Source: Candidatus Thiodictyon syntrophicum
Lineage (GTDB): Bacteria > Pseudomonadota > Gammaproteobacteria > Chromatiales > Chromatiaceae
Direction of reading: 5' to 3'
Assembly: GCF_002813775.1 (NCBI RefSeq)
Contig: NZ_CP020370.1
Span: 6,597,501-6,661,500 of the forward strand
Length of the DNA: 64,000 nucleotides
Shown here: positions 1 through 64,000 of the stretch, in pieces
How the letters are laid out: the number at the start of each line of letters is the position of its first letter
Numbering within the stretch: the stretch's first letter is position 1
Notes under the pieces: model-generated
The model's database searches: none
The model's input: only the letters and a program-made list of their open reading frames with translations
Told to the model about the DNA's origin: nothing
Made by a program: the position numbers and the translations under genes

Positions 1-2
1 TC

Positions 3-971
3 GACTCGGACGAGCCGACCAAGGTGATCCGGCTCAAGGTCGACCAGAACCGGGCGCGGGTGCTGGGCTTCTCCTCTCAGGAACTGGCCGCCTTCCTGAG
101 CAGCACCCTCTCCGGACTCACCGTCACCTATGTGCGCGAGGGCGACAAGCAGATCGAGGTGGTGCTGCGCGGTCAGGACGCCGAGCGCGCGCAACTCTCC
201 TCGCTCAAGGACCTGTCACTGCCCACGCGCAATGGGCGGGCGGTCTCCATCACCCAGATCGCGGAGTTGCGTTATGAGCAGGAGGACGGCATCATCTGGC
301 GCCGCGCGCGGCTGCCGACCGTCACGGTGCGCGCCGATGTGCTGGGCCAGGCCCAGGGACCGGACGTCGCCCGGCGCATCGACCGGCAACTCGATGCGCT
401 GCGCGCCCGCCTGCCGCTCGGCTACCGCATCGAGATCGGCGGGGCGGTCGAGGAGTCGGCGCGCGGTCAGAAGTCGATCGGTGCCGGCGTGCCGGTGATG
501 CTGGCGGTGGTACTCACCCTGCTGATGATCCAGCTCCAGAGCTTCTCACGCACCCTGATGGTGCTCCTGACCGCACCGCTCGGGCTGATCGGCGTCACCG
601 CCGGCCTGCTGATGTTCGGACTGCCGTTCGGCTTCGTCGCCATGCTCGGGACCATTGCACTCTCCGGCATCATCATGCGCAACTCCATCATCCTGGTCGA
701 CCAGATCGAACAGGACCGGGCGGCCGGCGCATCCCCGCGCGACGCCATCATCGGGGCCACGACCCGGCGTTTCCGCCCCATCGTCCTGACCGCCGCCGCC
801 GCCGTGCTCGGCATGATCCCGCTCGCCCACAGCGCCTTCTTCGGTCCCATGGCGGTCGCCATGATGGGCGGCATCCTGGTCGCCACCGCCCTGACGCTCG
901 GATTTCTGCCGGCCCTTTATGCCGCCTGGTTCCGGGTGCCGCGGGCGGCGGCCGACCCCGCCGCGCACTAG
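3..971 (+). CDS. RND-family efflux transporter, C-terminal part (5' end outside window)
   Basis: This is the C-terminal third of an AcrB/MexB-type inner-membrane RND pump, which uses the proton gradient to export compounds through a tripartite complex. The reading frame is open from the first bases of the window, so the start lies upstream. Visible parts are the end of the second periplasmic porter region (residues 1-150, including a DVARRIDRQLDALRARLP stretch) and then a block of membrane helices (about residues 155-300) ending in the usual PALYAAWF tail. The helix pattern LAVVLTLLMIQLQSFSRT and GLPFGFVAMLGTIALSGIIMRNSI, shown here only in part, is typical of the family. Substrate cannot be told from this fragment. 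The membrane-fusion partner would be expected upstream, outside the window. Confidence 0.9.
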   Translation, partial: DSDEPTKVIRLKVDQNRARVLGFSSQELAAFLSSTLSGLTVTYVREGDKQIEVVLRGQDAERAQLSSLKDLSLPTRNGRAVSITQIAELRYEQEDGIIWRRARLPTVTVRADVLGQAQGPDVARRIDRQLDALRARLPLGYRIEIGGAVEESARGQKSIGAGVPVMLAVVLTLLMIQLQSFSRTLMVLLTAPLGLIGVTAGLLMFGLPFGFVAMLGTIALSGIIMRNSIILVDQIEQDRAAGASPRDAIIGATTRRFRPIVLTAAAAVLGMIPLAHSAFFGPMAVAMMGGILVATALTLGFLPALYAAWFRVPRAAADPAAH

Positions 972-1075
972 CCATCAGCTCTGATCGCACCCACCAACGG
1001 GGACATGGCCCCGGGGCGCCCCCGCGCCTGTATGATGCGCCCTCAGAATCCTTTAACCGGTTGGCAAGTGAGCAC

Positions 1076-1639
1076 ATGAAAGCCAGTGAGATCAAGAAGG
1101 GAAGCGTCATCGAGGTCGACGGCGCGGTCGTCTATATCACGGAACTCCAGGTCCAGACCGCGTCGTCGCGCAGCGGCAACACGCTCTACAAGGTGCGGGG
1201 GCGCAACGTCGTCAACCGCCAGAAGTTTCAGGGCAGTTTCAAGGGCGACGAGCAGGTGCAGACGGTCGACTTCGAGCGGCGCGCCGTGCAGTTCCTGTAC
1301 CGTGAGAGCGACGGTTGTACCTTCATGGACCGCGACACCTTCGAGCAGCACGGCTTCGACCTGGAGGCCCTGGAGTCCGAACTGCCCTACCTGACCGAGG
1401 GCCTGGAGGGGATCTTCGCCCTGGTGGTCGACGGGGTGGCGGTCGGCATCGAGTTGCCCGCCACGGTGATCCTTGAGGTCATGGACTGTGCCCCCGCCAT
1501 CAAGGGCGCCTCGGCCTCCGCCCGCAACAAGCCGGCGACCCTGAGCACGGGGCTGGTGGTGCAGGTACCCGAGTACCTGGCGGCGGGTGAGGTCATCAAG
1601 GTCAATACGGTGTCCGGCGAGTTCATGTCGCGGGCCTGA
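1076..1639 (+). CDS. efpL: Elongation factor P-like protein EfpL (YeiP)
   Basis: This is a paralogue of translation factor EF-P, which binds between the ribosomal P and E sites and relieves stalling at proline-rich stretches. The 187-aa product starts KASEIKKGSVIEVDG and ends with the very conserved block IKGASASARNKPATLSTGL followed by VVQVPEYLAAGE. The N-terminal KOW-like barrel is followed by two OB domains. The loop that EF-P uses for modification reads QTASSRSGNTLYK. An arginine sits near the tip, as in E. coli YeiP, rather than the lysine of canonical EF-P. The ATG at 1076 was preferred over an in-frame TTG at 1061 because homologues begin at the MKA/MPRANEIKK position. It stands alone between unrelated genes. 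Confidence 0.93.
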   Translation: MKASEIKKGSVIEVDGAVVYITELQVQTASSRSGNTLYKVRGRNVVNRQKFQGSFKGDEQVQTVDFERRAVQFLYRESDGCTFMDRDTFEQHGFDLEALESELPYLTEGLEGIFALVVDGVAVGIELPATVILEVMDCAPAIKGASASARNKPATLSTGLVVQVPEYLAAGEVIKVNTVSGEFMSRA

Positions 1640-1709
1640 GACGCGGGCCAGATTGTCGCATCCTTATTGTATTTCTTGGTGTCTTGGCGCGAGCAACTGC
1701 CGGATTTGG

Positions 1710-1973
1710 ATGAAGCCTGACACCTGCACCGCCATGCGCCGCCTGATCGCGCAGATCCGGGCAGCGATCCCCTTCGAGGATCCGCGCTCGCGGGCCTGCA
1801 CTGGTGCCTGCGACGGGTGCTCGCGCAAGCTCCTGGACTTTCTGGAGGGGGAACTGGACGACTGGGAGCGACGACTGGCCGCTGGTGAGAGCCCCAATCT
1901 GGGCGAGGTGTCGCGGCTCGCGCGGACCAGCCGGAAGGTTTACGGGGTCTTGGAACGTAACGGTCTGGTTTGA
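1710..1973 (+). CDS. Small conserved hypothetical protein with Cys-rich N-terminus
   Basis: An 87-aa soluble protein, or 79 aa if translation starts at the second ATG at 1734 (MRRLIAQIRAAIPFEDP). It has a CTGACDGC cysteine cluster near residue 32 that could bind metal, then an acidic amphipathic segment (LDFLEGELDDWERRL) and a short basic C-terminus. I do not recognise the family and assign no function. No clear ribosome binding site precedes either ATG. The upstream 40 codons of the open frame overlap efpL and were discarded. The bases just before the start (1670-1705) resemble one arm of the repeat seen at 38335 and 40054. It may be a real conserved gene, but coding status is only moderately supported. 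Confidence 0.5.
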   Translation: MKPDTCTAMRRLIAQIRAAIPFEDPRSRACTGACDGCSRKLLDFLEGELDDWERRLAAGESPNLGEVSRLARTSRKVYGVLERNGLV

Positions 1974-2024
1974 TGGACGGTTGGGCTTGCGTTGCTTTGC
2001 GGCCCAAGCCCCACCTGCGATCAC

Positions 2025-3056
2025 TCAGCTCGGCGGCGCCGGGAGCCGCAGCCCGCCCGCGGCCAGGGTGTCGGCGATGAAGCCCAGGCGCTGCCAGGCA
2101 TCGCCAGGGCCTAAGCCCTTGATCGACCGATCGGCCAGGGCGCATTGACGTACCAATGCACGCAGCAGCGTCGGTGACAGGCGGCGCAGGGCGCCCTCGA
2201 CGGACTCCAGGCGCTGGCGCGGGATGCGGTGCTGCGCCAAGACCTGGGAGGCCGAGCCCTGCTGCGCCTTGGCCCAGGCGGCCTGGGCCAGCATCCGCAG
2301 ATCCCGCGCCAGGACCCACAGTACCAGGGTCGCCGCGACCCCCTCCGCCCGCAGGACCGCCAGCACCCGCTGCACGCGTGCCCGATCCCCGGCCACCGCC
2401 GCGTCGGTCAGGGCGTAGAGGTCGAAGCGGGCGCTGTCCGCCAGGGTCCCCAGCAGGTCCTCCACGGCCAGGGCGCCCGGGTCACGCAGCAATTTGAGCT
2501 TTTCGATCTCCTGGACCGCGGCCAGTTGATTGCCCTCGACCCGCTCCGCCAGCAGCTCCGCCACCCCGCGCCCCGGTGCGAATCCGGCCGCCCTAAGGCG
2601 CAGACCCAGCCACTGGAGCAGCTCCCGCTCCTTGAGCGGCCACACCTGCACGATGGTGCCGACCGCCTCCACCGCCCGCGCCCACTGGGTCTCCAACTCC
2701 TTGCGGTCCAGCCCGGGGGCCGTCATCAACAGCAGGTTGTCGGGGCAGGGCCGCGCGCAGTAGGCGCGCACCGCGGCGCCGCCGTCGCGGCCGAGCTTGG
2801 CGGTGCCGATGCGCAGATCGATGAGCTTACGCGCGCAGAACAGCGACATGGCGTCGGCACTGGCCCCCAGGGCGCCCCAGTCGAAGGCGCCGTCCTGGTC
2901 CAGGACCTCACGCTCGTCGAAGCCGGCCGTGCGCGCCCGCGCGCGGATCAGGCGGGCGGCCTCACCGAGTTGGTAGGGCTCGTCGCCGCAGATCAGATAG
3001 ACCGGGGACAGGCCCGCGGCGAGTTGGTCCGGGAGTTGGGTGAAGCGCAGACGCAT
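2025..3056 (-). CDS. holA: DNA polymerase III delta subunit
   Basis: This is the clamp-loader delta subunit, which opens the beta sliding clamp during chromosome replication. The 343-aa length matches the family. The N-terminus MRLRFTQLPDQL and the segment SPVYLICGDEPYQLGEAARLIR are characteristic, as is the downstream DLRI and the C-terminal helical domain (about residues 215-340) that joins the clamp-loader collar. The gene directly follows lptE (41-nt gap) and leuS on the minus strand. The order leuS-lptE-holA is standard in gammaproteobacteria, so the three are probably co-transcribed. Confidence 0.96.
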   Translation of the reverse strand: MRLRFTQLPDQLAAGLSPVYLICGDEPYQLGEAARLIRARARTAGFDEREVLDQDGAFDWGALGASADAMSLFCARKLIDLRIGTAKLGRDGGAAVRAYCARPCPDNLLLMTAPGLDRKELETQWARAVEAVGTIVQVWPLKERELLQWLGLRLRAAGFAPGRGVAELLAERVEGNQLAAVQEIEKLKLLRDPGALAVEDLLGTLADSARFDLYALTDAAVAGDRARVQRVLAVLRAEGVAATLVLWVLARDLRMLAQAAWAKAQQGSASQVLAQHRIPRQRLESVEGALRRLSPTLLRALVRQCALADRSIKGLGPGDAWQRLGFIADTLAAGGLRLPAPPS

Positions 3057-3097
3057 GTTGCTGGTTCCAGGATGACCGGGGTCGCCGTCGCCAAACC

Positions 3098-3625
3098 TCA
3101 GCGCAGCAGGGTGGTCCGCAACCGCATCAGGATGCGATCGGCGGCATCGACGGCGAACTCCTGGTAGATCTGCGCCTCTTCGAGCTGCTTGCCCAGGACC
3201 TCCACGTCCGGGTTGTCGAAGGTCCGCACCAGGTCCAGTTTTTGTTTCGGTATCCGCACCTTGCCGTCGGCCGTCACGGCCTCGTAGGTGACCAGGTAAT
3301 GCAGCTCATAGGCCAATACCTTGCCGGCGTCATTGGTCGCGACGACGCGCGAGGAGCGTCCCTCCGCCGTGATGCGCAGGATCAGCTTCGCCTTGTCCGG
3401 GCTGGAGGCGAGGGGGACGGTCCCGCCGGCGAGCTGCTCCCGGACGGCCAGCATGACCGGCGAGCCGGTCTCGGGTTGGAGGTAGATGGGCGCCAGGTCG
3501 GCCGGGATCTCCAGGGCGCCGCGCAGGTGAAAGCCGCAGCCAGCGAGCGCCGCCACGGGCAGCGCCTGGAGCAGGCTGCGCAGTACCGCCCGTCGGCTCT
3601 TCAGTGCCCTAATTGACAACAACAT
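3098..3625 (-). CDS. lptE: LPS-assembly lipoprotein LptE
   Basis: This outer-membrane lipoprotein plugs and assists the LptD barrel that inserts lipopolysaccharide into the outer leaflet. The 175-aa precursor has a lipoprotein signal: basic start ([13 protein letters not shown]), hydrophobic core and lipobox LAGC with the acylated Cys near residue 30, followed by GFHLRG, the hallmark start of mature LptE. The mature part is a small alpha/beta sandwich ending in [13 protein letters not shown]. The start overlaps the 3' end of leuS by 17 nt, supporting translational coupling. Confidence 0.93.
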
Positions 3626-6230
3626 TCACCAGTTTGCCGGGGACCACGATCACCTTGCGGACCCGGACCTCGCTGATTTGCGGGGTAACGCAGCGCGCGT
3701 CATCGGTACCCGGCACCCCGACCTGGGTATAGCGGCGCACGCAGTCCGCGGCGAGCGCAGCGGCCTCGACGGCGGCGCGGTCCGCGTCGGCCGCGACCGT
3801 CACCTTGCCGCGCAGCTTGCCGTTGACCTGCAGGACATACTCGATGCTGTCCTGGCGCAGCGCCGCCTCGTCCACCGCGGGCCAGGGGGCGTCCAGGATA
3901 TCCGCGCCGAAACCGAGTTCCTGCCACAGGTGGTGGGTGACGTGGGGGGCGATGGGCGCGAGCAGGCGCAGGCAGATGCTGACCCCTTCGCGCAGCACCG
4001 CCTGGGCACCGGGGGAGTCATCCAGTCGGTAGAGCGCGTTGACCATCGTCATGCAACCGGAAACCACGGTGTTGTACTGCTGGCGCTCGTAGTCGAAGAG
4101 TGACTTCTTGAGCGCGGCCTGGACCTCCCGGCGGGCGGCGGCGGTCGCGCCGTCCAGGTCCGCGGCCAGGTCCGCGACCGCGGGGGCCGCGCCGATCGGT
4201 TGCGCCTTGGCGCTCGCGAGGGTCCAGAGGCGCTTCAGGAACCGGTAGGCCCCCTCCACCCCGTCGTCGTTCCACTCCAGTGACTGGTCCGGCGGCGAGG
4301 TGAACATGGTGTAGAGACGCACCGTATCGGCCCCGTAACGCGCGATCAGTGACTCCGGGTCCACCCCGTTGTTCTTCGACTTGGACATCTTCTCGATGCC
4401 GCCGAAGAGGACCGGCTGCCCGTCGGCCTTGAGCACCGCATGGAGCATCTTGCCCTTGTCGTCGCGGGTGACCTCCACGTCGGCGGGGTTGAACCACTCC
4501 TTGCGCCCGTCCGCGCCGCCCCGGTACCAGGTCTCGGCCACCACCATGCCCTGGGTGAGGAGCCGCGTAAAGGGCTCGTCGCAGTCGACCAGGCCCTCGT
4601 CGCGCATCAGCTTGTGGAAGAAGCGGGCGTAGAGCAGGTGCAGCACCGCGTGTTCGATACCGCCGACATACTGGTCCACCGGCAGCCAATAGCGCGCGCG
4701 CTCATCGAGCATGGCGGTGGTGCAGTCGCTGGAGCAGAAGCGGGCGTAGTACCAGGACGACTCGAAGAAGGTATCGAAGGTATCGGTTTCTCTGAATTCC
4801 CCGTTGGGGAGTTCAGAGAATGAAGGCATTCTTTTCAAGGGGGAACCAGAGCCATCGACGACGACGTCCTCCGGCAGAAGGACCGGGAGATTGGTCTCTG
4901 GGCGGACGCCGCCGTCGGGGGTGCGGACCACCGGGATGGGGCAGCCCCAGTAGCGTTGGCGGGAGACGCCCCAATCGCGCAGCCGGAAGTTGACACGTTT
5001 CTCGCCCTTTCCCCGCTCTTGAAGCCAGGTCGCGATGGCGTCGCAGGCCTGCGCCGAGGTCAGGCCATCGAAGGGACCCGAGTCCCGCAGTACGCCCTTC
5101 TCCACGTAGGCGCAGGCCTCGATCCCGCAGGGGCTGCCGTCAGGCGAGTGGATCACCTGGCGCTTGGGGACGCCGTACTTTTCGGCGAACTCCCAGTCCC
5201 GCTGGTCGTGGGCCGGCACCGCCATGACGGCGCCCGTGCCGTAGCCCATGAGGACGAAGTTGGCGGCGAAGATCGGCACCGTCTCATTGGTCACGGGATG
5301 GATCGCGTTGAGTCCCAGGGGATAACCGCGCTTCTCCATGGTCTCGATCTCGGCCTCCGAGACCCCGCCCCGGCGACACTCCTCAATGAAGGCGGCGAGC
5401 CCCGGGTCGGTCTCGGCGGCCCGTCGCGCCAAGGGGTGCTCGGCGGCGACCGCCATATAGGTCACGCCCATGACGGTGTCCGGGCGGGTGGTATAGATCC
5501 CCAGGACCTCAGCGGAACCGGCGAGCCCGAACTCCATGTAGACGCCCTCGGAGCGCCCGATCCAGTTGCGCTGCATGGTGCGCACCTGCTCCGGCCAGCC
5601 GGTCAGGCCGTCCAAGGCGTCCAGCAACTCCTGGGCATAGTCGGTGATACGCACCGACCACTGCTCGATCTCGCGCTTTTGGACCGGGGCGCCGGAGCGC
5701 CAACCGCGGCCGTCGATCACCTGCTCGTTGGCGAGCACCGTCTGATCGATGGGGTCCCAGTTGACCACGGCGGTGGCGCGGTAGGCCAGCCCCTTCGCCA
5801 TCAGCCGGGTGAACAGCCACTGCTCCCAGCGGTAGTAGTCCGGGTCGCAGGTGGCCAGTTCCCGGTCCCAGTCGTAGCCGAAGCCTAAGCTGCGCAACTG
5901 GCCCTTCATGTAGGCGACATTGGAGCGCGTCCACTGCGACGGCGGGATCCCGTTCTTGATCGCCGCGTTCTCCGCCGGCAGGCCGAAGGCGTCCCAGCCC
6001 ATCGGCTGGAGGACGTTCTTGCCCTGCATCCGCTGGTAGCGGGCGATCACGTCGCCGATGGTGTAGTTGCGCACATGCCCCATGTGCAGCCGCCCGGAGG
6101 GGTAGGGGAACATGGCGAGGCAGTAGAACTTCTCCCGGGCGGGGTCCTCCACCGCCTTGAAGCTCTGGTGTTCGTCCCAAAAAGCCTGGGCCGCGGTCTC
6201 GATGCCGCGCGGGTCATAGTCGTGTTGCAT
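3609..6230 (-). CDS. leuS: Leucyl-tRNA synthetase
   Basis: Class I aminoacyl-tRNA synthetase that charges tRNA-Leu with leucine. The 873-aa size is normal. The ATP-binding HIGH-type motif appears in [14 protein letters not shown] (near residue 45) and the KMSKS loop in [16 protein letters not shown] (near residue 620). Between them lies the CP1 editing domain (TTRPDT at about 250 and the FIEECRR region). The C-terminal anticodon-binding and ubiquitin-like domains end with the lysine/valine-rich [16 protein letters not shown]. The ATG at 6230 ([11 protein letters not shown]) was preferred over an upstream start at 6290 because homologues begin here. First gene of the leuS-lptE-holA cluster. 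Confidence 0.98.
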
Positions 6231-6475
6231 GGGTTGGATTCGGGTGGACGCACAGGGGATCGGATGGAATCGGAAGAGCGGCGACAGCATACCGCGCCGG
6301 GACGGCCAGGGCGACCCGCGCCCGTGTCAGAACCGGCCGGATCTGCTACCTTTTGCAGCAACCCAAGCCCCAGCCCCGAAGCCACCCATGCAGCCGCGCG
6401 AGCGCGGGGGACCTCGGCGCAGCCATCCAACGCGTGCGGGTCACGCTGCCGCTGACCGAGACCCAGGCCCGACCT

Positions 6476-7480
6476 ATGCCCGCCACTCCCCTCGATCGCC
6501 GCCTCAGCGTCGCCCCCATGCTGGACTGGACTGACCGGCACTGCCGGTATTTCCTGCGGCTGATCACCAGGCGCACCCTGCTCTACACGGAGATGGTCAC
6601 CACCGGGGCCCTGATCCACGGCGACCTGGACCGGCACCTGCGCTTCGACCCGGCCGAGCACCCGCTGGCACTGCAACTCGGCGGCTCGGACCCGGGCGAA
6701 CTGGCCCGGTGCGCCGGCCTGGGGCAGGAGTGGGGCTATGACGAGATCAACCTCAACTGCGGCTGTCCCTCCGACCGGGTCCGGCACGGGCGCTTCGGGG
6801 CCTGCCTGATGGCCGAGCCGGCCCTGGTGGCGGACTGCGTAGCGGCCATGAAGGCGGCGGTCGCCATCCCGGTGACGGTCAAGTCACGCATCGGGATCGA
6901 CGAGCGCGACAGCTATGAAGAACTGGCGGCCTTCGTCGCCGCGCTGGCGGGGGCCGGTTGCGACGCGCTCATCGTGCACGCCCGCAAGGCCTGGCTCCAG
7001 GGCTTGAGCCCGCGTGAGAACCGTGAGGTGCCGCCCCTGCGCTACGACCTCGTCGCCCGTCTGAAGGCGGACTTCCCGGGGCTGACCATCGCCATCAACG
7101 GCGGCGTGCGGACCCTGGACGTCGCCGCGGGCCTGCTCGGCCGGTTGGACGGCGTCATGATCGGGCGCGCCGCCTATGAGGACCCCTGGGTGCTGGCCGG
7201 CGCCGACCGCCTGATCTACGGTGAGACGACGCCGCACCCGACCCGCCACCGGGTGCTGGAGGCCTATCTCCCCTATGTGGAGCGCGAACTGGCCGACGGC
7301 GTCCCCCTGGGCGCCATGAGCCGGCACATCCTCGGCCTCTTCCACGGCCAGCCCGGGGCGCGTGCCTGGCGCCGCTACATCAGCGAGCGCGCCCATCGCC
7401 CCGACGCGGGGCCGCGGGTCCTCACCCGGGCCCTGCCGCCGGAACGGGAGGCGCGCGCCGAGGCGGCGGGTGCCGCTTGA
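6476..7480 (+). CDS. dusA: tRNA-dihydrouridine(20/20a) synthase
   Basis: This flavoenzyme reduces uridine to dihydrouridine at positions 20 and 20a of tRNA using NADPH. At 334 aa it has the family size. The start RRLSVAPMLDWTDRHCRYF holds the FMN-binding signature, followed by QLGGSDP, the catalytic-cysteine motif NLNCGCPSDRV (near residue 95), KSRIGID, HARKAWLQGLSP and INGGVRT. The ATG at 6476 was chosen because MPATPLDRRLSVAPM matches other DusA starts. The open frame extends back to 6353 without similarity. It is divergent from leuS. Confidence 0.96.
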   Translation: MPATPLDRRLSVAPMLDWTDRHCRYFLRLITRRTLLYTEMVTTGALIHGDLDRHLRFDPAEHPLALQLGGSDPGELARCAGLGQEWGYDEINLNCGCPSDRVRHGRFGACLMAEPALVADCVAAMKAAVAIPVTVKSRIGIDERDSYEELAAFVAALAGAGCDALIVHARKAWLQGLSPRENREVPPLRYDLVARLKADFPGLTIAINGGVRTLDVAAGLLGRLDGVMIGRAAYEDPWVLAGADRLIYGETTPHPTRHRVLEAYLPYVERELADGVPLGAMSRHILGLFHGQPGARAWRRYISERAHRPDAGPRVLTRALPPEREARAEAAGAA

Positions 7481-7528
7481 ACCGAAGGCCGATAAATGGG
7501 ATCACGGCTGGCCTGATCCGTGCGTAGG

Positions 7529-7837
7529 TCACTCCACATCACCCTCGAGCAGATCCTCTGCGGGCAGCAGTCGATGACCCTCGAAGACGGTGAGCACTTC
7601 GACGTGATCCTCACGCAGCCGATAGACGACGCGGTAGTTGCCAACGATGATCTCCCGCAGTTCGGCCCCCGGCAATTCGGGCAGTGGGCGGCCGCAGTAG
7701 GGCTGGTCGGCGAGGGCTTCCCCCCGCTCGATGATGCGCTCGCCCATGCGCGCCGCGGCCTTGGGGTTGTCCCGAGCGATAAAGTCCTCGATCTCCGCCA
7801 GCCGCAGATAGGCTTGGTCCGTCCACCGCACCTTCAC
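7529..7837 (-). CDS. RelE/ParE-superfamily toxin
   Basis: A 102-aa member of the RelE/ParE fold, the toxin half of a type II toxin-antitoxin pair. It has the N-terminal VRWTDQAYLRLAEIEDFIA helix-turn region, the central GRPLPELPGAELREIIVGNY strand block and the conserved YRVVYRLREDHVEVLTVFEGHR core with the Arg/Tyr residues typical of the family. Its start overlaps the stop of the upstream antitoxin gene by 4 nt (ATGA), so the two are translationally coupled. Whether it cleaves ribosome-bound mRNA (RelE-like) or poisons gyrase (ParE-like) cannot be decided from sequence alone. The GNYRVVYR signature leans toward the ParE/YoeB-like group. Confidence 0.87.
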   Translation of the reverse strand: MKVRWTDQAYLRLAEIEDFIARDNPKAAARMGERIIERGEALADQPYCGRPLPELPGAELREIIVGNYRVVYRLREDHVEVLTVFEGHRLLPAEDLLEGDVE

Positions 7838-8133
7838 GGCTGGTCGACCCCGGAGTCGACGCGGCGCGTCGCCAGACGCCCGCGCAAGGTATCGGCATCC
7901 ATCAGTCGTCCCCGGTCAGCATCGGCGATACCGGCAGCGATCGACTCGAGGAGCCGCTCCCGGGAGCACAGCCGGTCATACTCCGTGGGCGACAAGAGCA
8001 CCCCCGCAGGCCGACCATTCTGGGTGATGACCAAGGGTCTTGCGGTCTGGGAGACCTGGCGCAGGAGGCGGGATGCCTGGGTCTTGAACTCGCCGATGGG
8101 AATGATGTCCTCGGCGACTGAGAGGTTGGCCAT
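7834..8133 (-). CDS. Phd/YefM-family antitoxin
   Basis: A 99-aa antitoxin whose N-terminal half is the Phd/YefM DNA-binding and dimerisation domain (IIPIGEFKTQASRLLRQV, then PLVITQNGRPAGVLLSP with the classic QNGRPAGVL motif, then EYDRL). The C-terminal tail is charged and probably disordered until it wraps the toxin. The ATG at 8133 was chosen because the domain begins there. The open frame runs on to 8286 without similarity. A 9-bp inverted repeat lies directly upstream (8142-8178) and is a likely operator for autorepression by the antitoxin-toxin complex. Confidence 0.9.
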   Translation of the reverse strand: MANLSVAEDIIPIGEFKTQASRLLRQVSQTARPLVITQNGRPAGVLLSPTEYDRLCSRERLLESIAAGIADADRGRLMDADTLRGRLATRRVDSGVDQP

Positions 8134-8141
8134 GATCTGAA

Positions 8142-8178
8142 TTCCGGGTCGAATATTGGTCGCAATCCTGACCCGGAA
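8142..8178. promoter_or_regulatory. Putative toxin-antitoxin operator palindrome
   Basis: TTCCGGGTC at 8142-8150 is matched exactly by GACCCGGAA at 8170-8178, with a 19-bp AT-richer spacer. It lies 9 bp upstream of the antitoxin start codon, where Phd/YefM antitoxins normally bind to repress their own operon. Inferred from position and symmetry only. Confidence 0.5.
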
Positions 8179-8305
8179 CCATGGACAAGTCAACACCGCA
8201 AGGGTGGGTTCGGAGCGGGAGGGGTCAAGAACGATGCACCGTATCGTTTCCCGACGTGAGGCAACATTTGCATAAGCCGCCGACAAGGGTATAACTCGAC
8301 ATAAA

Positions 8306-8556
8306 ATGTCAGAGAACGTTCATATTCTCAGTGCAACGGCCGCGGACGCACCGGAGATTACCGCCATGGTTGGTGAGCTGCTCACTGAAATCGTCAGCGC
8401 CGGCGGCATCCCGGCATTCAATTTCATCGGTCGCGGGGCTGGACGCGGCTTGAGGTAACGACCCCGCCGCTGCCGCCGTTTGAGAAAACGCTTGCCTTCT
8501 ACGAGCGTGAGGGCTTCGCCATCGCCGGTGGCCGCAAATTGAAGGTGGTGCTGTAA
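8306..8556 (+). pseudogene. GNAT acetyltransferase remnant with internal deletion and frame break
   Basis: Two pieces of a GNAT N-acetyltransferase lie in different frames. From the ATG at 8306 the sequence reads MSENVHILSATAADAPEIT, then MVGELLTEIVSAGG and PAFNF, a typical GNAT start. It then runs into a stop at 8456. From about 8440, in the +1-shifted frame, it reads LEVTTPPLPPFEKTLAFYER and then EGFAIAGGRKLKVVL before the stop at 8554, a typical GNAT end. The central acetyl-CoA-binding motif A (R/QxxGxG/A) is missing, so roughly 70 residues have been lost and the product cannot be functional. It is upstream of, and divergent from, the toxin-antitoxin pair. Confidence 0.72.
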
Positions 8557-8640
8557 CGCGCCGGTCGCCTTGCGGCCGGAACGACGATCAAGCCCGGCCG
8601 GCGCCCCGCGGGTGGCCGCCAGGCCGGATTGGGGTCTGGT

Positions 8641-8841
8641 TCAGAAGGCGCTGCCGGGCCTCAGGCCCCACTTTTTCAGGATCGCCGCCAGCGGGCAGAA
8701 GCCGGTGAAGGCCGACTGGAGCAGGTTGGCGCCGACGAAGGCGGTGAACCAGAGCCAGTGGATGTTGACGTACACTGCCAACAGGAGAGACAGCAGGATG
8801 ACGCTGCCGGCAAAGGCCAGCACAAAACGCTCGATGGACAT
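8641..8841 (-). CDS. DUF2892 (YgaP-like transmembrane) protein
   Basis: A 66-aa inner-membrane protein. It begins [20 protein letters not shown] and has two hydrophobic segments (about residues 8-27 and 30-45) followed by the conserved [16 protein letters not shown] tail. That arrangement, with a Cys-Pro after the second helix, is the signature of the DUF2892 family. The family is often fused to or encoded beside rhodanese domains in sulfur metabolism (E. coli YgaP). No rhodanese is present here. Its role is unknown. Confidence 0.85.
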
Positions 8842-8928
8842 GCAAGACCCCGGGATAGACTGCTTGGTGGTTGCACTATATTAACAAGCCCTAATATTCT
8901 GCTCAACCCTAACCGCGCACGGACCCCC

Positions 8929-10524
8929 ATGGACGCCGAAGCCTTTCCCCGCCTGATCCAAGGACTGCTCAGATCCGACGCCTGGCCCCCGGCCGCGGGG
9001 GCGGCCGCCGCGCCGATCGGGCACATCGAGACCCACATCTCCCACGTCCTTCTCGCCGGCGACTTCGCCTACAAACTCAAGAAGCCGCTGGACCTGGGCT
9101 TTCTGGACTTCTCCACCCTGGAGCTGCGCCGCCACTGCTGCGAGGAGGAACTCAGGCTCAATCGCCGCCTCGCCCCCGCACTCTATATCGGCGTGGTGCC
9201 GATCACCGGGACCCCGGAGCGGCCCCGAGTCGGCGGCAGCGGTCCGGTGCTCGAATATGCCGTGCAGATGCACCGTTTTCCCCAGGAGGCCCGACTCGAT
9301 CGCTGCCCCCTGACCCCCGACCTGGTGGACCGGATCGCCACCCGGCTGGCCGCCTTCCATGCCGAGATCCCGTCGGCGGACCCGGCGGGCCCCTTCGGCA
9401 CCCCCGCCGCCGTCCTCGCCCCCATGCTCGAGAACCTCAGCCAAATCCGCGCCCGGGTCGACACGCCCGACTGTCAGGCCCGGCTGGACCGGTTGCGGGA
9501 CTGGACCCTGGAGCGTTGGCGCGCCCTGACCCCGGTGATCGAACGGCGGCGCGCGCAGGGCCGGGTGCGCGAGTGTCACGGCGACCTGCACCGTGGCAAT
9601 ATCGCCCTGGTGGACGGGGAGCCCCTGTTCTTCGACGCGCTGGAATTCAACCCGGGGCTGCGCTGGATCGATACCGCCAGCGAGTTGGCCTTTCTGCTCA
9701 TGGACCTGGACGCGGCCGGGGCCCAGGGCCCGGCGCGGCGCCTGCTCAACCGCTATCTGGAACTGGGCGGCGACCACGATGCGCTCGAGATCCTGGCCTT
9801 CTACCAGGTCTACCGCGCCATGGTGCGCGCCAAGGTCCTGGCCATCCGCTTGGGCCAATGCGCCCCCCCGGGGGAGGAGTCCGAGGCGCAACGGCGCAAC
9901 TGCGAGCGCTACCTGGACCTGGCCGCGACCTATACCCGCCGCCGCCGCCCCCGGCTGCTGCTCATCTGCGGCCTCTCCGGGTCCGGCAAGAGCCGCCTCG
10001 CGTGCGCCCTGCGCGAGGTCCTGCCCGTCATCCACCTGCGTTCGGACGCCGAGCGCAAGCGCCTCTTCGGCCTGGCCCCCGAGGCGCGCTCCGAGGTCGG
10101 GATCGGGGTCGATACCGGGATCTACTTTCAGCAGGCGACTGAATGGACCTACCAGCGCCTGCACTCCCTGACCGCCGCAATCCTGGCCTGCGGCTACGAC
10201 GTGCTGGTGGACGCCACCTTCCTGACCCGCGCCCGCCGGGCGGTCTTCGCGGACCTGGCCCGCGCTCAGGGCGCGGGCTTCGCCGTCCTGGCCCTGGTCG
10301 CTCCCATGGCGGTCCTGCGCGGGCGGGTCGCGCGCCGGCTCGCCGAGGGCTGCGACGCCTCCGAGGCCTCGGTCGCCGTCCTGGAGCGCCAGGCCGCCGC
10401 CTGCGAACGGCTCAGCCGCTTTGAGCGCCGCACGGCCATCACCATCAACAGCACCGACCCGCCGTCCATGGAGCAAATCCTGGGGCGCCTCGCCGCCTTG
10501 ACCGGGATACCGCTGGGGGAGTGA
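8929..10524 (+). CDS. Bifunctional aminoglycoside-phosphotransferase-like / P-loop kinase protein
   Basis: A 531-aa fusion. Residues 1-330 are an aminoglycoside-phosphotransferase-like domain. It has the nucleotide-binding lysine region (GDFAYKLKKPLDLGFLDFST), the Brenner-type catalytic loop ECHGDLHRGNIAL near residue 218 and the metal-binding DALEFNP. Residues about 340-525 are an AAA_33/zeta-toxin-like kinase with Walker A GLSGSGKS near residue 348 and a DATFL Walker B-like segment. The arrangement is widespread in proteobacteria but the substrate is unknown. It should not be read as an antibiotic-resistance gene. The ATG at 8929 was preferred to an upstream frame extension that overlaps the DUF2892 gene antisense. 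Confidence 0.9.
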   Translation: MDAEAFPRLIQGLLRSDAWPPAAGAAAAPIGHIETHISHVLLAGDFAYKLKKPLDLGFLDFSTLELRRHCCEEELRLNRRLAPALYIGVVPITGTPERPRVGGSGPVLEYAVQMHRFPQEARLDRCPLTPDLVDRIATRLAAFHAEIPSADPAGPFGTPAAVLAPMLENLSQIRARVDTPDCQARLDRLRDWTLERWRALTPVIERRRAQGRVRECHGDLHRGNIALVDGEPLFFDALEFNPGLRWIDTASELAFLLMDLDAAGAQGPARRLLNRYLELGGDHDALEILAFYQVYRAMVRAKVLAIRLGQCAPPGEESEAQRRNCERYLDLAATYTRRRRPRLLLICGLSGSGKSRLACALREVLPVIHLRSDAERKRLFGLAPEARSEVGIGVDTGIYFQQATEWTYQRLHSLTAAILACGYDVLVDATFLTRARRAVFADLARAQGAGFAVLALVAPMAVLRGRVARRLAEGCDASEASVAVLERQAAACERLSRFERRTAITINSTDPPSMEQILGRLAALTGIPLGE

Positions 10525-10530
10525 CGAAAA

Positions 10531-10983
10531 CTAACGTCGAAACGCAGCCGGTATCGATGCGGCCATCTGTCGCGCCCTTTCAGGGCTAAGAGTATCTTTC
10601 TGCACCACCCAGGGCGTTGCCCTGGGCTGGTATGTGCGACCCCGTTGGGGTCAATCCTCGCGCCCGCACGCGCTAGTCTCACGCGGGGGGATTACCTACC
10701 ATCGCTGGGGCCGGCCTCGATCATCATTCCGGCCACTTGCTCACCGCGAGGCCGTTGGTCCGCACAGCGGACCCTACGGAGCGCGGGCTTACCGTAGGGT
10801 CCGCTGTGCGGACCAATCGCCGCGGGCCGGAGTTACGATCAAGGCCGCTGCGGCCCTCAAGCCCCGAAGGGGCGTGACATACCAGCCCAGGGCAACGCCC
10901 TGGGTGGTCTGTTGTTAAGGATCCCAGCCCTGAAAGGGCGTGACATCGGCAGAGCGTAGTAGCTGGCTATGTTTCGACGCTAA
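10531..10983. repeat. Nested palindromic element filling a convergent intergenic gap
   Basis: The whole 455-bp gap between two convergent genes is a set of inverted repeats stacked inside each other. Outermost is CTAACGTCGAAAC at 10531 against GTTTCGACGCTAAT at 10971. Next is CGCCCTTTCAGGGCT at 10573 against AGCCCTGAAAGGGCG at 10926. Next is a 30-bp pair containing CCCAGGGCGTTGCCCTGGG (10603-10635 and 10877-10908). At the centre is a separate element with GGCCTNGATCAT-type ends (10713-10846), which itself carries a GGTCCGCACAGCGGACCC hairpin (10757-10814). The right outer end contains the TAG stop of the EamA gene. It may act as a two-way terminator. No gene is present. Confidence 0.85.
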
Positions 10984-11864
10984 TCACCAAGCAGAATCAA
11001 CGCCACCCCCGCCACCATCAGCCCGCCGGCCGGCAGGCGCCGCAGCAGCCCCCGCTCCCTGAACCACAGGACGCCATAAAGGATGCCGAACAGCAGGCTG
11101 GTGCGCTTGACCGCGATCATATAGGCCACCTGGACCTGTTGGATGGCCAGGAAGTGGGTATAGGCCGAGATGCCGGTGAGGAGTCCCACCGCCGCCACCG
11201 CCAGCGGCCGGGAGGCCAACTTGCGCAGGAGCGCCGGCCGCGGCACGGCAAAGACCAGGATGACCGCCAGGCCCAGCACCCCATAATAGAAGGCCCCAAA
11301 GTGCTCCGCCCCCAGGTGACGCATGGCCCCCTTGCCCAAGGTCGAGGTCAGGGCATAGATGACGGCCACCGCGAGCATCAGCCGCGAACCCGGCCCCCGC
11401 CAGATCGCCCGCCAGGGCGCCATCCAGGTGCGCCAATCAGTGCGGCGCACCTGGTCGCTGTTGAGCAGCCAGGCCCCGGCGACCACCAGCAGCACCCCGG
11501 CGGCGCCCGCCGCCGTGACCCGCTCCCCGAGCAGGACCCAGGCGACGCCCATTCCGAACACCGGGGTAAAGGCGAGATAGGGCAGGGTGAGCGAAAGGGG
11601 GTGGTCGCGGATCGCCGCCAGGTACAGCAGGATCGCCAGAATCTCCAAGGGCACCAGCACCGCCAGGGTCCACCAGAACGGCGGCGGCAGGGCGCTCAGC
11701 GGCGGCAGCCCCGCAAGCAGCGGCGTCAGCAGCAGCCCGGCCATACCAAAGCGCACCACCGCCAGTTCCGCGGCCGAAAACCCCTGCAACCAGGCCTTGG
11801 TCGCCGCGTCCGCGCTCGCCAGGGTGAAGGCGCAGATCAGCGCCAGCGGCAGCCAGTGCATCAC
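10980..11864 (-). CDS. EamA/DMT-family inner-membrane transporter
   Basis: A 294-aa member of the drug/metabolite transporter superfamily with ten predicted membrane helices arranged as two EamA repeats (about residues 5-140 and 155-290). The glycine- and alanine-rich helices LALICAFTLASADAATKAW and LALTSTLGKGAMRHLG-type start of repeat two (residues about 170-185) fit the family, as does the PVFGMGVAWVLLGERVTAAG segment. Such proteins export small metabolites or amino acids, and the substrate cannot be predicted. The stop codon lies inside the outer end of the adjoining nested repeat. Confidence 0.88.
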   Translation of the reverse strand: MMHWLPLALICAFTLASADAATKAWLQGFSAAELAVVRFGMAGLLLTPLLAGLPPLSALPPPFWWTLAVLVPLEILAILLYLAAIRDHPLSLTLPYLAFTPVFGMGVAWVLLGERVTAAGAAGVLLVVAGAWLLNSDQVRRTDWRTWMAPWRAIWRGPGSRLMLAVAVIYALTSTLGKGAMRHLGAEHFGAFYYGVLGLAVILVFAVPRPALLRKLASRPLAVAAVGLLTGISAYTHFLAIQQVQVAYMIAVKRTSLLFGILYGVLWFRERGLLRRLPAGGLMVAGVALILLGD

Positions 11865-12109
11865 CGTGCCCGCGGGAAAAAACCGGATCCTACCGGCGCA
11901 ACGGGGGCGAAAGACCGCAATGGCTCATCTCGTGTCATCAACAGCTACCGCCGCGAGCCTTGGCGCGGCAAGGCCCCCGGGTTATGGTAAGCGCTCTGTC
12001 CGTCAAGGTAGAACCGGCGCCGGAAAGATCGAACCATGTGCAGTATCGCAAATTGGCAACGCACCAGCGCCGCGGCACTGCCGCGCCCGCCGGGCAGCGG
12101 CGTGACCCC

Positions 12110-12688
12110 GTGACACCACCCCTGAACGGCGAGCGGCCGCCCGCCGGGCGCCGGCCGACACGGCGACGCCCCGGTGCGCACCTGCTCGGCGGCTTGGCCC
12201 TGGTCGCGACCCTGGCCTGGCTGGGCCAGCGCCAGTTCGCCGCCCCCTGGGCCATGGGCCAGACCGCGGGACGCACCTGCACGGTGGTACGGATACGCGA
12301 CGGGGACTCCCTGGACCTGCGGTGCGGCGGCGAGACCGTCGAAGTCCGCCTGCACTGCATCGACGCCCCCGAGTGGGAACAGGGCGCCTGGGCCAAGCAA
12401 TCCCTGCGGCACCTGCGCAGGATCACCCCGCGGCGGGTCCTGCTCGAGAAGGTCGACACCGACCGCTTCGGTCGCACCGTGGCAAACCTCTACGCCACCG
12501 GCGCGCAGCCTCGGTTACTCAATCTGGAACAGGTGACGAGCGGTCAGGCCGCGGTTTACCGGCACTATTGCGACGACCCGCGCTTCGAGCGCGCCGAGCA
12601 GACGGCCCGGGCGGCGGGCCTGGGGATCTGGTCGCGGCCGGGCGCGCAGCAGACACCCTGGGAATTCCGGCACCGGCAAGGGCGTTGA
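12110..12688 (+). CDS. Thermonuclease (SNase-like) family protein, membrane-anchored
   Basis: A staphylococcal-nuclease-fold protein of about 192 aa. An N-terminal hydrophobic anchor or uncleaved signal (HLLGGLALVATLAWLG, near residues 23-38) precedes the nuclease domain. The domain shows VVRIRDGDSLDLRC with calcium-binding Asp, VRLHCIDAPEWEQGAWAK with catalytic Arg and Asp, and DRFGRTVANLY. The tail AARAAGLGIWSRPGAQQTPWEFR is typical of bacterial homologues. The start is uncertain. GTG at 12110 keeps a conventional signal region, whereas the frame is open to an ATG at 11984 and a TTG at 11960. The likely role is degradation of nucleic acids outside the cytoplasm. Confidence 0.82.
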   Translation: MTPPLNGERPPAGRRPTRRRPGAHLLGGLALVATLAWLGQRQFAAPWAMGQTAGRTCTVVRIRDGDSLDLRCGGETVEVRLHCIDAPEWEQGAWAKQSLRHLRRITPRRVLLEKVDTDRFGRTVANLYATGAQPRLLNLEQVTSGQAAVYRHYCDDPRFERAEQTARAAGLGIWSRPGAQQTPWEFRHRQGR

Positions 12689-12849
12689 GCCGAGTGACGT
12701 CCGCACACCGCGCGGCCATCGCTGGTCGAACTGAACGTCGCGCAGCGACACTGTGCTGGAGCGCTTCCGTGACCCCACAGACCCAGTCAAGATCCTGATC
12801 GTAATCGCCAAGCTGCTGACCTTTGGACGGCGGCCCGGGAGTCTGAGCA

Positions 12850-13266
12850 GTGACGAAGGGTAAGCCACCGAAAAACATCGCCCGCCGGGCGCTCGGCATC
12901 GCCCTGAGCGCGACGCCGATCCTGCTCGCGCTCGCCTGCGCACTCTGGCCGCGGGCACCCTCGCCCGCGCGCGAGGCGGCCGGCTTGGTCTTGACCATCG
13001 GCGCCACGCTGCTGGGGCTCTGGAACCTCTATCTGGGCTATGTCCGCCCCTGGCGCTATCGCCGTCGGCATGGCTCGCCCACGGGCTACCACCTGGTCTC
13101 GGGCCTGCCGTTGGTCGGCACCCTGTTGCTGGTAGGCGGCTGCGTCATTGCCTTCGGCAGCCCGCTGGTCGGGTGTTGCGGGCTGCTGGCCGCGCTAGTC
13201 GACCCCGACGGCCTGCCCTGGATTCCGGTCCATACCTGGGAGGATGGGTCCTTGTGGGACGGGTGA
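12850..13266 (+). CDS. Hypothetical three-helix membrane protein
   Basis: A 138-aa protein with three hydrophobic segments: LGIALSATPILLALACALW (about 14-32), GLVLTIGATLLGLWNLYLGY (about 45-64) and GLPLVGTLLLVGGCVIAFG (about 86-104). A charged loop YVRPWRYRRRHGSP separates helices two and three. The C-terminus LVDPDGLPWIPVHTWEDGSL is tryptophan-rich. A GGGAG box 8 nt upstream supports the GTG start at 12850. I do not recognise a named family and the gene has no informative neighbours. Confidence 0.68.
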   Translation: MTKGKPPKNIARRALGIALSATPILLALACALWPRAPSPAREAAGLVLTIGATLLGLWNLYLGYVRPWRYRRRHGSPTGYHLVSGLPLVGTLLLVGGCVIAFGSPLVGCCGLLAALVDPDGLPWIPVHTWEDGSLWDG

Positions 13267-13291
13267 GCCATGCGGCCCGTTCTGGTTAGTA

Positions 13292-13487
13292 ACGAGTCAA
13301 GAACAAGCTAAACACAAACACGTTCGTTGTCGTTGTCGTTGTCGTAATCGAGGTTATCGTAGCGCCCCGGATTCTCTCGCACCCCAAAGTGCATCGCTTC
13401 TCCGATTTCGATTACGACAACGACAACGACAACGAAAATGGCGCTATAGGCAGTCCCTAATCGAATCGTTTAGCTTATTAGTCAACC
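13292..13487. repeat. Hexamer-arm palindromic element, copy 1
   Basis: Three GTTGTC units plus GTAATC (13326-13349) face GATTAC plus three GACAAC units (13410-13433). The roughly 60-bp core, GAGGTTATCG to CTTCTCCGAT, recurs inverted at 55872-55943. Outer arms AAGCTAAAC (13305-13313) and GTTTAGCTT (13468-13476) bound the element. It occupies the gap between a hypothetical gene and the 3' end of hynL. Confidence 0.85.
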
Positions 13488-13513
13488 GTTCCGAAGCGCC
13501 AGCTTGGTAACGC

Positions 13514-15244
13514 TCAGACGACCTTCACCTCGATCCGCTCCCCGGTCGAGGGATCGGCCAGGTGCACCGCGCAGGCGATGCAGGGGTCGAACGAGTGAAT
13601 GGTGCGCAGGATCTCCAGCGGCTGTTTGACGTCGGCCAGTTGGTGATTGTCCGCCAGCGCGGCCTCATAGGCGCCGGGCTGGTTGCTGGGGTCGCGGGGG
13701 CCGGCGTTCCAGGTCGAGGGGACCACCGCCTGGTAGTTGTCGATGCGCCCGTCCTTAATGACGATCCAGTGGCCCAGGGCGCCGCGCGGGGCCTCCATGA
13801 AGCCGGCGCCGCGCGCCTCCCGCGGCCAGGTGGCGGGGTCCCACAGGGTTTCATTGAAGGTCCGGCCGTCGCCTGACTTGATATTGGCGACGAGTGCGTC
13901 GTACCAGCCCTGCATGGCGTCGACCACGATCTTGCTCTCCAGGGTGCGGGCGGCGGTGCGGCCCAGGGTGGAGAAGAGTGCGCGCGGTTCGAGCTTGAGC
14001 GTCGATAAAGTCGAATCGACCAGCTCCTTGGTCTGGGCATGGCCCTGGGCATAGAGCATGAGAACGCGCGCCAATGGGCCGACCTCGACCGCGTGACCCT
14101 TCCAGCGCGGTGCCTTGAGCCAGGTATAGCCGTCGGTGACATCGAGCTGTTGGTAGGGCGGCTTGACGCCGCCGCGACCGTCGTAGTCGAGCCTGGTCTC
14201 ACCCTGGTATGGGTGAAGGCCGGTGTCCTTGCCGCCCTTATAGTCGTACCAGGCGTGGGAGACGAATTCCTGGATCTGGGTGTCGTCGTGCAGGTCGACC
14301 TCATGGATGGTCGTCAGATCACGATCGAGGATGACCCCGCGCGGGAACAGAAAGGTGGCGGGATCGGCACTGCCGGTGGCGGGCAGGTCCCCAAAGCACA
14401 TGAAGTTGCCGAGCCCCTCGCCGCGCTGGAACCAGTCCGGATAGAAGCCGGCGATGGCGAGCGTATCCGGGACATAAACCTGGTCGACGAACTGGCGCAT
14501 GGCGGCGATGACGGACTGCACCTCCGCGAGCTTCTTCGCGTTGATGGCCGAGTCTGAATTCAGGTCGATGGGGCAGGCGACACCGCCCACCACGAAGTTG
14601 GGGTGGGGGTTCTTGCCGCCGAAGATGGCCTGCAGCCGTGCCGCGTCGCGCTGCCAGGCCAGTGCCTCCAGATAGTGGGCGACGGCCATCAGGTTGGCCT
14701 CGGGCGGCAGTTTGTAGGCCGGGTGGCCCCAATAACCGTTGGCGAAGATGCCGAGCTGACCGGACTCCACAAAGCCCTTGAGCCGCTTTTGGGTGTCGGC
14801 GAAATAGCCCGGCGAGGATTTGGACCAACCGCTGATGGATTGGGCAAGGGCGGAGGTCGCCTTGGGGTCGGCGCCGAGCGCGCTCACCAGGTCCACCCAA
14901 TCGAGCGCGTGCAGGTGATAGAAGTGCATGACGTGGTCATGCACATACTGGGCGCCGATCATCAGGTTGCGGATCAATTGGGCGTTGGTCGGCAGGTCGA
15001 TCTTGAGCGCATCCTCCACCGAGCGCACCGCGGCCAGGCCATGCACCAGGGTGCAGACGCCGCAGATGCGCTGGGCGAAGGCCCAGGCGTCGCGCGGGTC
15101 GCGCCCTTGCAGGATGGTCTCGATGCCGCGCACCATGGTGCCCGAGGACCAGGCCTGCGCGATATTCGCGCCGTCCATCTGGGCCTCGATGCGCAGGTGG
15201 CCCTCGATGCGGGTGATGGGGTCGACGACGATACGTTCGCTCAT
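13514..15244 (-). CDS. hynL: [NiFe] hydrogenase large subunit HynL
   Basis: The 576-aa catalytic subunit binds the Ni-Fe(CN)2CO centre that splits H2. Two of the four metal-binding cysteines are in FAQRICGVCTLVHG (near residue 60) and the other two in DPCIACAVH near the C-terminus. The residues after that His, LADPSTGERIEVKVV, form the 15-aa extension removed by a maturation protease (candidate HynD at 19055-19606). The start overlaps isp2 by 4 nt (ATGA), making it the last gene of hynS-isp1-isp2-hynL. In Thiocapsa roseopersicina this gene order encodes the stable membrane-associated HynSL hydrogenase. Confidence 0.96.
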   Translation of the reverse strand: MSERIVVDPITRIEGHLRIEAQMDGANIAQAWSSGTMVRGIETILQGRDPRDAWAFAQRICGVCTLVHGLAAVRSVEDALKIDLPTNAQLIRNLMIGAQYVHDHVMHFYHLHALDWVDLVSALGADPKATSALAQSISGWSKSSPGYFADTQKRLKGFVESGQLGIFANGYWGHPAYKLPPEANLMAVAHYLEALAWQRDAARLQAIFGGKNPHPNFVVGGVACPIDLNSDSAINAKKLAEVQSVIAAMRQFVDQVYVPDTLAIAGFYPDWFQRGEGLGNFMCFGDLPATGSADPATFLFPRGVILDRDLTTIHEVDLHDDTQIQEFVSHAWYDYKGGKDTGLHPYQGETRLDYDGRGGVKPPYQQLDVTDGYTWLKAPRWKGHAVEVGPLARVLMLYAQGHAQTKELVDSTLSTLKLEPRALFSTLGRTAARTLESKIVVDAMQGWYDALVANIKSGDGRTFNETLWDPATWPREARGAGFMEAPRGALGHWIVIKDGRIDNYQAVVPSTWNAGPRDPSNQPGAYEAALADNHQLADVKQPLEILRTIHSFDPCIACAVHLADPSTGERIEVKVV

Positions 15245-16569
15245 GTTGCGCCCTCTGCTTGTTCGGCCGGCTCGCGCTCAACCAGGTGCTCGGCGATCAG
15301 CTCGGTGAGACCCACCACCGGGATGTCCATGTTGAAGTGCTCCAGGCCCTCCTCCAATTGGGTCCGGCAGGTGGCGCACATGGTCACCATCCGCTCGGGC
15401 TCCACCTCCTCGATCTGGGCCTTCTTCATCTTGAACGCGGCGAGCTTGAGCGGCTCCGCACGCTCATTGGAGCTGACCCCGCCGCCGGCGCCGCAGCACC
15501 ATTGGAACCTGCCGTGCTCCTTCAACTCGATGAAGTTCTCGGCCACCAGGTCCATCAGGTTGCGCTGCTGCTGGATGACGCCGCTCTTGCGGGCGAGGTT
15601 GCAGGGGTCGTGCAGGGACAGCCGGTCAGTCTCCATCCCCTCGGTCTTGATGCGGCCCGCAGCGCGCAGTTGGTCCAGTACCTCGATGATGTGGAAGGCG
15701 TGGAATGGGTAGGGCCGGCCGATCAGGTTCGGCCCCTCCCAGCGGATGGCCGTATAGGCATGACCGCACTCGGGACTGATGACGTTCTTTACCCCAAGGG
15801 CCACCGCCGCGTCCACCACCCGCTGCACCAGGAGCGCTGCCACGTCCTTGTTGCCGATCTGGATGCCGGCATTGGTCGCCTCGAAGCACTGGGTACTGAG
15901 CGTCCAACTGACCCCGGCGTGGTCGAAGATGCGGGTGATGGCCTCCAGGTATTCGGGGAAGTTGATGACCTCCATGGAGGAGAGCATCACCAGATAGTCC
16001 ACCCCCGCCTGATCCACCGGCACCGTGAGTCCCGTGCTGGTCTCGATATGATTGATCTGGACCTGGAGCGTCTTCCATTGGAGCCCCATGGGGCTGCCGG
16101 TCTGCACCGCCCGGACCGAGGCACCGATCAGCCCCTCCGGTGCATGGCCGGAGGCGACCATGCCCTCGCGTGTCTTGCGCACCATGGCCTGGATGTCGTT
16201 GCCCACCGGGCACACCAGCGAGCAGCGGCCACACATGGAACAGGAGTCATAGATCAACTCTTCCCATTCGGACAACATCTCGTCCGTGACCTGCTTATTG
16301 AGACCCAAGAACCCCTTGAGCCGCCCCAGCAGGGTGAACTCCGCCGCCCAGATGAGGCGCAGGGGCTCGAGCTTCAGGATCGGCGTGTACTTGGGGTCCC
16401 CGGTTTCCAGGTAGAAGGGACAGGACTGGGCACAGACCCCGCAATGCACGCAACTTGAGAAGAAGGCGGCCACGGGCCCGTCGATCTCGGCCCGGAAGGC
16501 GGCCAGGCCGCGCTCCAGGGTGAAGGGGCTCGATTCCGGGCTGCCAGTTGAACTCGGCGTTGCGCTCAT
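15241..16569 (-). CDS. isp2: Isp2, HdrD-like iron-sulfur protein of the hyn operon
   Basis: A 442-aa cytoplasmic-side electron carrier related to heterodisulfide reductase subunit D and GlpC. The N-terminal part carries two 4Fe-4S motifs: CVHCGVCAQSCPFY (near residue 40) and CSMCGRCSLVCPVG (near residue 112). The C-terminal part has two CCG (cysteine-rich) domains, seen as ECGHAYTAIRWEG with HDPCNLARKSG, and WCCGAGGGVSSNER with CATCRTQLEEG. Such CCG domains bind non-cubane clusters or reduce disulfides. It overlaps both isp1 and hynL by 4 nt. It probably passes electrons between HynSL and Isp1 or a sulfur-pathway partner. Confidence 0.94.
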   Translation of the reverse strand: MSATPSSTGSPESSPFTLERGLAAFRAEIDGPVAAFFSSCVHCGVCAQSCPFYLETGDPKYTPILKLEPLRLIWAAEFTLLGRLKGFLGLNKQVTDEMLSEWEELIYDSCSMCGRCSLVCPVGNDIQAMVRKTREGMVASGHAPEGLIGASVRAVQTGSPMGLQWKTLQVQINHIETSTGLTVPVDQAGVDYLVMLSSMEVINFPEYLEAITRIFDHAGVSWTLSTQCFEATNAGIQIGNKDVAALLVQRVVDAAVALGVKNVISPECGHAYTAIRWEGPNLIGRPYPFHAFHIIEVLDQLRAAGRIKTEGMETDRLSLHDPCNLARKSGVIQQQRNLMDLVAENFIELKEHGRFQWCCGAGGGVSSNERAEPLKLAAFKMKKAQIEEVEPERMVTMCATCRTQLEEGLEHFNMDIPVVGLTELIAEHLVEREPAEQAEGAT

Positions 16570-17228
16570 GACTCGACTCCCCGGCGGCCGAAGCTGGCCC
16601 CGTTGTACCAGCGCGCGATGAACGCGGTGAAGATGTGGGTGAGCTTGGTGAAGGGCAGGACGATGAGAAAGACCTCGGCGCTCAGGATGTGCAGCCCTAA
16701 TGCCAGCGGATAGGGGTTGATGATCCGGTTATAGGCGAGATAGCCGGAGAGGACCACCAGAAAGACCAGGGTCCAGACCAGATAGTCCTCAAGGGTGCTG
16801 ATGCGCCGCTTCACCGGGTGGGTGCGGCGATGCACCAGGGTCGCCACCAGGGCGACCAGGGTCACGGCGGTCACGAGATCCACCACCGGATTGGGCAGCC
16901 CCGGCCAGGAGATGCCGAGCAGGCTCTTGATCAATGCGATGTGGGGGATGAAGAACAGCAGGGTGACGATGAAACCCAGATGCCAGAGCCAGCCCACCAC
17001 CACATTGAAGGGTGCCCGCTTGAAGGTGCCCGGGTCCGGCACGGAGCGGGTGAGAACGGTGCGCAGCCCCGGCAGCCATTGGCCGCCGCGCGCCTCGCTG
17101 TAGTTCGGCCGCCGCCCGTTGATCAGGATCTCCAGGAGGCGGGCGGCCATTCCCAGGGCGAAGACGGTGATCGCAAGGTCGAACAGCGGGCCCTTGGTGA
17201 GCAGCAGAAAGTCCATCGGGTCGCTCAT
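16566..17228 (-). CDS. isp1: Isp1, NarI-like cytochrome b subunit of the hyn operon
   Basis: A 220-aa membrane protein with five predicted helices (about residues 8-28, 60-85, 98-120, 135-155 and 165-195), the layout of NarI/DsrM-type cytochrome b. Candidate haem-ligand histidines lie in WLWHLGF and IPHIAL (helix 2) and in LHILSAEVF and KLTHIF (last helix). The ATG at 17228 overlaps the hynS stop (ATGA) and the stop overlaps the isp2 start. The open frame upstream to 17543 is antisense-like extension inside hynS and was rejected. It is the likely quinone-side membrane anchor for the HynSL-Isp2 unit. Confidence 0.93.
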   Translation of the reverse strand: MSDPMDFLLLTKGPLFDLAITVFALGMAARLLEILINGRRPNYSEARGGQWLPGLRTVLTRSVPDPGTFKRAPFNVVVGWLWHLGFIVTLLFFIPHIALIKSLLGISWPGLPNPVVDLVTAVTLVALVATLVHRRTHPVKRRISTLEDYLVWTLVFLVVLSGYLAYNRIINPYPLALGLHILSAEVFLIVLPFTKLTHIFTAFIARWYNGASFGRRGVES

Positions 17229-18340
17229 AGCTTCTGCTCCAGTTCTTCGACGGTGACTGGTTGACGAACGGCCGCCTCCGCCTTGACCCGGCCCCGCGCG
17301 CTGGTCGCGACGACACCGCCGACGACGGCGCCGAGCGCGCCGGCCGCGAGCAGATAGTCCTGGGCGGGACCGGTGGGCACCGACAGCGGCACATAGAAGC
17401 CCCCGGCGTCCCAGAAGCGGGGTTCGGCGCAGCCGAGACATGGGTGCCCGGCCTCGATCGGCCAACTGGTGCCCGAATTCCAGCGCATGGTGGCGCAGGC
17501 GTTGTAGGTGCTGGGGCCCTTGCAGCCGAGCCGGTACAGGCACCAGCCCGCGCGCGCGCCCGCGTCGTCGAAGGTCTCGGCGAACAGGCCCTTGTCATAG
17601 AAGGGGCGGCGATAGCAGCGGTCGTGGATCGACTGGCCGAAGAAGGCCAGGGGCCGGTGATATTCATCCAACTCGGGCAGGCGCCCGAAGGTCAGGAAAT
17701 GGGCGAGGACGCCGGTGATGACCATGGGCACCGGCGGGCAGCCGGAGACATTGACGACGGGTCTGTCCTTCACCAGATCCATGACCGAGACCGCCCCGGT
17801 CGGGTTGGGGGCGGCGGCCGGCAGACCGCCGAAGGCCGCGCAGGTGCCGACCGCGATCACCGCCGCGGCGCCCTCCACCGCCTCCATCAGCATGGCATAG
17901 TTGCTGACCCCGGCGATGGTGGAATAGCCCGGATTGGCGTCCGGACCCGGGAGCGACCCATCGACGATCAACAGATAGTTGCCGTGGTTATCGCGCATGG
18001 CCTGCTCGCGGGCGGCCTCGGCCGCCTCCCCGGCCGCGGCCTGGAGGGTGTGGTGATAGTCGAGCGAGATGAGATCCAGGATCAGGTCCTCGACGGTCGG
18101 CGCATGGCTGCGCGTCAGGGACTCGGTGCACCCGGTGCACTCCTGGAAGGACAGCCAGATCACGCTGGGGCGCCGCGCCCGCTCCAGGGCCGCGGCAATG
18201 GCCGGGATCATGGCGGGCGGCAGGGCCATCATGGAGGCCGTGGCGGCGCAGAACTTCAGGAAGCCGCGGCGCGAGACGCCGTGCTCGCGCAGGCGCTCGG
18301 CCAGGCCCTTCTCAAGCGGATTCTTCTCAAAGACCCTCAT
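17225..18340 (-). CDS. hynS: [NiFe] hydrogenase small subunit HynS
   Basis: A 371-aa precursor that carries three iron-sulfur clusters and relays electrons from HynL. It starts with a twin-arginine signal, SRRGFLKFCAATASMMALPP. The proximal cluster ligands begin at FQECTGCTES and continue at GTCAAFGG and SGCPPVP. The medial and distal ligands lie in DRCYRR, GWCLYRLGCKGPSTYNAC and HPCLGCAEP. The C-terminus has a hydrophobic anchor (LLAAGALGAVVGGVVATS). It lacks both extra cysteines of oxygen-tolerant enzymes, so a standard [4Fe-4S] proximal cluster is expected. An AGGAG box precedes the ATG. Confidence 0.96.
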   Translation of the reverse strand: MRVFEKNPLEKGLAERLREHGVSRRGFLKFCAATASMMALPPAMIPAIAAALERARRPSVIWLSFQECTGCTESLTRSHAPTVEDLILDLISLDYHHTLQAAAGEAAEAAREQAMRDNHGNYLLIVDGSLPGPDANPGYSTIAGVSNYAMLMEAVEGAAAVIAVGTCAAFGGLPAAAPNPTGAVSVMDLVKDRPVVNVSGCPPVPMVITGVLAHFLTFGRLPELDEYHRPLAFFGQSIHDRCYRRPFYDKGLFAETFDDAGARAGWCLYRLGCKGPSTYNACATMRWNSGTSWPIEAGHPCLGCAEPRFWDAGGFYVPLSVPTGPAQDYLLAAGALGAVVGGVVATSARGRVKAEAAVRQPVTVEELEQKL

Positions 18341-18359
18341 GGTCGCTCCTGTAAGGATG

Positions 18360-18797
18360 TCAGGATAGCGGGTGCGAGCCGCCCGGTGTCGCCGTGCTCA
18401 GGCGGGTGTCGAGCGTGGCGACGGCGGTGTCGAGTTCCCGGCACTGGGTGCGCAGGATCGCGGGGATACAGGTCACTTCCAGATGCAGGGCCAGGCGTTG
18501 GCCCTCGGCATTGCGGTAATCCACGAGCCAAACCCCGGGGATGGCGGTCTCCTGGACGCTGGTCGGACCCAGGGCCTCGATGGTGGCGAGGACCTCCCCG
18601 GTGCCGAGCAGGGCGGTGAGCCAGGCCTCGTCCCCCGCGCCGAACGGCAGCGCGTGCAGATCGATCCGGGTCGCCTCGCCGGTACTGATCAGGCGCTCCA
18701 GGGCGTGGCGGACCTCATGCAGGATGGCGAGCGCATTGCCATGACAGGCGTCGCCGTCCGCCGCGACGCGCACTGGGATGCTGGACAACCCGGACAT
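18360..18797 (-). CDS. HupH/HyaF-like hydrogenase expression protein, half size
   Basis: A 145-aa protein similar to the C-terminal domain of HupH/HyaF, a factor needed to make active uptake hydrogenase. The recognisable part runs from LPFGAGDEAWLTALLGTGEV through SVQETAIPGVWLVDYRNAEG to LEVTCIPAIL, which is the family core. Typical HupH proteins are about 280 aa with two related halves, and only one half is present. It lies 19 nt upstream of hynS on the same strand and is probably co-transcribed with the hydrogenase. An AAGAGG box sits 8 nt before the ATG. Confidence 0.82.
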   Translation of the reverse strand: MSGLSSIPVRVAADGDACHGNALAILHEVRHALERLISTGEATRIDLHALPFGAGDEAWLTALLGTGEVLATIEALGPTSVQETAIPGVWLVDYRNAEGQRLALHLEVTCIPAILRTQCRELDTAVATLDTRLSTATPGGSHPLS

Positions 18798-18945
18798 GGC
18801 TTGTGCCTCTTGACATGGTTGGTTGATTTCGGATGCCGCGACCCGCGGGGGATAAAACGCCGACCAGTAAAGTTAGCAGTTTAGCAAAGGCCGAAATACT
18901 CTGTTGCGCGTGTCGGGCCAGCGTTCCAGTCGCCAGCGAGGAACT

Positions 18946-19055
18946 GGACAGGATTAACAGGATTTTTCAGGATTAACCGGATAATAACAATGCGATTGTA
19001 GTCATCGGCACGTCCCGAAACCTTGTTAATCCTGCGCAATCCTGTTGATCTTGTC
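18946..19055. repeat. Palindromic element with CAGGATTAACAGGATT arms
   Basis: The left arm (18946-18980) carries GGACAGGATTAACAGGATTT. The right arm (19021-19055) carries AATCCTGTTGATCTTGTC, an imperfect reverse complement. The intervening 40 bp is unremarkable. The right end touches the stop codon of hynD. The element separates hynD from the HupH-like gene and could decouple their transcription. Confidence 0.8.
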
Positions 19056-19606
19056 TATGTGCGACCATCCGATACGGTTGTCGATGCTTGGTTTGTGGCC
19101 CGTGACTGGTCGGTCTCAGGCAAAGCCTCGCAATCCTGGGTGTCCCACACCCCGAGCAGTTCCTGCACCCGAGCCATAGCGACCGGGACCGCCGCGGCCA
19201 CGGCCGGGGTGAGACCGTCGCCCCAGTCGATAACGGCGGGCTCGATACCGATCAGGGCGCGCCGCTCGGGCAGGCGGCCGGTGAGGCGCACCATGTCCAT
19301 CAGGTCGGCAAGGCTCACCTCGTGCACGCTCTTGGCGGGCAGGCTCACCTGGCGGTCCATCGCCTCACCCTCGAAAACCCGCACGCTCCCCGGGGCCTCC
19401 CCCAGGGCCGCGGCGTCCACCACGATCAGGCGCTCACACTCCTCGATCGGCATCGCCAGCGTAAAGCTCAGGGTCCCGCCATCGAGGAACAGCAGGAGCG
19501 CGGCCGGGTCAGTCTCGGACTCGAGGCGCCGCACCACGACAGGTCCCACGGCCTCGTCGGTCATGAGGGTGTTGCCGAGGCCGAGGATCAGGGTTTTCCG
19601 GGTCAT
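19055..19606 (-). CDS. hynD: Hydrogenase maturation protease HynD
   Basis: A 183-aa nickel-dependent endopeptidase of the HyaD/HybD/HoxM family, which removes the C-terminal extension of the large subunit after Ni insertion. It starts TRKTLILGLGNTLMTDEAVG, the family signature with metal-ligand Glu/Asp. It continues with FLDGGTLSF (second acidic ligand) and KSVHEVSLADLM (His ligand). The ATG at 19606 matches homologue starts. Most probably it serves HynL, next in line on the same strand, but HupL could also be a substrate because no second protease is visible. The last 20 residues are not conserved and run to a repeat junction. Confidence 0.93.
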   Translation of the reverse strand: MTRKTLILGLGNTLMTDEAVGPVVVRRLESETDPAALLLFLDGGTLSFTLAMPIEECERLIVVDAAALGEAPGSVRVFEGEAMDRQVSLPAKSVHEVSLADLMDMVRLTGRLPERRALIGIEPAVIDWGDGLTPAVAAAVPVAMARVQELLGVWDTQDCEALPETDQSRATNQASTTVSDGRT

Positions 19607-19660
19607 AGGGTGGTCCACTTTTTTTGTCCTCAATCCGGCAGTTGGTCACGCCAAAGCCGT

Positions 19661-19797
19661 CACTGCCATTAAGTTGAGGCGCACTCGCCGACCGGGTCGC
19701 CTCTACCTGGAGTCCAAGGCTTCAGCCTTGGCGCGCTCCAAGGCTGAAGCCTTGGACTCCAGGCGCTTAGGCTGCGGCGCTTGACTTAACGGCAGTG
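19661..19797. repeat. Inverted-repeat element with CTGGAGTCCAAGGCTTCAGC hairpin, copy 1
   Basis: Terminal inverted repeats are CACTGCCATTAAGTTGAGGC (19661) and GCGCTTGACTTAACGGCAGT (19777). Inside is a near-perfect 56-bp hairpin, 19707-19762, built on CCAAGGCTTCAGCCTTGG. A second copy is at 60765-60866, a lone hairpin arm at about 21289-21316 and a lone terminal arm at about 44091-44110. It lies between divergent hynD and hypC. Confidence 0.87.
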
Positions 19798-19892
19798 AGG
19801 CGAAGCCGTGCGGAGAATTCGCCGACACCTTGCCCCGAGCGGCCCCAAGGCTTAGCCTGTGTCGATCATCCCAGTTTCGGAGTCCGCCTACC

Positions 19893-20147
19893 GTGTGTCT
19901 CGGCATCCCGATGCAGATCCAATCCATCGACGGCTTCGTCGCCCAGTGCACCGCCAAGGGTGCGCAGCGCGAGGCCAATCTCTTCATGCTCCAGCACGAG
20001 CCGCCGGCCGTCGGTGACTATGTGGTCATCCATCTGGGCTACGCCGTGAACCGCATCAGCGAGGAGGACGCCGCGGCCGCCTGGGAGGTCTACGACGAGA
20101 TGCTGGCCGCCGACGATGCGTCCGCGCTACTGCGTCTGCCCGTGTAG
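19893..20147 (+). CDS. hypC: Hydrogenase maturation chaperone HypC/HybG
   Basis: An 84-aa chaperone that carries the Fe(CN)2CO unit with HypD and delivers it to the hydrogenase large subunit. The GTG start at 19893 gives (M)CLGIPMQIQSIDGFVAQC, and the cysteine directly after the initiator is the essential one. The rest, PPAVGDYVVIHLGYAVNRIS followed by EEDAAAAWEVYDEML, is the standard small beta-barrel plus helix. It is transcribed divergently from hynD, with no hypABDEF in the window. The remaining maturation genes must be elsewhere. Confidence 0.93.
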   Translation: MCLGIPMQIQSIDGFVAQCTAKGAQREANLFMLQHEPPAVGDYVVIHLGYAVNRISEEDAAAAWEVYDEMLAADDASALLRLPV

Positions 20148-20234
20148 GGTCCGCTGTGCGGACCAAGGACCTCGCAGGACGAAATCACTCTGGTTGCCAT
20201 CGCGTCTTTCGCGGCGCGACGCCCACATCCAGCA

Positions 20235-20696
20235 TCAACCCAGCGCGAAAAACGCGTTAGCGATGGCATACTGACGCTCCGCCTCGCTCACCTGCGCCAC
20301 CTCCTCGGACTCCATCATCGCGCAGTTGACCGCCATGCGCGCCTGGACCGCGGCCTTCCAGGCCGGATTCTGGCGCTCGGCCAGTTGCGCCTCGGGGGTC
20401 AGGGCCGCGGCGACGGCGGCGGCGACGAAGTGATCGGCCTGGGCCAGCCAATCCGTGTCCTTGCCGCAGTCCGTGTAGGTCCGCGTCGCGTAGCCCTTGG
20501 CCGCCCGGTAGGCGTCCTCCAGTTCCCCCGGGGCCGCGTCCGCGCGCAGCGCCGTCTCGATGGCCCGCCTGACGCGCTCGTCGCCCAAAAGCGACGCGAC
20601 ACCTTGGGCGAAGCGGGCGCCGAGCAGCCGCTGCCGCTGCGGGTCGAGCGCCTTGACGGCTTCACGCAGTTCCTGATCGTTCTGAATCTTCGGCAT
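20235..20696 (-). CDS. Hypothetical helical protein
   Basis: A 153-aa, mostly helical, soluble protein starting MPKIQNDQELREAVKALDPQ. It has a segment with a single DCGKDTDW and a C-terminal NCAMMESEEVAQVSEAERQ stretch. A GGAG box precedes the ATG. I do not recognise the family. Composition and codon usage are like the neighbours, so it is probably a real gene. Nothing nearby points to a role. Confidence 0.65.
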   Translation of the reverse strand: MPKIQNDQELREAVKALDPQRQRLLGARFAQGVASLLGDERVRRAIETALRADAAPGELEDAYRAAKGYATRTYTDCGKDTDWLAQADHFVAAAVAAALTPEAQLAERQNPAWKAAVQARMAVNCAMMESEEVAQVSEAERQYAIANAFFALG

Positions 20697-20809
20697 GGTG
20701 TGCTCCTCGAACCGGCGGGTGACAGATCGGGCTGGGGGACGGCTGGAGACCGCCCCGGATCGTCTCTTAGTATATCAGCAACTGCCGATGCAACCCGCGT
20801 TGACCTGGC

Positions 20810-21193
20810 CTACAACAGCTTGACCAGTGCCGCCAGGGCGCCGACCTGGGCGAACATGAGCGGGATGAGCCACATCAGCAGGGTGTTGCGGCTGCGTTCG
20901 ATCGCGGTCGTGACCTCACCGCGTAATTGCTCAATCTCTTTGCGCAGTCGCAGTTCCGTCTCGCGCTGTTCGCCGCGCAACTGCTCGATCTGCAAGCTGA
21001 GGTCCGCGCGCACTTGCATGATCTCTTGCTGGAGGCGCAACTCGGTCTCGCGCAACTGCTGGTGGGTTACCAAGTCCGGCAAGTGCGGATAGCGCTCTTC
21101 CAGACGCTCGAAGGCGGCGGCGATCAGGCGCGCCCGCGCCCGCTCGTCCGGCGCGCTGGCGAGGGCTTCATAAAGTTCGACTACAGAGCCCAT
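20810..21193 (-). CDS. Coiled-coil protein with C-terminal membrane anchor
   Basis: A 127-aa protein. Residues 1-40 are helical (VVELYEALASAPDERARARL). Residues about 45-100 are a long coiled coil with repeated QLRETELRLQQEI and QRETELRLRKEIEQLRGE units. The last 22 residues, LLMWLIPLMFAQVGALAALV, form a membrane helix. The layout resembles the DUF1640 (CCDC90-like) group, although similarity is weak. A GGAGGGA box lies upstream of the ATG. It may be a membrane-tethered scaffold, but function is unknown. Confidence 0.7.
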   Translation of the reverse strand: MGSVVELYEALASAPDERARARLIAAAFERLEERYPHLPDLVTHQQLRETELRLQQEIMQVRADLSLQIEQLRGEQRETELRLRKEIEQLRGEVTTAIERSRNTLLMWLIPLMFAQVGALAALVKLL

Positions 21194-21351
21194 GGGGTTG
21201 CTCCCTCCGGGGATACGGGGTTGGTCCGGCTACAGTGTACCCCAGACGTCATGGCCGACACGTCGGAGTCCCGGGTCTTGGCCCTGTACATCCAAGGCTG
21301 AAGCCTTGGACTCCGGTCCGAGGCGGCCGGAACGATGATCGAGGCCGGGTT

Positions 21352-23259
21352 CTATTTGCGCAAGACATAGGTCCCGGGCGCGGCGCAGAGCGGGCTTAGC
21401 CCCTTCTCCGGCGCGCCCAGCGCGGGCGGCGGCACCTGCTGCGCGGCCGAATACCGCACCAGCCACGCCTCCCAGACCGGCCACCAGGAGCCGCTCTGCC
21501 TGGGCGTCGTCGCCTGCCAGGTGTCGGGATCGACATAGCGATCCGCATCGGTACGCGACGCCACCTGGTAACTGCGTCGGGCATGACCCGGCTCGCTGAC
21601 GATACCAGCGTTGTGACCGCCGCTGGTGAGCAGAAAGGTGACCTCCTCGGCATCGGCCAGCAGGTTGATCTTATAGACGGAACGCCAGGGGGCGACGTGG
21701 TCCTTTTCGGTCGCGACCGCGAAGATCGAGGCCTGGATATCGGTGATGGCGATGGGACGGTCATCGACCCGGTAATGGCCGGTCGCCAGTTCGTTGCGCA
21801 GGAAGAGCTGACGCAGGTACTGCGAGTGCATCCGAAACGGCAGCCGGGTCGGATCGGCATTCCAGGCCATCAGGTCGTTCTGCGATTGACGCCGGCCCAG
21901 CAGATAGTCATGGATCAGCCGCGACCAGATCAGATCATTGGAGCGCAGCAACTGGAAGGCGCCCGCCATCTGGTCGGCGCCCAGATAGCCTTGCTCCGAC
22001 ATCACGTCTTCGAGAAAGGCGACCTGATTCTCATTGATGAACAACAGCAATTCACCGGCCTCGGTGAAATCGGTCTGGGCCGCGAGCAGGGTGACCGTTT
22101 TGAGGCGCTGATCGTTGTCGCGGGCCATGGCCGCGGCGGCGATGGTCAGCAGGGTCCCGCCCAGGCAATAGCCGACGGCGTGGACCGCGGTGCCCGGCCG
22201 GATTGCTGAGATCGCATCCAGCGCCGCCATCACCCCCTCGCGCCGGTAATCCGCAAGCCCCAGGTCGCGGTCCTCGGCGCCCGGATTCAGCCAGGAGATG
22301 GTGAACACCGTGTGCCCCTGCTCCACCAGATAGCGGATCAGCGAGTTGTGCGGCGACAGATCGAGGATATAGTATTTCATGATCCAGGCGGGCACGATAA
22401 GGATCGGCTCGGCATAGACCAGCGGCGTGACCGGCTGGTACTGAATCAACTCGATCAGCGCGTTACGGAAGATGACCTGGCCGGGCGTGACCGCTACATC
22501 GCGGCCGACCACAAAGGTGTCGCTCGACGCATCGCGCGGTTCAGCGCCACTGCGGCTTTGCATATCGGCCAGGAAATTAGTCCACCCACGGACCAGATTC
22601 TGCCCGCCCTCCGCCATGGTCGCCTTGAGTATCTCGGGATTGGTGAGCGGCGAGTTCGACGGCGAAAACATGTCCAGAATCTGCCGGGTCACGAATGACA
22701 CGATCGCCTCATTGCGCTCATCGACCCCGCGATTATGGGTGGTGGCGTTGTGCCACCACTGTTGGGTCAGCAGGAACGACTGATAGATCAGGTTATAGGG
22801 CCACTGCTGCCAACCCTCACCGGCAAACCGATGGTCCTGGGGCAGGGGTGCGATGCAGGGCGCCGCCGCCTGGCCTTGCAGCGACTGACCCGCATACACC
22901 GCCAGCCGAACCAGCTTGCGGACCGCCTTTTCGGTCAACAGCGCCTGCTTACCCGGCGCCAGCCCCAGATGCAGCAGCCAATCGGAATAGGCCATGGCCA
23001 GCACCGTCGGGGAGATGCCCCCGGTAGCGCGCGCCAGATTGGCGTTGACCATCCGGTCGATGGTTTCGGGGACCTGACTACCGAGCAACGAGCGCGCAAT
23101 GGCATCGACCCGATAGGCCGCCGACGCTTGGCCGCCCGCCCCTGCTGCCGCCGCAAGCGCCGGCCCGGCAGGACGCGGTACGTGCACCGCCGTGGGTGGC
23201 GGGACGACCGGGGCGCCCGTGCCGGGGTTCGTCGGGCGGGGCTCATTGGGGTCTGGCAT
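21352..23259 (-). CDS. phaC: Poly(R)-hydroxyalkanoate synthase, class I/II type
   Basis: The 635-aa enzyme polymerises (R)-3-hydroxyacyl-CoA into PHA granules. The N-terminal PhaC domain includes FAGEGWQQWPYNLIYQSFLL (near residue 150). The catalytic triad is visible as the lipase-like box GYCLGG (Cys, near residue 340), the Asp region ATEKDHVAPWRSV and the His in LLTSGGHNAGIV. Its length and extended proline-rich N-terminus fit the long class I/II enzymes. The Chromatium-type class III enzyme is about 355 aa and needs PhaE. No phaE, phaA or phaB is adjacent. The ATG at 23259 (MPDPNEPRPTNPG) was preferred to the open extension to 23550. Confidence 0.93.
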   Translation of the reverse strand: MPDPNEPRPTNPGTGAPVVPPPTAVHVPRPAGPALAAAAGAGGQASAAYRVDAIARSLLGSQVPETIDRMVNANLARATGGISPTVLAMAYSDWLLHLGLAPGKQALLTEKAVRKLVRLAVYAGQSLQGQAAAPCIAPLPQDHRFAGEGWQQWPYNLIYQSFLLTQQWWHNATTHNRGVDERNEAIVSFVTRQILDMFSPSNSPLTNPEILKATMAEGGQNLVRGWTNFLADMQSRSGAEPRDASSDTFVVGRDVAVTPGQVIFRNALIELIQYQPVTPLVYAEPILIVPAWIMKYYILDLSPHNSLIRYLVEQGHTVFTISWLNPGAEDRDLGLADYRREGVMAALDAISAIRPGTAVHAVGYCLGGTLLTIAAAAMARDNDQRLKTVTLLAAQTDFTEAGELLLFINENQVAFLEDVMSEQGYLGADQMAGAFQLLRSNDLIWSRLIHDYLLGRRQSQNDLMAWNADPTRLPFRMHSQYLRQLFLRNELATGHYRVDDRPIAITDIQASIFAVATEKDHVAPWRSVYKINLLADAEEVTFLLTSGGHNAGIVSEPGHARRSYQVASRTDADRYVDPDTWQATTPRQSGSWWPVWEAWLVRYSAAQQVPPPALGAPEKGLSPLCAAPGTYVLRK

Positions 23260-23571
23260 GAGGGTACACCTGTGGCTGGCGGACGATACTGTTTCCAGGG
23301 GCCACGCGAGAGCAGCAGCACCTGGTGGAGACGCTGATCGGGCTTGAACTGCGACGACACCCCAAGCATAGCGCATCTGGGGTCGGCCTCGGCCGCGGTC
23401 CCGCTCAAGGGGCGGACCGGCCCTCGCCGCCGAGGTCCAGGGGTAAAGCGCGCCGCAGGCCTTTGCTCTGCGAGAAGTTGCCACCATTGACCCGGGACAT
23501 GATAATGATCCAATCTTGCCGCCCTTGGGCGGCCACCACAACCCAACCACACCAACAGGAAAAATAACAGC
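23260..23571. other. Divergent intergenic region phaC/pntAA, no gene seen
   Basis: These 312 bases separate the divergent phaC and pntAA starts and must hold both promoters. The open frame on the minus strand is only an upstream continuation of phaC with no similarity. I see no palindrome or convincing promoter pair. An AACAGGAAAAATAACAGC stretch gives the pntAA ribosome binding site. Confidence 0.6.
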
Positions 23572-24657
23572 ATGAAGATCGGGGTTTCCCTGGAGACTCG
23601 GCCGGGAGAGGCGCGTGTCGCCTCCACGCCTGAGGTGGTAAAGAAGTTCGCGGCCAAGGGCTTCGAGGTGCTCGTCGAACGCGGCGCCGGCGTGCGGGCC
23701 GGTTACCCGGACACCGAGTACGAGGCGGCCGGTGCCCGCGTGACGGACCGGGCCGGCGCCTACGACACGGACCTGCTGCTCAAGGTGCGCCGCCCGGACG
23801 CCGCGGACGTGGCGGACATGCGCGCGGGTGGGATCTATATCGGGCTCATGGAGGGCTGCGGCGAGGACGAGATGGTCGCCGCCATGCGGGCCAAGGGCAT
23901 CCGGGTGCTGGCCATGGAGCGGATGCCCCGTACCTCGCGCGCCCAGTCGATGGACGTGCTGTCCTCGCAGGCCAATATCGCCGGTTACCGGGCGGTGATC
24001 GAGGCGGCCGCCCGCTATGGGCGCTTCTTCCCGATGATGATGACCTCCGCCGGGTCGGCCAAGCCCGCCCGGCTGGTGGTGCTGGGGGCCGGGGTCGCGG
24101 GGCTCCAGGCGATCGCGACCGCCCGCCGGCTGGGGGCCGAGGTCTTCGGCTACGACGTGCGCCCCGAGACCCGCGAGCAGATCCTCTCGCTCGGCGCCAA
24201 GCCGATCGACCTGGATCTCGGTGAGACCGGCTCAGGCGAAGGCGGCTACGCCAAGGAACTGTCCGCCGAGGCCAAGGCGCGCCAGCAGGCGGCCCTGGCC
24301 GATCAGCTCGCCCGCGCCCATGTCATCATCACCACCGCCCAGATCCCCTGTCGGCCGGCGCCGGTGCTGGTCACGGAGGCGGTTGTCCAGCGCCTGCGCC
24401 CGGGCTCGGTGATCGTGGACCTGGCGGCGGGCAGCGGCGGCAACTGCCCCCTGACGGTCCCGGACCAGGTGGTCGAGCGCCATGGGGTCGTGATCGTCGG
24501 TCACACCAATTACCCGTCCATGGTCGCCGCCGATGCCAGCGCCTTCTATGCCAAGAACCTGGCCAACCTGATCGAGATCATGGTCGACAAGGGCGACGCC
24601 GGACCTGTCCTCAAGGACCTGATGCAGGACGACATCACGGCGGCGATGCTGGGCTAG
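23572..24657 (+). CDS. pntAA: NAD(P) transhydrogenase alpha subunit, NAD-binding part
   Basis: This soluble domain I of the proton-translocating transhydrogenase (361 aa) binds NAD(H). The enzyme uses the proton gradient to transfer hydride from NADH to NADP+. Domain signatures include the start MKIGVSLETRPGEARVASTP, the SQANIAGYRAV segment with the RQD-loop region, the Rossmann motif VVLGAGVAGLQAIATARRLG (near residue 170) and the mobile loop YAKELSAE. The alpha subunit is split, with its membrane helices in the next gene, as in many photosynthetic alphaproteobacteria and Chromatiaceae. First gene of a four-gene operon. Confidence 0.96.
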   Translation: MKIGVSLETRPGEARVASTPEVVKKFAAKGFEVLVERGAGVRAGYPDTEYEAAGARVTDRAGAYDTDLLLKVRRPDAADVADMRAGGIYIGLMEGCGEDEMVAAMRAKGIRVLAMERMPRTSRAQSMDVLSSQANIAGYRAVIEAAARYGRFFPMMMTSAGSAKPARLVVLGAGVAGLQAIATARRLGAEVFGYDVRPETREQILSLGAKPIDLDLGETGSGEGGYAKELSAEAKARQQAALADQLARAHVIITTAQIPCRPAPVLVTEAVVQRLRPGSVIVDLAAGSGGNCPLTVPDQVVERHGVVIVGHTNYPSMVAADASAFYAKNLANLIEIMVDKGDAGPVLKDLMQDDITAAMLG

Positions 24658-24735
24658 GGTGTGCCGCGCGCACCGCAATCACCTCGAATCCTCAACCCGA
24701 CGGCGCGCCAGGCGCGCTCTAAGGAAACCACTGCC

Positions 24736-25023
24736 ATGTCTGAATCCTTGCTCGCACTCTATGTCTTTGTCCTGGCCTGTTTCATCGGCTATTACGTGAT
24801 CTGGGGCGTCACGCCCTCTCTGCATACGCCGCTGGTGGCCCTGACCAATGCCATCTCCGGTATCGTCGTGGTCGGTGCGCTGCTGGTCGCCGGGTTCGAG
24901 CAGGCCGGGACCGGCGCCTCGGTGCTCGGCTTCATCGCCGTGCTGCTCGCCTCCATCAACGTCTTCGGCGGCTTCCTGGTGACCCACCGGATGCTCTCGA
25001 TGTTCAAGAAGAAGCCCCGGTAG
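24736..25023 (+). CDS. pntAB: NAD(P) transhydrogenase alpha subunit, membrane part
   Basis: A 95-aa protein with three membrane helices ([34 protein letters not shown] and [20 protein letters not shown]). It supplies part of membrane domain II, through which protons pass. The conserved [14 protein letters not shown] and [14 protein letters not shown] segments are diagnostic. An AAGGAAA box precedes the ATG at 24736. It is flanked by pntAA and pntB with short gaps. Confidence 0.95.
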
Positions 25024-25090
25024 GAGCGCCGCTCCCGACGGTATCCACCGCCCTGTTGCCACCCGGCGCTCACCACTGTAAGGAACATCA

Positions 25091-26485
25091 ATGGAACTTT
25101 CGGTCAATACCCAGGCCGTGGCCTATCTGGCCTCCGCCATCCTCTTCATCCTTGCCCTCAAGGGCCTGACCCATCCCGCCACGGCCCGCCGCGGCAATTT
25201 CTATGGCATCATCGGCATGGTCATCGCCGTGACCGCCACCCTGTTCGGTCACGAGGTCCAGGCCTATGGCCTGATCGCCGCCGGCGTGGCGATCGGGGCG
25301 GTGATCGGTGTCATCCTCGCCATGCGCATCCAGATGACCGCCATGCCGCAATTGGTGGCGGCCCTGCACAGCTTCGTCGGTATGGCGGCGGTGCTGGTGG
25401 CTATCGGTACCTTCTTCATTACCGGGCACCCGGGCGCGGTGATGATGGGGGAACTGTCGGCCGGCATCATCATCGGCGCCATCACCTGTACCGGCTCGGT
25501 GATCGCCTTCGGCAAGCTCCAGGGCCTGCTGAGTGGCGCACCGGTCAAGTTCGCCGGTCAGCACCTCCTGAACGCACTGCTCGGCATCGCCACCCTCGGG
25601 CTGGGCGTCTACTTCGCCATGACCGGGTCCGTGTGGGCGCTCGCCATCATGACACTCTTGGCCTTCGTCATCGGCGTCACCCTGATCATCCCCATCGGCG
25701 GAGCCGACATGCCGGTCGTCATCTCCATGCTCAACAGCTATTCCGGCTGGGCGGCGGCGGCCACCGGCTTTACCCTGCATAACAACCTGTTGATCATCGT
25801 CGGCGCCCTGGTCGGGTTCTCCGGCGCCATCCTCTCCTACATCATGTGCAAGGCCATGAACCGCTCGATCATCAACGTGGTCTTCGGCGGCTTCGGCTCC
25901 GGTGACGAGACCGGCGACCCGAGTGCCGGGGCCCTGGCGGCCAGCCGCGGGGTCAAGTCGTCCTCGGTGGAGGACGCGGTCTATTGGATGGAGGACGCGA
26001 ACAAGGTCATCATCATCCCCGGCTACGGCATGGCCGTGGCGCAGGCGCAGCACTCCTGCAAGGAACTGATGGAACTGCTGGAGGCGCGCGGGGTCGAGGT
26101 CAAGTTCGCCATCCACCCGGTGGCGGGCCGGATGCCCGGTCACATGAACGTGCTGCTGGCGGAGGCCGATATCCCCTATGACCGCGTGCTGGAGATGGAC
26201 GAGATCAATCCGGAGTTCCCGGGCTGCGATGTGGCCCTGGTGGTGGGCGCCAACGACGTGGTGAACCCGGCCGCCAAGGAGGACAAGACGAGCCCCATCT
26301 ACGGCATGCCGATCCTGGAGGCGGGCAAGGCGCGGCAGGTCTTCTTCCTCAAACGCTCCATGCGTCCGGGTTATTCCGGGGTGGACAATCTGCTCTTTTA
26401 TAAGGAGAACACCTCGCTCGTCTTCGGCGACGCCAAGGACACCATCGAGGGCATGGCGAATGCGCTGAAGGGTTCTGCCCATTGA
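25091..26485 (+). CDS. pntB: NAD(P) transhydrogenase beta subunit
   Basis: A 464-aa subunit with membrane domain II helices (residues about 1-270) and the cytoplasmic NADP(H)-binding domain III (about 290-464). The NADP site is seen in IIIPGYGMAVAQAQHSCKEL, then AIHPVAGRMPGHMNVLLAEA and VGANDVVNPAAK. The membrane part has the conserved NSYSGWAAAATGFTLHNN region. An AAGGAAC box precedes the ATG. Its stop overlaps the start of the DM13 gene, so the operon is pntAA-pntAB-pntB-DM13. Confidence 0.96.
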   Translation: MELSVNTQAVAYLASAILFILALKGLTHPATARRGNFYGIIGMVIAVTATLFGHEVQAYGLIAAGVAIGAVIGVILAMRIQMTAMPQLVAALHSFVGMAAVLVAIGTFFITGHPGAVMMGELSAGIIIGAITCTGSVIAFGKLQGLLSGAPVKFAGQHLLNALLGIATLGLGVYFAMTGSVWALAIMTLLAFVIGVTLIIPIGGADMPVVISMLNSYSGWAAAATGFTLHNNLLIIVGALVGFSGAILSYIMCKAMNRSIINVVFGGFGSGDETGDPSAGALAASRGVKSSSVEDAVYWMEDANKVIIIPGYGMAVAQAQHSCKELMELLEARGVEVKFAIHPVAGRMPGHMNVLLAEADIPYDRVLEMDEINPEFPGCDVALVVGANDVVNPAAKEDKTSPIYGMPILEAGKARQVFFLKRSMRPGYSGVDNLLFYKENTSLVFGDAKDTIEGMANALKGSAH

Positions 26486-27003
26486 ACCGGTACGCGCCGC
26501 GCGGTCCGGCGCCGGACCCCGCGGCGCCCCGCTACCTGCTGATCGGTCTCCTGATCGGCGCGGGCTTAGGAGGGGTGGGCGGGTTCTTCGCCTACCCCTT
26601 CGTGGCCGCGCGCAACTCGGGTCATACGGCGGTCGCCGCCGTCGACCAGGGCGGGGTCCTCAGGGCCGCCGGGCGCTTCACCCAGGCCGACCCCGCCGAC
26701 CGTATCCACTACGGCGGCGGGGTCGTATCCGTCTATGACAACCGGGTCGAACTGGGCGAGGACTTCGCGGTGGGGCCCGGACCCAAGTATCACCTCTATC
26801 TGGTGCCGCAGCGGGGCATCGACCCGGACACCCGGGTAGAAGAGACGATGTTCGTCGACCTGGGCCCACTCAAGTCATTCAGCGGCGCCCAGACCTACGC
26901 GGTACCGGCGGGGGTCGCGGTGGGGGATTACGGCTCGGTCGTGGTGTGGTGCGAACAGTTCAATACGCTCATCTCACCGGCGGAGCTATCCGCCAATCAG
27001 TAG
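26482..27003 (+). CDS. Membrane-anchored DM13-domain protein
   Basis: A 173-aa protein with one N-terminal membrane helix (YLLIGLLIGAGLGGVGGFFA) and a periplasmic DM13 domain (about residues 55-170). The domain carries the typical GRFTQADPADRIHYGGGVVS, then FAVGPGPKYHLYLVPQ, a G-x-Q-TYAVPAGV segment and the near C-terminal VVVWCEQFNTLISPAEL with a single conserved Cys. DM13 has been proposed to be a redox or electron-transfer module. It starts with TTG overlapping the pntB stop, with GAAGGG 9 nt upstream, so it is coupled to the transhydrogenase genes. This linkage is unusual. Confidence 0.85.
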   Translation: MNRYAPRGPAPDPAAPRYLLIGLLIGAGLGGVGGFFAYPFVAARNSGHTAVAAVDQGGVLRAAGRFTQADPADRIHYGGGVVSVYDNRVELGEDFAVGPGPKYHLYLVPQRGIDPDTRVEETMFVDLGPLKSFSGAQTYAVPAGVAVGDYGSVVVWCEQFNTLISPAELSANQ

Positions 27004-27013
27004 GAAAATAGAT

Positions 27014-27153
27014 TTAGCCGCAAATGAACGCAAATGGACGCAAATAATCAGAGGCTTGGCTTTTGCTTCATGTTCGCCGTCCGGGTGATGCCCCCGACGA
27101 TGCCAACCAACAGACTTATTTGCGCTTATTTGCGTTCATTTGCGGCCAAATAA
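27014..27153. repeat. Inverted-repeat element with GCCGCAAATGAACGCAAAT arms, copy 1
   Basis: TTAGCCGCAAATGAACGCAA with further GACGCAAAT units (27014-27047) faces TTATTTGCGCTTATTTGCGT and ATTTGCGGCCAAATAA (27116-27153), a near-perfect inverted repeat around 70 bp of unrelated DNA. Other copies are at 42831-42978 and 50554-50690. It lies between convergent DM13 and folE2. Confidence 0.88.
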
Positions 27154-27184
27154 TCTTCTCAGGTTTATTCGCGGCTCTCCCCTC

Positions 27185-28042
27185 CTAAAGCGACGCCTCG
27201 GCGATGCGCGCCTCGGCGTCCTTGTCGCGCTCGATCAGGGCATAGGCGGAGTGGTTGTGGATGGACTCGAAGTTCTCCGACTGCACTACATAGGCCGCCA
27301 CCCGCTCGTCGGCATTGAGCCGCGTGGCCACGTCCCGCACCATATCCTCGACGAACTTCGGATTGTCATAGGCGTGCTCGGTGACATATTTCTCGTCCGG
27401 GCGCTTCAACAGCCCGTAAAGCTGCGATGACGCCTCCCGCTCCACCAGCTCGATCAGTTCCTCGATCCAGATGAAACCCCGGGTACGCACCTGCACCGTC
27501 ACATGCGAGCGCTGGTTGTGGGCGCCGTAGGCGGCGATCTCCTTGGAGCAGGGGCAGAGACTGGTCACCGGCACCACCACCTTGATGTCCAGGGTCGGGT
27601 CCCCGTCATGGATCTCGCCGATGAAGGTCACCTCATAGTCCAGCAGGCTCTCCACGCCGGTCACCGGGGCGCGTTTGTTCACGAAGAAGGGGAAGCGCAT
27701 CTCGATATGACCGGCCGCGGACTCCAACCGGCGGGACATCTCGCGCAGCATCTCCTTGAACGAGTCCACGCTCAGTTCCCGCTCCTGGCTGTTCAGAATC
27801 TGCACGAAGCGTGACATGTGCGTACCCTTGAAATTGTGTGGCAGGTACACGTACATGTTGAAGTTGGCCACCGTGTGCTGCTCCAGCCCACCGCGGTCGC
27901 GCACCCGCACCGGGTGGCGGATGTCCTTGATGCCCACCTTGTCGATGGCGATGTGACGGGTATCCGCGCTCCCCTGGACGTCGGCGATGCCCGGCGTCAC
28001 ACAGGCCGTGGCACCACAGGTGGATTCGGTCGCTTGCTGCAT
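27185..28042 (-). CDS. folE2: GTP cyclohydrolase FolE2 (type IB)
   Basis: A 285-aa metal-flexible enzyme that turns GTP into 7,8-dihydroneopterin triphosphate for folate and queuosine synthesis. It is unrelated in fold details to FolE1. Diagnostic segments are [17 protein letters not shown], then [30 protein letters not shown] and the metal/catalytic [20 protein letters not shown]. The C-terminal [19 protein letters not shown] followed by [14 protein letters not shown] is family-typical. It replaces or backs up FolE1, often under low zinc. No Zur-type operator was recognised upstream, where a repeat cluster lies. Confidence 0.95.
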
Positions 28043-28225
28043 TGAGCCTTCCTCGACGGGGCCGTTCGGCCCGGGTTATCCGTCAACTTGGTGTCCGGCA
28101 CGCGCAAGACAACCGCGAAATCGTCCGCCCGTCCGGCGTGAGCCGTCGCGTCGGACAGATCCGACCAAGACAAACCGGCCATTATCGGGGCTCGACCCGG
28201 GCGAGGCAAACCGGCGATGGCAGGC

Positions 28226-28423
28226 AGGGTGCGATCGAAACTGATGTGGGTTGGCTTGAGCGTCGATTGTAGGATGGGCAAAGCGCAGCGTGCCCATCCT
28301 CCAGACCTCGACGCGGCCCGGATGGGCACGCCCGAGCGACGCCACGACAGGTTCGGACCATCGCGCGCGGGCTTTGCCCATCCTACGGCGTTCGCGCGAC
28401 CACATCAGTCTGGATCGCACCCT
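28226..28423. repeat. MITE-like element with GGGTGCGATC ends, copy 1
   Basis: The ends are GGGTGCGATCGAAACTGATG (28227) and CATCAGTCTGGATCGCACCC (to 28422), an imperfect terminal inverted repeat. A 7-8 bp direct repeat, (T)GGCAGGC, flanks it at 28218-28225 and 28423-28430, as expected for target-site duplication. The cargo is a second, inner inverted repeat built on TAGGATGGGCAAAGCGC near 28270 and GCTTTGCCCATCCTA near 28373. Other copies are at 35287, 61378 and a half copy at 47233. Confidence 0.85.
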
Positions 28424-28491
28424 GGCAGGCTGGCTGGCACGATGATGAGCGTCGGACGGATCAGGCGCAAGCCTGCGGGTGGAGAGCCAGC

Positions 28492-28623
28492 GGCCTGAAT
28501 CATCGTTCCGGCCAGCGGCGCCCGGTGCGCACAGCGGACCCTACGGCGTCCACGCCCGTAGGGTCCGCTGCGCGGACCACCGGCCTCGCGACGAACGAGA
28601 TGGCCGGGACTATCATCAAGGCA
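28492..28623. repeat. GGCC-ended palindromic element with GGTGCGCACAGCGGACCC hairpin
   Basis: Ends GGCCTGAATCATCGTTCCGG (28492) and GGCCGGGACTATCATCAAGG (28602) are inverted repeats of one family (see 10713, 40278, 51531). Inside, 28524-28546 and 28556-28578 form a 23-bp hairpin of the GGTCCGC/GCGGACC type seen throughout the window. Confidence 0.85.
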
Positions 28624-28765
28624 CTGTCGGCGCGGCCAAGACCAGCCGAAGTCGCCTGTGCGCTTGACGCAGATCGTGCCACTTCGTTACGTCGCAGCCA
28701 TGATCCTGAGCTTGCGCGACAAGCACAGTAGTGCGCCATTCCACGCTATCTTGCGACCCGTCGAA

Positions 28766-28952
28766 GCCCCGAAGGGGCGCGATATACCAGCCCAGGGCAA
28801 CGCCCTGGGTATGAGGTATAACGAAGCCCAGCCCTGAAAGGGCGTGACATAAGACCTGCGTCCCTATGTCACGCCCTTTCAGGGCTAGACCGATTAAACG
28901 ACACTGTCCCAGGGCGTTGCCCTGGGCTGGTATGTCCGAGCCCGTTGGGGTC
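28766..28952. repeat. Nested palindrome of the CCCAGGGC / CCCTGAAAGGGCG type
   Basis: Outer arms GCCCCGAAGGGGC plus CCCAGGGCAACGCCCTGGG (28766-28809) face CCCAGGGCGTTGCCCTGGG and the GTTGGGGTC end (28908-28952). Inner arms AGCCCTGAAAGGGCGTGACA (28830) and TGTCACGCCCTTTCAGGGCT (to 28886) are exact reverse complements. The same modules occur at 10573-10940. Together with the preceding elements it fills the 1-kb gap 28043-29038, which has no credible gene. Confidence 0.87.
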
Positions 28953-29038
28953 GGTACGCACGCCAAGGTGGACCCGGATACGTGGGGATGAATAGGCGCC
29001 GAGCACGGCCGCTTGGGGCACTCCTGGCAGGCTCCGAA

Positions 29039-29788
29039 TCATGCGCCTACGTAGACGGTCGGACTCTGATTTCCGCGCTTCAAATACTGATGCACGGCCT
29101 TGCCTCGATACTTGTCGCGAATGGACGCTGGCGCAATATCGCCTTCAAATTCAAAGCGGCCAGCGGTATCACGCGCCGAAAGGTCGCGCGTTTCGTAGTG
29201 GAGTGTGCGCGCCGGATACCACTGGTGAACGCCGTACACCTCACGCACCAGCCCGTGAAATACCGAGAAGGCATACCGGACGTTGGTGCGACGCTTGCCG
29301 AGTCGCCAGATCCCGCGCGTCGCCTCATACAACTCAAGCGCTGACATGTTCTTGCGATAGAGCTTGTTGACGCGCACCAGGAGGACTGGGGCATCAATAT
29401 TGACTGGCTGCGCCGCATAGAGTTCGGCCAGATCGTCCAGGTTCATCCGCCCCACCTGTAAGCTTCGCCACCCTCTGACCGCATTCGTAAGCGAGCCCAA
29501 ACCCAGCACGTCAATAACAGCCGCCTCAACCCGGAAGGCGGTTTCCTCATCCTTGAGGCCATGGGCGAGGATCTCAAGCCGAGGAGGAATGCCGCCCGAC
29601 TTCAGTTCCGCGATCAGACGGGTCTTGGCCGATTCCTTGACGTCGCCAAAGTGCGCCAAGAGGCGTTCTCCGACGCCCTTGCCGACGTAGAACGGCTCGT
29701 CCGTACGTGGATCGACGTAGAGATAGACATAGTGACCGAGTGCTTCCGCCACCCCGGGTGGGAGGTGACTCTCGAAGTTCCAGTCCAT
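29039..29788 (-). CDS. GIY-YIG (LEM-3-like) endonuclease-domain protein
   Basis: A 249-aa protein. The N-terminal domain (about residues 20-120) has GHYVYLYVDPRTDEPFYVGK, a GIY-YIG-type start of the LEM-3-like subgroup with Y-V-Y and Y-V-G replacing GIY and YIG. It is followed by GERLLAHF, ending near AAVIDVLG, which holds the catalytic Arg/Glu region. Residues about 140-249 form a second conserved domain (PVLLVRVNKLYRKNMSALEL, then ATRGIWRLGKRR and YAFSVFHGLVREVYGVHQW). The second part looks like a nucleic-acid or ligand-binding domain. Role is unknown; defence or repair is possible. An AAAGAGG box supports the ATG at 29788. It directly neighbours purL and a repeat cluster. Confidence 0.75.
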   Translation of the reverse strand: MDWNFESHLPPGVAEALGHYVYLYVDPRTDEPFYVGKGVGERLLAHFGDVKESAKTRLIAELKSGGIPPRLEILAHGLKDEETAFRVEAAVIDVLGLGSLTNAVRGWRSLQVGRMNLDDLAELYAAQPVNIDAPVLLVRVNKLYRKNMSALELYEATRGIWRLGKRRTNVRYAFSVFHGLVREVYGVHQWYPARTLHYETRDLSARDTAGRFEFEGDIAPASIRDKYRGKAVHQYLKRGNQSPTVYVGA

Positions 29789-29878
29789 GCGAGCCTCTTT
29801 CAATAAGACGGCGGCTAAGCCGTTCCGCTCTTTTTAGGATGAACAATACGCGCCGAGCGGGTGCCCGGCGCTCCCAGT

Positions 29879-32800
29879 TCACCCCACCCACACCCGCGCA
29901 TTCCGAAACAGCCGCATCCAAGGCCCATCCGGCCCCCAATCATCGGGGTGCCAGGAGTGCTGGACGGTGCGGAAGACCCGCTCCGGGTGGGGCATCATGA
30001 TGGTGACCCGCCCGTCCAGGCTGGTCAGGCCGGCGATGCCGTCCGGGGAGCCGTTGGGGTTGGCCGGGTAGGCGTGGGCGATGCGTCCGTCGTGCTCCAG
30101 GTAGCGCACCGCCACCCCGCCGCGGGCCGCGGCCAGGTGCTCGCCGTCGCGGAACTCGGCCCGGCCCTCGCCGTGGGCGACGGCGATGGGCATCCGGGAA
30201 CCGGCCATGCCGGCCAGGAGGATCGAGGGGGTCGGCAGGACCTCGACCAGCAGGGTGCGCGCCTCGAACTGCTCGGAGCGGTTGCGCACGAAGCGCGGCC
30301 AGTGGCCGGTGCCGGGGATCAGCTCGTGGAGATTGGAGAGCATCTGGCAGCCGTTACACACCCCCAGGGTGAAGGTGTCGGACCGCTCGAAGAAGGCTTG
30401 GAACTGGTCGCGCGCCCGGGGGTTATAGAGGATAGTCTTGGCCCAGCCCTCGCCGGCGCCCAGGACATCGCCGTAGGAAAAGCCGCCGCAGGCGGCCAGG
30501 CCGCGAAAGCGCGCGAGATCCACCCGCCCGGCAATGATGTCGGAGAGGTGCACGTCCACACACTCGAAGCCGGCGGCGTGGAAGGCGGCGGCCATCTCCA
30601 GTTGGCCGTTGACGCCCTGATCGCGCAGGATGGCGATGGGCGGACGGACGCCGCGCGCAAGAAACGGGAAGGCGAGGTCGTCCTCCGGGTCGAAGACCAG
30701 GCGCGCGCTCAGACCCGGGGCCTCGCTCTCGATGCGCTCATAGGCCTCGGCGGCACAGTCCGGGTGGTCGCGCAGCCCCTGCATCCGGAAGCTGGTCTCG
30801 GACCAGATGGACTGGAGCCCGGCGCGGCTGCCGCAATAGAGCACCTCGCTGTGGCGGCGCAGCCGGATGGCCTCGCCCTCGTCCAGGGTGCCGATGACCG
30901 GGCTCAGGTCCTCCAGACCGTGCTGGGCGAGGATCAGGAGCACCTCATCGGTGTCGGCATGACAGACCTGGATCACCGCGCCCAGTTCCTCGCTGAACAG
31001 GGCGGCCAGGTCCCCCGGCCCCACCGGTGCCAGGTCCAGGTCCACCCCGCAGCGCCCGGCGAAGGCCATCTCACAGAGGGTCGCGAGCAGTCCGCCGTCC
31101 GAACGATCGTGATAGGCCAGCAGCAGTCCCTCGGCGTTGAGTTCCTGAATCGCCCCGAAGAAGCGCTTGAGCAGTTCCGGGTCGTCCAGGTCCGGCACCC
31201 CATCGACGGCGGGGTCCCCGAGCTGCCCATAGACCTGGGCCAGGCAGGAGCCGCCCAGGCGGTTCTTCCCCTGCCCCAGGTCGATCAGGATCAGGTCCGT
31301 GTCCCCCCGATCGGTGCGCAACTGCGGCGTCAGGGTGGCGCGCACGTCCGTCACCGGGGCGAAGGCGGAGACGATCAGCGACAGGGGCGCGGTCATGGCC
31401 AGCGGCGCGCCGTCGGGGTCGGCCCAGACGGTCTTCATGCTCATGGAGTCCTTGCCGACCGGTATCGCGATGCCGAGCGCCGGGCACAGTTCCAGGCCGA
31501 CGGCGCGCACCGCGTCATAGAGTCGGGCGTCCTCACCCGGATGCCCGACGGCGGCCATCCAGTTGGCGGAGAGCCGGACCTCAGGCAGCCCGGTGATGGC
31601 CGCCGCCGCGATGTTGGTGAGCGCCTCCCCCACGGCCATGCGCCCGGCCGCCGGGGCGTCCAGCAGCGCCAGCGGGGTACGCTCCCCGAGCGCCATGGCC
31701 TCGCCGGTGAAGCCGCGGTAGTCGCTCGCGGTGACCGCGCAGTCGGCGACCGGCACCTGCCAGGGCCCAACCATCTGGTCGCGCGCCACCAGGCCCGTGA
31801 TGCTGCGGTCCCCGATGGTGATCAGGAATGACTTGTCCGCGACCGTCGGCAGCGCCAGGACCCGGGCGATTGCCTCGTCCAGGCGGATGGCCTTGAGATC
31901 GAGCCGCGTGCGCGGCGGGTTCAGACGCGCCGCCTCGCGATGCATCCGCGGCGGCTTGCCGAACAGGAGCTGCAGCGGCAGGTCGATCGGGTCCTCCCCG
32001 AGGCGCGCGTCCGTCATGGACAGGTGGGCCGGTTCGAGCGCCTCCCCGACCACGGCATAGGGGCAGCGCTCGCGTTCACAGATCGCCTGGAAGCTCGCCA
32101 ACTCCGCGGCGGCGATGGCGAGTACATAGCGCTCCTGGGCCTCGTTGCACCAGATCTCCAGGGGCGTCATGCCCGGCTCGGCGCTCGGCACCCGGCGCAG
32201 CTCGAAGCGCCCGCCCCGGCCGCCGTCGTGCACCAGTTCGGGCAGGGCGTTGGACAGCCCCCCGGCGCCCACGTCGTGGATGAAGAGGATCGGATTGGCC
32301 TCACCGCGCGCCCAGCAACGGTCGATCACCTCCTGGCAGCGGCGCTCCATCTCCGGGTTGGCGCGCTGCACCGAGGCGAAATCGAGATCAGCGGCGGATG
32401 CCCCCGAGGTCATGCTGGAGGCCGCCCCGCCGCCCAGCCCGATCAGCATGGCCGGACCGCCGAGCACCACTAGCGGTGTGCCCGCCGGGAAGGGCCTTTT
32501 CGCGACGTGTTCGGCGCGGATGTTGCCGATACCGCCCGCCAGCATGATCGGCTTGTGATAGCCGCGCAGTTCCGGGGCCCCGTCCGGGCCCGGGATGGCC
32601 TGTTCATAGGTACGGAAATAGCCGGCCAGGTTGGGCCGCCCGAACTCGTTGTTGAAGGCGGCGGCGCCGATGGGGCCCTCCAGCATGATCTCCAGTGCGG
32701 AGCAGATGCGCCCGGGCCGTCCATAATCCCGCTCCCAGGGCTGCTCGCCGCCGGGGATGCGCAGGTTGGAGACCGAGAACCCGGTGAGGCCCGCCTTGGG

Positions 32801-33781
32801 CTTGGCCCCGAGCCCGGTCGCCCCCTCGTCGCGGATCTCCCCGCCCGCACCGGTCGCCGCCCCCGGGTCCGGGGCGATGGCCGTGGGGTGGTTATGGGTC
32901 TCCACCTTCATCAGGATATGGATGGGCTCCTCGTGTTCCCCATAGATGCCGGTCACCGGGTCCGGCAGGAAGCGCCGCCCGTCCCAGCCCTCCATCACCG
33001 CGGCATTGTCCCGGTAGGCGGAGAGGACCCCGGCCGGGGCGCGCTCGGTGGTGTTGCGGATCATCTGGAACAGTGTCTGCTCCTGCCGCACCCCGTCGAT
33101 GGTCCAGTTGGCGTTGAAGACCTTGTGCCGACAGTGCTCCGAGTTCGCCTGGGCGAACATCATCAGCTCCACGTCGGTCGGGTCCCGGTCCAGCGCCAGG
33201 AAGCTCGCGGCCAGGTAGTCGATCTCATCATCGGACAGGGCCAGTCCCAGCCCGGCGTTGGCCTGCACCAGTGAGGCCCGGCCGCCGACACGCAGCCCCA
33301 CCCGGGTGAGCGGCCGGGGCTCGGCATGGTCGAAGAGCCGACCCGCGTCCGCGAGGTCCAACAGGACGCCCTGGGTCATGCGATCGTGCAGCAGGTCCGC
33401 CGCCCGGTGCAGGTCCGCCGCGGCCAGGGGGGCGCCGGCATCCAGATACCAGGCGGTGCCCCGCTCCAGGCGACGCACCATGGTCAGGCCGCAATTGCGG
33501 GCAATCTCGGTCGCCTTGGAGGACCAGGGCGAGATGGTCCCGGCGCGCGGCACCGTCAGGATCAACTGGCCGACCGGCGCCTGGCCGGGCAGGCTGGGGC
33601 CGTAGCGCAGCAGGCGGTCGAGGACGGCCTGTTCGGCCTGGTCCAGGTCCCGCTCCAGATCGGCCAGGTGGACGAACTGGGCAGTGAGCCTCACGTCTTG
33701 CCCGAGGGCCGCGGCAAGGCGCCCCTGAAGCTTGCGGAGACGGAAATCGGACAGCGCTGGGGCCCCGCGAAGGACGAGCAT
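29879..33781 (-). CDS. purL: Phosphoribosylformylglycinamidine synthase
   Basis: The 1300-aa single-chain enzyme of purine biosynthesis converts FGAR to FGAM using glutamine and ATP. The N-terminal linker domain (residues 1-170) is followed by two AIR-synthase-like halves with [20 protein letters not shown] and the ATP/Mg loop [20 protein letters not shown] near residue 290. The C-terminal glutaminase domain (about 1040-1300) has the nucleophile in [13 protein letters not shown] and the His/Glu end [11 protein letters not shown]. Length and architecture match gammaproteobacterial PurL exactly. It is monocistronic here. Confidence 0.98.
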
Positions 33782-33903
33782 GATGGGTTCCCGATCGGTG
33801 TGAGGGACGGAGGCAATGGCGACGATGATACCCGAAGCGGACGGCAGCGCAGGAGCATCCGCGACCGGCCGTCACTGCTACCCGGGGCTCGGCAAAGAAA
33901 TAT

Positions 33904-34112
33904 CTCTCACGGAGACACGAAGAAAGAAACACTTAAGGTGAACTCCGGATCACTTTGCACCCGCGCAACAAACCGGAGGTCGAGGCTTCAGCCGGATGCG
34001 GCGCCGCGGCCCGCTAAAGCGTCGGCCTCCGGTCGAGCCTTCAGGGTACGAAGTGCTGCGGAGTTCGCCTTAAGGAGCGGCTCTTCTCCGTGTCTTTGTG
34101 TCTCTGTGAGAG
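33904..34112. repeat. Three-layer nested inverted repeat
   Basis: The outer arms are CTCTCACGGAGACACGAAGA (33904) and GTGTCTTTGTGTCTCTGTGA (to about 34110). The middle arms are ACTTAAGGTGAACTCCGGAT (33931) and GCGGAGTTCGCCTTAAGG (to 34075). The inner hairpin, 33972-34033, is bounded by ACCGGAGG and CCTCCGGT. The inner unit recurs almost identically, without the outer layers, at 40202-40263. This fills most of the gap 33782-34153, which contains no gene. Confidence 0.87.
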
Positions 34113-34153
34113 CATCTTCTTTGAGCGGATCGATGCCGATATGGGCAAGGGGC

Positions 34154-34963
34154 TCAGGCCGCGGCGAGCAGGCGCCGCTCGGCGAGCGGATAGAGGCTGA
34201 GCGCGCCCGTGTAGGCCGCGGGCGGCTCCAGAACCCAACCGTGGTAAGGCTGGTCGTCGCCCGGACGGGCCCGATAGGGCGGGGCGTCTTTACTCGGGTC
34301 GAGGCGCAACAGCGCGGACTCACCGACCACCCGCACGTCGCGCCGCAGCACCGCGGCGGCCGCCCAGTCACGCAGCCGCGGGCCGAGCTCCGGCAGGATC
34401 CGGGCGGCATCGGTGTAGTCACCGAGTGCGCCCAGCAACAACAGACGCTTATATTCATTGCCCGGATTGAAACGGCGGGGCCCCGCCGCCGCGGTCCCGG
34501 CCAGTTCGTCGCGACCATCCAGGTAGACGAACAGGTCGTGCAGCCCCTGCCAGGTCCCGGGTGCCGCGTGCACCTGCGCCCGCACGGCCGCCTCCGCCGC
34601 CCGTCCCAAGTCCTTGAGCAGTTGACGCAGGACCCATTCGCGGTAGACCGCAAAACGCGCCTGACCCACGGATCGCGGGTGGCCCAGGTCGCGCAGCAGG
34701 TGCTGGAGATTGCCGCACCAGGCGCGGTTCAAACGCTCCTCCTGGCTGGGCGCGGCCGACGGGGCGCGCCACTCCCGATCCGCGGAGCGCCGCGGCGGCA
34801 GTGCCGCCTGGATCTGCTCGACCTGATCCTTCAGCGCCCGCAGCATGGCGAGGCGCCGCTCCGGCTCCATGGCGCGATCACGGATCTGCTCCAGTGCCAG
34901 CAGGACCCGGGGCAAGACCACCTGCAGGTCAAGGGGACGCGGCCGTTCCAACCGGGTCGTCAT
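34154..34963 (-). CDS. Conserved hypothetical protein
   Basis: A 269-aa soluble protein starting TTRLERPRPLDLQVVLPRVL. It is helical in the first half (ALEQIRDRAMEPERRLAMLR, LQHLLRDLGHPRSVGQARFA), with FNPGNEYKRLLLLGALGDYT in the middle and a C-terminal part carrying PYHGWVLEPPAAYTGALSLY. I do not recognise a named domain. The ATG at 34963 was preferred over the open frame to 35233, whose first 90 residues are low-complexity proline/arginine. No operon partners. Possibly a lineage-specific regulatory or structural protein. Confidence 0.65.
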   Translation of the reverse strand: MTTRLERPRPLDLQVVLPRVLLALEQIRDRAMEPERRLAMLRALKDQVEQIQAALPPRRSADREWRAPSAAPSQEERLNRAWCGNLQHLLRDLGHPRSVGQARFAVYREWVLRQLLKDLGRAAEAAVRAQVHAAPGTWQGLHDLFVYLDGRDELAGTAAAGPRRFNPGNEYKRLLLLGALGDYTDAARILPELGPRLRDWAAAAVLRRDVRVVGESALLRLDPSKDAPPYRARPGDDQPYHGWVLEPPAAYTGALSLYPLAERRLLAAA

Positions 34964-35286
34964 GGCGACCCCCAGTGACGGGAACCAGGACGGTGAAGGC
35001 CGCTCGGGGGGGTGAGGCCGGGGCCGACCGGGGGCAGGCGGCCGGGAACTGGGCGCCGAATCGATGTCATGGGTTAGGTCCGTCCGTGTCGCCGCTGGGC
35101 GGCGCTTATCGGTCAAGGTCAGGTCGGTGCAGGCCGGTGGTCGGCACAGAGGCCGCCCCGGCGCACTGAGTGTGGGCGTATTGGCGCCAGGTCTCAATGA
35201 CCATTGTCGGAAAATGCGACGGCGTTCACCCAATCGCCCATTCTATCACTCAAATCAGCCCGCCCGCCCCGGGCCCCGGCGCGGCC

Positions 35287-35522
<236 letters not shown>

Positions 35523-35540
<18 letters not shown>

Positions 35541-36143
35541 CAGGCGCGGCCAAGGCACCCGAGCGGCCAACAGCGCGGCCAGCACCGCGGCATAGATCAG
35601 CGGTTCGCGCAGATCCGCCTTCACCAGCCAGAGGAAGTGCAGGACGCCCAGGACCGCGATCAGGTAGACGCTGCGATGGAGCAACTGCCAGCGCCGCCCG
35701 AGCCGCCGCACCCAGCCGCGGGTGGAGGTCACCGCGAGCGGCACCAGGAGCACGAAGGCGGCAAAGCCGACCATGATATAGGGCCGCTTGCTGAGGTCCG
35801 TGACGATCTCCTCCCAGGCCAGGCCACGGTCCAGCACCAGATAGACCGCGACATGCAGCACCACATAGAAGAAGGCAAAGAGCCCGAGCATCCGGCGAAA
35901 GCGCAGCAGCCAGCCGCGCCCCGTCAGCCGCCGCAGCGGCGTCACCGCGAGCGTCACCAGGAGCAGGCGCAGGCCCCAGGCCCCCGTGAAGTGCAGCACC
36001 GCCTCCACCGGGTTGGCGCCGAGCCGCCCCGCCGTGATCCGCCAGGCCAGGAGCGCCAGCGGCAGCAGGCACAGGAGGAACACCAGCGGCTTGCCGTAGC
36101 GCACCGCGGCGCTCTCCTGGCCGCCCGGCCCCGGCCCCGCCAT
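35523..36143 (-). CDS. msrQ: MsrQ, haem b membrane subunit of periplasmic methionine sulfoxide reductase
   Basis: A 206-aa YedZ-type inner-membrane protein that passes quinone-derived electrons to MsrP. It has six predicted helices, with haem-ligand candidates in EAVLHFTGAWGLRL, FYVVLHVAVYL and LLHRSVYLIAVLGVLHFLW. The ATG overlaps the msrP stop by 1 nt (ATGA). The last residues, RLGGGQN plus stop, come from the end of a repeat inserted here. Without the insertion the frame would continue to a TGA inside the sequence now at 35256-35286. Confidence 0.95.
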
Positions 36144-37117
36144 CAGAAGGACTGCCGCAGGTCCATACCCGCGTACAGACTCGCGACCTGATCCGCATAG
36201 CCGTTGAACATCAGCGTCTTGCGCTTGGGCGCGAAGAGCCCGTCGCCGATCATCCGGTGCCGCGCCTGGCTCCAGCGCGGGTGATCGACGTCCGGGTTCA
36301 CGTTGGCATAGAAGCCGTATTCGTCGGGCTGCATCTGGTTCCAGGTATTCACCGGTTGGGTCGCGGTGAAGCTGATCCGCACGATCGACTTGATGCTCTT
36401 GAAGCCGTACTTCCAGGGCACGACCAGGCGCAGCGGCGCCCCGTTCTGATTGGGCAGGACCTGCCCATAGAGACCGGTGGCCAGGATGGTCAGCGGGTGC
36501 ATGGCCTCGTCGATGCGCAGCCCCTCGCGATAGGGCCACTCCAGCACCGCTCGGCGCTGTCCCGGCATCTGTTTGGGGTCGAGCAGGGTCTCGAAGGCGA
36601 CATAGCGCGCCTGCGAGGTCGGCTTGAAGCGTTTGAGCAGGTCGCCGAGCGGGAAGCCGACCCAGGGCACCACCATGGCCCAGGCCTCCACACAGCGCAG
36701 CCGGTAGATGCGCTCCTCCTGGGTGAAGCCGGTCAGAACATCCTCGATCCCGATCTGTCCGGGTGCCTCGCAGGCCCCGTCCACCACCACCGCCCAGGGG
36801 CGGGGCTTGAGCGTATGGGCAGTGGCCGCCGGGTCCTCCTTCTCGGTCCCGAACTCGTAGAAGTTGTTGTAGCCTACGATGTCATCGCGGCTGGTCGGGG
36901 GCTCATCGGTGCTCTGCGGGCTCGGGCGCACGTTCGCTATCGGCTCCAAGGCGCCGGCCCCCGTCGGGCTCGCCGCCGGCAGGGGCCGCCCCAGCGTCAG
37001 CCCGGCGCCGGTCCCGGCCAGGGCCAGCGCGGCCTTCAGTAACTCCCGGCGCCGCGCCCAGACGGCGGGCGGGGTGATCTCCGAGGGGGGAATCGCAGGC
37101 GGTTTCAGGATCGGCAT
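36143..37117 (-). CDS. msrP: MsrP, periplasmic molybdopterin methionine sulfoxide reductase
   Basis: The 324-aa catalytic subunit repairs oxidised methionines in periplasmic proteins. A twin-arginine signal ([20 protein letters not shown]) directs Tat export. The Moco domain shows [14 protein letters not shown], then [20 protein letters not shown] with the Mo-ligand Cys (near residue 140) and [20 protein letters not shown]. Its length and order with msrQ match E. coli MsrPQ (YedYZ). Confidence 0.97.
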
Positions 37118-37146
37118 GGGACTGGTCTTCCGGGTCGGTGCGAACG

Positions 37147-38298
37147 CTAGTCCAGTGAGATGCGGCCACCGGCCGCCGGTTCATCCGCGATGGAATAAAG
37201 GTTCGGCACCAGGCCGCGGCACCACCCCGGCGAGACTTCAGCGTCGAGCGCCAGGGCCTCGCCGTAGAGGGCCCGGGCGCGCCCGGGGTCGCCGCCGAGT
37301 TGCGCCAGTCGGCCCAGCATCATCGGCAGATGAGGGTCCTTGGGGGCTTCCTCGCGCAGGGCGGCGAGTCGGCGCACCGCCCCCTCCTGGTCGAAGGTCG
37401 GCGACGAATCGGCCAGGACCCGGGCCTTGGTCTGCCCGTAGCGCGCCGTCTCGTCGGCGCCATTGAGGGCCAGGGCGGCGCGGTAGGCAGCGAGCGCGTC
37501 CTCGTAGCGCCCCGTGTCCCTCGCCGCCTCGGCGAGCTTCAGTTGCCGGGCCGATTCCGGGGCCTCCCGGCCCAGCCGCCAGAAGGCCCCCGCGCCTAAT
37601 CCCAGGAGCAGGACGGCCGGGGCCAGCCACTGAAGGACCGGCCGCGCACGCCGGGCGGGCCCAGCCGCATTCGGTGCGGGCGCCGGCGCGATGGACGCAA
37701 CCGCCGCGCCCGGCGAAGGCCCCGCCTTCACCGTCGCCGTCGGCGCGCCACCAGGCTCCGCCCAGGGCGCCAGCGCCACCGCGGCCGGCGGCTCCGGCGG
37801 CACCACCCCGGGCTGGTGGGTGAGCAGCCGATAGAGCCCCTCGTAACCCGGGTCGGCGCTCGCCAGGCCGAAGCCGCGCAGCCGAAAGTGTGTGTAGGCC
37901 TCGAGCGCGCCCGGCACTGACTCGTCCGGCGCCTCGTCGAGCAGCAGCGACACGAAGCGGGCATTGCCCTTGTCGGCATAGATGGCGTTCAAGATCGCCG
38001 CCCCCTCCCAGTAGACGCCGCGACCCACCGCCGCACCGGTGCCGACCGGGTCCTCCACCCGCGCCTTGTAGACCGGGGTACAGATCAGCAGCACCCAGTC
38101 CGACCGGTCAGGCCGCAACTGCTCCCGGCACCAGCGCGGCCAGTCGATCAACTCCTGCTGGTGGTACTGGTCCAGTTCGGTGGCGATCCCGTCACGGCGC
38201 AGTGCATTGGCCAGCGCGAGGACCCGTGCCGAGTGGGCGGGGTCCTCCTGGGCATAGCTGATGAAGACCCGGAGCCGAGGCGGGGTATCGGTGGTCAT
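37147..38298 (-). CDS. SEFIR-domain, single-TM, TPR protein
   Basis: A 383-aa protein in three parts. Residues about 10-150 form a SEFIR domain (TIR-related signalling/adaptor fold): [20 protein letters not shown], then [20 protein letters not shown] and [15 protein letters not shown]. After a Pro/Ala-rich linker, a membrane helix [17 protein letters not shown] (about residues 250-268) leads to a C-terminal TPR region ([20 protein letters not shown] and further units). This receptor-like layout is found in bacteria with complex signalling and could sense stress or phage. It is 30 nt from msrP, but no functional link is evident. Confidence 0.82.
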
Positions 38299-38423
38299 GG
38301 GTGGTCCGGAGGCGGTTAACCTGGAAGCAGCGATTGGTTCACGCAAAGACGCAAAGACGCAAAGTTTTTCAATGCGATACCTCAGTCGCACGGTTGACCT
38401 GCCGGGTCACGGGATCAGTGCCC

Positions 38424-40030
38424 GCAGCAATTCCCGCCGCTAGATTATTTTTCGATACAACAGAGGCTTGGGAATGCCTGAAAAATAGTTTTTCGTAAAC
38501 TTTCTGCTGCGAATCAGTATACTGCCGCGCACACCTCAGGTTGCGAGGCAGGTATCGATGAGTGCGCCGTTCTCCCGCAAACACCTCAGCGCCGAAGGGC
38601 TGCTGCGCGAAGCGCGGCGGGTGTTTGCCCAAATCCCCGACGAGCCCGGCCATGCGATCCCGCTGGTCGATCACCTGATGTCGGGGCTGGCCCTGTTCGG
38701 CCTGAAATACCCCTCCCTGCTGCAGTTCGAGCACGACCGCCAGGAGGTCACGACGCGGGCGAACCTCCGGGCGCTCTACGGGGTCGAACGCGCGCCGTGT
38801 GACACGCGCTTTCGCGAACGCCTTGATGCGGTCGCACCGAGCGAGCTGTGTCCGCTCTACAAGGCCCTGTTTAGTCAGCTACAGCGCGGCAAGGGGTTGG
38901 AGGGGTTTGAGTACCTCGACGGCCACTACCTGCTCTCGCTCGACGGCACCGGCTACTTCTCCTCGCAGAAGGTACACTGCCCGCAGTGTGCAGAGAAGCA
39001 TCACCGCGACGGCACCACGACCTACTACCATCAAATGCTCGGGGCGGTGCTGGTGCATCCGGATCACCGGGAGGTCTTTCCGCTGGCGCCCGAGCCGATC
39101 CTCAAACCCGACGGAGCGACGAAAAACGATTGTGAGCGCAATGCGGCCAAGCGCCTGCTCAGCGAGCTGCGCCGGGTGCATCCGCACCTTAAGCTGATCG
39201 TCGTCGAAGACGGGCTGGCCTCCAACGCGCCGCACATCCGTCATCTGCAAGCACTTGATCTGCGATTTATTCTCGGCGCTAAGCAGGGCGACCATACGTT
39301 CCTGTTCGACTGGGTCGAGGCCACCGCGCAGACCGCTGAGGCCACGCTCACCGACCGGCAGGGATTCCGCCACCGCTTCCGTTACCTCAACGGCGCGCCC
39401 CTCAACGATGCCAACTTCGACCTCGAGGTGAACTTCCTTGAGTACTGGGAGCACGCCCCCGACGGCACCGTGACCCACTTCGCGTGGGTCACGGACATTC
39501 GGATCGAGCCGACCAACCTCATGACCCTGATGCGAGGTGCCCGCGCACGCTGGAAGATCGAGAACGAGACCTTCAACACCCTCAAGAACCAAGGCTACCA
39601 CTTCGAGCACAACTTCGGTCACGGTCAACAGCACCTCAGCACCGTGCTCATGCACCTGATGATGCTGGCGTTTCTGATCGATCAGATCCAGCAACGCTGC
39701 TGCCGACTGTTCCAGACTGCGGTGACGGCCGCCAAGAGCAAGACCCGCTTCTGGCGCAAGCTGCGCACCCGCTTCGACCTGTGCCTGATCCCCGACTGGG
39801 AAACCCTCTACCGCTCCATTATTACCCCGCCGTCGCTCCCCCTGGGCGCCGACACCTCGTAGGCGCCGGCCGTGACCGCGGGTGCGCGAAGCGCCGTTCT
39901 TGAGGGGGATCGTCAGCCAACCGTTTCAACATCGCCGTGCGTCGGTGAGGGGTTGCTGTGCCTGGCTGTGCGCCCTGCCGCCGCGTGCTCGCCCCGGTTG
40001 ACCTCGCGGCGGCCGAGCGGGAATTGCTGC
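38424..40030 (+). mobile_element. Intact 1607-bp insertion sequence with single DDE transposase
   Basis: Terminal inverted repeats of 14 bp, GCAGCAATTCCCGC (38424-38437) and GCGGGAATTGCTGC (40017-40030), are exact. A 7-bp direct repeat, AGTGCCC, flanks them (38417-38423 and 40031-40037). One transposase gene fills it. A -10-like TATACT at 38518-38523 lies 35 bp upstream of the gene. The family assignment is uncertain; the transposase resembles IS4/ISNCY-type proteins. Confidence 0.9.
38558..39862 (+). CDS. DDE transposase (IS4/ISNCY-like)
   Basis: A 434-aa transposase. The first catalytic Asp is probably in SLDGTGYFSSQK (near residue 128) and the second in VVEDGLASNAPHI (near residue 222). 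The Glu falls in ARWKIENETFNTLKNQGYHF (near residue 330), an IS4-like Y-(2)-R-(3)-E-type region. A CPQCAEKHHRDG segment near residue 142 looks like a zinc knuckle. The frame is intact and the ends of the element are intact, so it may still be active. No accessory gene. Confidence 0.9.
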   Translation: MSAPFSRKHLSAEGLLREARRVFAQIPDEPGHAIPLVDHLMSGLALFGLKYPSLLQFEHDRQEVTTRANLRALYGVERAPCDTRFRERLDAVAPSELCPLYKALFSQLQRGKGLEGFEYLDGHYLLSLDGTGYFSSQKVHCPQCAEKHHRDGTTTYYHQMLGAVLVHPDHREVFPLAPEPILKPDGATKNDCERNAAKRLLSELRRVHPHLKLIVVEDGLASNAPHIRHLQALDLRFILGAKQGDHTFLFDWVEATAQTAEATLTDRQGFRHRFRYLNGAPLNDANFDLEVNFLEYWEHAPDGTVTHFAWVTDIRIEPTNLMTLMRGARARWKIENETFNTLKNQGYHFEHNFGHGQQHLSTVLMHLMMLAFLIDQIQQRCCRLFQTAVTAAKSKTRFWRKLRTRFDLCLIPDWETLYRSIITPPSLPLGADTS

Positions 40031-40107
40031 AGTGCCCGCAACGTTCTTTACTTCTTTGCGTTCTTGGCGTCTTTGCGTGAGCAATTGCCGATTCTCGCGT
40101 TTAGGCA

Positions 40108-40263
40108 CCGTCGGGTCCGCTGCGCGGACCGATGCGCCGGCGGCGCCGAAGGGGGGCGGTCCGCACAGCGGACCCTACGGCCGCCGCCGACCCGTGCGAA
40201 AACCGGAGGTCGAGGCTTCAGCCGGATGCGGCGCCGCTGCCCGCTAAAGCGTCGGCCTCCGGT
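40108..40263. repeat. Two adjacent hairpins: GGTCCGC type and ACCGGAGG type
   Basis: CCGTCGGGTCCGCTGCGCGG (40108) faces GGTCCGCACAGCGGACCCTA (40158), then the ACCGGAGG ... CCTCCGGT hairpin at 40202-40263 repeats the inner module of 33972-34033 with about one mismatch. Part of the 654-bp gap 39863-40516, which contains repeats and the right end of the insertion sequence but no gene. Confidence 0.85.
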
Positions 40264-40277
40264 CGCGTCGCCCCGGC

Positions 40278-40462
40278 GGCCTTGGTCATAATCCCGGCCA
40301 CCCGGCACCGGCGAGAGCACGGGCGGAGCCCGGGTCGAACGCTGGGAGCGCCGCACCCCAGTGCGGCGCGGCCTCGCAGGCGACCGCGACGCTGCGTGCT
40401 GTGGGTAGGCCGCGCCGCACTGGGGTGCGGCGCTCCCAGTGGCCGGAGTGATGGTCAAGGCC
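40278..40462. repeat. GGCC-ended element with perfect 33-bp inner inverted repeat
   Basis: Ends GGCCTTGGTCATAATCCCGG (40278) and GGCCGGAGTGATGGTCAAGG (40441) belong to the same family as 10713, 28492 and 51531. Inside, 40342-40374 and 40407-40439 are exact 33-bp reverse complements beginning CTGGGAGCGCCGCACCCCAG. Each arm can itself fold because it contains GCGCCGCAC...GTGCGGCGC. Confidence 0.88.
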
Positions 40463-40516
40463 GCCCCGACCATCGTCGGTCGCGCCTTCGTGGTATGGAG
40501 TTCTTCGGAAATCGCC

Positions 40517-41161
40517 TTATTCGAGCGTGCCGTCGGCCGGTCCAACCAGATAGTCGAAGCCGCCCTCGCCGCACTTGGTCTGCAACTGCGCGAGGATCTG
40601 CCGCACCCGGGAGTCGGACTCGTTGGGGCCGCGCATATAGCAGGGCCGGCCCGCGCGGCCATAGGTGAACTCCTCGGTGCACGCCAGGCTGTCGACCGCG
40701 CCGAAGATGCCTTTCGCATTCTCATAGTCGCGATGGGGCGCGAACCCCAGCCCCTCGGCATAGGCGACGGCCCCCTGGATCAGCTTGCGGGCGCAGGCGG
40801 GCTCTACGGTGCGGAACGACTGACCGTCCGGCACCTCGGTAAGCCCAGGCCTGATCATGTTCTCGTAGGTCCGTTCATTGGCCACGTTGAACAGGGCGTC
40901 CTTGACCCCCAGGCAGAACACATCGACCACAAAGGCGGTGATCGCCATCATGCCGTCCGGCATCCGCCGGACCCAGATAATGGTGCCCAGGCCGGTCTCG
41001 AACAGTTGCTCCGGGACCAGGCATTCAAACATCGCAAACTTGGAGTATTGCAGCGCCTTGCGCCCGGCGGCCAGACTGGTCGCGGTGCCCTTGGCGACCA
41101 GTTTGCGCTTCTTCTTCTTGTCCTGGAGTTGTTTCTGCCGCTGCCGTTCGTTGACTGCCAT
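40517..41161 (-). CDS. Conserved hypothetical protein
   Basis: A 214-aa protein with a strongly basic N-terminus (MAVNERQRQKQLQDKKKKRK), then YSKFAMFECLVPEQLFETGL and the glycine-containing TIIWVRRMPDGMMAITAFVV. A central segment, FCLGVKDALFNVANE, precedes AVAYAEGLGFAPHRDYENAK and a C-terminal FTYGRAGRPCYMRGPNESDS. The last part resembles domains found in proteins associated with SEC-C motifs, but I cannot name the family. The length and even coding character make it a real gene. No partner genes. Confidence 0.72.
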   Translation of the reverse strand: MAVNERQRQKQLQDKKKKRKLVAKGTATSLAAGRKALQYSKFAMFECLVPEQLFETGLGTIIWVRRMPDGMMAITAFVVDVFCLGVKDALFNVANERTYENMIRPGLTEVPDGQSFRTVEPACARKLIQGAVAYAEGLGFAPHRDYENAKGIFGAVDSLACTEEFTYGRAGRPCYMRGPNESDSRVRQILAQLQTKCGEGGFDYLVGPADGTLE

Positions 41162-41230
41162 TGCTCATGCCTCATGGGTATCTGGAGTCCAAGGCTTGCA
41201 CCTTGGGGGCGGGGGGTAGGGGGTGGGGGC

Positions 41231-41335
41231 GGGACGGGGTATTCACCCCGTCCCGAACCTTTATTTCACCGTCGATCCCTCGTAGGAGCCCGCGGGTCGG
41301 GGGAAAACGTTCCAGACGGGGCGAATGCCCCGTCC
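41231..41335. repeat. GACGGGG...CCCCGTC paired-hairpin element, copy 1
   Basis: GGGACGGGGTATTCACCCCG (41231-41254 in full) and GACGGGGCGAATGCCCCGTC (41315) are both self-complementary and also pair with each other. The same pair in opposite orientation is at 44143-44249. A separate hairpin-like AATGGGTTTCGCTGCGCTCT lies near 41367. No gene in 41162-41434. Confidence 0.82.
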
Positions 41336-41434
41336 GGCCATTGAATCAACGCTTTAGCCGCTCGCAATCAATGGGTTTCGCTGCGCTCTACCCATCCGGC
41401 GGGGCGGCGCGAGGCCATCCGCACGACACGCGGG

Positions 41435-42754
41435 CTATTGTTTCTTACGCAGCGGCGCGAGGCCCGCCTCCCCCGTCGTCGTGGGTTGGCGCCGCTTGCC
41501 GATCGCCTTGCGGTCGCGCTCGCGCTCCTTGACCCGCGGCTTGTCGGCGGCGGGGGCGGCCCTGGACTTGGAGGCGGACTTGCGGGGACCCTTGCGCTTG
41601 CCGGGGCCGCTGAAGGCGGCCTTGAGCCCGGGGATGGCGCGCGCCTGGAATTCGAGCCCGAGATAGCGCTCGATGCTCTCCATCAGGTTCCATTCCTTGG
41701 GACCGACCAAGGCAATCGCCAGGCCCTTCTCCCCCGCCCGGCCGGTGCGCCCGGTGCGGTGCAGATAGTCGTCCCCGCTGCGGGCCAGCTCGAAATTGAC
41801 CACCAATTGGACCCCGGGGATGTCGAGCCCCCGCGCCGCCACGTCGGTCGCGATCAGGATGCGCACCTGGCCGCCGTGTACCAGGCCCATGACCCGGTTG
41901 CGCTCGCGCTGGTCGAGTTCGCCGTGGAGCACCACGCTGCGCTGGCCCTGGCCCACCAGCAAGGGGCCGAGCGCGATGGCCCGCTCCCGCGTGTTGGTGA
42001 AGACCAGGACCTTCTCCGCCGGCTCGTTCTGGAGCAGCCACAGCAGTTGGGCCTGCTTGTGTTCGGTGTCGTCGCTCAGGATCACCTGGTGGGCGATGTC
42101 CGGGTGGCCCTCGCGCACCGGGTTGATGACCAGCACCCGGGGGTCGCGCAGCAACTGGTCGGTGATGGCGGCCAGGCCCCGATGGTGCAGGGTGGCGGAG
42201 AAGAGCAGCGACTGACGCGCCGGGTTGGTGTGGCCGATGATCGCGAGCACGTCCTCGGCGAAGCCCAGATCGAGCATCCGGTCCGCCTCGTCCAGGACCA
42301 AGACCTCAAGGTCGCGCAGGTCCGCGGCACCGCTCTGGATGGACTCCAGCAGCCGGCCCGGGGTCGCCACCAGGATCTCGGGGTTGCGCCGCAGTGCGGC
42401 GAGCTGGCGGTCGTGCCGCTCCCCGCCGATGATGACGGCCGCGGTGAGCCGGGTGAGGCTCGCCAGGCGCATGAAATGGATATAGATCTGCCGCGCCAGC
42501 TCGCGGGTGGGCACCAGGATCAGGGCGCGGGTGGCGCTGCGCGGCGCACGCACGCTGAGCAGGCGCTGCATGATCGGCAGCAGGAAGGCGGCGGTCTTAC
42601 CGGACCCCGTGGCGGCGGAGACCAGCAGATCCAGCCCGTCCTGGGCGAGCGGAATGACCTGCGCCTGCACCGGGGTGGGCGTCTCGAAGCCAGCCTTCTC
42701 CAGGCCGCGCACGAGCGCCTCCGGGAGCATGAATTGGGAAAATTGTGGGTTCAT
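41435..42754 (-). CDS. DEAD-box RNA helicase, RhlE/RhlB-like
   Basis: A 439-aa ATP-dependent RNA helicase for ribosome assembly or mRNA turnover. Motifs in order: Q-motif region FETPTPVQAQVIPLAQDG, Walker A AATGSGKT (near residue 50), PTRELARQI, VLDEADRMLDLGF (DEAD), LLFSAT, and in the second RecA domain VFTNTRERA, ATDVAARGLDIPGVQLV and HRTGRTGRAG. The C-terminal tail after residue 375 is lysine/arginine-rich (KRKGPRKSASKSRAAP) and probably contacts RNA. The ATG at 42754 (MNPQFSQFMLPEAL) was preferred to the open extension to 42850. Confidence 0.94.
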   Translation of the reverse strand: MNPQFSQFMLPEALVRGLEKAGFETPTPVQAQVIPLAQDGLDLLVSAATGSGKTAAFLLPIMQRLLSVRAPRSATRALILVPTRELARQIYIHFMRLASLTRLTAAVIIGGERHDRQLAALRRNPEILVATPGRLLESIQSGAADLRDLEVLVLDEADRMLDLGFAEDVLAIIGHTNPARQSLLFSATLHHRGLAAITDQLLRDPRVLVINPVREGHPDIAHQVILSDDTEHKQAQLLWLLQNEPAEKVLVFTNTRERAIALGPLLVGQGQRSVVLHGELDQRERNRVMGLVHGGQVRILIATDVAARGLDIPGVQLVVNFELARSGDDYLHRTGRTGRAGEKGLAIALVGPKEWNLMESIERYLGLEFQARAIPGLKAAFSGPGKRKGPRKSASKSRAAPAADKPRVKERERDRKAIGKRRQPTTTGEAGLAPLRKKQ

Positions 42755-42830
42755 CGGCGGCACCATACCAGGAAACGGCGGCGGCGGGGGACTGTCGGAC
42801 GGCGCGGATCGGCTGAAGTGGAGCAGAAAA

Positions 42831-42978
42831 TTGTCCGCAAATGAACGCAAATAAGAAAGGCGCGTGAACGGGGGGCGCGACGAGGGTGCCCACTGTCACC
42901 CGACCGTGCCCCGGGCGGGGACCGACCAGTCTCCAATTTCTTTCTTCTTTGCGTTTATTTGCGTTTATTTGCGGACAA
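42831..42978. repeat. Inverted-repeat element with CCGCAAATGAACGCAAAT arms, copy 2
   Basis: TTGTCCGCAAATGAACGCAA (42831) faces GCGTTTATTTGCGGACAA (to 42978), around 90 bp of unrelated DNA. Same family as 27014-27153 and 50554-50690. It sits in the promoter side of the RhlE-like gene and downstream of psd. Confidence 0.85.
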
Positions 42979-43010
42979 ATCCTTCTTCTCGACGCAAGGC
43001 AGCGACTAGC

Positions 43011-43916
43011 CTAGCCCAGGGTCCCGAGCCGCTGCCCCAGCCGCACCGCCTGGCCCGGGGCCAGGGCCGGGTCCCAGGCCAGGACCCCCGGGGGAAAGAG
43101 CAGGACGATGGTCGAGCCCAGATTGAAGCGGCCCATCTCCTCCCCGCGCCCCAGGTGCACCCGCCGGGACTTGCCCGTGTAGTGCCAGCGTTGGCAGCGC
43201 AGCCCGGACAGGGCGGGGGCGACCTCGCCCTCCCAGACCGTCTCGATCCCGCCGACGAAGATCGCCCCCACCAGCACCAGGGCCATGGGGCCCGCATCGG
43301 TGCCGAACAGACACAGCACCCGCTCGTTGCGCGCGAAGAGCCCGGGCACCCGCTGCGCCGTCATGCGGTTGACGCTGAACAGTCGGCCCCCAAGATAGGT
43401 CATCTCCGCCAGGTCCCCGGCGAGCGGCATGTGGACGCGGTGATAGTCGCGCGGTGACAGATAGATAGTCGCGAAGCGGCCCCCATCGAACAGGTGGTGG
43501 GCGTCGGTAGCGCCGCCCAGGAGGTCGCTCACCGAATAGTCGTGGCCCTTGGCCTGGATGATGCGCCCATCGACGATGGTCCCGATCTGGCTGATGGTCC
43601 CGTCCGCCGGCGAGAGCACCGCCGCCGGGTCCGGGTCCAGCGGGCGGGCGTCCGGGCGCAGGGCACGGGTGAAGAAGGCGGCGAGGTGCGGGTAGGCGGC
43701 AAGATTGGGCTCTGCCGCCAGGCTCAGATCGACGCCCACCAGGCGCGCATAGGTGCGGATCATCCAGCCCTTCAACGGCGCCGCCTCGACCCGCGCGAGC
43801 CGGTACATCAGGAGCGAAAGCCCGTGTTGCGGCAGCAGATACTGGAGACCCACGAAGAGGCGCGCGCCCCAACGTGACACCCGGCGTGAGTCCCGGCTCG
43901 ATTGCGTAGCGTTCAT
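43011..43916 (-). CDS. psd: Phosphatidylserine decarboxylase proenzyme
   Basis: A 301-aa inner-membrane enzyme making phosphatidylethanolamine. Conserved parts are FFTRALRPDARPLDPDPAAV, LSPADGTISQIGTI, the catalytic HVHMPLAG-type region YLSPRDYHRVHMPLAGDLAE, and the self-cleavage motif NLGSTIVLLFPPG near residue 255. There the Ser becomes the pyruvoyl group. Length matches E. coli Psd. It is transcribed alone. Confidence 0.96.
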   Translation of the reverse strand: MNATQSSRDSRRVSRWGARLFVGLQYLLPQHGLSLLMYRLARVEAAPLKGWMIRTYARLVGVDLSLAAEPNLAAYPHLAAFFTRALRPDARPLDPDPAAVLSPADGTISQIGTIVDGRIIQAKGHDYSVSDLLGGATDAHHLFDGGRFATIYLSPRDYHRVHMPLAGDLAEMTYLGGRLFSVNRMTAQRVPGLFARNERVLCLFGTDAGPMALVLVGAIFVGGIETVWEGEVAPALSGLRCQRWHYTGKSRRVHLGRGEEMGRFNLGSTIVLLFPPGVLAWDPALAPGQAVRLGQRLGTLG

Positions 43917-44142
43917 TGCCCCTCCGGCAAACGTGAATTCCAGATGCGGTCAGCCGCCGCTGGTCGGCCAAGGCGCGCGGCGGCCCTGTTCGGTCGAGCC
44001 TGGGCCTTATCTGGATCTTACGGACCGCATCCCCGGGCGTCGAGTGCCCCGGACGGCCGACTGGACCCCGGGCCGGACGGGGCTTGCGCCCAATGCCGTT
44101 AAGTCAAGCGGTGTTGGCTCCCACGCTCCTGCGTAGCGGGCC

Positions 44143-44249
44143 GGACGGGGCATTCGCCCCGTCCGCAATGTTATCTCCGAACCCGCGCCCCCATGAGAAT
44201 TTGCGGCGACGGAATATTAAGGTTCAGGACGGGGTGAATACCCCGTCCC
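44143..44249. repeat. GACGGGG...CCCCGTC paired-hairpin element, copy 2
   Basis: GGACGGGGCATTCGCCCCGT (44143) and GGACGGGGTGAATACCCCGT (44227) are the reverse-oriented counterpart of 41231-41335. Just upstream, AATGCCGTTAAGTCAAGC (about 44092) matches a terminal arm of the 19661 element. This accounts for most of the 414-bp gap 43917-44330, which holds no gene. Confidence 0.82.
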
Positions 44250-44330
44250 GCGCAAGGTACCCCGTCCCGCGCAAATCTCTTGGCGTCCTTGGCGCCCCGG
44301 CGTGACAAATCCGAACCACGAGGTCCTCTC

Positions 44331-44780
44331 ATGAGCGACAACAGCGACAAGATCGACAAGACCGAAGCGCAGTGGCGTGCAGAACTCACGCCCGAGCAGT
44401 ACCGCGTGGCCCGCGAGCGGGGCACCGAGCCCGCCTTCACCGGCCGCTACTATGACACCAAAGAGCCCGGCCTCTACCGCTGCGGCGCCTGCGGAGCCGA
44501 GCTGTTCGACTCGGCGCAAAAATACGACTCCGGCAGCGGCTGGCCCAGCTTCTGGCAACCGGCCAACCCCGCGGCCATCGGCACCGACACCGACAAGACC
44601 CACGGGATGCACCGCACCGAGGTCCACTGCAACCGCTGCGGCGCCCACCTGGGCCACGTCTTCCCCGACGGCCCCCGCCCCACCGGGCTGCGCTACTGCA
44701 TCAACTCGGTGTCGCTGGACTTCGCGCCCAAGGCCACAGGAGCAGGGGCGTCCCGCCCCTGCGAATCAGAGGACACCTGA
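44331..44780 (+). CDS. msrB: Peptide-methionine (R)-S-oxide reductase MsrB
   Basis: A 149-aa cytoplasmic enzyme that reduces the R form of methionine sulfoxide. It has the zinc-binding pairs [11 protein letters not shown] and [14 protein letters not shown], the [12 protein letters not shown] segment and the catalytic Cys in [13 protein letters not shown]. The ATG at 44331 ([15 protein letters not shown]) fits homologues. It complements the periplasmic MsrPQ at 35.5-37.1 kb. Confidence 0.96.
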
Positions 44781-44818
44781 ACCACCCGAGCCCTTGGACT
44801 CCAGTTGGAGAAACGCCT

Positions 44819-44882
44819 GGACAAGCGCAGCGCAGTCCACCAGCGACAGCGCGAGCCGCGGTGGACTGCGCTGCGCTTGTCC
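44819..44882. repeat. Perfect 23-bp inverted repeat, GGACAAGCGCAGCGCAGTCC type
   Basis: Positions 44819-44841 and 44860-44882 are exact reverse complements starting GGACAAGCGCAGCGCAGTCC, with an 18-bp loop. It follows msrB and could act as its terminator. The rest of 44781-45040 shows no gene. Confidence 0.8.
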
Positions 44883-45040
44883 ACCCTACGGCCTGGGTTT
44901 AGGACGTTTCGCCCGCGGGGCGGCTCGCCGGGGATGTACTCGCCGCCGCCCTGGCGGCGCCCGAAATGGCCGTTCGACAGGACCAGGACGGCGACCGCTG
45001 CACGGTCCATCCCGATCTCTCGGGCTCATAAAGCCCGGAC

Positions 45041-45068
45041 AAAAAAACGGGGCCAACTGGCCCCGTTT
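45041..45068 (-). terminator. Rho-independent terminator of the porin gene
   Basis: ACGGGGCC ... GGCCCCGT (45047-45066) forms a GC-rich stem. Read on the minus strand it is followed by seven T residues (45047 down to 45041). It lies 41 bp after the porin stop codon. The other side also carries TTTT, so it may work in both directions. Confidence 0.85.
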
Positions 45069-45108
45069 TCACACATCCCTGTGCGCCCTAAGGCGCGTTC
45101 TCAGCCTA

Positions 45109-47064
45109 TCAGAAGCTGTGGTTCATGCCGATCGAGAAGCCGCTCCAGTCGGCATCTTCGATCTTGTCCGAGACCTTGGTATAGAGCAGGAAGGCCGCGG
45201 TACGCTTGCTGAAGTTGTAGTCGTACCCGATGGCCCAGGAGTTCTTCTGCTTGTTGTTGACCAGGATTTCGCTGGCGAAATACTGCCCGAGCGCGCTCGC
45301 CTCGCAGGTGTAGCGGAAGCCAACGCCGTTCGGATCGGCGCAGTTGTCCAGATCGGCACGGCCCCACATGGCCTTGATCATGTTGTTGCCGAAGGCGTAG
45401 CCGGCCTGCACCTGGAAGAAGTTGCCGTTCGATTGCGTGGGCGCACCCAGGATGTTCTGACGCTGCTCGTAGATACCCGTCAGGCTGAAGCCGTTCCAGT
45501 CCAGCAGCCCCAAGCCGACGCGCACCCTGGTGTCGCTCTTGGCGGTACGGTCCTGGTACAGCACGGCATAGTCGGCGTTCTGGGTCTCCCAGTTGCTCTT
45601 GTCCAGGGACTCGTAGGCGACGGACCCGTAGAAGGGGCCGTTCTTGTAGATAGCCGCCAGGGAGTAGGCACCGGTGATGGAATCGGCATTCTGGTCGAGC
45701 GCGCCCAGCAGGGTACCGCCATTTTGGGGGGTCATGGCCGCGATAAACTGGAAGCCGTTCCAGTTCGGGGACATATAGGCAACCACGTTGTCGAGCCGCG
45801 CGTAGGCGAAGCCGATGGTGGCGTTGTTGTCAGCCAGGGTGTCGTAGAAGAGGTCCAGCTTGCCCGTGGACATCGTCAGCGGGCTGTCGTAACGACCCAA
45901 CATGAAGGTACCCCAATCGCCCGCCAACCCGACGAAGCTATTGCGGATGTTGACGCCGGAGTTGGTGACCAAGGTCCCACGGTTGCCGTTGGCCAGGACC
46001 GTATCGCGGTTGGCATTGGTGATGTCGACACCGATTTCGATCTGGTAGACCGCCTTGAGGCCATTGCCCAGGTCCTCGGAGCCCTTCACACCCAGTTTGT
46101 TGGCGGGACCGACGACGGCGGCGTTGCTGGTGTCCATGCCCCAGCCCTTATAGGACCGGCCGCGCTGATAGGCACCGCTGACCGCCGCCGCGTAGGCGAG
46201 GTTCTGCAACTGGTTCAATCGCGCCGTCGCATTGTTGTAATACGCTTGGGTGACGTTGCCGATCTGCAGATCGCTCGTCAGCTTCGCATGCTGACCCGCG
46301 AAATAGGCGTCCATGCTGTAGGCGCCGGCTTGCGGCGCCACGGTTGCGACCGCCATGTTCTGCGCTGCGGCAAAGTTCGCCTGATAGCTGTTCCAGGCGC
46401 CTCCGGCAACCTTATCATAGGCGTCGGCCGCCGCAACACTCGCCTGCGCCGCGGTGGCGCCCTGGGCAAGCCGGGCGTTGTAGGCAGCCACACCGGCCTG
46501 GTCGGCCGTTGTGATGACCTGAGCCGGGCTGTAATTGTAGCCGTTGGCCAGGGCGGTCGCGCCGGCAAGCTGGGCCCAGTTCTGGGCATTGAGCGGGTAG
46601 GCCGACTTCAAGGAGATCGCCGCAGCCTGGTAATAGGCTGCTTGTGCCTGGGGGTTCAGGAACCGAGTGACCTGCGATCCCTGCGAGGCGGTTGGCATAA
46701 AGGCGGTACTGGCGGCGGAGCCGGGCACCGGCTGCCCACGCCAACGGTTGTAGTTCAGCGCATTGTTGGGATCACCGCTGAAGCCAGTGCCGGTACCCAT
46801 AACAGTCACAGGCCAGCGCTGGGCGGGGTAGGTCCCCAGGGCGCCCAGGGTGTCGTAGTTAGCCGCGCTGCCGTTCTTGAATCTGGCGAAGTCGAACTGC
46901 GGGCGCAGGGCTTCCTGACCAGGACGGTGGAAGGTGGCGTTCTGTTCGACGTCGATGTAGTCGAGGGAGACATTGACTTTGCCGTACAGGATGGCCTCGG
47001 CCGAGGCGACTGCCGGCACGGCCAGGGCGGCGGCGACCGCCAGGGTGAGAAGGTTCTTGTTCAT
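45109..47064 (-). CDS. Gram-negative outer-membrane porin (Porin_4 type) with a large N-terminal insertion
   Basis: A 651-aa general porin with signal peptide (MNKNLLTLAVAAALAVPAVA) and the first strand AEAILYGKVNVSLDYIDV. The rest of the barrel starts only near residue 320 with NKLGVKGSEDLGNGLKAVYQ and runs to the terminal strand ending in Phe (SGFSIGMNHSF). In ordinary relatives these two parts are almost adjacent. Here about 270 residues rich in Ala, Gln, Asn and Tyr lie between them (for example AAAISLKSAYPLN and TAAQASVAAADAYDKVAGG). GGAG lies 6 nt before the ATG at 47064, and an ATG at 47067 is also possible. Own promoter and terminator are visible. Confidence 0.9.
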   Translation of the reverse strand: MNKNLLTLAVAAALAVPAVASAEAILYGKVNVSLDYIDVEQNATFHRPGQEALRPQFDFARFKNGSAANYDTLGALGTYPAQRWPVTVMGTGTGFSGDPNNALNYNRWRGQPVPGSAASTAFMPTASQGSQVTRFLNPQAQAAYYQAAAISLKSAYPLNAQNWAQLAGATALANGYNYSPAQVITTADQAGVAAYNARLAQGATAAQASVAAADAYDKVAGGAWNSYQANFAAAQNMAVATVAPQAGAYSMDAYFAGQHAKLTSDLQIGNVTQAYYNNATARLNQLQNLAYAAAVSGAYQRGRSYKGWGMDTSNAAVVGPANKLGVKGSEDLGNGLKAVYQIEIGVDITNANRDTVLANGNRGTLVTNSGVNIRNSFVGLAGDWGTFMLGRYDSPLTMSTGKLDLFYDTLADNNATIGFAYARLDNVVAYMSPNWNGFQFIAAMTPQNGGTLLGALDQNADSITGAYSLAAIYKNGPFYGSVAYESLDKSNWETQNADYAVLYQDRTAKSDTRVRVGLGLLDWNGFSLTGIYEQRQNILGAPTQSNGNFFQVQAGYAFGNNMIKAMWGRADLDNCADPNGVGFRYTCEASALGQYFASEILVNNKQKNSWAIGYDYNFSKRTAAFLLYTKVSDKIEDADWSGFSIGMNHSF

Positions 47065-47137
47065 CATGATCTCCGCTGTTGTGGATTCAGCAACAAGGAC
47101 TGCATAAAGTTTCACGCAATCGTGCTTTGCGGGTTGA

Positions 47138-47166
47138 ACTATAGACGACCCGGGAGACGCTTGCAA
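47138..47166 (-). promoter_or_regulatory. Sigma-70-type promoter of the porin gene
   Basis: On the minus strand, TTGCAA (47161-47166) and TATAGT (47138-47143) are separated by 17 bp, close to the -35/-10 consensus. It lies about 71 bp upstream of the porin ATG, with a GGAG ribosome binding site in between. Confidence 0.75.
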
Positions 47167-47232
47167 CAGTGTCGAGAAAAAAAAGAGACACCGGAGACAT
47201 GTGTTGCTTTTTTGACGCAACAGCGGGCCGGG

Positions 47233-47341
47233 CGTCGTTGTCGTTGTCGTTGTCGTGGTCGGATTATTCGACAACGACAACGACAACGACAACGAGAGCG
47301 TACCCGGGATCTCGGTCACCACATCAGTTCTGGTCGCACCC
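47233..47341. repeat. Half copy of the GGGTGCGATC MITE-like element with hexamer hairpin
   Basis: GTTGTC x3 plus GTGGTC (47237-47260) faces GACAAC x4 (47270-47293). It is followed by TACCCGGGATCTCGGTCACC and the end CATCAGTTCTGGTCGCACCC (to 47341), as in 35287-35540. The opposite end is missing. It lies in the 552-bp gap between the divergent porin and hupS, whose remaining part holds the two promoters. Confidence 0.85.
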
Positions 47342-47539
47342 GGGCGCCTAGCCGCGCGAGGCCGACAGGGCAGATAAGGTACACGGCGCCGCATCCACCA
47401 GCCGCACCACGGAACTGAAAAATAGAACGCAAAGATAGTTTGCAGCCAAACCCGAACGACTGGTTACAACCTTTACGGCACAACCCCTTGGCAGACCGCA
47501 AGCCGAAGCGCAAGCCACTGATTCGACTAAATACCCACC

Positions 47540-47556
47540 TTGGCCCGGCACTTGCT
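47540..47556 (+). promoter_or_regulatory. Putative sigma-54 promoter of hupSLC
   Basis: TTGGCCCGGCACTTGCT matches the -24/-12 consensus YTGGCACGRNNNTTGCW at all defined positions but one. It lies 64 bp upstream of hupS in the right orientation. Uptake-hydrogenase operons are sigma-54 dependent in several proteobacteria (for example with HoxA or NifA activators), so the match is plausible. Confidence 0.65.
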
Positions 47557-47619
47557 GCGAGCTTTCCTATACCAAGACGCGACCCCCAAGCCGGGCCGCC
47601 CACCCCAGGGGAGTAGACG

Positions 47620-48756
47620 ATGCCGACCACCGAGACCTTCTATGAGGTCATGCGGCGCCAGGGGATCACCCGCCGCAGCTTTCTCAAATTTTGCAGCCTC
47701 ACCGCCACGGCCCTGGGGCTGGGGCCGGCCTACACCGCGCAGCTCGCGCACGCCATGGAGACCAAACCGCGCATCCCGGTGCTGTGGCTCCACGGGCTGG
47801 AGTGCACCTGTTGCTCGGAGTCCTTCATCCGCTCGGCCCACCCCCTGGTCAAGGACGTGATCCTGTCCATGATCTCGCTCGACTACGACGACACCATCAT
47901 GGCCGCCTCCGGGCACCAGGCCGAGGCGATCGTCGCGGAGATCCGGGAAAAGTACAAAGGCAACTATATCCTGGCGGTGGAGGGCAACCCGCCGCTCAAC
48001 CAGGACGGCATGTCCTGCATCATCGCCGGGCGGCCCTTTCTTGAGCAGTTGAAAGAGGCGGCGGCGGACTGCAAGGCGATCATCTCCTGGGGCTCCTGCG
48101 CCTCCTGGGGCTGTGTCCAGGCGGCCCACCCCAACCCGACCCACGCGGTCCCGATCCACCAGGTCATCCATGACAAGCCCATCATCAAGGTCCCGGGTTG
48201 TCCGCCGATCGCCGAGGTCATGACCGCGGTCGTGACCTTCATGCTGACCTTCGATCGCATCCCTGAACTGGACCGCCAGGGCCGGCCCAAGATGTTCTAC
48301 GGCCAGCGGATCCATGACAAGTGCTACCGCCGGGGCCACTTCGACGCTGGCCAGTTTGTCGAGACTTGGGACGACGAGGGCGCACGCCGCGGCTACTGCC
48401 TCTATAAGATGGGCTGCAAGGGGCCGACCACCTACAACGCCTGCTCCACTACCCGCTGGAACAACGGTGTCTCCTTCCCCATCCAGTCCGGCCACGGGTG
48501 CATCGGCTGCTCCGAGGACGGCTTCTGGGACAAGGGTAGCTTCTACGACCATGTGACCGACACCCGGGTCTTCGGCGTCGAGCTCAACGCGGACCGGGTG
48601 GGCTTTGCCGCCGCCGGGACCGTAGGTGCGGCCGTGGTGGCCCACGCGGCGGCGTCCGCCATCAAGCGCATCCGCAAGCCGGCGGAGTTCGGCGATCAGG
48701 AGCCTGGGAAGACTCAGGCCGACGCGGGTAACGATCAGACAGGTGAGCGTTCATGA
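47620..48756 (+). CDS. hupS: [NiFe] uptake hydrogenase small subunit HupS (oxygen-tolerant type)
   Basis: A 378-aa Tat-exported small subunit (twin-arginine [20 protein letters not shown]). The proximal-cluster region reads [19 protein letters not shown] and later [18 protein letters not shown]. These are the two extra cysteines (the second C of CTCC and the C in WGC) that create the [4Fe-3S] cluster of oxygen-tolerant enzymes such as E. coli Hyd-1 and Ralstonia MBH. The rest ([50 protein letters not shown]) is standard. A C-terminal helix ([20 protein letters not shown]) anchors it. GGGGAG precedes the ATG and the stop overlaps hupL. Confidence 0.97.
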
Positions 48757-50543
48757 GCATCGAGACCCCCAACGGCTTCACCCTGGACAATGCCGGCACC
48801 CGGGTCGTGGTGGACCCGGTGACCCGCATCGAGGGTCACATGCGCTGCGAGGTGAATCTCGACGCGAACAACGTGATCCGCAACGCGGTGTCCACCGGCA
48901 CCATGTGGCGCGGGCTGGAGGTGATCCTCAAGGGCCGCGACCCGCGCGACGCCTGGGCCTTCACCGAGCGGATCTGCGGTGTCTGCACCGGCACCCATGC
49001 CCTGACCAGCGTGCGGGCGGTGGAGGACGCGCTCGGGATCCAGATCCCGGAGAACGCCAACACCATCCGCAACATCATGCAGTTGACGCTCCAGTCGCAC
49101 GACCACCTGGTGCATTTCTACCACCTGCACGCGCTCGACTGGGTGGACGTGGTCTCGGCGCTCAAGGCCGATCCCAAGGCGACCTCCACCCTCGCCCAGT
49201 CCATCTCCAACTGGCCGCAGTCGTCCCCGGGCTGGTTCCGCGACGTGCAAAACCGGCTCAAGCGCTTCGTGGAGTCCGGACAGCTTGGCCCCTTCATGAA
49301 CGGCTACTGGGGCAACCCGGCCTACCAGTTGCCGCCCGAGGCCAACCTGATGGCGGTCGCCCACTATCTGGAGGCGCTCGACTTCCAGCGCGAGATCGTC
49401 AAAATCCACACCGTCTACGGCGGCAAGAACCCCCACCCCAACTGGCTGGTGGGCGGCGTCGCCTGCGCCATCAACCTCGACGACACCGGGGCCGTGGGCG
49501 CGGTCAACATGGAGCGGCTGAACCTGGTCTCCTCCATCATCGACCGCACCATCGACTTCATCGACCAGGTCTACGTCCCGGACCTGCTGGCAATCGCGTC
49601 CTACTATAAGGAGTGGACCTACGGCGGCGGGCTCTCCAGCCGCTCGGTCATGTCCTACGGCGACATCCCGGAACGGGCCAATGACAACAGCGCCGCCAAC
49701 CAGCTCCTGCCCCGGGGCGCCATCATCAACGGCAACCTCGACGAGGTCCACGACGTGGACCTGCGCGATCCGGCGCAGGTCCAGGAGTTCGTCGCCCACT
49801 CCTGGTACCGCTACCCGGATGAGCGCAAGGGCCTGCACCCCTGGGACGGGGTGACCGAGCCCAACTTCGTCCTGGGTCCGAACACGGTCGGCACCAAGAC
49901 CAACATCCAGGCCATCGACGAGGGCGCCAAGTACTCCTGGATCAAGGCCCCGCGCTGGCGCGGCCACGCCATGGAGGTCGGCCCCCTGGCGCGCTGGGTG
50001 ATCGGCTATGCCAAGGGCATCCCGGAGTTCAAGGAGCCGGTAGAGAAGGTCCTGACGGATCTGAATCTCCCGGTCACGGCGCTGTTCTCGACCCTGGGCC
50101 GCACCGCCGCCCGCGGTCTGGAGGCCTCCTGGGCGGTACACAAGCTGCGCTATTTCCAGGACAAGCTGGTGGCCAACCTCAAGGCCGGGGACAGCGCTAC
50201 CGCCAACACCGACAAGTGGGACCCGGACACCTGGCCCAGCGAGGCCAGGGGCGTGGGCACCACCGAGGCCCCGCGCGGGGCGCTCGGGCACTGGATCGTC
50301 ATCAAGAAGGGGCGGATCGAGAACTATCAGGCCGTGGTCCCCACCACCTGGAACGGCTCGCCGCGGGACCCGGCGGGCAACATCGGCGCCTTCGAGGCGG
50401 CCCTGCTGAACACCCCGGTAGCGGTGCCCGATCAGCCGCTGGAGATCCTGCGCACCCTGCACAGCTTCGACCCTTGTCTCGCCTGCTCGACCCATGTCAT
50501 GAGCCCGGAGGGGGAGGAGCTGACGCGGGTCAAGGTGCGGTAG
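48753..50543 (+). CDS. hupL: [NiFe] uptake hydrogenase large subunit HupL
   Basis: A 596-aa catalytic subunit starting [20 protein letters not shown]. Ni-Fe ligands are in [20 protein letters not shown] (near residue 75) and in DPCLACSTH at the C-terminus. The tail [15 protein letters not shown] after that His is the 15-aa peptide removed on maturation. It overlaps hupS by 4 nt. Similar in length and motifs to HyaB/HoxG of group 1d enzymes. Confidence 0.97.
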
Positions 50544-50553
50544 GCCAAGAAAA

Positions 50554-50690
50554 TTTTGCCGCAAATGAACGCCAATAAACGCAAATGATCATGACCTCGA
50601 CAGTCCCGGCCGGATTACCTGTCCAGGCATCGCGTTTACCGGCGCCAACGCGAAGGACATTCGCGTTTATTTGCGTTCATTTGCGGCTAA
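50554..50690. repeat. Inverted-repeat element inside the hup operon, copy 3
   Basis: TTTTGCCGCAAATGAACGCC (50554) faces GCGTTCATTTGCGGCTAA (to 50690). It is the family of 27014 and 42831. It makes up 137 of the 190 bp between hupL and hupC, where other bacteria have almost no gap. Confidence 0.86.
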
Positions 50691-50733
50691 TCCTCTTTTC
50701 CGGCTCATTGATTCGCCGCGGAGATCTGCACCC

Positions 50734-51426
50734 ATGAGCACCGCCGTCCCCACCGTCAAACGCACCGCGGTCTATGTCTACGAGGCCCCGCTGCGCGCCT
50801 GGCATTGGACCAATGCCCTGTCCATCACCATCCTGGCCGTCACCGGGTATCTGATCGCCAACCCCTTGCCGACCCTGCCCGGGGCGGCGAGCGATCATTA
50901 CCTGATGGGCTATCTGCGCTTCGCCCACTTCGCCGCCGCCTATGTCTTTGCCGTCGGCTTCATCTTCCGGCTCTATTGGGCCATGGTCGGCAACCGCTGG
51001 TCGCGCCAACTCTTCGCCCTGCCCTTCTGGCGGCGGCGCTTCTGGAGCGAACTGTGGCACGAGGTGCGCTGGTACGCCTTCCTGGAGCCGGAGCCGCGCA
51101 AGTACATCGGCCATAACCCCTTGGCCCACCTGTTCATGGTCGTCATCATCACCGTGGGCGGCATCGTCATGATGTTCACCGGCTTTGCCCTCTATTCGGA
51201 GCAGACGGGCTTGGGCAGTTGGCAGGACCGCTGGTTCGGCTGGGTCATCCCCTTCGTCGGCCAGAGTCAGGACGTGCGGATGTGGCACCACTGGGGGATG
51301 TGGGTTATCTCGATCTTCGTCATGCTCCACGTCTATACCGCCATCCGCGAAGACATCCTGTCGCGCCAAAGCCTGATCAGTACCATGATCAGCGGGTGGC
51401 GGATGTTCAAGGACGACCGCCCATAG
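50734..51426 (+). CDS. hupC: HupC, b-type cytochrome subunit of uptake hydrogenase
   Basis: A 230-aa inner-membrane di-haem cytochrome b that anchors HupSL and passes electrons to the quinone pool. Four helices are visible. Haem-ligand histidines are in LRAWHWTNALSITILAVTGY (helix 1), YLRFAHFAAAYVFAVGF (helix 2) and MWHHWGMWVISIFVMLHVYT (helix 4). The family hallmark VRWYAFLEPEPRKYIGHNPL precedes helix 3. The ATG at 50734 was preferred to an extension into the upstream repeat. No hupD or other accessory gene follows. Confidence 0.95.
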   Translation: MSTAVPTVKRTAVYVYEAPLRAWHWTNALSITILAVTGYLIANPLPTLPGAASDHYLMGYLRFAHFAAAYVFAVGFIFRLYWAMVGNRWSRQLFALPFWRRRFWSELWHEVRWYAFLEPEPRKYIGHNPLAHLFMVVIITVGGIVMMFTGFALYSEQTGLGSWQDRWFGWVIPFVGQSQDVRMWHHWGMWVISIFVMLHVYTAIREDILSRQSLISTMISGWRMFKDDRP

Positions 51427-51530
51427 GCCGTAGGATGGGTAGAGCACAGCGAAACCCATCATTCACTTTCCCGGTAACCGTTTAGCCCCCCCTGGGTGCT
51501 GGGTGCCAAGGAGTCCCGGCGGGTCGCGGC

Positions 51531-51662
51531 GGCCTTGATCATAAATCCGGCCATCAGCCCTTGCGGCGGCCCGTCGCGGCCGGGAACCGCTCCGACGCCG
51601 TAGGAGCGACCCCGGCTGCGACGCGTGCCAGCCGCGGCCGGGCCGCAATTATGATCACGGCC
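51531..51662. repeat. GGCC-ended palindromic element inside the IS66 left end
   Basis: GGCCTTGATCATAAATCCGG (51531) and GGCCGCAATTATGATCACGG (51641) are inverted ends of the family at 10713, 28492 and 40278. The cargo is a CCGTCGCGGCCGGGA / GCGGCCGGGCCG-rich imperfect hairpin. Confidence 0.83.
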
Positions 51663-51677
51663 GGTCGCGGCGATCGG

Positions 51678-53264
51678 TCAGATGGCAGGTAAGGGCAACG
51701 GCGGGGCCTGAAGCCCTTGGCGGCGCTGGCGGACTACCTCGGCCAGATACGGCCAGGGCGAGACGGCGCGTTTGCGACAGGTCTCGATGACGCTGGCCAG
51801 GTGGGCGAAGGCGCGGGTGCCCTGCGCGGTGCGGGTCCCCATGCCGATGCGGCGGGCGATGACCCAGTGGCGCAGGGCGCGCTCGGCTTCGTTGTTGGTC
51901 AACGGCAACTCCGGATGGTCGAGTACCACCCAGAAGGTGTCCCAGTCGTTGAACAACTCGCGCGCCAGCGCGCGCATCTTCTCATGCGGCGCATCGACCT
52001 GACGCAGGCACTCGTCGAGCAGGGCGTTGAGCATCCGCGCATGCCGTGCGCGCAACACCCCGACGGGGGGCGGGGCGCCGCGGGCGTCGTAAACGGCGGC
52101 CATCACCGTCGCGATGACCGTCAGGATCTCGCTGCCAAAGCGCTGGGCCGCCGGTTCCAAGCCATCTTCCAGCGCCTGGGCCTTGCGGATCAGGTGGGCC
52201 AGGCAGCGCAGCCGTTGGTCCAGGTCGCGATAGGCCCAGAAGCCGTCGCTCATCAACCAGCCGTTGAAGGTCTCGCCGAGCACCTGGCGCACGACCTCCA
52301 CCGAGCGCTTGCCAACGACGAACAGCGTGGCGGTGGCACAGGTGAACACCCACAGCCACCGCAGCCGACCATGCTCCTTCCAACTGGTTTCATCGGCATA
52401 GCGCAGTTCGACATTGCGCACCGCCGCGTAGAGTTCCGCCTCGACCACCGGGGCCACCGCCCGTCCGGCTTCGTGAAGGCACTGGTTGATGGTCGCGCTC
52501 GACAACTCCAGACCCAGCCAATCGGACAGAAACTCACGGACCCGCGCCCGCGACAACCGCATGCGCTGGCTCAAGGCGCAGATGAAGGACACTAGCAACG
52601 GTCCGGCCAAATGCCACTCGGTCAGGGCCACCGTCCACTCGACCTCGCCCGCCGCGCGCCCCGGCTGCGCCTGCGTCCAGTGGCCGCAATCGCAGCAGCA
52701 TTCAAAATAGATGTGCTTGGTCTGGCGCAGGAGCAGTCCGGTCGCGCCGGCACCGGGCTGGATCAGCTCGATTTCGTAGCGGGCGTTGTGTGCCCGCGCC
52801 ACATGAGCATCCGTCAACGCCTGGCCGCACCCCGCACAGCAGGTTGGCCGGTGAGGCTGCTCGGCGTCCACCGGCAGGTGCTGGGTGCGGCTGTGCCCCG
52901 GGCTGCCCGGGCGCCGACCGGGGGGCTGGCCGGTGACCGTCCGGTGCGAGCCCTGACGGCGCGGCCGGGGCGCCGCCGGCCCCGCCGGCTCAGCGTCGCC
53001 GGGGGTGTCTGCCGCAGCGGCCCCGTCCTGCGACCCCGCGGGGACGTCGGGCTGGCCAGCGGGCGTGTCCTGACCGCCCGTGCCCTCCCACGGCAGCCGC
53101 GTGCTCGGTGGCCGCGAACTGTTGGAGGGGTTCTGCCCCAGCCGCTCGCGCGCCGCCTTCAGGTCCGCCAGCGCCTTGCCCAACAGCACCCGCGCCTGCG
53201 CCGACGTGAGCGTCTGCAGGTAGGCGTCGTCGAATTGTCTGAGGTCGTGATCGCTCAGGTGCAT
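51678..53264 (-). CDS. IS66-family transposase
   Basis: A 528-aa transposase. The N-terminal leucine-rich region (LQTLTSAQARVLLGKALADL) is followed by NPSNSSRPPST, typical of IS66, and a Pro-rich linker. A zinc ribbon (CCAGCGQAL and a CCCDCGHWT segment) comes next. The DDE core shows LRYADETSWKEHGRLRWLWV (Asp), LMSDGFWAYRDLDQRLRCLA (Asp) and LTNNEAERALRHWVIARRIG (Glu). The C-terminal RTAQGTRAFAHLASVIETCR is diagnostic. Reading frame intact, so activity is possible. Confidence 0.94.
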   Translation of the reverse strand: MHLSDHDLRQFDDAYLQTLTSAQARVLLGKALADLKAARERLGQNPSNSSRPPSTRLPWEGTGGQDTPAGQPDVPAGSQDGAAAADTPGDAEPAGPAAPRPRRQGSHRTVTGQPPGRRPGSPGHSRTQHLPVDAEQPHRPTCCAGCGQALTDAHVARAHNARYEIELIQPGAGATGLLLRQTKHIYFECCCDCGHWTQAQPGRAAGEVEWTVALTEWHLAGPLLVSFICALSQRMRLSRARVREFLSDWLGLELSSATINQCLHEAGRAVAPVVEAELYAAVRNVELRYADETSWKEHGRLRWLWVFTCATATLFVVGKRSVEVVRQVLGETFNGWLMSDGFWAYRDLDQRLRCLAHLIRKAQALEDGLEPAAQRFGSEILTVIATVMAAVYDARGAPPPVGVLRARHARMLNALLDECLRQVDAPHEKMRALARELFNDWDTFWVVLDHPELPLTNNEAERALRHWVIARRIGMGTRTAQGTRAFAHLASVIETCRKRAVSPWPYLAEVVRQRRQGLQAPPLPLPAI

Positions 53265-53365
53265 GGCGGGGGCGTGGCGGCGCTGGCGCACTCTCGTATA
53301 GAAGCTTGGGCCATAGTTTGCCAGGACCGTCGAGCTTTGTCGCGTAGGCTTATGATCGTCGGCGA

Positions 53366-53499
53366 GGCATTCATCCGACTCCCGGCCATCCCGCTGGCCG
53401 CGCGGTCGCTGGTCCGCACAGCGGACCCTACGGGCGCGCAGCCTCCCCGTAGGGTCCGCTGTGCGGACCGGGCGTGGCTGGCCGAAACTACGTCACGCC
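53366..53499. repeat. Degenerate GGCC-ended element with GGTCCGCACAGCGGACCC hairpin inside the IS66 right end
   Basis: GGCATTCATCCGACTCCCGG (53366) and GGCCGAAACTACGTCACGCC (53480) are weak inverted ends of the GGCC family. Inside, 53411-53434 and 53446-53469 form a perfect 24-bp hairpin of the GGTCCGC type. Confidence 0.8.
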
Positions 53500-53536
53500 G
53501 TCCGCGAGGGGGCTAAGAACAGGGGGGGCTAAACGG

Positions 53537-53719
53537 TTACCTTTCCCGCGGGACCGACGCGTTCGCAAGCTGCCAGTCTCCAATCCAGTCTTCACCGCAC
53601 TGGTTACAGACCAGGGCCGGCACATGGCGCACCACGACGACACCGAACCCGAGGTCAGCGGTAAAGGTGGTCAGCCCCTGGGTTCGGGTGCCGCCACACA
53701 GTGGGCATACGGGGTTCAT
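53537..53719 (-). CDS. YgiT-type zinc-finger protein, 3' end altered by IS66
   Basis: A 60-aa protein with the YgiT-type zinc finger: PVCPLCGGTRTQGLTTF near the start and ALVCNQCGEDWIGDW near residue 40, four Cys in two CxxC pairs. In many genomes this domain is an antitoxin-like partner encoded next to a DUF4258 or MqsR-type toxin, but none is adjacent. The last residues RER plus stop arise from the IS66 end. Without the insertion, the frame would read RESE and stop two codons later, so the protein is practically intact. Start at 53719 (MNPVCPLC). Confidence 0.8.
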   Translation of the reverse strand: MNPVCPLCGGTRTQGLTTFTADLGFGVVVVRHVPALVCNQCGEDWIGDWQLANASVPRER

Positions 53720-53761
53720 CCGCGAAACCCAAGAGACACGAAAAGAAAACACCCGTTGGGA

Positions 53762-53987
53762 TCAATGTGAGTCACCCACCTGGTAGCCAACGCCCCAGGA
53801 TCGCAGTAAGTTGCGGCAACCGGTATCGAAGGCTTCCTGAAAATCGATCATGCCATTGCTGTGCCCCCAGAATATTGGTTTCGCTGTACCAGACAGGAAT
53901 GCCATGGCGGCGCAATTCGGCTGTCAGGCTGGCTGCGAAGTCGCGATCGACGCTCGAATGCGACAGGAATACCTCTTTTGGAATCAT
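53762..53987 (-). pseudogene. TIR-domain gene remnant with internal deletion
   Basis: From the ATG at 53987 the sequence encodes a TIR domain start: MIPKEVFLSHSSVDRDFAAS, then GIPVWYSETNILGAQQWHD. Near 53850 the frame breaks. In another frame the expected C-terminal end DFQEAFDTGCRNLLRSWGVG followed by YQVGDSH and a stop (53762) is found. The central part of the domain, with the usual SP-x-x-x-S-x-W-V-x-x-E segment, is missing (roughly 65 residues). It is a dead TIR gene of the type used in prokaryotic defence or signalling. Confidence 0.78.
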
Positions 53988-54012
53988 GCTGTTGAAGACC
54001 AAGCGAGATGCG

Positions 54013-54192
54013 CTAAGCAGCTTCTTTGAGCAATTGCGAGATCTCTCTGAGCCCTTTTTCGTCGCGCTCCGGGTCCGCCAGGTAGATCGTGTTGAGTCGT
54101 GAAAAAACCCACGGAATCTCTTCTCGGGGGACCTCGTCAGGAGAGCCGGCAATAACGGCAATCAGCTTGTTCTTGTCAACGGCGTAGGCCAT
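54013..54192 (-). pseudogene. Fragment of a second TIR-like or related gene
   Basis: A 59-codon piece, AYAVDKNKLIAVIAGSPDEV followed by PREEIPWVFSRLNTIYLADP and a C-terminal EISQLLKEAA. It reads like the C-terminal half of a TIR or nucleotide-processing domain whose beginning has been lost next to the GH57 gene. It stops 26 nt before the other TIR remnant. It may be translated from the ATG at 54192, but the fold would be incomplete. Confidence 0.5.
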
Positions 54193-54219
54193 TACCGCCG
54201 GTAGGTCGTGCGATAAGGC

Positions 54220-54245
54220 GCCGCTCCCGCGGGCGCGGGAGCGGC
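54220..54245. terminator. GC-rich hairpin after the GH57 gene
   Basis: GCCGCTCCCGC (54220) pairs with GCGGGAGCGGC (to 54245), 4-bp loop, directly after the GH57 stop codon at 54252 on the minus strand. No clear T-tract follows, so factor-independent termination is only possible. Confidence 0.45.
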
Positions 54246-54251
54246 GTCCGG

Positions 54252-55724
54252 CTAGCCGAAGTCGTAGCGGATGATCTCCTGCACCCGGCGGCAGATCTCG
54301 CGGCCGTAGTCGGTCCATTCGCCCTGGCCCCAGTAGCGGAAGCAACTGGTTTGGGAGGCCATCAGGTGGAACAGGGCGTTGCGGTAGTGGGGGTCGTCGG
54401 TGGCGACGCCGGCCTTAAGGACCTTTTCATAGAAGAGGGCGCTCGCCTCTTCCATGGGGCCGAGCACGTTGTCATAGCCCTGGACCCAGGAGAGGTTGCT
54501 GGTCCAACTGCCGCCTTCCATGTGGAAGCGGCCGTCTTCCTGCTTCAGTTTGGCAATCACCTTGGCCAGGACCTCGGGGCCGTCGCCGGGCTTCATGCGC
54601 GCCCAGATGCGGTCGTGGAAGAGGGGCTGGACGGCGGGGAAGTCGGTCTCCTCGAGCCCCATGCCGAAATGCAGATGCTCCAGGTATTCGCTGGCGTTCA
54701 TCATGGGCACATCGGTGTGGCTGGCAGTGCGTGCCACTTCCATGAACTTGCCGGGGAACTCGTTCATCATGACGCCGCCGTTCTCGCCGTCGGCGATCTG
54801 GGTGACGAGCGGCGGGATCGAGTGGCCGGCCAGCTCGACCCGTTGGAGCCCTTGGGCCTCGTACCAGGGCTGCATCTGGGCGACCAGCTTGGTATCGGAC
54901 CCCTGGGTCTTGATGATGGCGGTGATGCTGGCGGTCTCGCCCCGGGAGTTGGTGCAGACCAGCCGGTGGGGGATGTGGGGACGCTCCAGGTTGCGGCCGT
55001 TGCTGACCTGCTGGACCGTGTGTTCCTGAATCAATACCCATTGGAAGCCGCAGTCGACCAGGGTCTTGACGAATGAATAGGCGAGATCCGGGTGGTTGGG
55101 CAGGGCCATCTCCGAGGGGGAGAAGCCGCGCACCCGCTCCAGGGCCTCCCAGCCGAAGATGGCGGCGAAGTGGTGCTGGAAGGCGCGTACATGCAGCCGG
55201 AAGTCCTGCTCCGGGGTGGAGGGCGCGACCGCGTGGCCCCAGGGCATGCCCAGCCATTCGACGGTCCAACTGTAGTCCGGGTTGCAGGTGATGTTCTTGA
55301 GCGCGTCGATGACGTGGTGTTCGCCCATCTTGCGCAGGCCGTGGAGCAGGGTGCCGGAGTATTCCAGCATGACGCGGGGGGACTTGCCCTCGCCGACCAG
55401 TTGGGGAATGAACTCGCCCATTCGCCGGTAGCACCAGATGAAGGCCGGGGCGTTGTAGTTGTCGCCGATCCCCTGGTTCTCCATCATGTATTGCAGGTTG
55501 CTGATCAGGGCCGCGGTGTGCAGGTCGCCGCCGCCCGCCGGGATCAGGGGCTGGTGCTGATGCAGCGCGATGGCGGCGGCGGCCCTGATGTTCGCGAGAT
55601 CCAGGCCCCCGCGCGGGGCGTACAGCGGCTTGGCCCGGCCGGCGGCGACGACCTCGGCGACCTTGGCCTCCTGGCCGCTGATGTTGGGCACTTCCCCCAT
55701 ATATTCAGGCAATGGATTCAACAA
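54252..55724 (-). CDS. Glycoside hydrolase family 57 protein
   Basis: A 490-aa retaining alpha-glucan enzyme of family GH57 (alpha-amylase, 4-alpha-glucanotransferase or branching-like). Conserved regions are AAAAIALHQHQPLIPAGGGD (region 1 HQP, near residue 55) and VEWLGMPWGHAVAP. These are followed by FSPSEMALPNHPDLAYSFVK with the likely nucleophile Glu, then IADGENGGVMMNEFPGKF and SCFRYWGQGEWTDYG. The TTG at 55724 was chosen because AGGAG lies 6 nt upstream. The open frame beyond it translates the hexamer repeat into runs of Val and Asn-Asp and is not coding. Second gene of a GH57 pair, likely for glycogen turnover. Confidence 0.9.
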   Translation of the reverse strand: MLNPLPEYMGEVPNISGQEAKVAEVVAAGRAKPLYAPRGGLDLANIRAAAAIALHQHQPLIPAGGGDLHTAALISNLQYMMENQGIGDNYNAPAFIWCYRRMGEFIPQLVGEGKSPRVMLEYSGTLLHGLRKMGEHHVIDALKNITCNPDYSWTVEWLGMPWGHAVAPSTPEQDFRLHVRAFQHHFAAIFGWEALERVRGFSPSEMALPNHPDLAYSFVKTLVDCGFQWVLIQEHTVQQVSNGRNLERPHIPHRLVCTNSRGETASITAIIKTQGSDTKLVAQMQPWYEAQGLQRVELAGHSIPPLVTQIADGENGGVMMNEFPGKFMEVARTASHTDVPMMNASEYLEHLHFGMGLEETDFPAVQPLFHDRIWARMKPGDGPEVLAKVIAKLKQEDGRFHMEGGSWTSNLSWVQGYDNVLGPMEEASALFYEKVLKAGVATDDPHYRNALFHLMASQTSCFRYWGQGEWTDYGREICRRVQEIIRYDFG

Positions 55725-55814
55725 GGTAATCTCCTGTGGGTGACCCCGAAGCGATGGGGCGCGGTGAACGGGTGAAGCGGTGCTTGGCAGGTTGCGCGCC
55801 GCTGGTGGTAAGTA

Positions 55815-55964
55815 AGGATTCAAAAGCAAGCTAAACACAACATAATCGTTGTCGTTGTCGTTGTCGTTGTCGTAATCGTAATCGGAGAAGCCATGCAATT
55901 TGGCGTGCGAGAGAATCCGAGGCGCTACGATAACCTCGATTACGACAACGACAACGACAACGAC
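55815..55964. repeat. Hexamer-arm palindromic element between the two GH57 genes
   Basis: Four GTTGTC units plus two GTAATC (55848-55883) face GATTAC plus three GACAAC (55938-55961). The core is the inverse of the one at 13344-13415, and the flank CAAGCTAAACACAA (about 55829) is shared with 13304. It ends at the stop codon of the upstream GH57 gene (55966). Confidence 0.87.
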
Positions 55965-55965
55965 T

Positions 55966-57312
55966 CTATTTATCGTCAGTCTGTCGCAACGCTGCTTGGG
56001 GCTCTGGTGCGGCTTCTGCAACCGGGACTGAACTTGACTCAGCGACGGCGATGTCCACCGCCGCCGCGGGTTCGGGAGTCGACTCGGGTGTTGGGTCCGG
56101 CGTCACTGTGGCATCGTCCTCCGCCACGGCCGGCGGCACCTCGAGGTCGATCCGCGCCAGGGTGTCCCGGACGGCCGCGAGGTCCTCGTCGGCCCGCGGC
56201 ACCCAGTCCTCGCCCCAGTAAAGGTTGCAACTGGTCTCGGCGCGCAGCAGGTGCCACAGGGCCTCGTCGAGGGCCGCCACCCGCGGACCCTCCGTGATCC
56301 CCTGTTCCCCGTTGAACCAGCGGGCGTCGTGGATGACCTTGCTGGTGCGCGCGTAGGCGGCGAGGGTGTCCTGTTGCGCCTGGGAGCCGGTCCACTGGGT
56401 GAAGTCCCGGCCGTGGTGCCAGCCGGTGTTCCAGGCCCCGGTGCGGACCCTGACCTCACCGTGGACGCCGTGGACGTTGAGGTAATCGGAGATGAAGGTG
56501 GGGGAGATGCCGGCGGTGCCGGCCCGCACCCGCGCGAGCAGCGGCAGGTAGAAGGCGGTCCAGAAATTGGCCCCTTCGGTCACGTTGCGGAACCAGCCCC
56601 CGTTCTCGCCGTCGGTACAGGTGGTCACGAGCGGCGGGAAGTCGCACCACTTGGTCCGCTCGGCCACCTCGGCGAGGAACCAGTCCAGTTCCATGCCGGA
56701 CTCCTGGGCGTCCGAGAGGTCCCGGTCGCGGACGATGACGGTGATGCTGTCGTCCCCATAGCGCGCCAGGTGCGGGCGGTAGCGCAACTCCTGCCAGCTC
56801 ATGTCGGTCACCGGCTCGACGTGTTCGCTGTCCACCAGCACATAGCGGTAGCCGCAGGCGCGCAGCAGCGGGATCAATTCCATCGAGAAGCCCATCTCCG
56901 GGGGCCAGAATCCCTGAAAGCGCGGGCGCCACAGGAGGTGATGGGCGATGCCGAGCCAGCGGTTGAGGTGCTCCTTGCGGTCGGCTTCGGGGATCAGGGG
57001 CAGGACCGGGTGGTAATAGCCGGTCCCCAGGACCTCGAACAGGTCCTGGTTCTGGAAGTGCCAGAGGAGCGCCCCGCAGTCCACGATGCCGTAGACCTGT
57101 TCCTGGAAGGCGGCGTCCGAGAGGGTCTCCAGCAGGGTGCCGGAGAGCGACAGATGGACCCGGGCCAGCGCCTCATGGCCCCACAGCACGCGCGGGATGC
57201 GGTCCATGGCGAACAGGATCTCCTTGGCCTCCCAATGCTGGTGCTCCAGCAGGTGCTGGAGGTTACCGGGCGGCTGGTGGAGATTGAGCACGAGCGCATG
57301 GTGGGCAATCAT
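55966..57312 (-). CDS. Glycoside hydrolase family 57 protein with acidic C-terminal tail
   Basis: A 448-aa GH57 protein. Region 1 is HALVLNLHQPPGNLQHLLEH, the nucleophile region is FQGFWPPEMGFSMELIPLLR (Glu near residue 140), and the DGENGG segment is VTTCTDGENGGWFRNVTEG. The end SCNLYWGEDWVPRADEDLA parallels the SCFRYWGQGEW of the downstream paralogue, so the two arose by ancient duplication. The last 60 residues are disordered (Pro-Glu-Thr-Ala-rich). Gene order GH57-GH57 on one strand, separated by a repeat. Confidence 0.9.
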   Translation of the reverse strand: MIAHHALVLNLHQPPGNLQHLLEHQHWEAKEILFAMDRIPRVLWGHEALARVHLSLSGTLLETLSDAAFQEQVYGIVDCGALLWHFQNQDLFEVLGTGYYHPVLPLIPEADRKEHLNRWLGIAHHLLWRPRFQGFWPPEMGFSMELIPLLRACGYRYVLVDSEHVEPVTDMSWQELRYRPHLARYGDDSITVIVRDRDLSDAQESGMELDWFLAEVAERTKWCDFPPLVTTCTDGENGGWFRNVTEGANFWTAFYLPLLARVRAGTAGISPTFISDYLNVHGVHGEVRVRTGAWNTGWHHGRDFTQWTGSQAQQDTLAAYARTSKVIHDARWFNGEQGITEGPRVAALDEALWHLLRAETSCNLYWGEDWVPRADEDLAAVRDTLARIDLEVPPAVAEDDATVTPDPTPESTPEPAAAVDIAVAESSSVPVAEAAPEPQAALRQTDDK

Positions 57313-57592
57313 CGAAGGACCCCGGGAGGCTTGAGTTGGGCCGCAAGGATAGCAAAGCGGGCGGGTGACACACAGGGAAAAGCCGACCGGACTCGCCCCG
57401 CCCGGTCCCGCGGGGGTCGCCGGCCAGTTCCGACCAAAACGACAGGAGATTGGCCTTTAGGCCAAAAGTTTGTGTATTCTACGGACCTGGCGGCGAATAG
57501 CTTGAATCAATCCCTACCGATCCCGCCCCCGCAGGGGTCTTGATCGGCCACCACCGGCGGTCACGCCAAGCAACTTCAAAGAGGCGAGCGAC

Positions 57593-58129
57593 ATGGCTGA
57601 CAACAAGAGTGTAACCAAGAAGACGGCGGTCAAGCCGTCCGCCCCTCCCGATCCGAGACCCGCCGCCGCCCCCGTCACCAAGAAGACCGTGGCAAAGAAG
57701 GCGGTCGCGGAGTCCGTCAATCCGGCCCCATCGGCGCCCGCGCACCAGAGTGCCCATCCGGCCGCGCCGACGATGACCAAGGCCGCCGCCGCCGCTGCTG
57801 CCGCCAAGGCCACGACGGCCCTGGACCAACCGGCCGCGGCGCCGGCACCGGTGAAGGCCGCCAAGAAGGAGGTGGCGAAGACGGGGGGGCCCGCGAAGGC
57901 CCCCGCCGCCAAGCCCAATCCGCAGCCGCCGCTCGAAGAAAAGCCGGTGAGTCTCCAGCACCTGGCCCAAGTGACGCCGGAGCAGCGCCAGGACATGGTC
58001 CGGGAGGCCGCCTACTACAAGGCCGAGAAGCGCGACTTCACCGGCGGAAGCGACGCCCAGGACTGGGCCGACGCCGAGCGCGAGATCGACGAGTTGCTGG
58101 CCAAGGCGCGGGAGATCTTCGGCGGCTGA
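57593..58129 (+). CDS. DUF2934 protein with Lys/Ala-rich histone-like N-terminus
   Basis: A 178-aa protein. The first 120 residues are low-complexity Ala/Pro/Lys/Val (KKTAVKP, KKTVAKKAV, KAAKKEVAK), resembling eukaryotic H1-like or bacterial AlgP-type tails. The C-terminal 45 residues (LAQVTPEQRQDMVREAAYYK, then GGSDAQDWADAEREIDELL) form a DUF2934 domain, found in many environmental proteobacteria. It may bind DNA. AAAGAGG precedes the ATG. Gene stands alone. Confidence 0.8.
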   Translation: MADNKSVTKKTAVKPSAPPDPRPAAAPVTKKTVAKKAVAESVNPAPSAPAHQSAHPAAPTMTKAAAAAAAAKATTALDQPAAAPAPVKAAKKEVAKTGGPAKAPAAKPNPQPPLEEKPVSLQHLAQVTPEQRQDMVREAAYYKAEKRDFTGGSDAQDWADAEREIDELLAKAREIFGG

Positions 58130-58327
58130 TCCTTATCAGGAGAGGAGCGGGGGCGTCCCGCCCCCGTGCCCCCGGCGGCGCGGTGGAACCCCGGGCCGGG
58201 AGCGGCGTGCTCTCGTCGCTCGTTCCCACGCGCGAACAGGGGAATGCAGTGCGGGCGCTCCGCGTCCGGTCTTGGCATTGACCGGTAGCCGGTCCCGCAC
58301 CCGTTTGCCGATGCGTTTGGGGGGTTT

Positions 58328-60613
58328 TCAGTACACAAGCGGCCTGGGGCGGCTCACCCGCCGGGGGATCTGGGGGCCGTCATCATCCGCTTGCCCGGCG
58401 CTGAGGGTCTCGCACAGCGAAGCAGTCTGGGTCCACCCGTTGAACGCACAGTGGGGGCCGGACAGGGGCAGAAAGATCTCCGGCCCCAGCGGCGGCAGGC
58501 CCAGCAGGTTCAGTGTCACGGCATCCAGCACACCATCGGTTTTCCGCAGGCCGTTGCGCAGTTGGAAGCTGTTCAGCGCCGTGATCGTCGTCTTGTCCGC
58601 CTTGCCGGCGAAGGCGATGGTCTTGTATTCGACATGGGTCCGGCGCTTCTTGTCCCGCCGGACCACTTTCTGGGTCGGCGCCGTCAGTAGCCCCTGCGCG
58701 GCCAGCGCGGTCTGCACCGCGGCAATCTGGGGCGCCGCCCACCGCTGCGGCCCGGCCGGCATTTTGCGGATGCGGGTAAGGTCAGGGGCCGCGGCGCGGG
58801 AGGCCAACTGGCCGGACTGCAATTGGTCATAATGGCTGAGTCGCTGGTCATAGATCTCCAGCGCAATCCGCTCGGCCGGCATCAGCAGGTTCCGATGCGC
58901 CGGATCATCCGGCTCGGCCTTGCCGGCCTGCTTGCGGAAATCGTGCAGGGCCTTCTGCACCTGGGGGTGGCTGGTGCTGACCTCCTGCAGGTTTGGGGGC
59001 AAGACCCGCAGGTGCTGCAACGCCGCGCGCGCCGACGGCGGCAGCGTAGCCAGCGGTTGGTCCTCACCCTGGCTCACCAGGGCGGCGAGGCGCTGCCGAT
59101 ACTGCCGTGTTTCGTCGGCGCCCAGTGGACCCGTAACCAGCGCCTCGGGTAGCACGACGGTGCGGCCGTTGTCATGGCGAAACTCCGTCGGCTCCGACAC
59201 CTGCTGCGGATTGAAGGCCCGCTCCGGCAGATCGCCCCCCTTGAGCCCGAACCCGACCCCATACTTGGCCCGCACCAGCGCCGGTTGGTCTTTGGCGCGA
59301 ACGCGCCGTGCCAGATTCTCCAGGAACCCGGCCCAGGTATAGGGCTGGGCCTGCCCTTTGCCGTCGCGATAGAACATCCCCAGGTTACCCGTCACCGTCG
59401 CAGAGTTGGCGGGCAGGCCCCACTGCGACGAGACCGGCGGCGGTGTCGGCGGGAGTTGCGGAAACGCCGGCGCGGGTTCGGCGGCGAAGGCACGCATGGC
59501 CCGCAGGGCGGCCTCGGCCCTCATCATGGCCGCGGCGCTGTCGCTTGCCGCCGGGTCCGGTCTGGTTTGACTCCAGGTCAAGGGATCGACCCTGATCATC
59601 GGGTCGGGCAATACCCTGGGGGCACGGGTTGGATCGGCCTGCCGCCTGGGGGTGCGGGCGTCCCGCCCGCCCATCCGGGAACCGGCGGGCGAAAGACCCG
59701 CGCGCCCAGGGATGAGGACCGCGCGGGTCCTGGTCGTAGACCTGGCCAAGGTCGACGCGCCCGGCGGCGCTGCCGAAGGCGCAATCCGGGACCCAAACGC
59801 GGGTTCCGCGGCCGCCGGGGGCAGGGTCAGTCGTGCGGCCTCGGCCCTCATCGTTGCCAACAGGTCGTCCGGCGCCAACAAGTCCGGCTGTTCCTCCAGG
59901 GTGGGCGTCGGCACCTCGACCGGCTTGACACACAGGGTATCGCGCGCCGCTCCCCGGGCCAGTGCCAGCACCCGTCGGCCCTGTCCGGCGCCGAGAAAGT
60001 GGTAGAGATAGTCCTCTTCCGGGGTGGTCGCGCCGGTGTCGAGGCTCAGATAGTGTTTGGCAAAGGCCAGCACGGCGAAGTTGTGACGCAGGAGCTGGAG
60101 TTCCTCATCCTCCGCTCCCCGCTTGCCGTCCGCCGTTTCCGCGATGATGCCGCGCACCTGTGCGTCCGCGAAGGGACCATCCCCCAGGTCCATGCGTTCA
60201 CGGCCCGTCAGCGCATCGGCCTCGCTCGCGGCCAGCAGTTGCGCCCCGAATTTCTTGATGATGCCGTGGAAGGTTGCGGGCAGGAACTGCCAGACCCCGG
60301 TCGCCGACCCCAGACTGCCGTTCTTGAGGGTGGGGCGGACGTGGTCGTTCCAGGTATAGGCGCTTTCCATCTCCCCGGTGGCGATGGCCTGCCCGAGACT
60401 GGCCTGCGCGCGCTCGGCGACATCCAGCAGAATGAGCAACTGGCGGGGTGACACGTCCTGCGCCCGGTCATAATTGCGCGACTGGCGCTCCGACAGGGCG
60501 CGATAGTCCGCCAGCGCGATCTGCGCCGGACTCCCGTTCGCCGCATCCACGGCGGAGGGCGCCGACGGTTCGGCCGCCGAGGCTGATGACAGCGCGAGTG
60601 CGGCAGCAGCCAC
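58328..60613 (-). CDS. Secreted transglycosylase-like protein with peptidoglycan-binding C-terminus
   Basis: A 761-aa protein. After a short signal-like segment (AAAALALSSASA) the N-terminal part has GQAIATGEMESAYTWNDHVR and GSATGVWQFLPATFHGIIKK, like the catalytic Glu and following motif of lytic transglycosylases (near residues 75-115). The middle is Pro/Ala-rich and low-complexity. The C-terminal part includes IAAVQTALAAQGLLTAP and TTITALNSFQLRNGLRKTDG, a PG-binding-1-like repeat. The only possible start at the frame boundary is GTG at 60613, which leaves an unusually short, uncharged signal. The true N-terminus may have been changed. Function in cell-wall remodelling is probable. Confidence 0.75.
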   Translation of the reverse strand: MAAAALALSSASAAEPSAPSAVDAANGSPAQIALADYRALSERQSRNYDRAQDVSPRQLLILLDVAERAQASLGQAIATGEMESAYTWNDHVRPTLKNGSLGSATGVWQFLPATFHGIIKKFGAQLLAASEADALTGRERMDLGDGPFADAQVRGIIAETADGKRGAEDEELQLLRHNFAVLAFAKHYLSLDTGATTPEEDYLYHFLGAGQGRRVLALARGAARDTLCVKPVEVPTPTLEEQPDLLAPDDLLATMRAEAARLTLPPAAAEPAFGSRIAPSAAPPGASTLARSTTRTRAVLIPGRAGLSPAGSRMGGRDARTPRRQADPTRAPRVLPDPMIRVDPLTWSQTRPDPAASDSAAAMMRAEAALRAMRAFAAEPAPAFPQLPPTPPPVSSQWGLPANSATVTGNLGMFYRDGKGQAQPYTWAGFLENLARRVRAKDQPALVRAKYGVGFGLKGGDLPERAFNPQQVSEPTEFRHDNGRTVVLPEALVTGPLGADETRQYRQRLAALVSQGEDQPLATLPPSARAALQHLRVLPPNLQEVSTSHPQVQKALHDFRKQAGKAEPDDPAHRNLLMPAERIALEIYDQRLSHYDQLQSGQLASRAAAPDLTRIRKMPAGPQRWAAPQIAAVQTALAAQGLLTAPTQKVVRRDKKRRTHVEYKTIAFAGKADKTTITALNSFQLRNGLRKTDGVLDAVTLNLLGLPPLGPEIFLPLSGPHCAFNGWTQTASLCETLSAGQADDDGPQIPRRVSRPRPLVY

Positions 60614-60764
60614 CGGGCCGCGGAACCTTTGGTGTCTTATCGGAGTGTACCTAACATTACTAAACTATATCAGCGCTTTGCAGTATAAGCCCGCCAGCGA
60701 AGAAAACAAGTCACGGCGCTCTTGACGTGCTTCAGGCGACACCTTAAGAAGGGGCGCACAGGGG

Positions 60765-60866
60765 CACTGCCATTAGGTCAAGGCGCACTCGCCGACCGCG
60801 TCGCCTCTGCCTGGAGTCCAAGGCTTCAGCCTTGGCGCGTTCCAAGGCTGAAGCCTTGGACTCCAG
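60765..60866. repeat. CTGGAGTCCAAGGCTTCAGC hairpin element, copy 2
   Basis: It shares CACTGCCATTAGGTCAAGGC (60765) and the 56-bp hairpin (60811-60866) with 19661-19762. The right end beyond the hairpin is diverged. It lies in the 362-bp gap 60614-60975. Confidence 0.85.
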
Positions 60867-60975
60867 GCTGGTGCATCGCACGGTTGCCTGACGGAAAATA
60901 CGGCCACCTTGTCCCGGTCTCCCCGAGGCCGTCGTCGTCCAGTCCCAACCCCGACCGCCGCCCAGGAGCGCCGCC

Positions 60976-61359
60976 ATGCACCCCATCGTGGACCCATCAC
61001 ACTTGGACCCCTTCATGATCTCGCTCGGCTTCGCGGGCGAGGTCACGGCCCCGGGGGAGGCGCGGATGCGGGTGCAACTGCGCCCCGAGCACCTGAACAA
61101 CTGGGGCTCGGCCCACGGCGGCCTGCTGTTTACCCTGGCAGACGCGGCCTTTGCGCTGGCCTCCAACTCGCACGGGCCGCTGGCCGTCTCCCTGAGCGCA
61201 CACATGGAATATTTCAAGCCGACCCGGGTAGGCGACACGGTGGAGGCGGTGGCGCGGGAGGTCAGCCTGACCCGGCGCACCGGGGTCTATCAGGTCGAGG
61301 TGCTCTGCGCCGGGGTCTTGGTCGGGCTCTTTACCGGGACCGTGTACCGCAAGGGGTGA
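60976..61359 (+). CDS. PaaI-family hotdog thioesterase
   Basis: A 127-aa hotdog-fold acyl-CoA thioesterase. The family core is visible: EHLNNWGSAHGGLLFTLADA with catalytic HGG...D, then the FALASNSHGPLAVSLSAHME strand and FKPTRVGDTVEAVAREVSLT. AGGAG lies 7 nt before the ATG. It probably hydrolyses phenylacetyl- or hydroxyphenylacetyl-CoA-like thioesters, but substrates vary. Confidence 0.9.
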   Translation: MHPIVDPSHLDPFMISLGFAGEVTAPGEARMRVQLRPEHLNNWGSAHGGLLFTLADAAFALASNSHGPLAVSLSAHMEYFKPTRVGDTVEAVAREVSLTRRTGVYQVEVLCAGVLVGLFTGTVYRKG

Positions 61360-61377
61360 GTCGCTCGGCCCTGACGG

Positions 61378-61625
61378 GGGTGCGATCAGAACTGATGTGG
61401 TGACCGAGATCCCGGGGATGCCGTCGTTGTCGTTGTCGTTGTCGTAATCGAACAGTCCGACCACGAGCACGACAACGACAACGACAACGACGCCCGGTCC
61501 GCGGGAACGTCCGGTTGCTGTAGGGTAGGCATCGCGTACCCGGCTCCGGCGGTCGCCGCAGTTGGGCGAGTACGCGATGCGTACCCTACGATGCGTGCGT
61601 TGATACATCAGTTCTGATCGCACCC
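61378..61625. repeat. MITE-like element with GGGTGCGATC ends and hexamer hairpin, copy 3
   Basis: GGGTGCGATCAGAACTGATG (61378) and CATCAGTTCTGATCGCACCC (to 61625) are a near-perfect terminal inverted repeat. The inside is the reverse of 35287-35540: GTTGTC x3 (61426-61443) faces GACAAC x3 (61471-61488), and TAGGCATCGCGTACCC faces GTACGCGATGCGTACCCTA. It occupies half of the 486-bp gap before the symporter. No clear target duplication. Confidence 0.9.
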
Positions 61626-61845
61626 TCCCCACGGCGTCCATGCACACGAAGTGATGGTGGTGTTCGGCTCGCATTACCTTAAGAACTCGTTGGAGTTTGC
61701 CCGCCGCGTCACAAATCCGAAAAAATATTCGCTTTAACTGCGCCAGGTCTAAAAAACGACCGATAAACCTGAGTTATCCTGCCGCCCGGCGGCCCCGCGT
61801 GGGCCAAACATCATCTTGGTGCAGAAATACAACAGGGGGGCTGGC

Positions 61846-63684
61846 GTGGCTGGACATTCCGCGGTGGGTTGGGTCGATATCGTCGTCATCGTCGGCTACT
61901 TGCTGACCACCGGCTATCTGGGCTGGCTGGGTTATCGGGGGACGCGCACGGCGGCGGACTTTCTGGTCGGGGGGCGCAGTGCCCACCCGCTCATCATGGC
62001 GGTCTCCTACGGGGCGACCTTCATCTCCACCGCGGCCATCGTGGGCTTCGGCGGGGTCGCCGGCATGTTCGGCATGAGCCTGCTGTGGCTCACCTTTCTC
62101 AATATCGGGGTGGGCATCCTCCTGGCCTTCACCGTGCTCGGGGAGCCGACCCGGCGCCTGGGGCACCACCTGGGCGCCCACACCTTCCCGGAACTGTTGG
62201 GGGCGCGCTATCAGAGCAAGGGCATCCAGGTCCTGGCCGGGCTCCTGATCTTCATCTTCATGCCGCTCTACGCGGCAGCGGTGATGACCGGCGGCGCGGT
62301 CTTTGCCGCGACCGAGTTCGGGGTGGACTTCGAGGTGGCGCTCCTGGTTTTCGCCTTGATCACCGCCGCCTACGTGATCCCGGGCGGGCTCAAGGCGGTG
62401 ATGTATACCGACACCTTCCAGGGTATCGTGATGATCGTGGCCATGATCTACCTGCTCTGGTTCACCTACGCCTCCCTGGGCGGGGTGAGCGAGGCGCATC
62501 AGTACTTAACCGGCATGGCCGACCTGGTCCCGGCGCCCCTGCAGGCCATGGGCCATCAGGGCTGGACCACCATGCCCAAGTTCGGCTGGGGTGCGCCGGA
62601 CTATGACCTGTGGTGGACCGTGATCACGGCCATCATCCTGGGGGTCGGCATCGGCGTCCTGGCCCAGCCCCAGTTGGCCGTGCGCTTCATGACGGTGCGC
62701 AGCCGCCGGGAACTGGATCGGGCGGTGCCGATCGGTGCCGTCTTCATCCTCCTGATGACCGGCACGCCGTTTGCTGTCGGCAGCCTGTCCAACGCCTGGT
62801 TCGCCCAGCACGGGCCCATCCTCAAGGGCCAGGTGGTAAAAGAGATCGACCCCGCCAAGTCCCACGCCCTGGTCGGCCTGATGAAGGAGTCCAGCCCGGG
62901 TCGCTGGGAGCCGGTCATCAACCCCAAGACCAAGCAGCCGGCGATGGCGCCCATGGTGGTGTCCGGGCATGAGAGCGCCCAGGACGCCCAGGGCGCGCCC
63001 CTGGACCTGGTCAGCGGGCGCGCGCCTTCGGTGGTCTATGCCAAGGGTGAGGTCGACCAGATCATCCCGGCCTTCATCACTACGGCCTTACCGCGCTGGT
63101 TCGGGCTGGTCTTCTTCCTGTGTCTGCTGGCGGCGGCCATGAGTACCCTGTCGAGCCAGTTCCACACCATCGGCACCGCCGCCGGGCGTGACCTCTATGA
63201 GCGTATTACCGGCCGGCACGGCAGCGAGCCGAGCGTGCTGGTGATGCGTATCGCCATCATGCTCGGGCTCCTGATGTCCGTCACCATCAGCTACAACGTG
63301 CGCGAGGAATACGTGATCGCCCGCTTCACCGCGATCTTCTTCGGGCTCTGTGCCGCGACCTTCCTGCCGGCCTTCGTCGGCGGGCTCTATTCGCGGCGGG
63401 TGACCCGCGTCGGGGCCCTGGCCTCGATGATCGTCGGGCTGGGGGTCTCGCTCTTCTGGCTGTTGCTGGTCAAGTCCAAGGAGGCCGCGGCCATCGGGCT
63501 GGTGCAGCAGGTTACCGGGGGCAAGACCAGCATCCTCATCGACTATCCCAATTGGCCGATGGTCGATCCGGTCGTCGTGGCCCTGCCGCTGGCGCTCCTG
63601 ACGCTGATCCTGGTCAGCGCCTTCACCAAGCCGGCGGACGCCGGACACCTGGACCGGTGCTTTCCCCGCACGCCGGACCTTTGA
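61846..63684 (+). CDS. Sodium:solute symporter (SSS family)
   Basis: A 612-aa transporter using Na+ to import a small solute. About 12-13 hydrophobic segments are seen, starting WVDIVVIVGYLLTTGYLGWL. The conserved early motif RTAADFLVGGRSAHPLIMAV followed by SYGATFISTAAIVGFGG, the VIPGGLKAVMYTDTFQGIVM segment and the LAAAMSTLSSQFHTIGTAAG helix are typical of SSS. A hydrophilic loop of about 100 residues (near 330-420) is long for the family. The GTG at 61846 was chosen because AGGGGGG lies 6 nt upstream. A close paralogue begins 25 nt downstream. Confidence 0.93.
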   Translation: MAGHSAVGWVDIVVIVGYLLTTGYLGWLGYRGTRTAADFLVGGRSAHPLIMAVSYGATFISTAAIVGFGGVAGMFGMSLLWLTFLNIGVGILLAFTVLGEPTRRLGHHLGAHTFPELLGARYQSKGIQVLAGLLIFIFMPLYAAAVMTGGAVFAATEFGVDFEVALLVFALITAAYVIPGGLKAVMYTDTFQGIVMIVAMIYLLWFTYASLGGVSEAHQYLTGMADLVPAPLQAMGHQGWTTMPKFGWGAPDYDLWWTVITAIILGVGIGVLAQPQLAVRFMTVRSRRELDRAVPIGAVFILLMTGTPFAVGSLSNAWFAQHGPILKGQVVKEIDPAKSHALVGLMKESSPGRWEPVINPKTKQPAMAPMVVSGHESAQDAQGAPLDLVSGRAPSVVYAKGEVDQIIPAFITTALPRWFGLVFFLCLLAAAMSTLSSQFHTIGTAAGRDLYERITGRHGSEPSVLVMRIAIMLGLLMSVTISYNVREEYVIARFTAIFFGLCAATFLPAFVGGLYSRRVTRVGALASMIVGLGVSLFWLLLVKSKEAAAIGLVQQVTGGKTSILIDYPNWPMVDPVVVALPLALLTLILVSAFTKPADAGHLDRCFPRTPDL

Positions 63685-63708
63685 CCCTGAATCGGTATAG
63701 ATCTGTCA

Positions 63709-64000
63709 ATGAACGCGAATCTGACCTGGATCGATAGCATCGTCATTCTCGGCTACCTGCTAGCCACCGGCTATCTGGGTTGGCTGGGGTACCGGGGGAC
63801 GCGCACGGCGGCCGATTTTCTGGTCGGCGGGCGCAGTGCCCACCCGGTGGTGATGGCCGTCTCCTACGGGGCGACCTTCATCTCGACCGCGGCCATCGTG
63901 GGCTTCGGCGGGGTCGCCGGGATGTTCGGCATGAGCCTGCTGTGGCTCACCTTCGTCAACATCCTGGTCGGGATCCTGCTGGCCTTCACCCTGCTGGGTG
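63709..64000 (+). CDS. Second sodium:solute symporter, 3' end outside window
   Basis: The first 97 residues of a paralogue of the preceding gene: NLTWIDSIVILGYLLATGYL, then GYRGTRTAADFLVGGRSAHP and FISTAAIVGFGGVAGMFGMS. Apart from the first ten residues it is nearly identical to residues 10-95 of the upstream protein, including at the DNA level, pointing to recent tandem duplication or gene conversion. Confidence 0.92.
   Translation, partial: MNANLTWIDSIVILGYLLATGYLGWLGYRGTRTAADFLVGGRSAHPVVMAVSYGATFISTAAIVGFGGVAGMFGMSLLWLTFVNILVGILLAFTLLG

What the first reader, a model, noticed from the sequence alone, without database searches (positions are those of the whole stretch)
45109..47064. Porin with about 270 extra residues between the first and second barrel segments
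The signal plus first strand (residues 1-40) and the normal barrel (from about 320) are separated by an Ala/Gln/Tyr/Asn-rich stretch with no frame break. Ordinary Porin_4 proteins have only a short loop there. The stretch could form a plug, an outer domain or a helical extension in the periplasm. Its gene has its own promoter and terminator, so it is probably well expressed.
Basis: partly seen in the sequence, partly recalled or inferred. Interest (0 to 1): 0.6.

Follow-up and report, generated by a model that had tools for sequence, protein, structure and literature searches.

The report
Porin with a giant surface loop
The only classical porin gene found in this purple sulfur bacterium (probably Thiodictyon syntrophicum) carries about 260 extra, largely helical residues in its first outward-facing loop; every close relative has such an extension, and in some of them it differs strongly while the barrel stays nearly constant, which points to an unstudied surface module on a major outer-membrane channel.

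Summary
Window 45109-47064 (minus strand) is one uninterrupted 651-codon gene: signal peptide, first strand (23-39), about 260 extra residues (43-303), then strands 2-16 of a Porin_4 barrel. It is not an assembly fusion: all seven other species of the genus searched carry it, including a ciliate endosymbiont, mostly at the same locus beside hupSL. AlphaFold gives a 16-strand barrel; strand/turn order puts the insert in loop L1, on the extracellular side, not in the periplasm. The insert is mostly helical, poorly folded by prediction, and matches no Pfam, PDB, plasmid or phage entry. L1 length is graded: 16-30 residues in outgroups, 25-83 in most Chromatiaceae, 134-162 in Thiohalocapsa (separate, dissimilar sequence), 178-286 in one Thiodictyon/Lamprocystis clade. 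Between window and nearest relatives the insert is under purifying selection (dN/dS 0.17-0.46). Among Lamprocystis orthologues the barrel is 93-97% identical while the insert is 33-69% identical with excess synonymous divergence, suggesting replacement by recombination; tree tests do not prove that. Most likely: a working porin with an added surface domain over the pore mouth. Function is inferred. New variant of a known kind.

The parts
45109..47064 (-). Porin gene, 651 aa plus stop; the only PF13609 gene found in the genome apart from a weak hit to a FadL-like protein
46999..47064 (-). Signal peptide, residues 1-22 (MNKNLLTLAVAAALAVPAVASA), assigned by inspection
   Evidence: sequence; conserved in all relatives
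46948..46998 (-). Barrel strand 1, residues 23-39
   Evidence: AlphaFold E23-39, pLDDT 84-88; conserved ILYGK motif
46156..46938 (-). Insert in extracellular loop L1, residues 43-303
   Evidence: alignments; strand order; no family match
46660..46938 (-). First part of insert, residues 43-135: G/P/T-rich, low-confidence, probably flexible
   Evidence: pLDDT mostly 30-53; composition
46165..46659 (-). Second part of insert, residues 136-300: 30% Ala, 11% Gln, 8.5% Tyr; predicted helices 138-153, 161-175, 180-200, 205-239, 245-267, 273-295
45112..46155 (-). Barrel strands 2-16, residues 304-651, ending in Phe
   Evidence: PF13609; AlphaFold; Foldseek to Omp32 and PorB
45799..45885 (-). Loop L3 between strands 5 and 6 (residues 394-422), the expected constriction loop, with two short helices
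45043..45070 (-). Rho-independent terminator hairpin followed by a T run
47138..47166 (-). Promoter-like site TTGCAA-17-TATAGT (9 of 12), weak evidence

Best explanation
This is the general diffusion porin (Porin_4, OmpF/PorB/Omp32-type 16-strand barrel) of a Thiodictyon-type purple sulfur bacterium, in which extracellular loop L1 has grown into a surface domain of about 260 residues: a flexible Gly/Pro/Thr-rich part followed by an Ala/Gln/Tyr-rich helical part. Shown: gene integrity, position between strands 1 and 2, clade-wide conservation, graded loop length in the family. Predicted: 16 strands, extracellular side, helices. Inferred: the barrel still works as a porin, probably a trimer, and the domain stands over or beside the pore mouth as a surface cap that sets what reaches or recognises the protein (shielding the porin from phages, bacteriocins or grazers, or contacting the capsule or neighbouring cells) rather than transporting anything itself. 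In Lamprocystis the domain appears to be swapped or to diverge as a unit while the barrel is kept, as expected of a surface-recognition region.
For: Porin_4 hit and structural match of the barrel to Omp32 and PorB. Insert on the long-loop side: short turns after strands 2, 4, 6, 8, 10, 12 and 14, loops after 1, 3, 5, 7, 9, 11, 13 and 15. All seven other species of the genus carry it; same locus beside hupSL in L034, L035, L036, L037 and L039. L1 of 170 residues or more is one side of a branch on the barrel tree, SH-aLRT 92 (99 without GEM2.Bin25). Insert dN/dS 0.17 [0.09-0.29] against L033 and 0.46 [0.33-0.65] against the endosymbiont, so it is maintained. Among the hupSL-linked orthologues L035-L037 the barrel is 93-97% and the insert 33-69% identical; differences at fourfold sites of shared residues are 0.47-0.67 in the insert against 0.14-0.25 outside, Fisher p 4e-3 to 7e-9. 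PorA of Neisseria also concentrates variation in loops 1, 4 and 5 (PMC3457995).
Against: No experiment and no structure: the insert model is poor (pLDDT 42 alone; 30-90 in context), so a compact fold is not shown. Recombination was not confirmed by tree tests: swapped-topology AU tests gave p 0.21, 0.21 and 0.49, and in the fourth comparison no conflict existed. In the window's own group the insert is conserved, and against L033 it is better conserved than the barrel (98% in its middle against 83%), which does not look like a fast-evolving evasion surface. An intracellular endosymbiont keeps it, where phages and free-water grazers should matter less (L034).
Confidence: 0.55

Rival explanations
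1. Luminal plug or lid: part of the L1 domain folds back into the barrel and restricts or gates the channel, as the N-terminal stretches of VhChiP and OmpU or loop L8 of OmpT do.
For: The insert starts on the extracellular rim next to the pore; solved relatives with plug-like elements are among the fold matches, including deletion constructs of OmpU, OmpT-L8 and VhChiP; surface loops and plugs folding into the lumen are common (PMC10418385).
Against: L3 already occupies the usual constriction position; 260 residues are far more than a 16-strand pore can hold, so most would still be outside (inference); length varies by about 80 residues between close relatives without change in the barrel.
Confidence: 0.15
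2. Adhesion module: the domain mediates cell-cell or cell-capsule contact in these aggregate-forming bacteria.
For: Strain Cad16T forms aggregates in an EPS layer and associates with Desulfocapsa (PMC5944118); Ala/Gln/Tyr-rich helices with few charges would suit protein-protein contact; porins can bind receptors through loops (PMC3457995).
Against: No adhesin family matches; the endosymbiont, which lives inside a ciliate, keeps the domain; composition is not evidence of function.
Confidence: 0.15
3. Nearly neutral growth: L1 tolerates any length, and the domain has no selected function.
For: L1 length varies widely over the family, from 16 to 286 residues, with unrelated sequences in Thiohalocapsa and Thiodictyon.
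Against: dN/dS well below 1 in the insert (0.17 to 0.46); no loss in any member of the clade sampled, including a reduced endosymbiont genome.
Confidence: 0.1
4. Periplasmic helical extension.
For: Helix-rich composition resembles some periplasmic domains; one of nine inserts gives a sub-threshold SHOCT match (E 0.087).
Against: Strand order puts the strand 1-2 connection on the extracellular side; in the related porin PorA this is surface loop 1 (PMC3457995).
Confidence: 0.03
5. Assembly or sequencing artefact, or an accidental gene fusion in this strain only.
For: None.
Against: Independent assemblies of the other species carry the same architecture, Lamprocystis purpurea in two copies.
Confidence: 0.01

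Closest known systems
Neisseria PorB and PorA (trimeric 16-strand porins)
   Same: Same fold by sequence and structure comparison (PorB); PorA loop 1 (VR1) is surface-exposed and among its most variable regions (PMC3457995).
   Different: PorA loop 1 spans about 40 residues (31-70 in that paper), against about 280 between strands 1 and 2 here; the insert is predicted helical. Far below the PorB equivalog cut-off (52.7 of 480 bits).
Omp32 of Delftia/Comamonas acidovorans
   Same: Best structural match of the barrel (2fgq, E 2.8e-17, TM 0.72 by target).
   Different: 330 residues; no large L1 domain.
Other Chromatiaceae Porin_4 proteins (Thiocapsa, Allochromatium, Thiorhodococcus, Halochromatium, Thiohalocapsa)
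   Same: Same family, 40-50% identical in the aligned part, same strand 1 and GWG...GVKGSEDLG motif.
   Different: L1 mostly 25-83 residues; 134-162 in several Thiohalocapsa-related proteins, with a dissimilar sequence in a different part of the tree.
Vibrio OmpU, OmpT and VhChiP
   Same: General porins with extra elements that enter the pore (own knowledge; one search lists deletion constructs of them).
   Different: Those elements are short, at the N-terminus or in L8; none is an L1 domain of this size.

Membership tests
Porin_4 (PF13609), general diffusion porin | Match above the curated Pfam score | tested here: met
   116.6 bits against 27; residues 318-632
Porin_4 (PF13609), general diffusion porin | 16-strand barrel with short periplasmic turns, long outer loops and an L3 loop | tested here: met
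   AlphaFold: 16 barrel strands, L3 helices at 395-399 and 413-416; prediction only
Porin_4 (PF13609), general diffusion porin | Signal peptide and C-terminal Phe for outer-membrane assembly | tested here: met
   N-terminal hydrophobic segment ending ASA, terminal ...MNHSF; by inspection, no dedicated predictor run
Porin_4 (PF13609), general diffusion porin | Trimer and pore activity | not testable with these tools
   no multimer prediction or biochemistry available
Porin_4 (PF13609), general diffusion porin | Short L1 (usual, not strictly defining) | tested here: not met
   about 286 residues by the measure that gives 16-30 in outgroups
PorB of Neisseria (NF040479 equivalog) | Match above equivalog cut-off | tested here: not met
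   52.7 against 480 bits
Fused cytochrome-porin (Cyc2 type) | Haem-binding CXXCH fused to the barrel | tested here: not met
   no cysteine in the insert
SHOCT domain (PF09851) | Match above curated cut-off | tested here: not met
   one of nine inserts at E 0.087, window's insert none

The most novel reading that the evidence does not exclude
A free-living phototroph lineage carries an exchangeable surface cassette inside its main porin: a helical L1 domain that is replaced by recombination between relatives while the barrel stays fixed, giving antigenic-type variation, presumably against phages or grazers, in bacteria with no animal immune system to evade.
Probability: 0.25. Interest if true: 0.65.

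Novelty: new variant of a known kind. Interest (0 to 1): 0.45.

Why it matters
General porins are abundant gateways and common phage receptors, and their loops are usually tens of residues. A conserved L1 domain of about 260 residues, 40% of the protein, shows that an OmpF-type porin can carry a surface domain approaching the size of its barrel and still be kept as the only member of its family in the genome. The graded series across Chromatiaceae, with cultured members at several steps (Thiocapsa, Thiohalocapsa, Lamprocystis), makes it testable how such loops grow and what they buy the cell. I found no mention of this protein in the searched papers on Thiodictyon; supplementary tables were not read.

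Tried and rejected
Internal duplication of helical units in the insert: local alignment scores of the three segments against each other are no better than shuffles (z -1.1, -0.2, 0.7). A distant homologue in a CcmI-like protein (E 0.01, one of 369 genomes): a single weak helical match, treated as chance. Phage or plasmid origin of the insert: no tblastn match in either collection at E 0.01; no viral contig encodes a relative. A fold for the insert alone: pLDDT 42, no PDB match below E 2. A second extended porin in the genome: the other PF13609 hit is a FadL-like protein. Phylogenetic incongruence between insert and barrel: not significant (AU p 0.21-0.49). Homology of the GEM2.Bin25 insert to the window's: not detectable (z near 0), although barrel and position agree.

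Full report
What is there. The reported ORF exists exactly as described: window 45109-47064, minus strand, 651 codons and a stop. The genome has 7,738,984 bases in 3 contigs, which fits the 7.74-Mbp genome of Thiodictyon syntrophicum Cad16T (PMC5944118); that identity is inferred. Pfam Porin_4 covers residues 318-632 with 116.6 bits, and the N-terminal 39 residues align with the start of ordinary Chromatiaceae porins. Residues 43-303 are extra. A strong terminator follows the gene; the promoter is only a consensus match.

Not an artefact. All seven other species of the genus held here carry the same architecture, as do records named Thiodictyon, Candidatus Thiodictyon intracellulare, Lamprocystis purpurea (two copies) and others. 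The gene lies beside the divergent uptake-hydrogenase genes (hupSL type, named by inspection) in the window and in L034, L035, L036, L037 and L039, so these are orthologues; the second L. purpurea copy (L038) lies elsewhere. L033 is too short on that side to tell.

Where the insert sits. AlphaFold with 54 sequences gives barrel strands at 23-39, 323-333, 336-346, 371-382, 385-393, 423-431, 438-445, 466-475, 478-487, 511-523, 526-536, 547-558, 561-572, 606-617, 622-633 and 640-650, with a further short strand 305-310 in the loop. Connections after even strands are short turns; those after odd strands are mostly long. The insert is the first of the latter, hence extracellular loop L1. Foldseek places the barrel closest to Omp32 and PorB. 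In PorA the first loop is surface-exposed and hypervariable (PMC3457995). This contradicts a periplasmic location but not a lid or plug entering from outside.

What the insert is like. Residues 43-135 are rich in Gly, Pro and Thr and predicted with low confidence; residues 136-300 are 30% Ala, 11% Gln and 8.5% Tyr and predicted helical, with pLDDT up to 90 around 190-210 and about 80 around 260-280. Alone, the insert gives a poor model (42) and no PDB match. It has no Pfam match above cut-off, no PDB sequence match, no plasmid or phage match, and no convincing match in 369 gammaproteobacterial genomes beyond itself. No internal repeat was found.

How it arose. Measured the same way in all relatives, L1 has 16-30 residues outside Chromatiaceae, 25-83 in most of the family (17 at the least), 134-162 in five Thiohalocapsa-related proteins, 178 in GEM2.Bin25 and 201-286 in Thiodictyon and Lamprocystis. 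On a barrel-only tree the long class (170 or more) is one side of a branch (SH-aLRT 92; 99 for the eight without GEM2.Bin25), and the Thiohalocapsa class lies in a different part of the tree. Their sequences do not resemble each other by eye. So the loop has probably grown substantially at least twice. The insert of the window is clearly homologous to those of Lamprocystis (z about 3 to 13 for two of three segments), weakly to those of the L039/L010 group (z up to 3) and not detectably to that of GEM2.Bin25.

How it evolves. Between the window and L033 the insert has dN/dS 0.17 [0.09-0.29]; against the endosymbiont 0.46 [0.33-0.65]. It is therefore maintained. In the Lamprocystis orthologues L035, L036 and L037 the barrel is 93-97% identical while insert segments are 33-69% identical, and synonymous differences at fourfold sites of shared residues are 0.47-0.67 in the insert against 0.14-0.25 outside. 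Higher synonymous divergence cannot easily come from amino-acid selection alone; it suggests that insert and barrel have different genealogies, through recombination. Limits: part of these inserts is hard to align, which inflates the figure for pairs with L037; the well-aligned pair L035/L036 still shows 0.47 against 0.25 (p 0.004). AU tests of swapped groupings were not significant. For well-aligned Lamprocystis pairs the insert's dN/dS is 0.23-0.32, so there is no sign of positive selection.

Mechanism. I propose a working porin with a surface domain at L1 that covers or flanks the pore mouth and governs access and recognition at the cell surface. Position and maintenance are supported; function is inference. 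A plug, an adhesion role and near-neutral growth are rivals, ranked by the evidence given in their sections. The conserved state in the window's own group and retention in an endosymbiont weigh against a pure phage-evasion reading.

Novelty. It is a member of the general porin family by every defining feature that could be tested, with an L1 of unusual size: a new variant of a known kind. The papers searched on this organism do not mention it in their main text; supplements were not read, and many subscription papers are not held.

Noticed in passing
window 47234-47295; also 13324-13435, 35427-35495, 55846-55964, 61423-61491: Inverted pairs of a hexamer microsatellite, (GTCGTT)n then (AACGAC)n some 10-90 bases later; five in the window, and 614 overlapping 22-mer matches genome-wide with none for the reversed control. 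An abundant dispersed hairpin element of unknown role.
   Followed up: partly
window 45715-45984 (residues 361-450): The L2-L3 region around the constriction loop has changed fast on the window's own branch (dN/dS 0.70 against L033, 0.18 for residues 451-651; L033 against L034 0.24 in the same region), including K397T and H392Y against relatives. The interval is wide, 0.34-1.33.
   Followed up: partly
L050, L055, L062, L069, L072: Thiohalocapsa-related porins have a separate L1 expansion of 134-162 residues, not Ala-rich, with a shared motif like GNPIID near its end.
   Followed up: partly
L037 and L038: Lamprocystis purpurea has two extended porins at different loci, barrels 88% and insert segments 35-60% identical.
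   Followed up: partly
window 47620-50543: Uptake-hydrogenase genes diverge from the porin, and this neighbourhood is conserved across Thiodictyon and Lamprocystis but was not seen beside porins of other Chromatiaceae fetched here.
   Followed up: no
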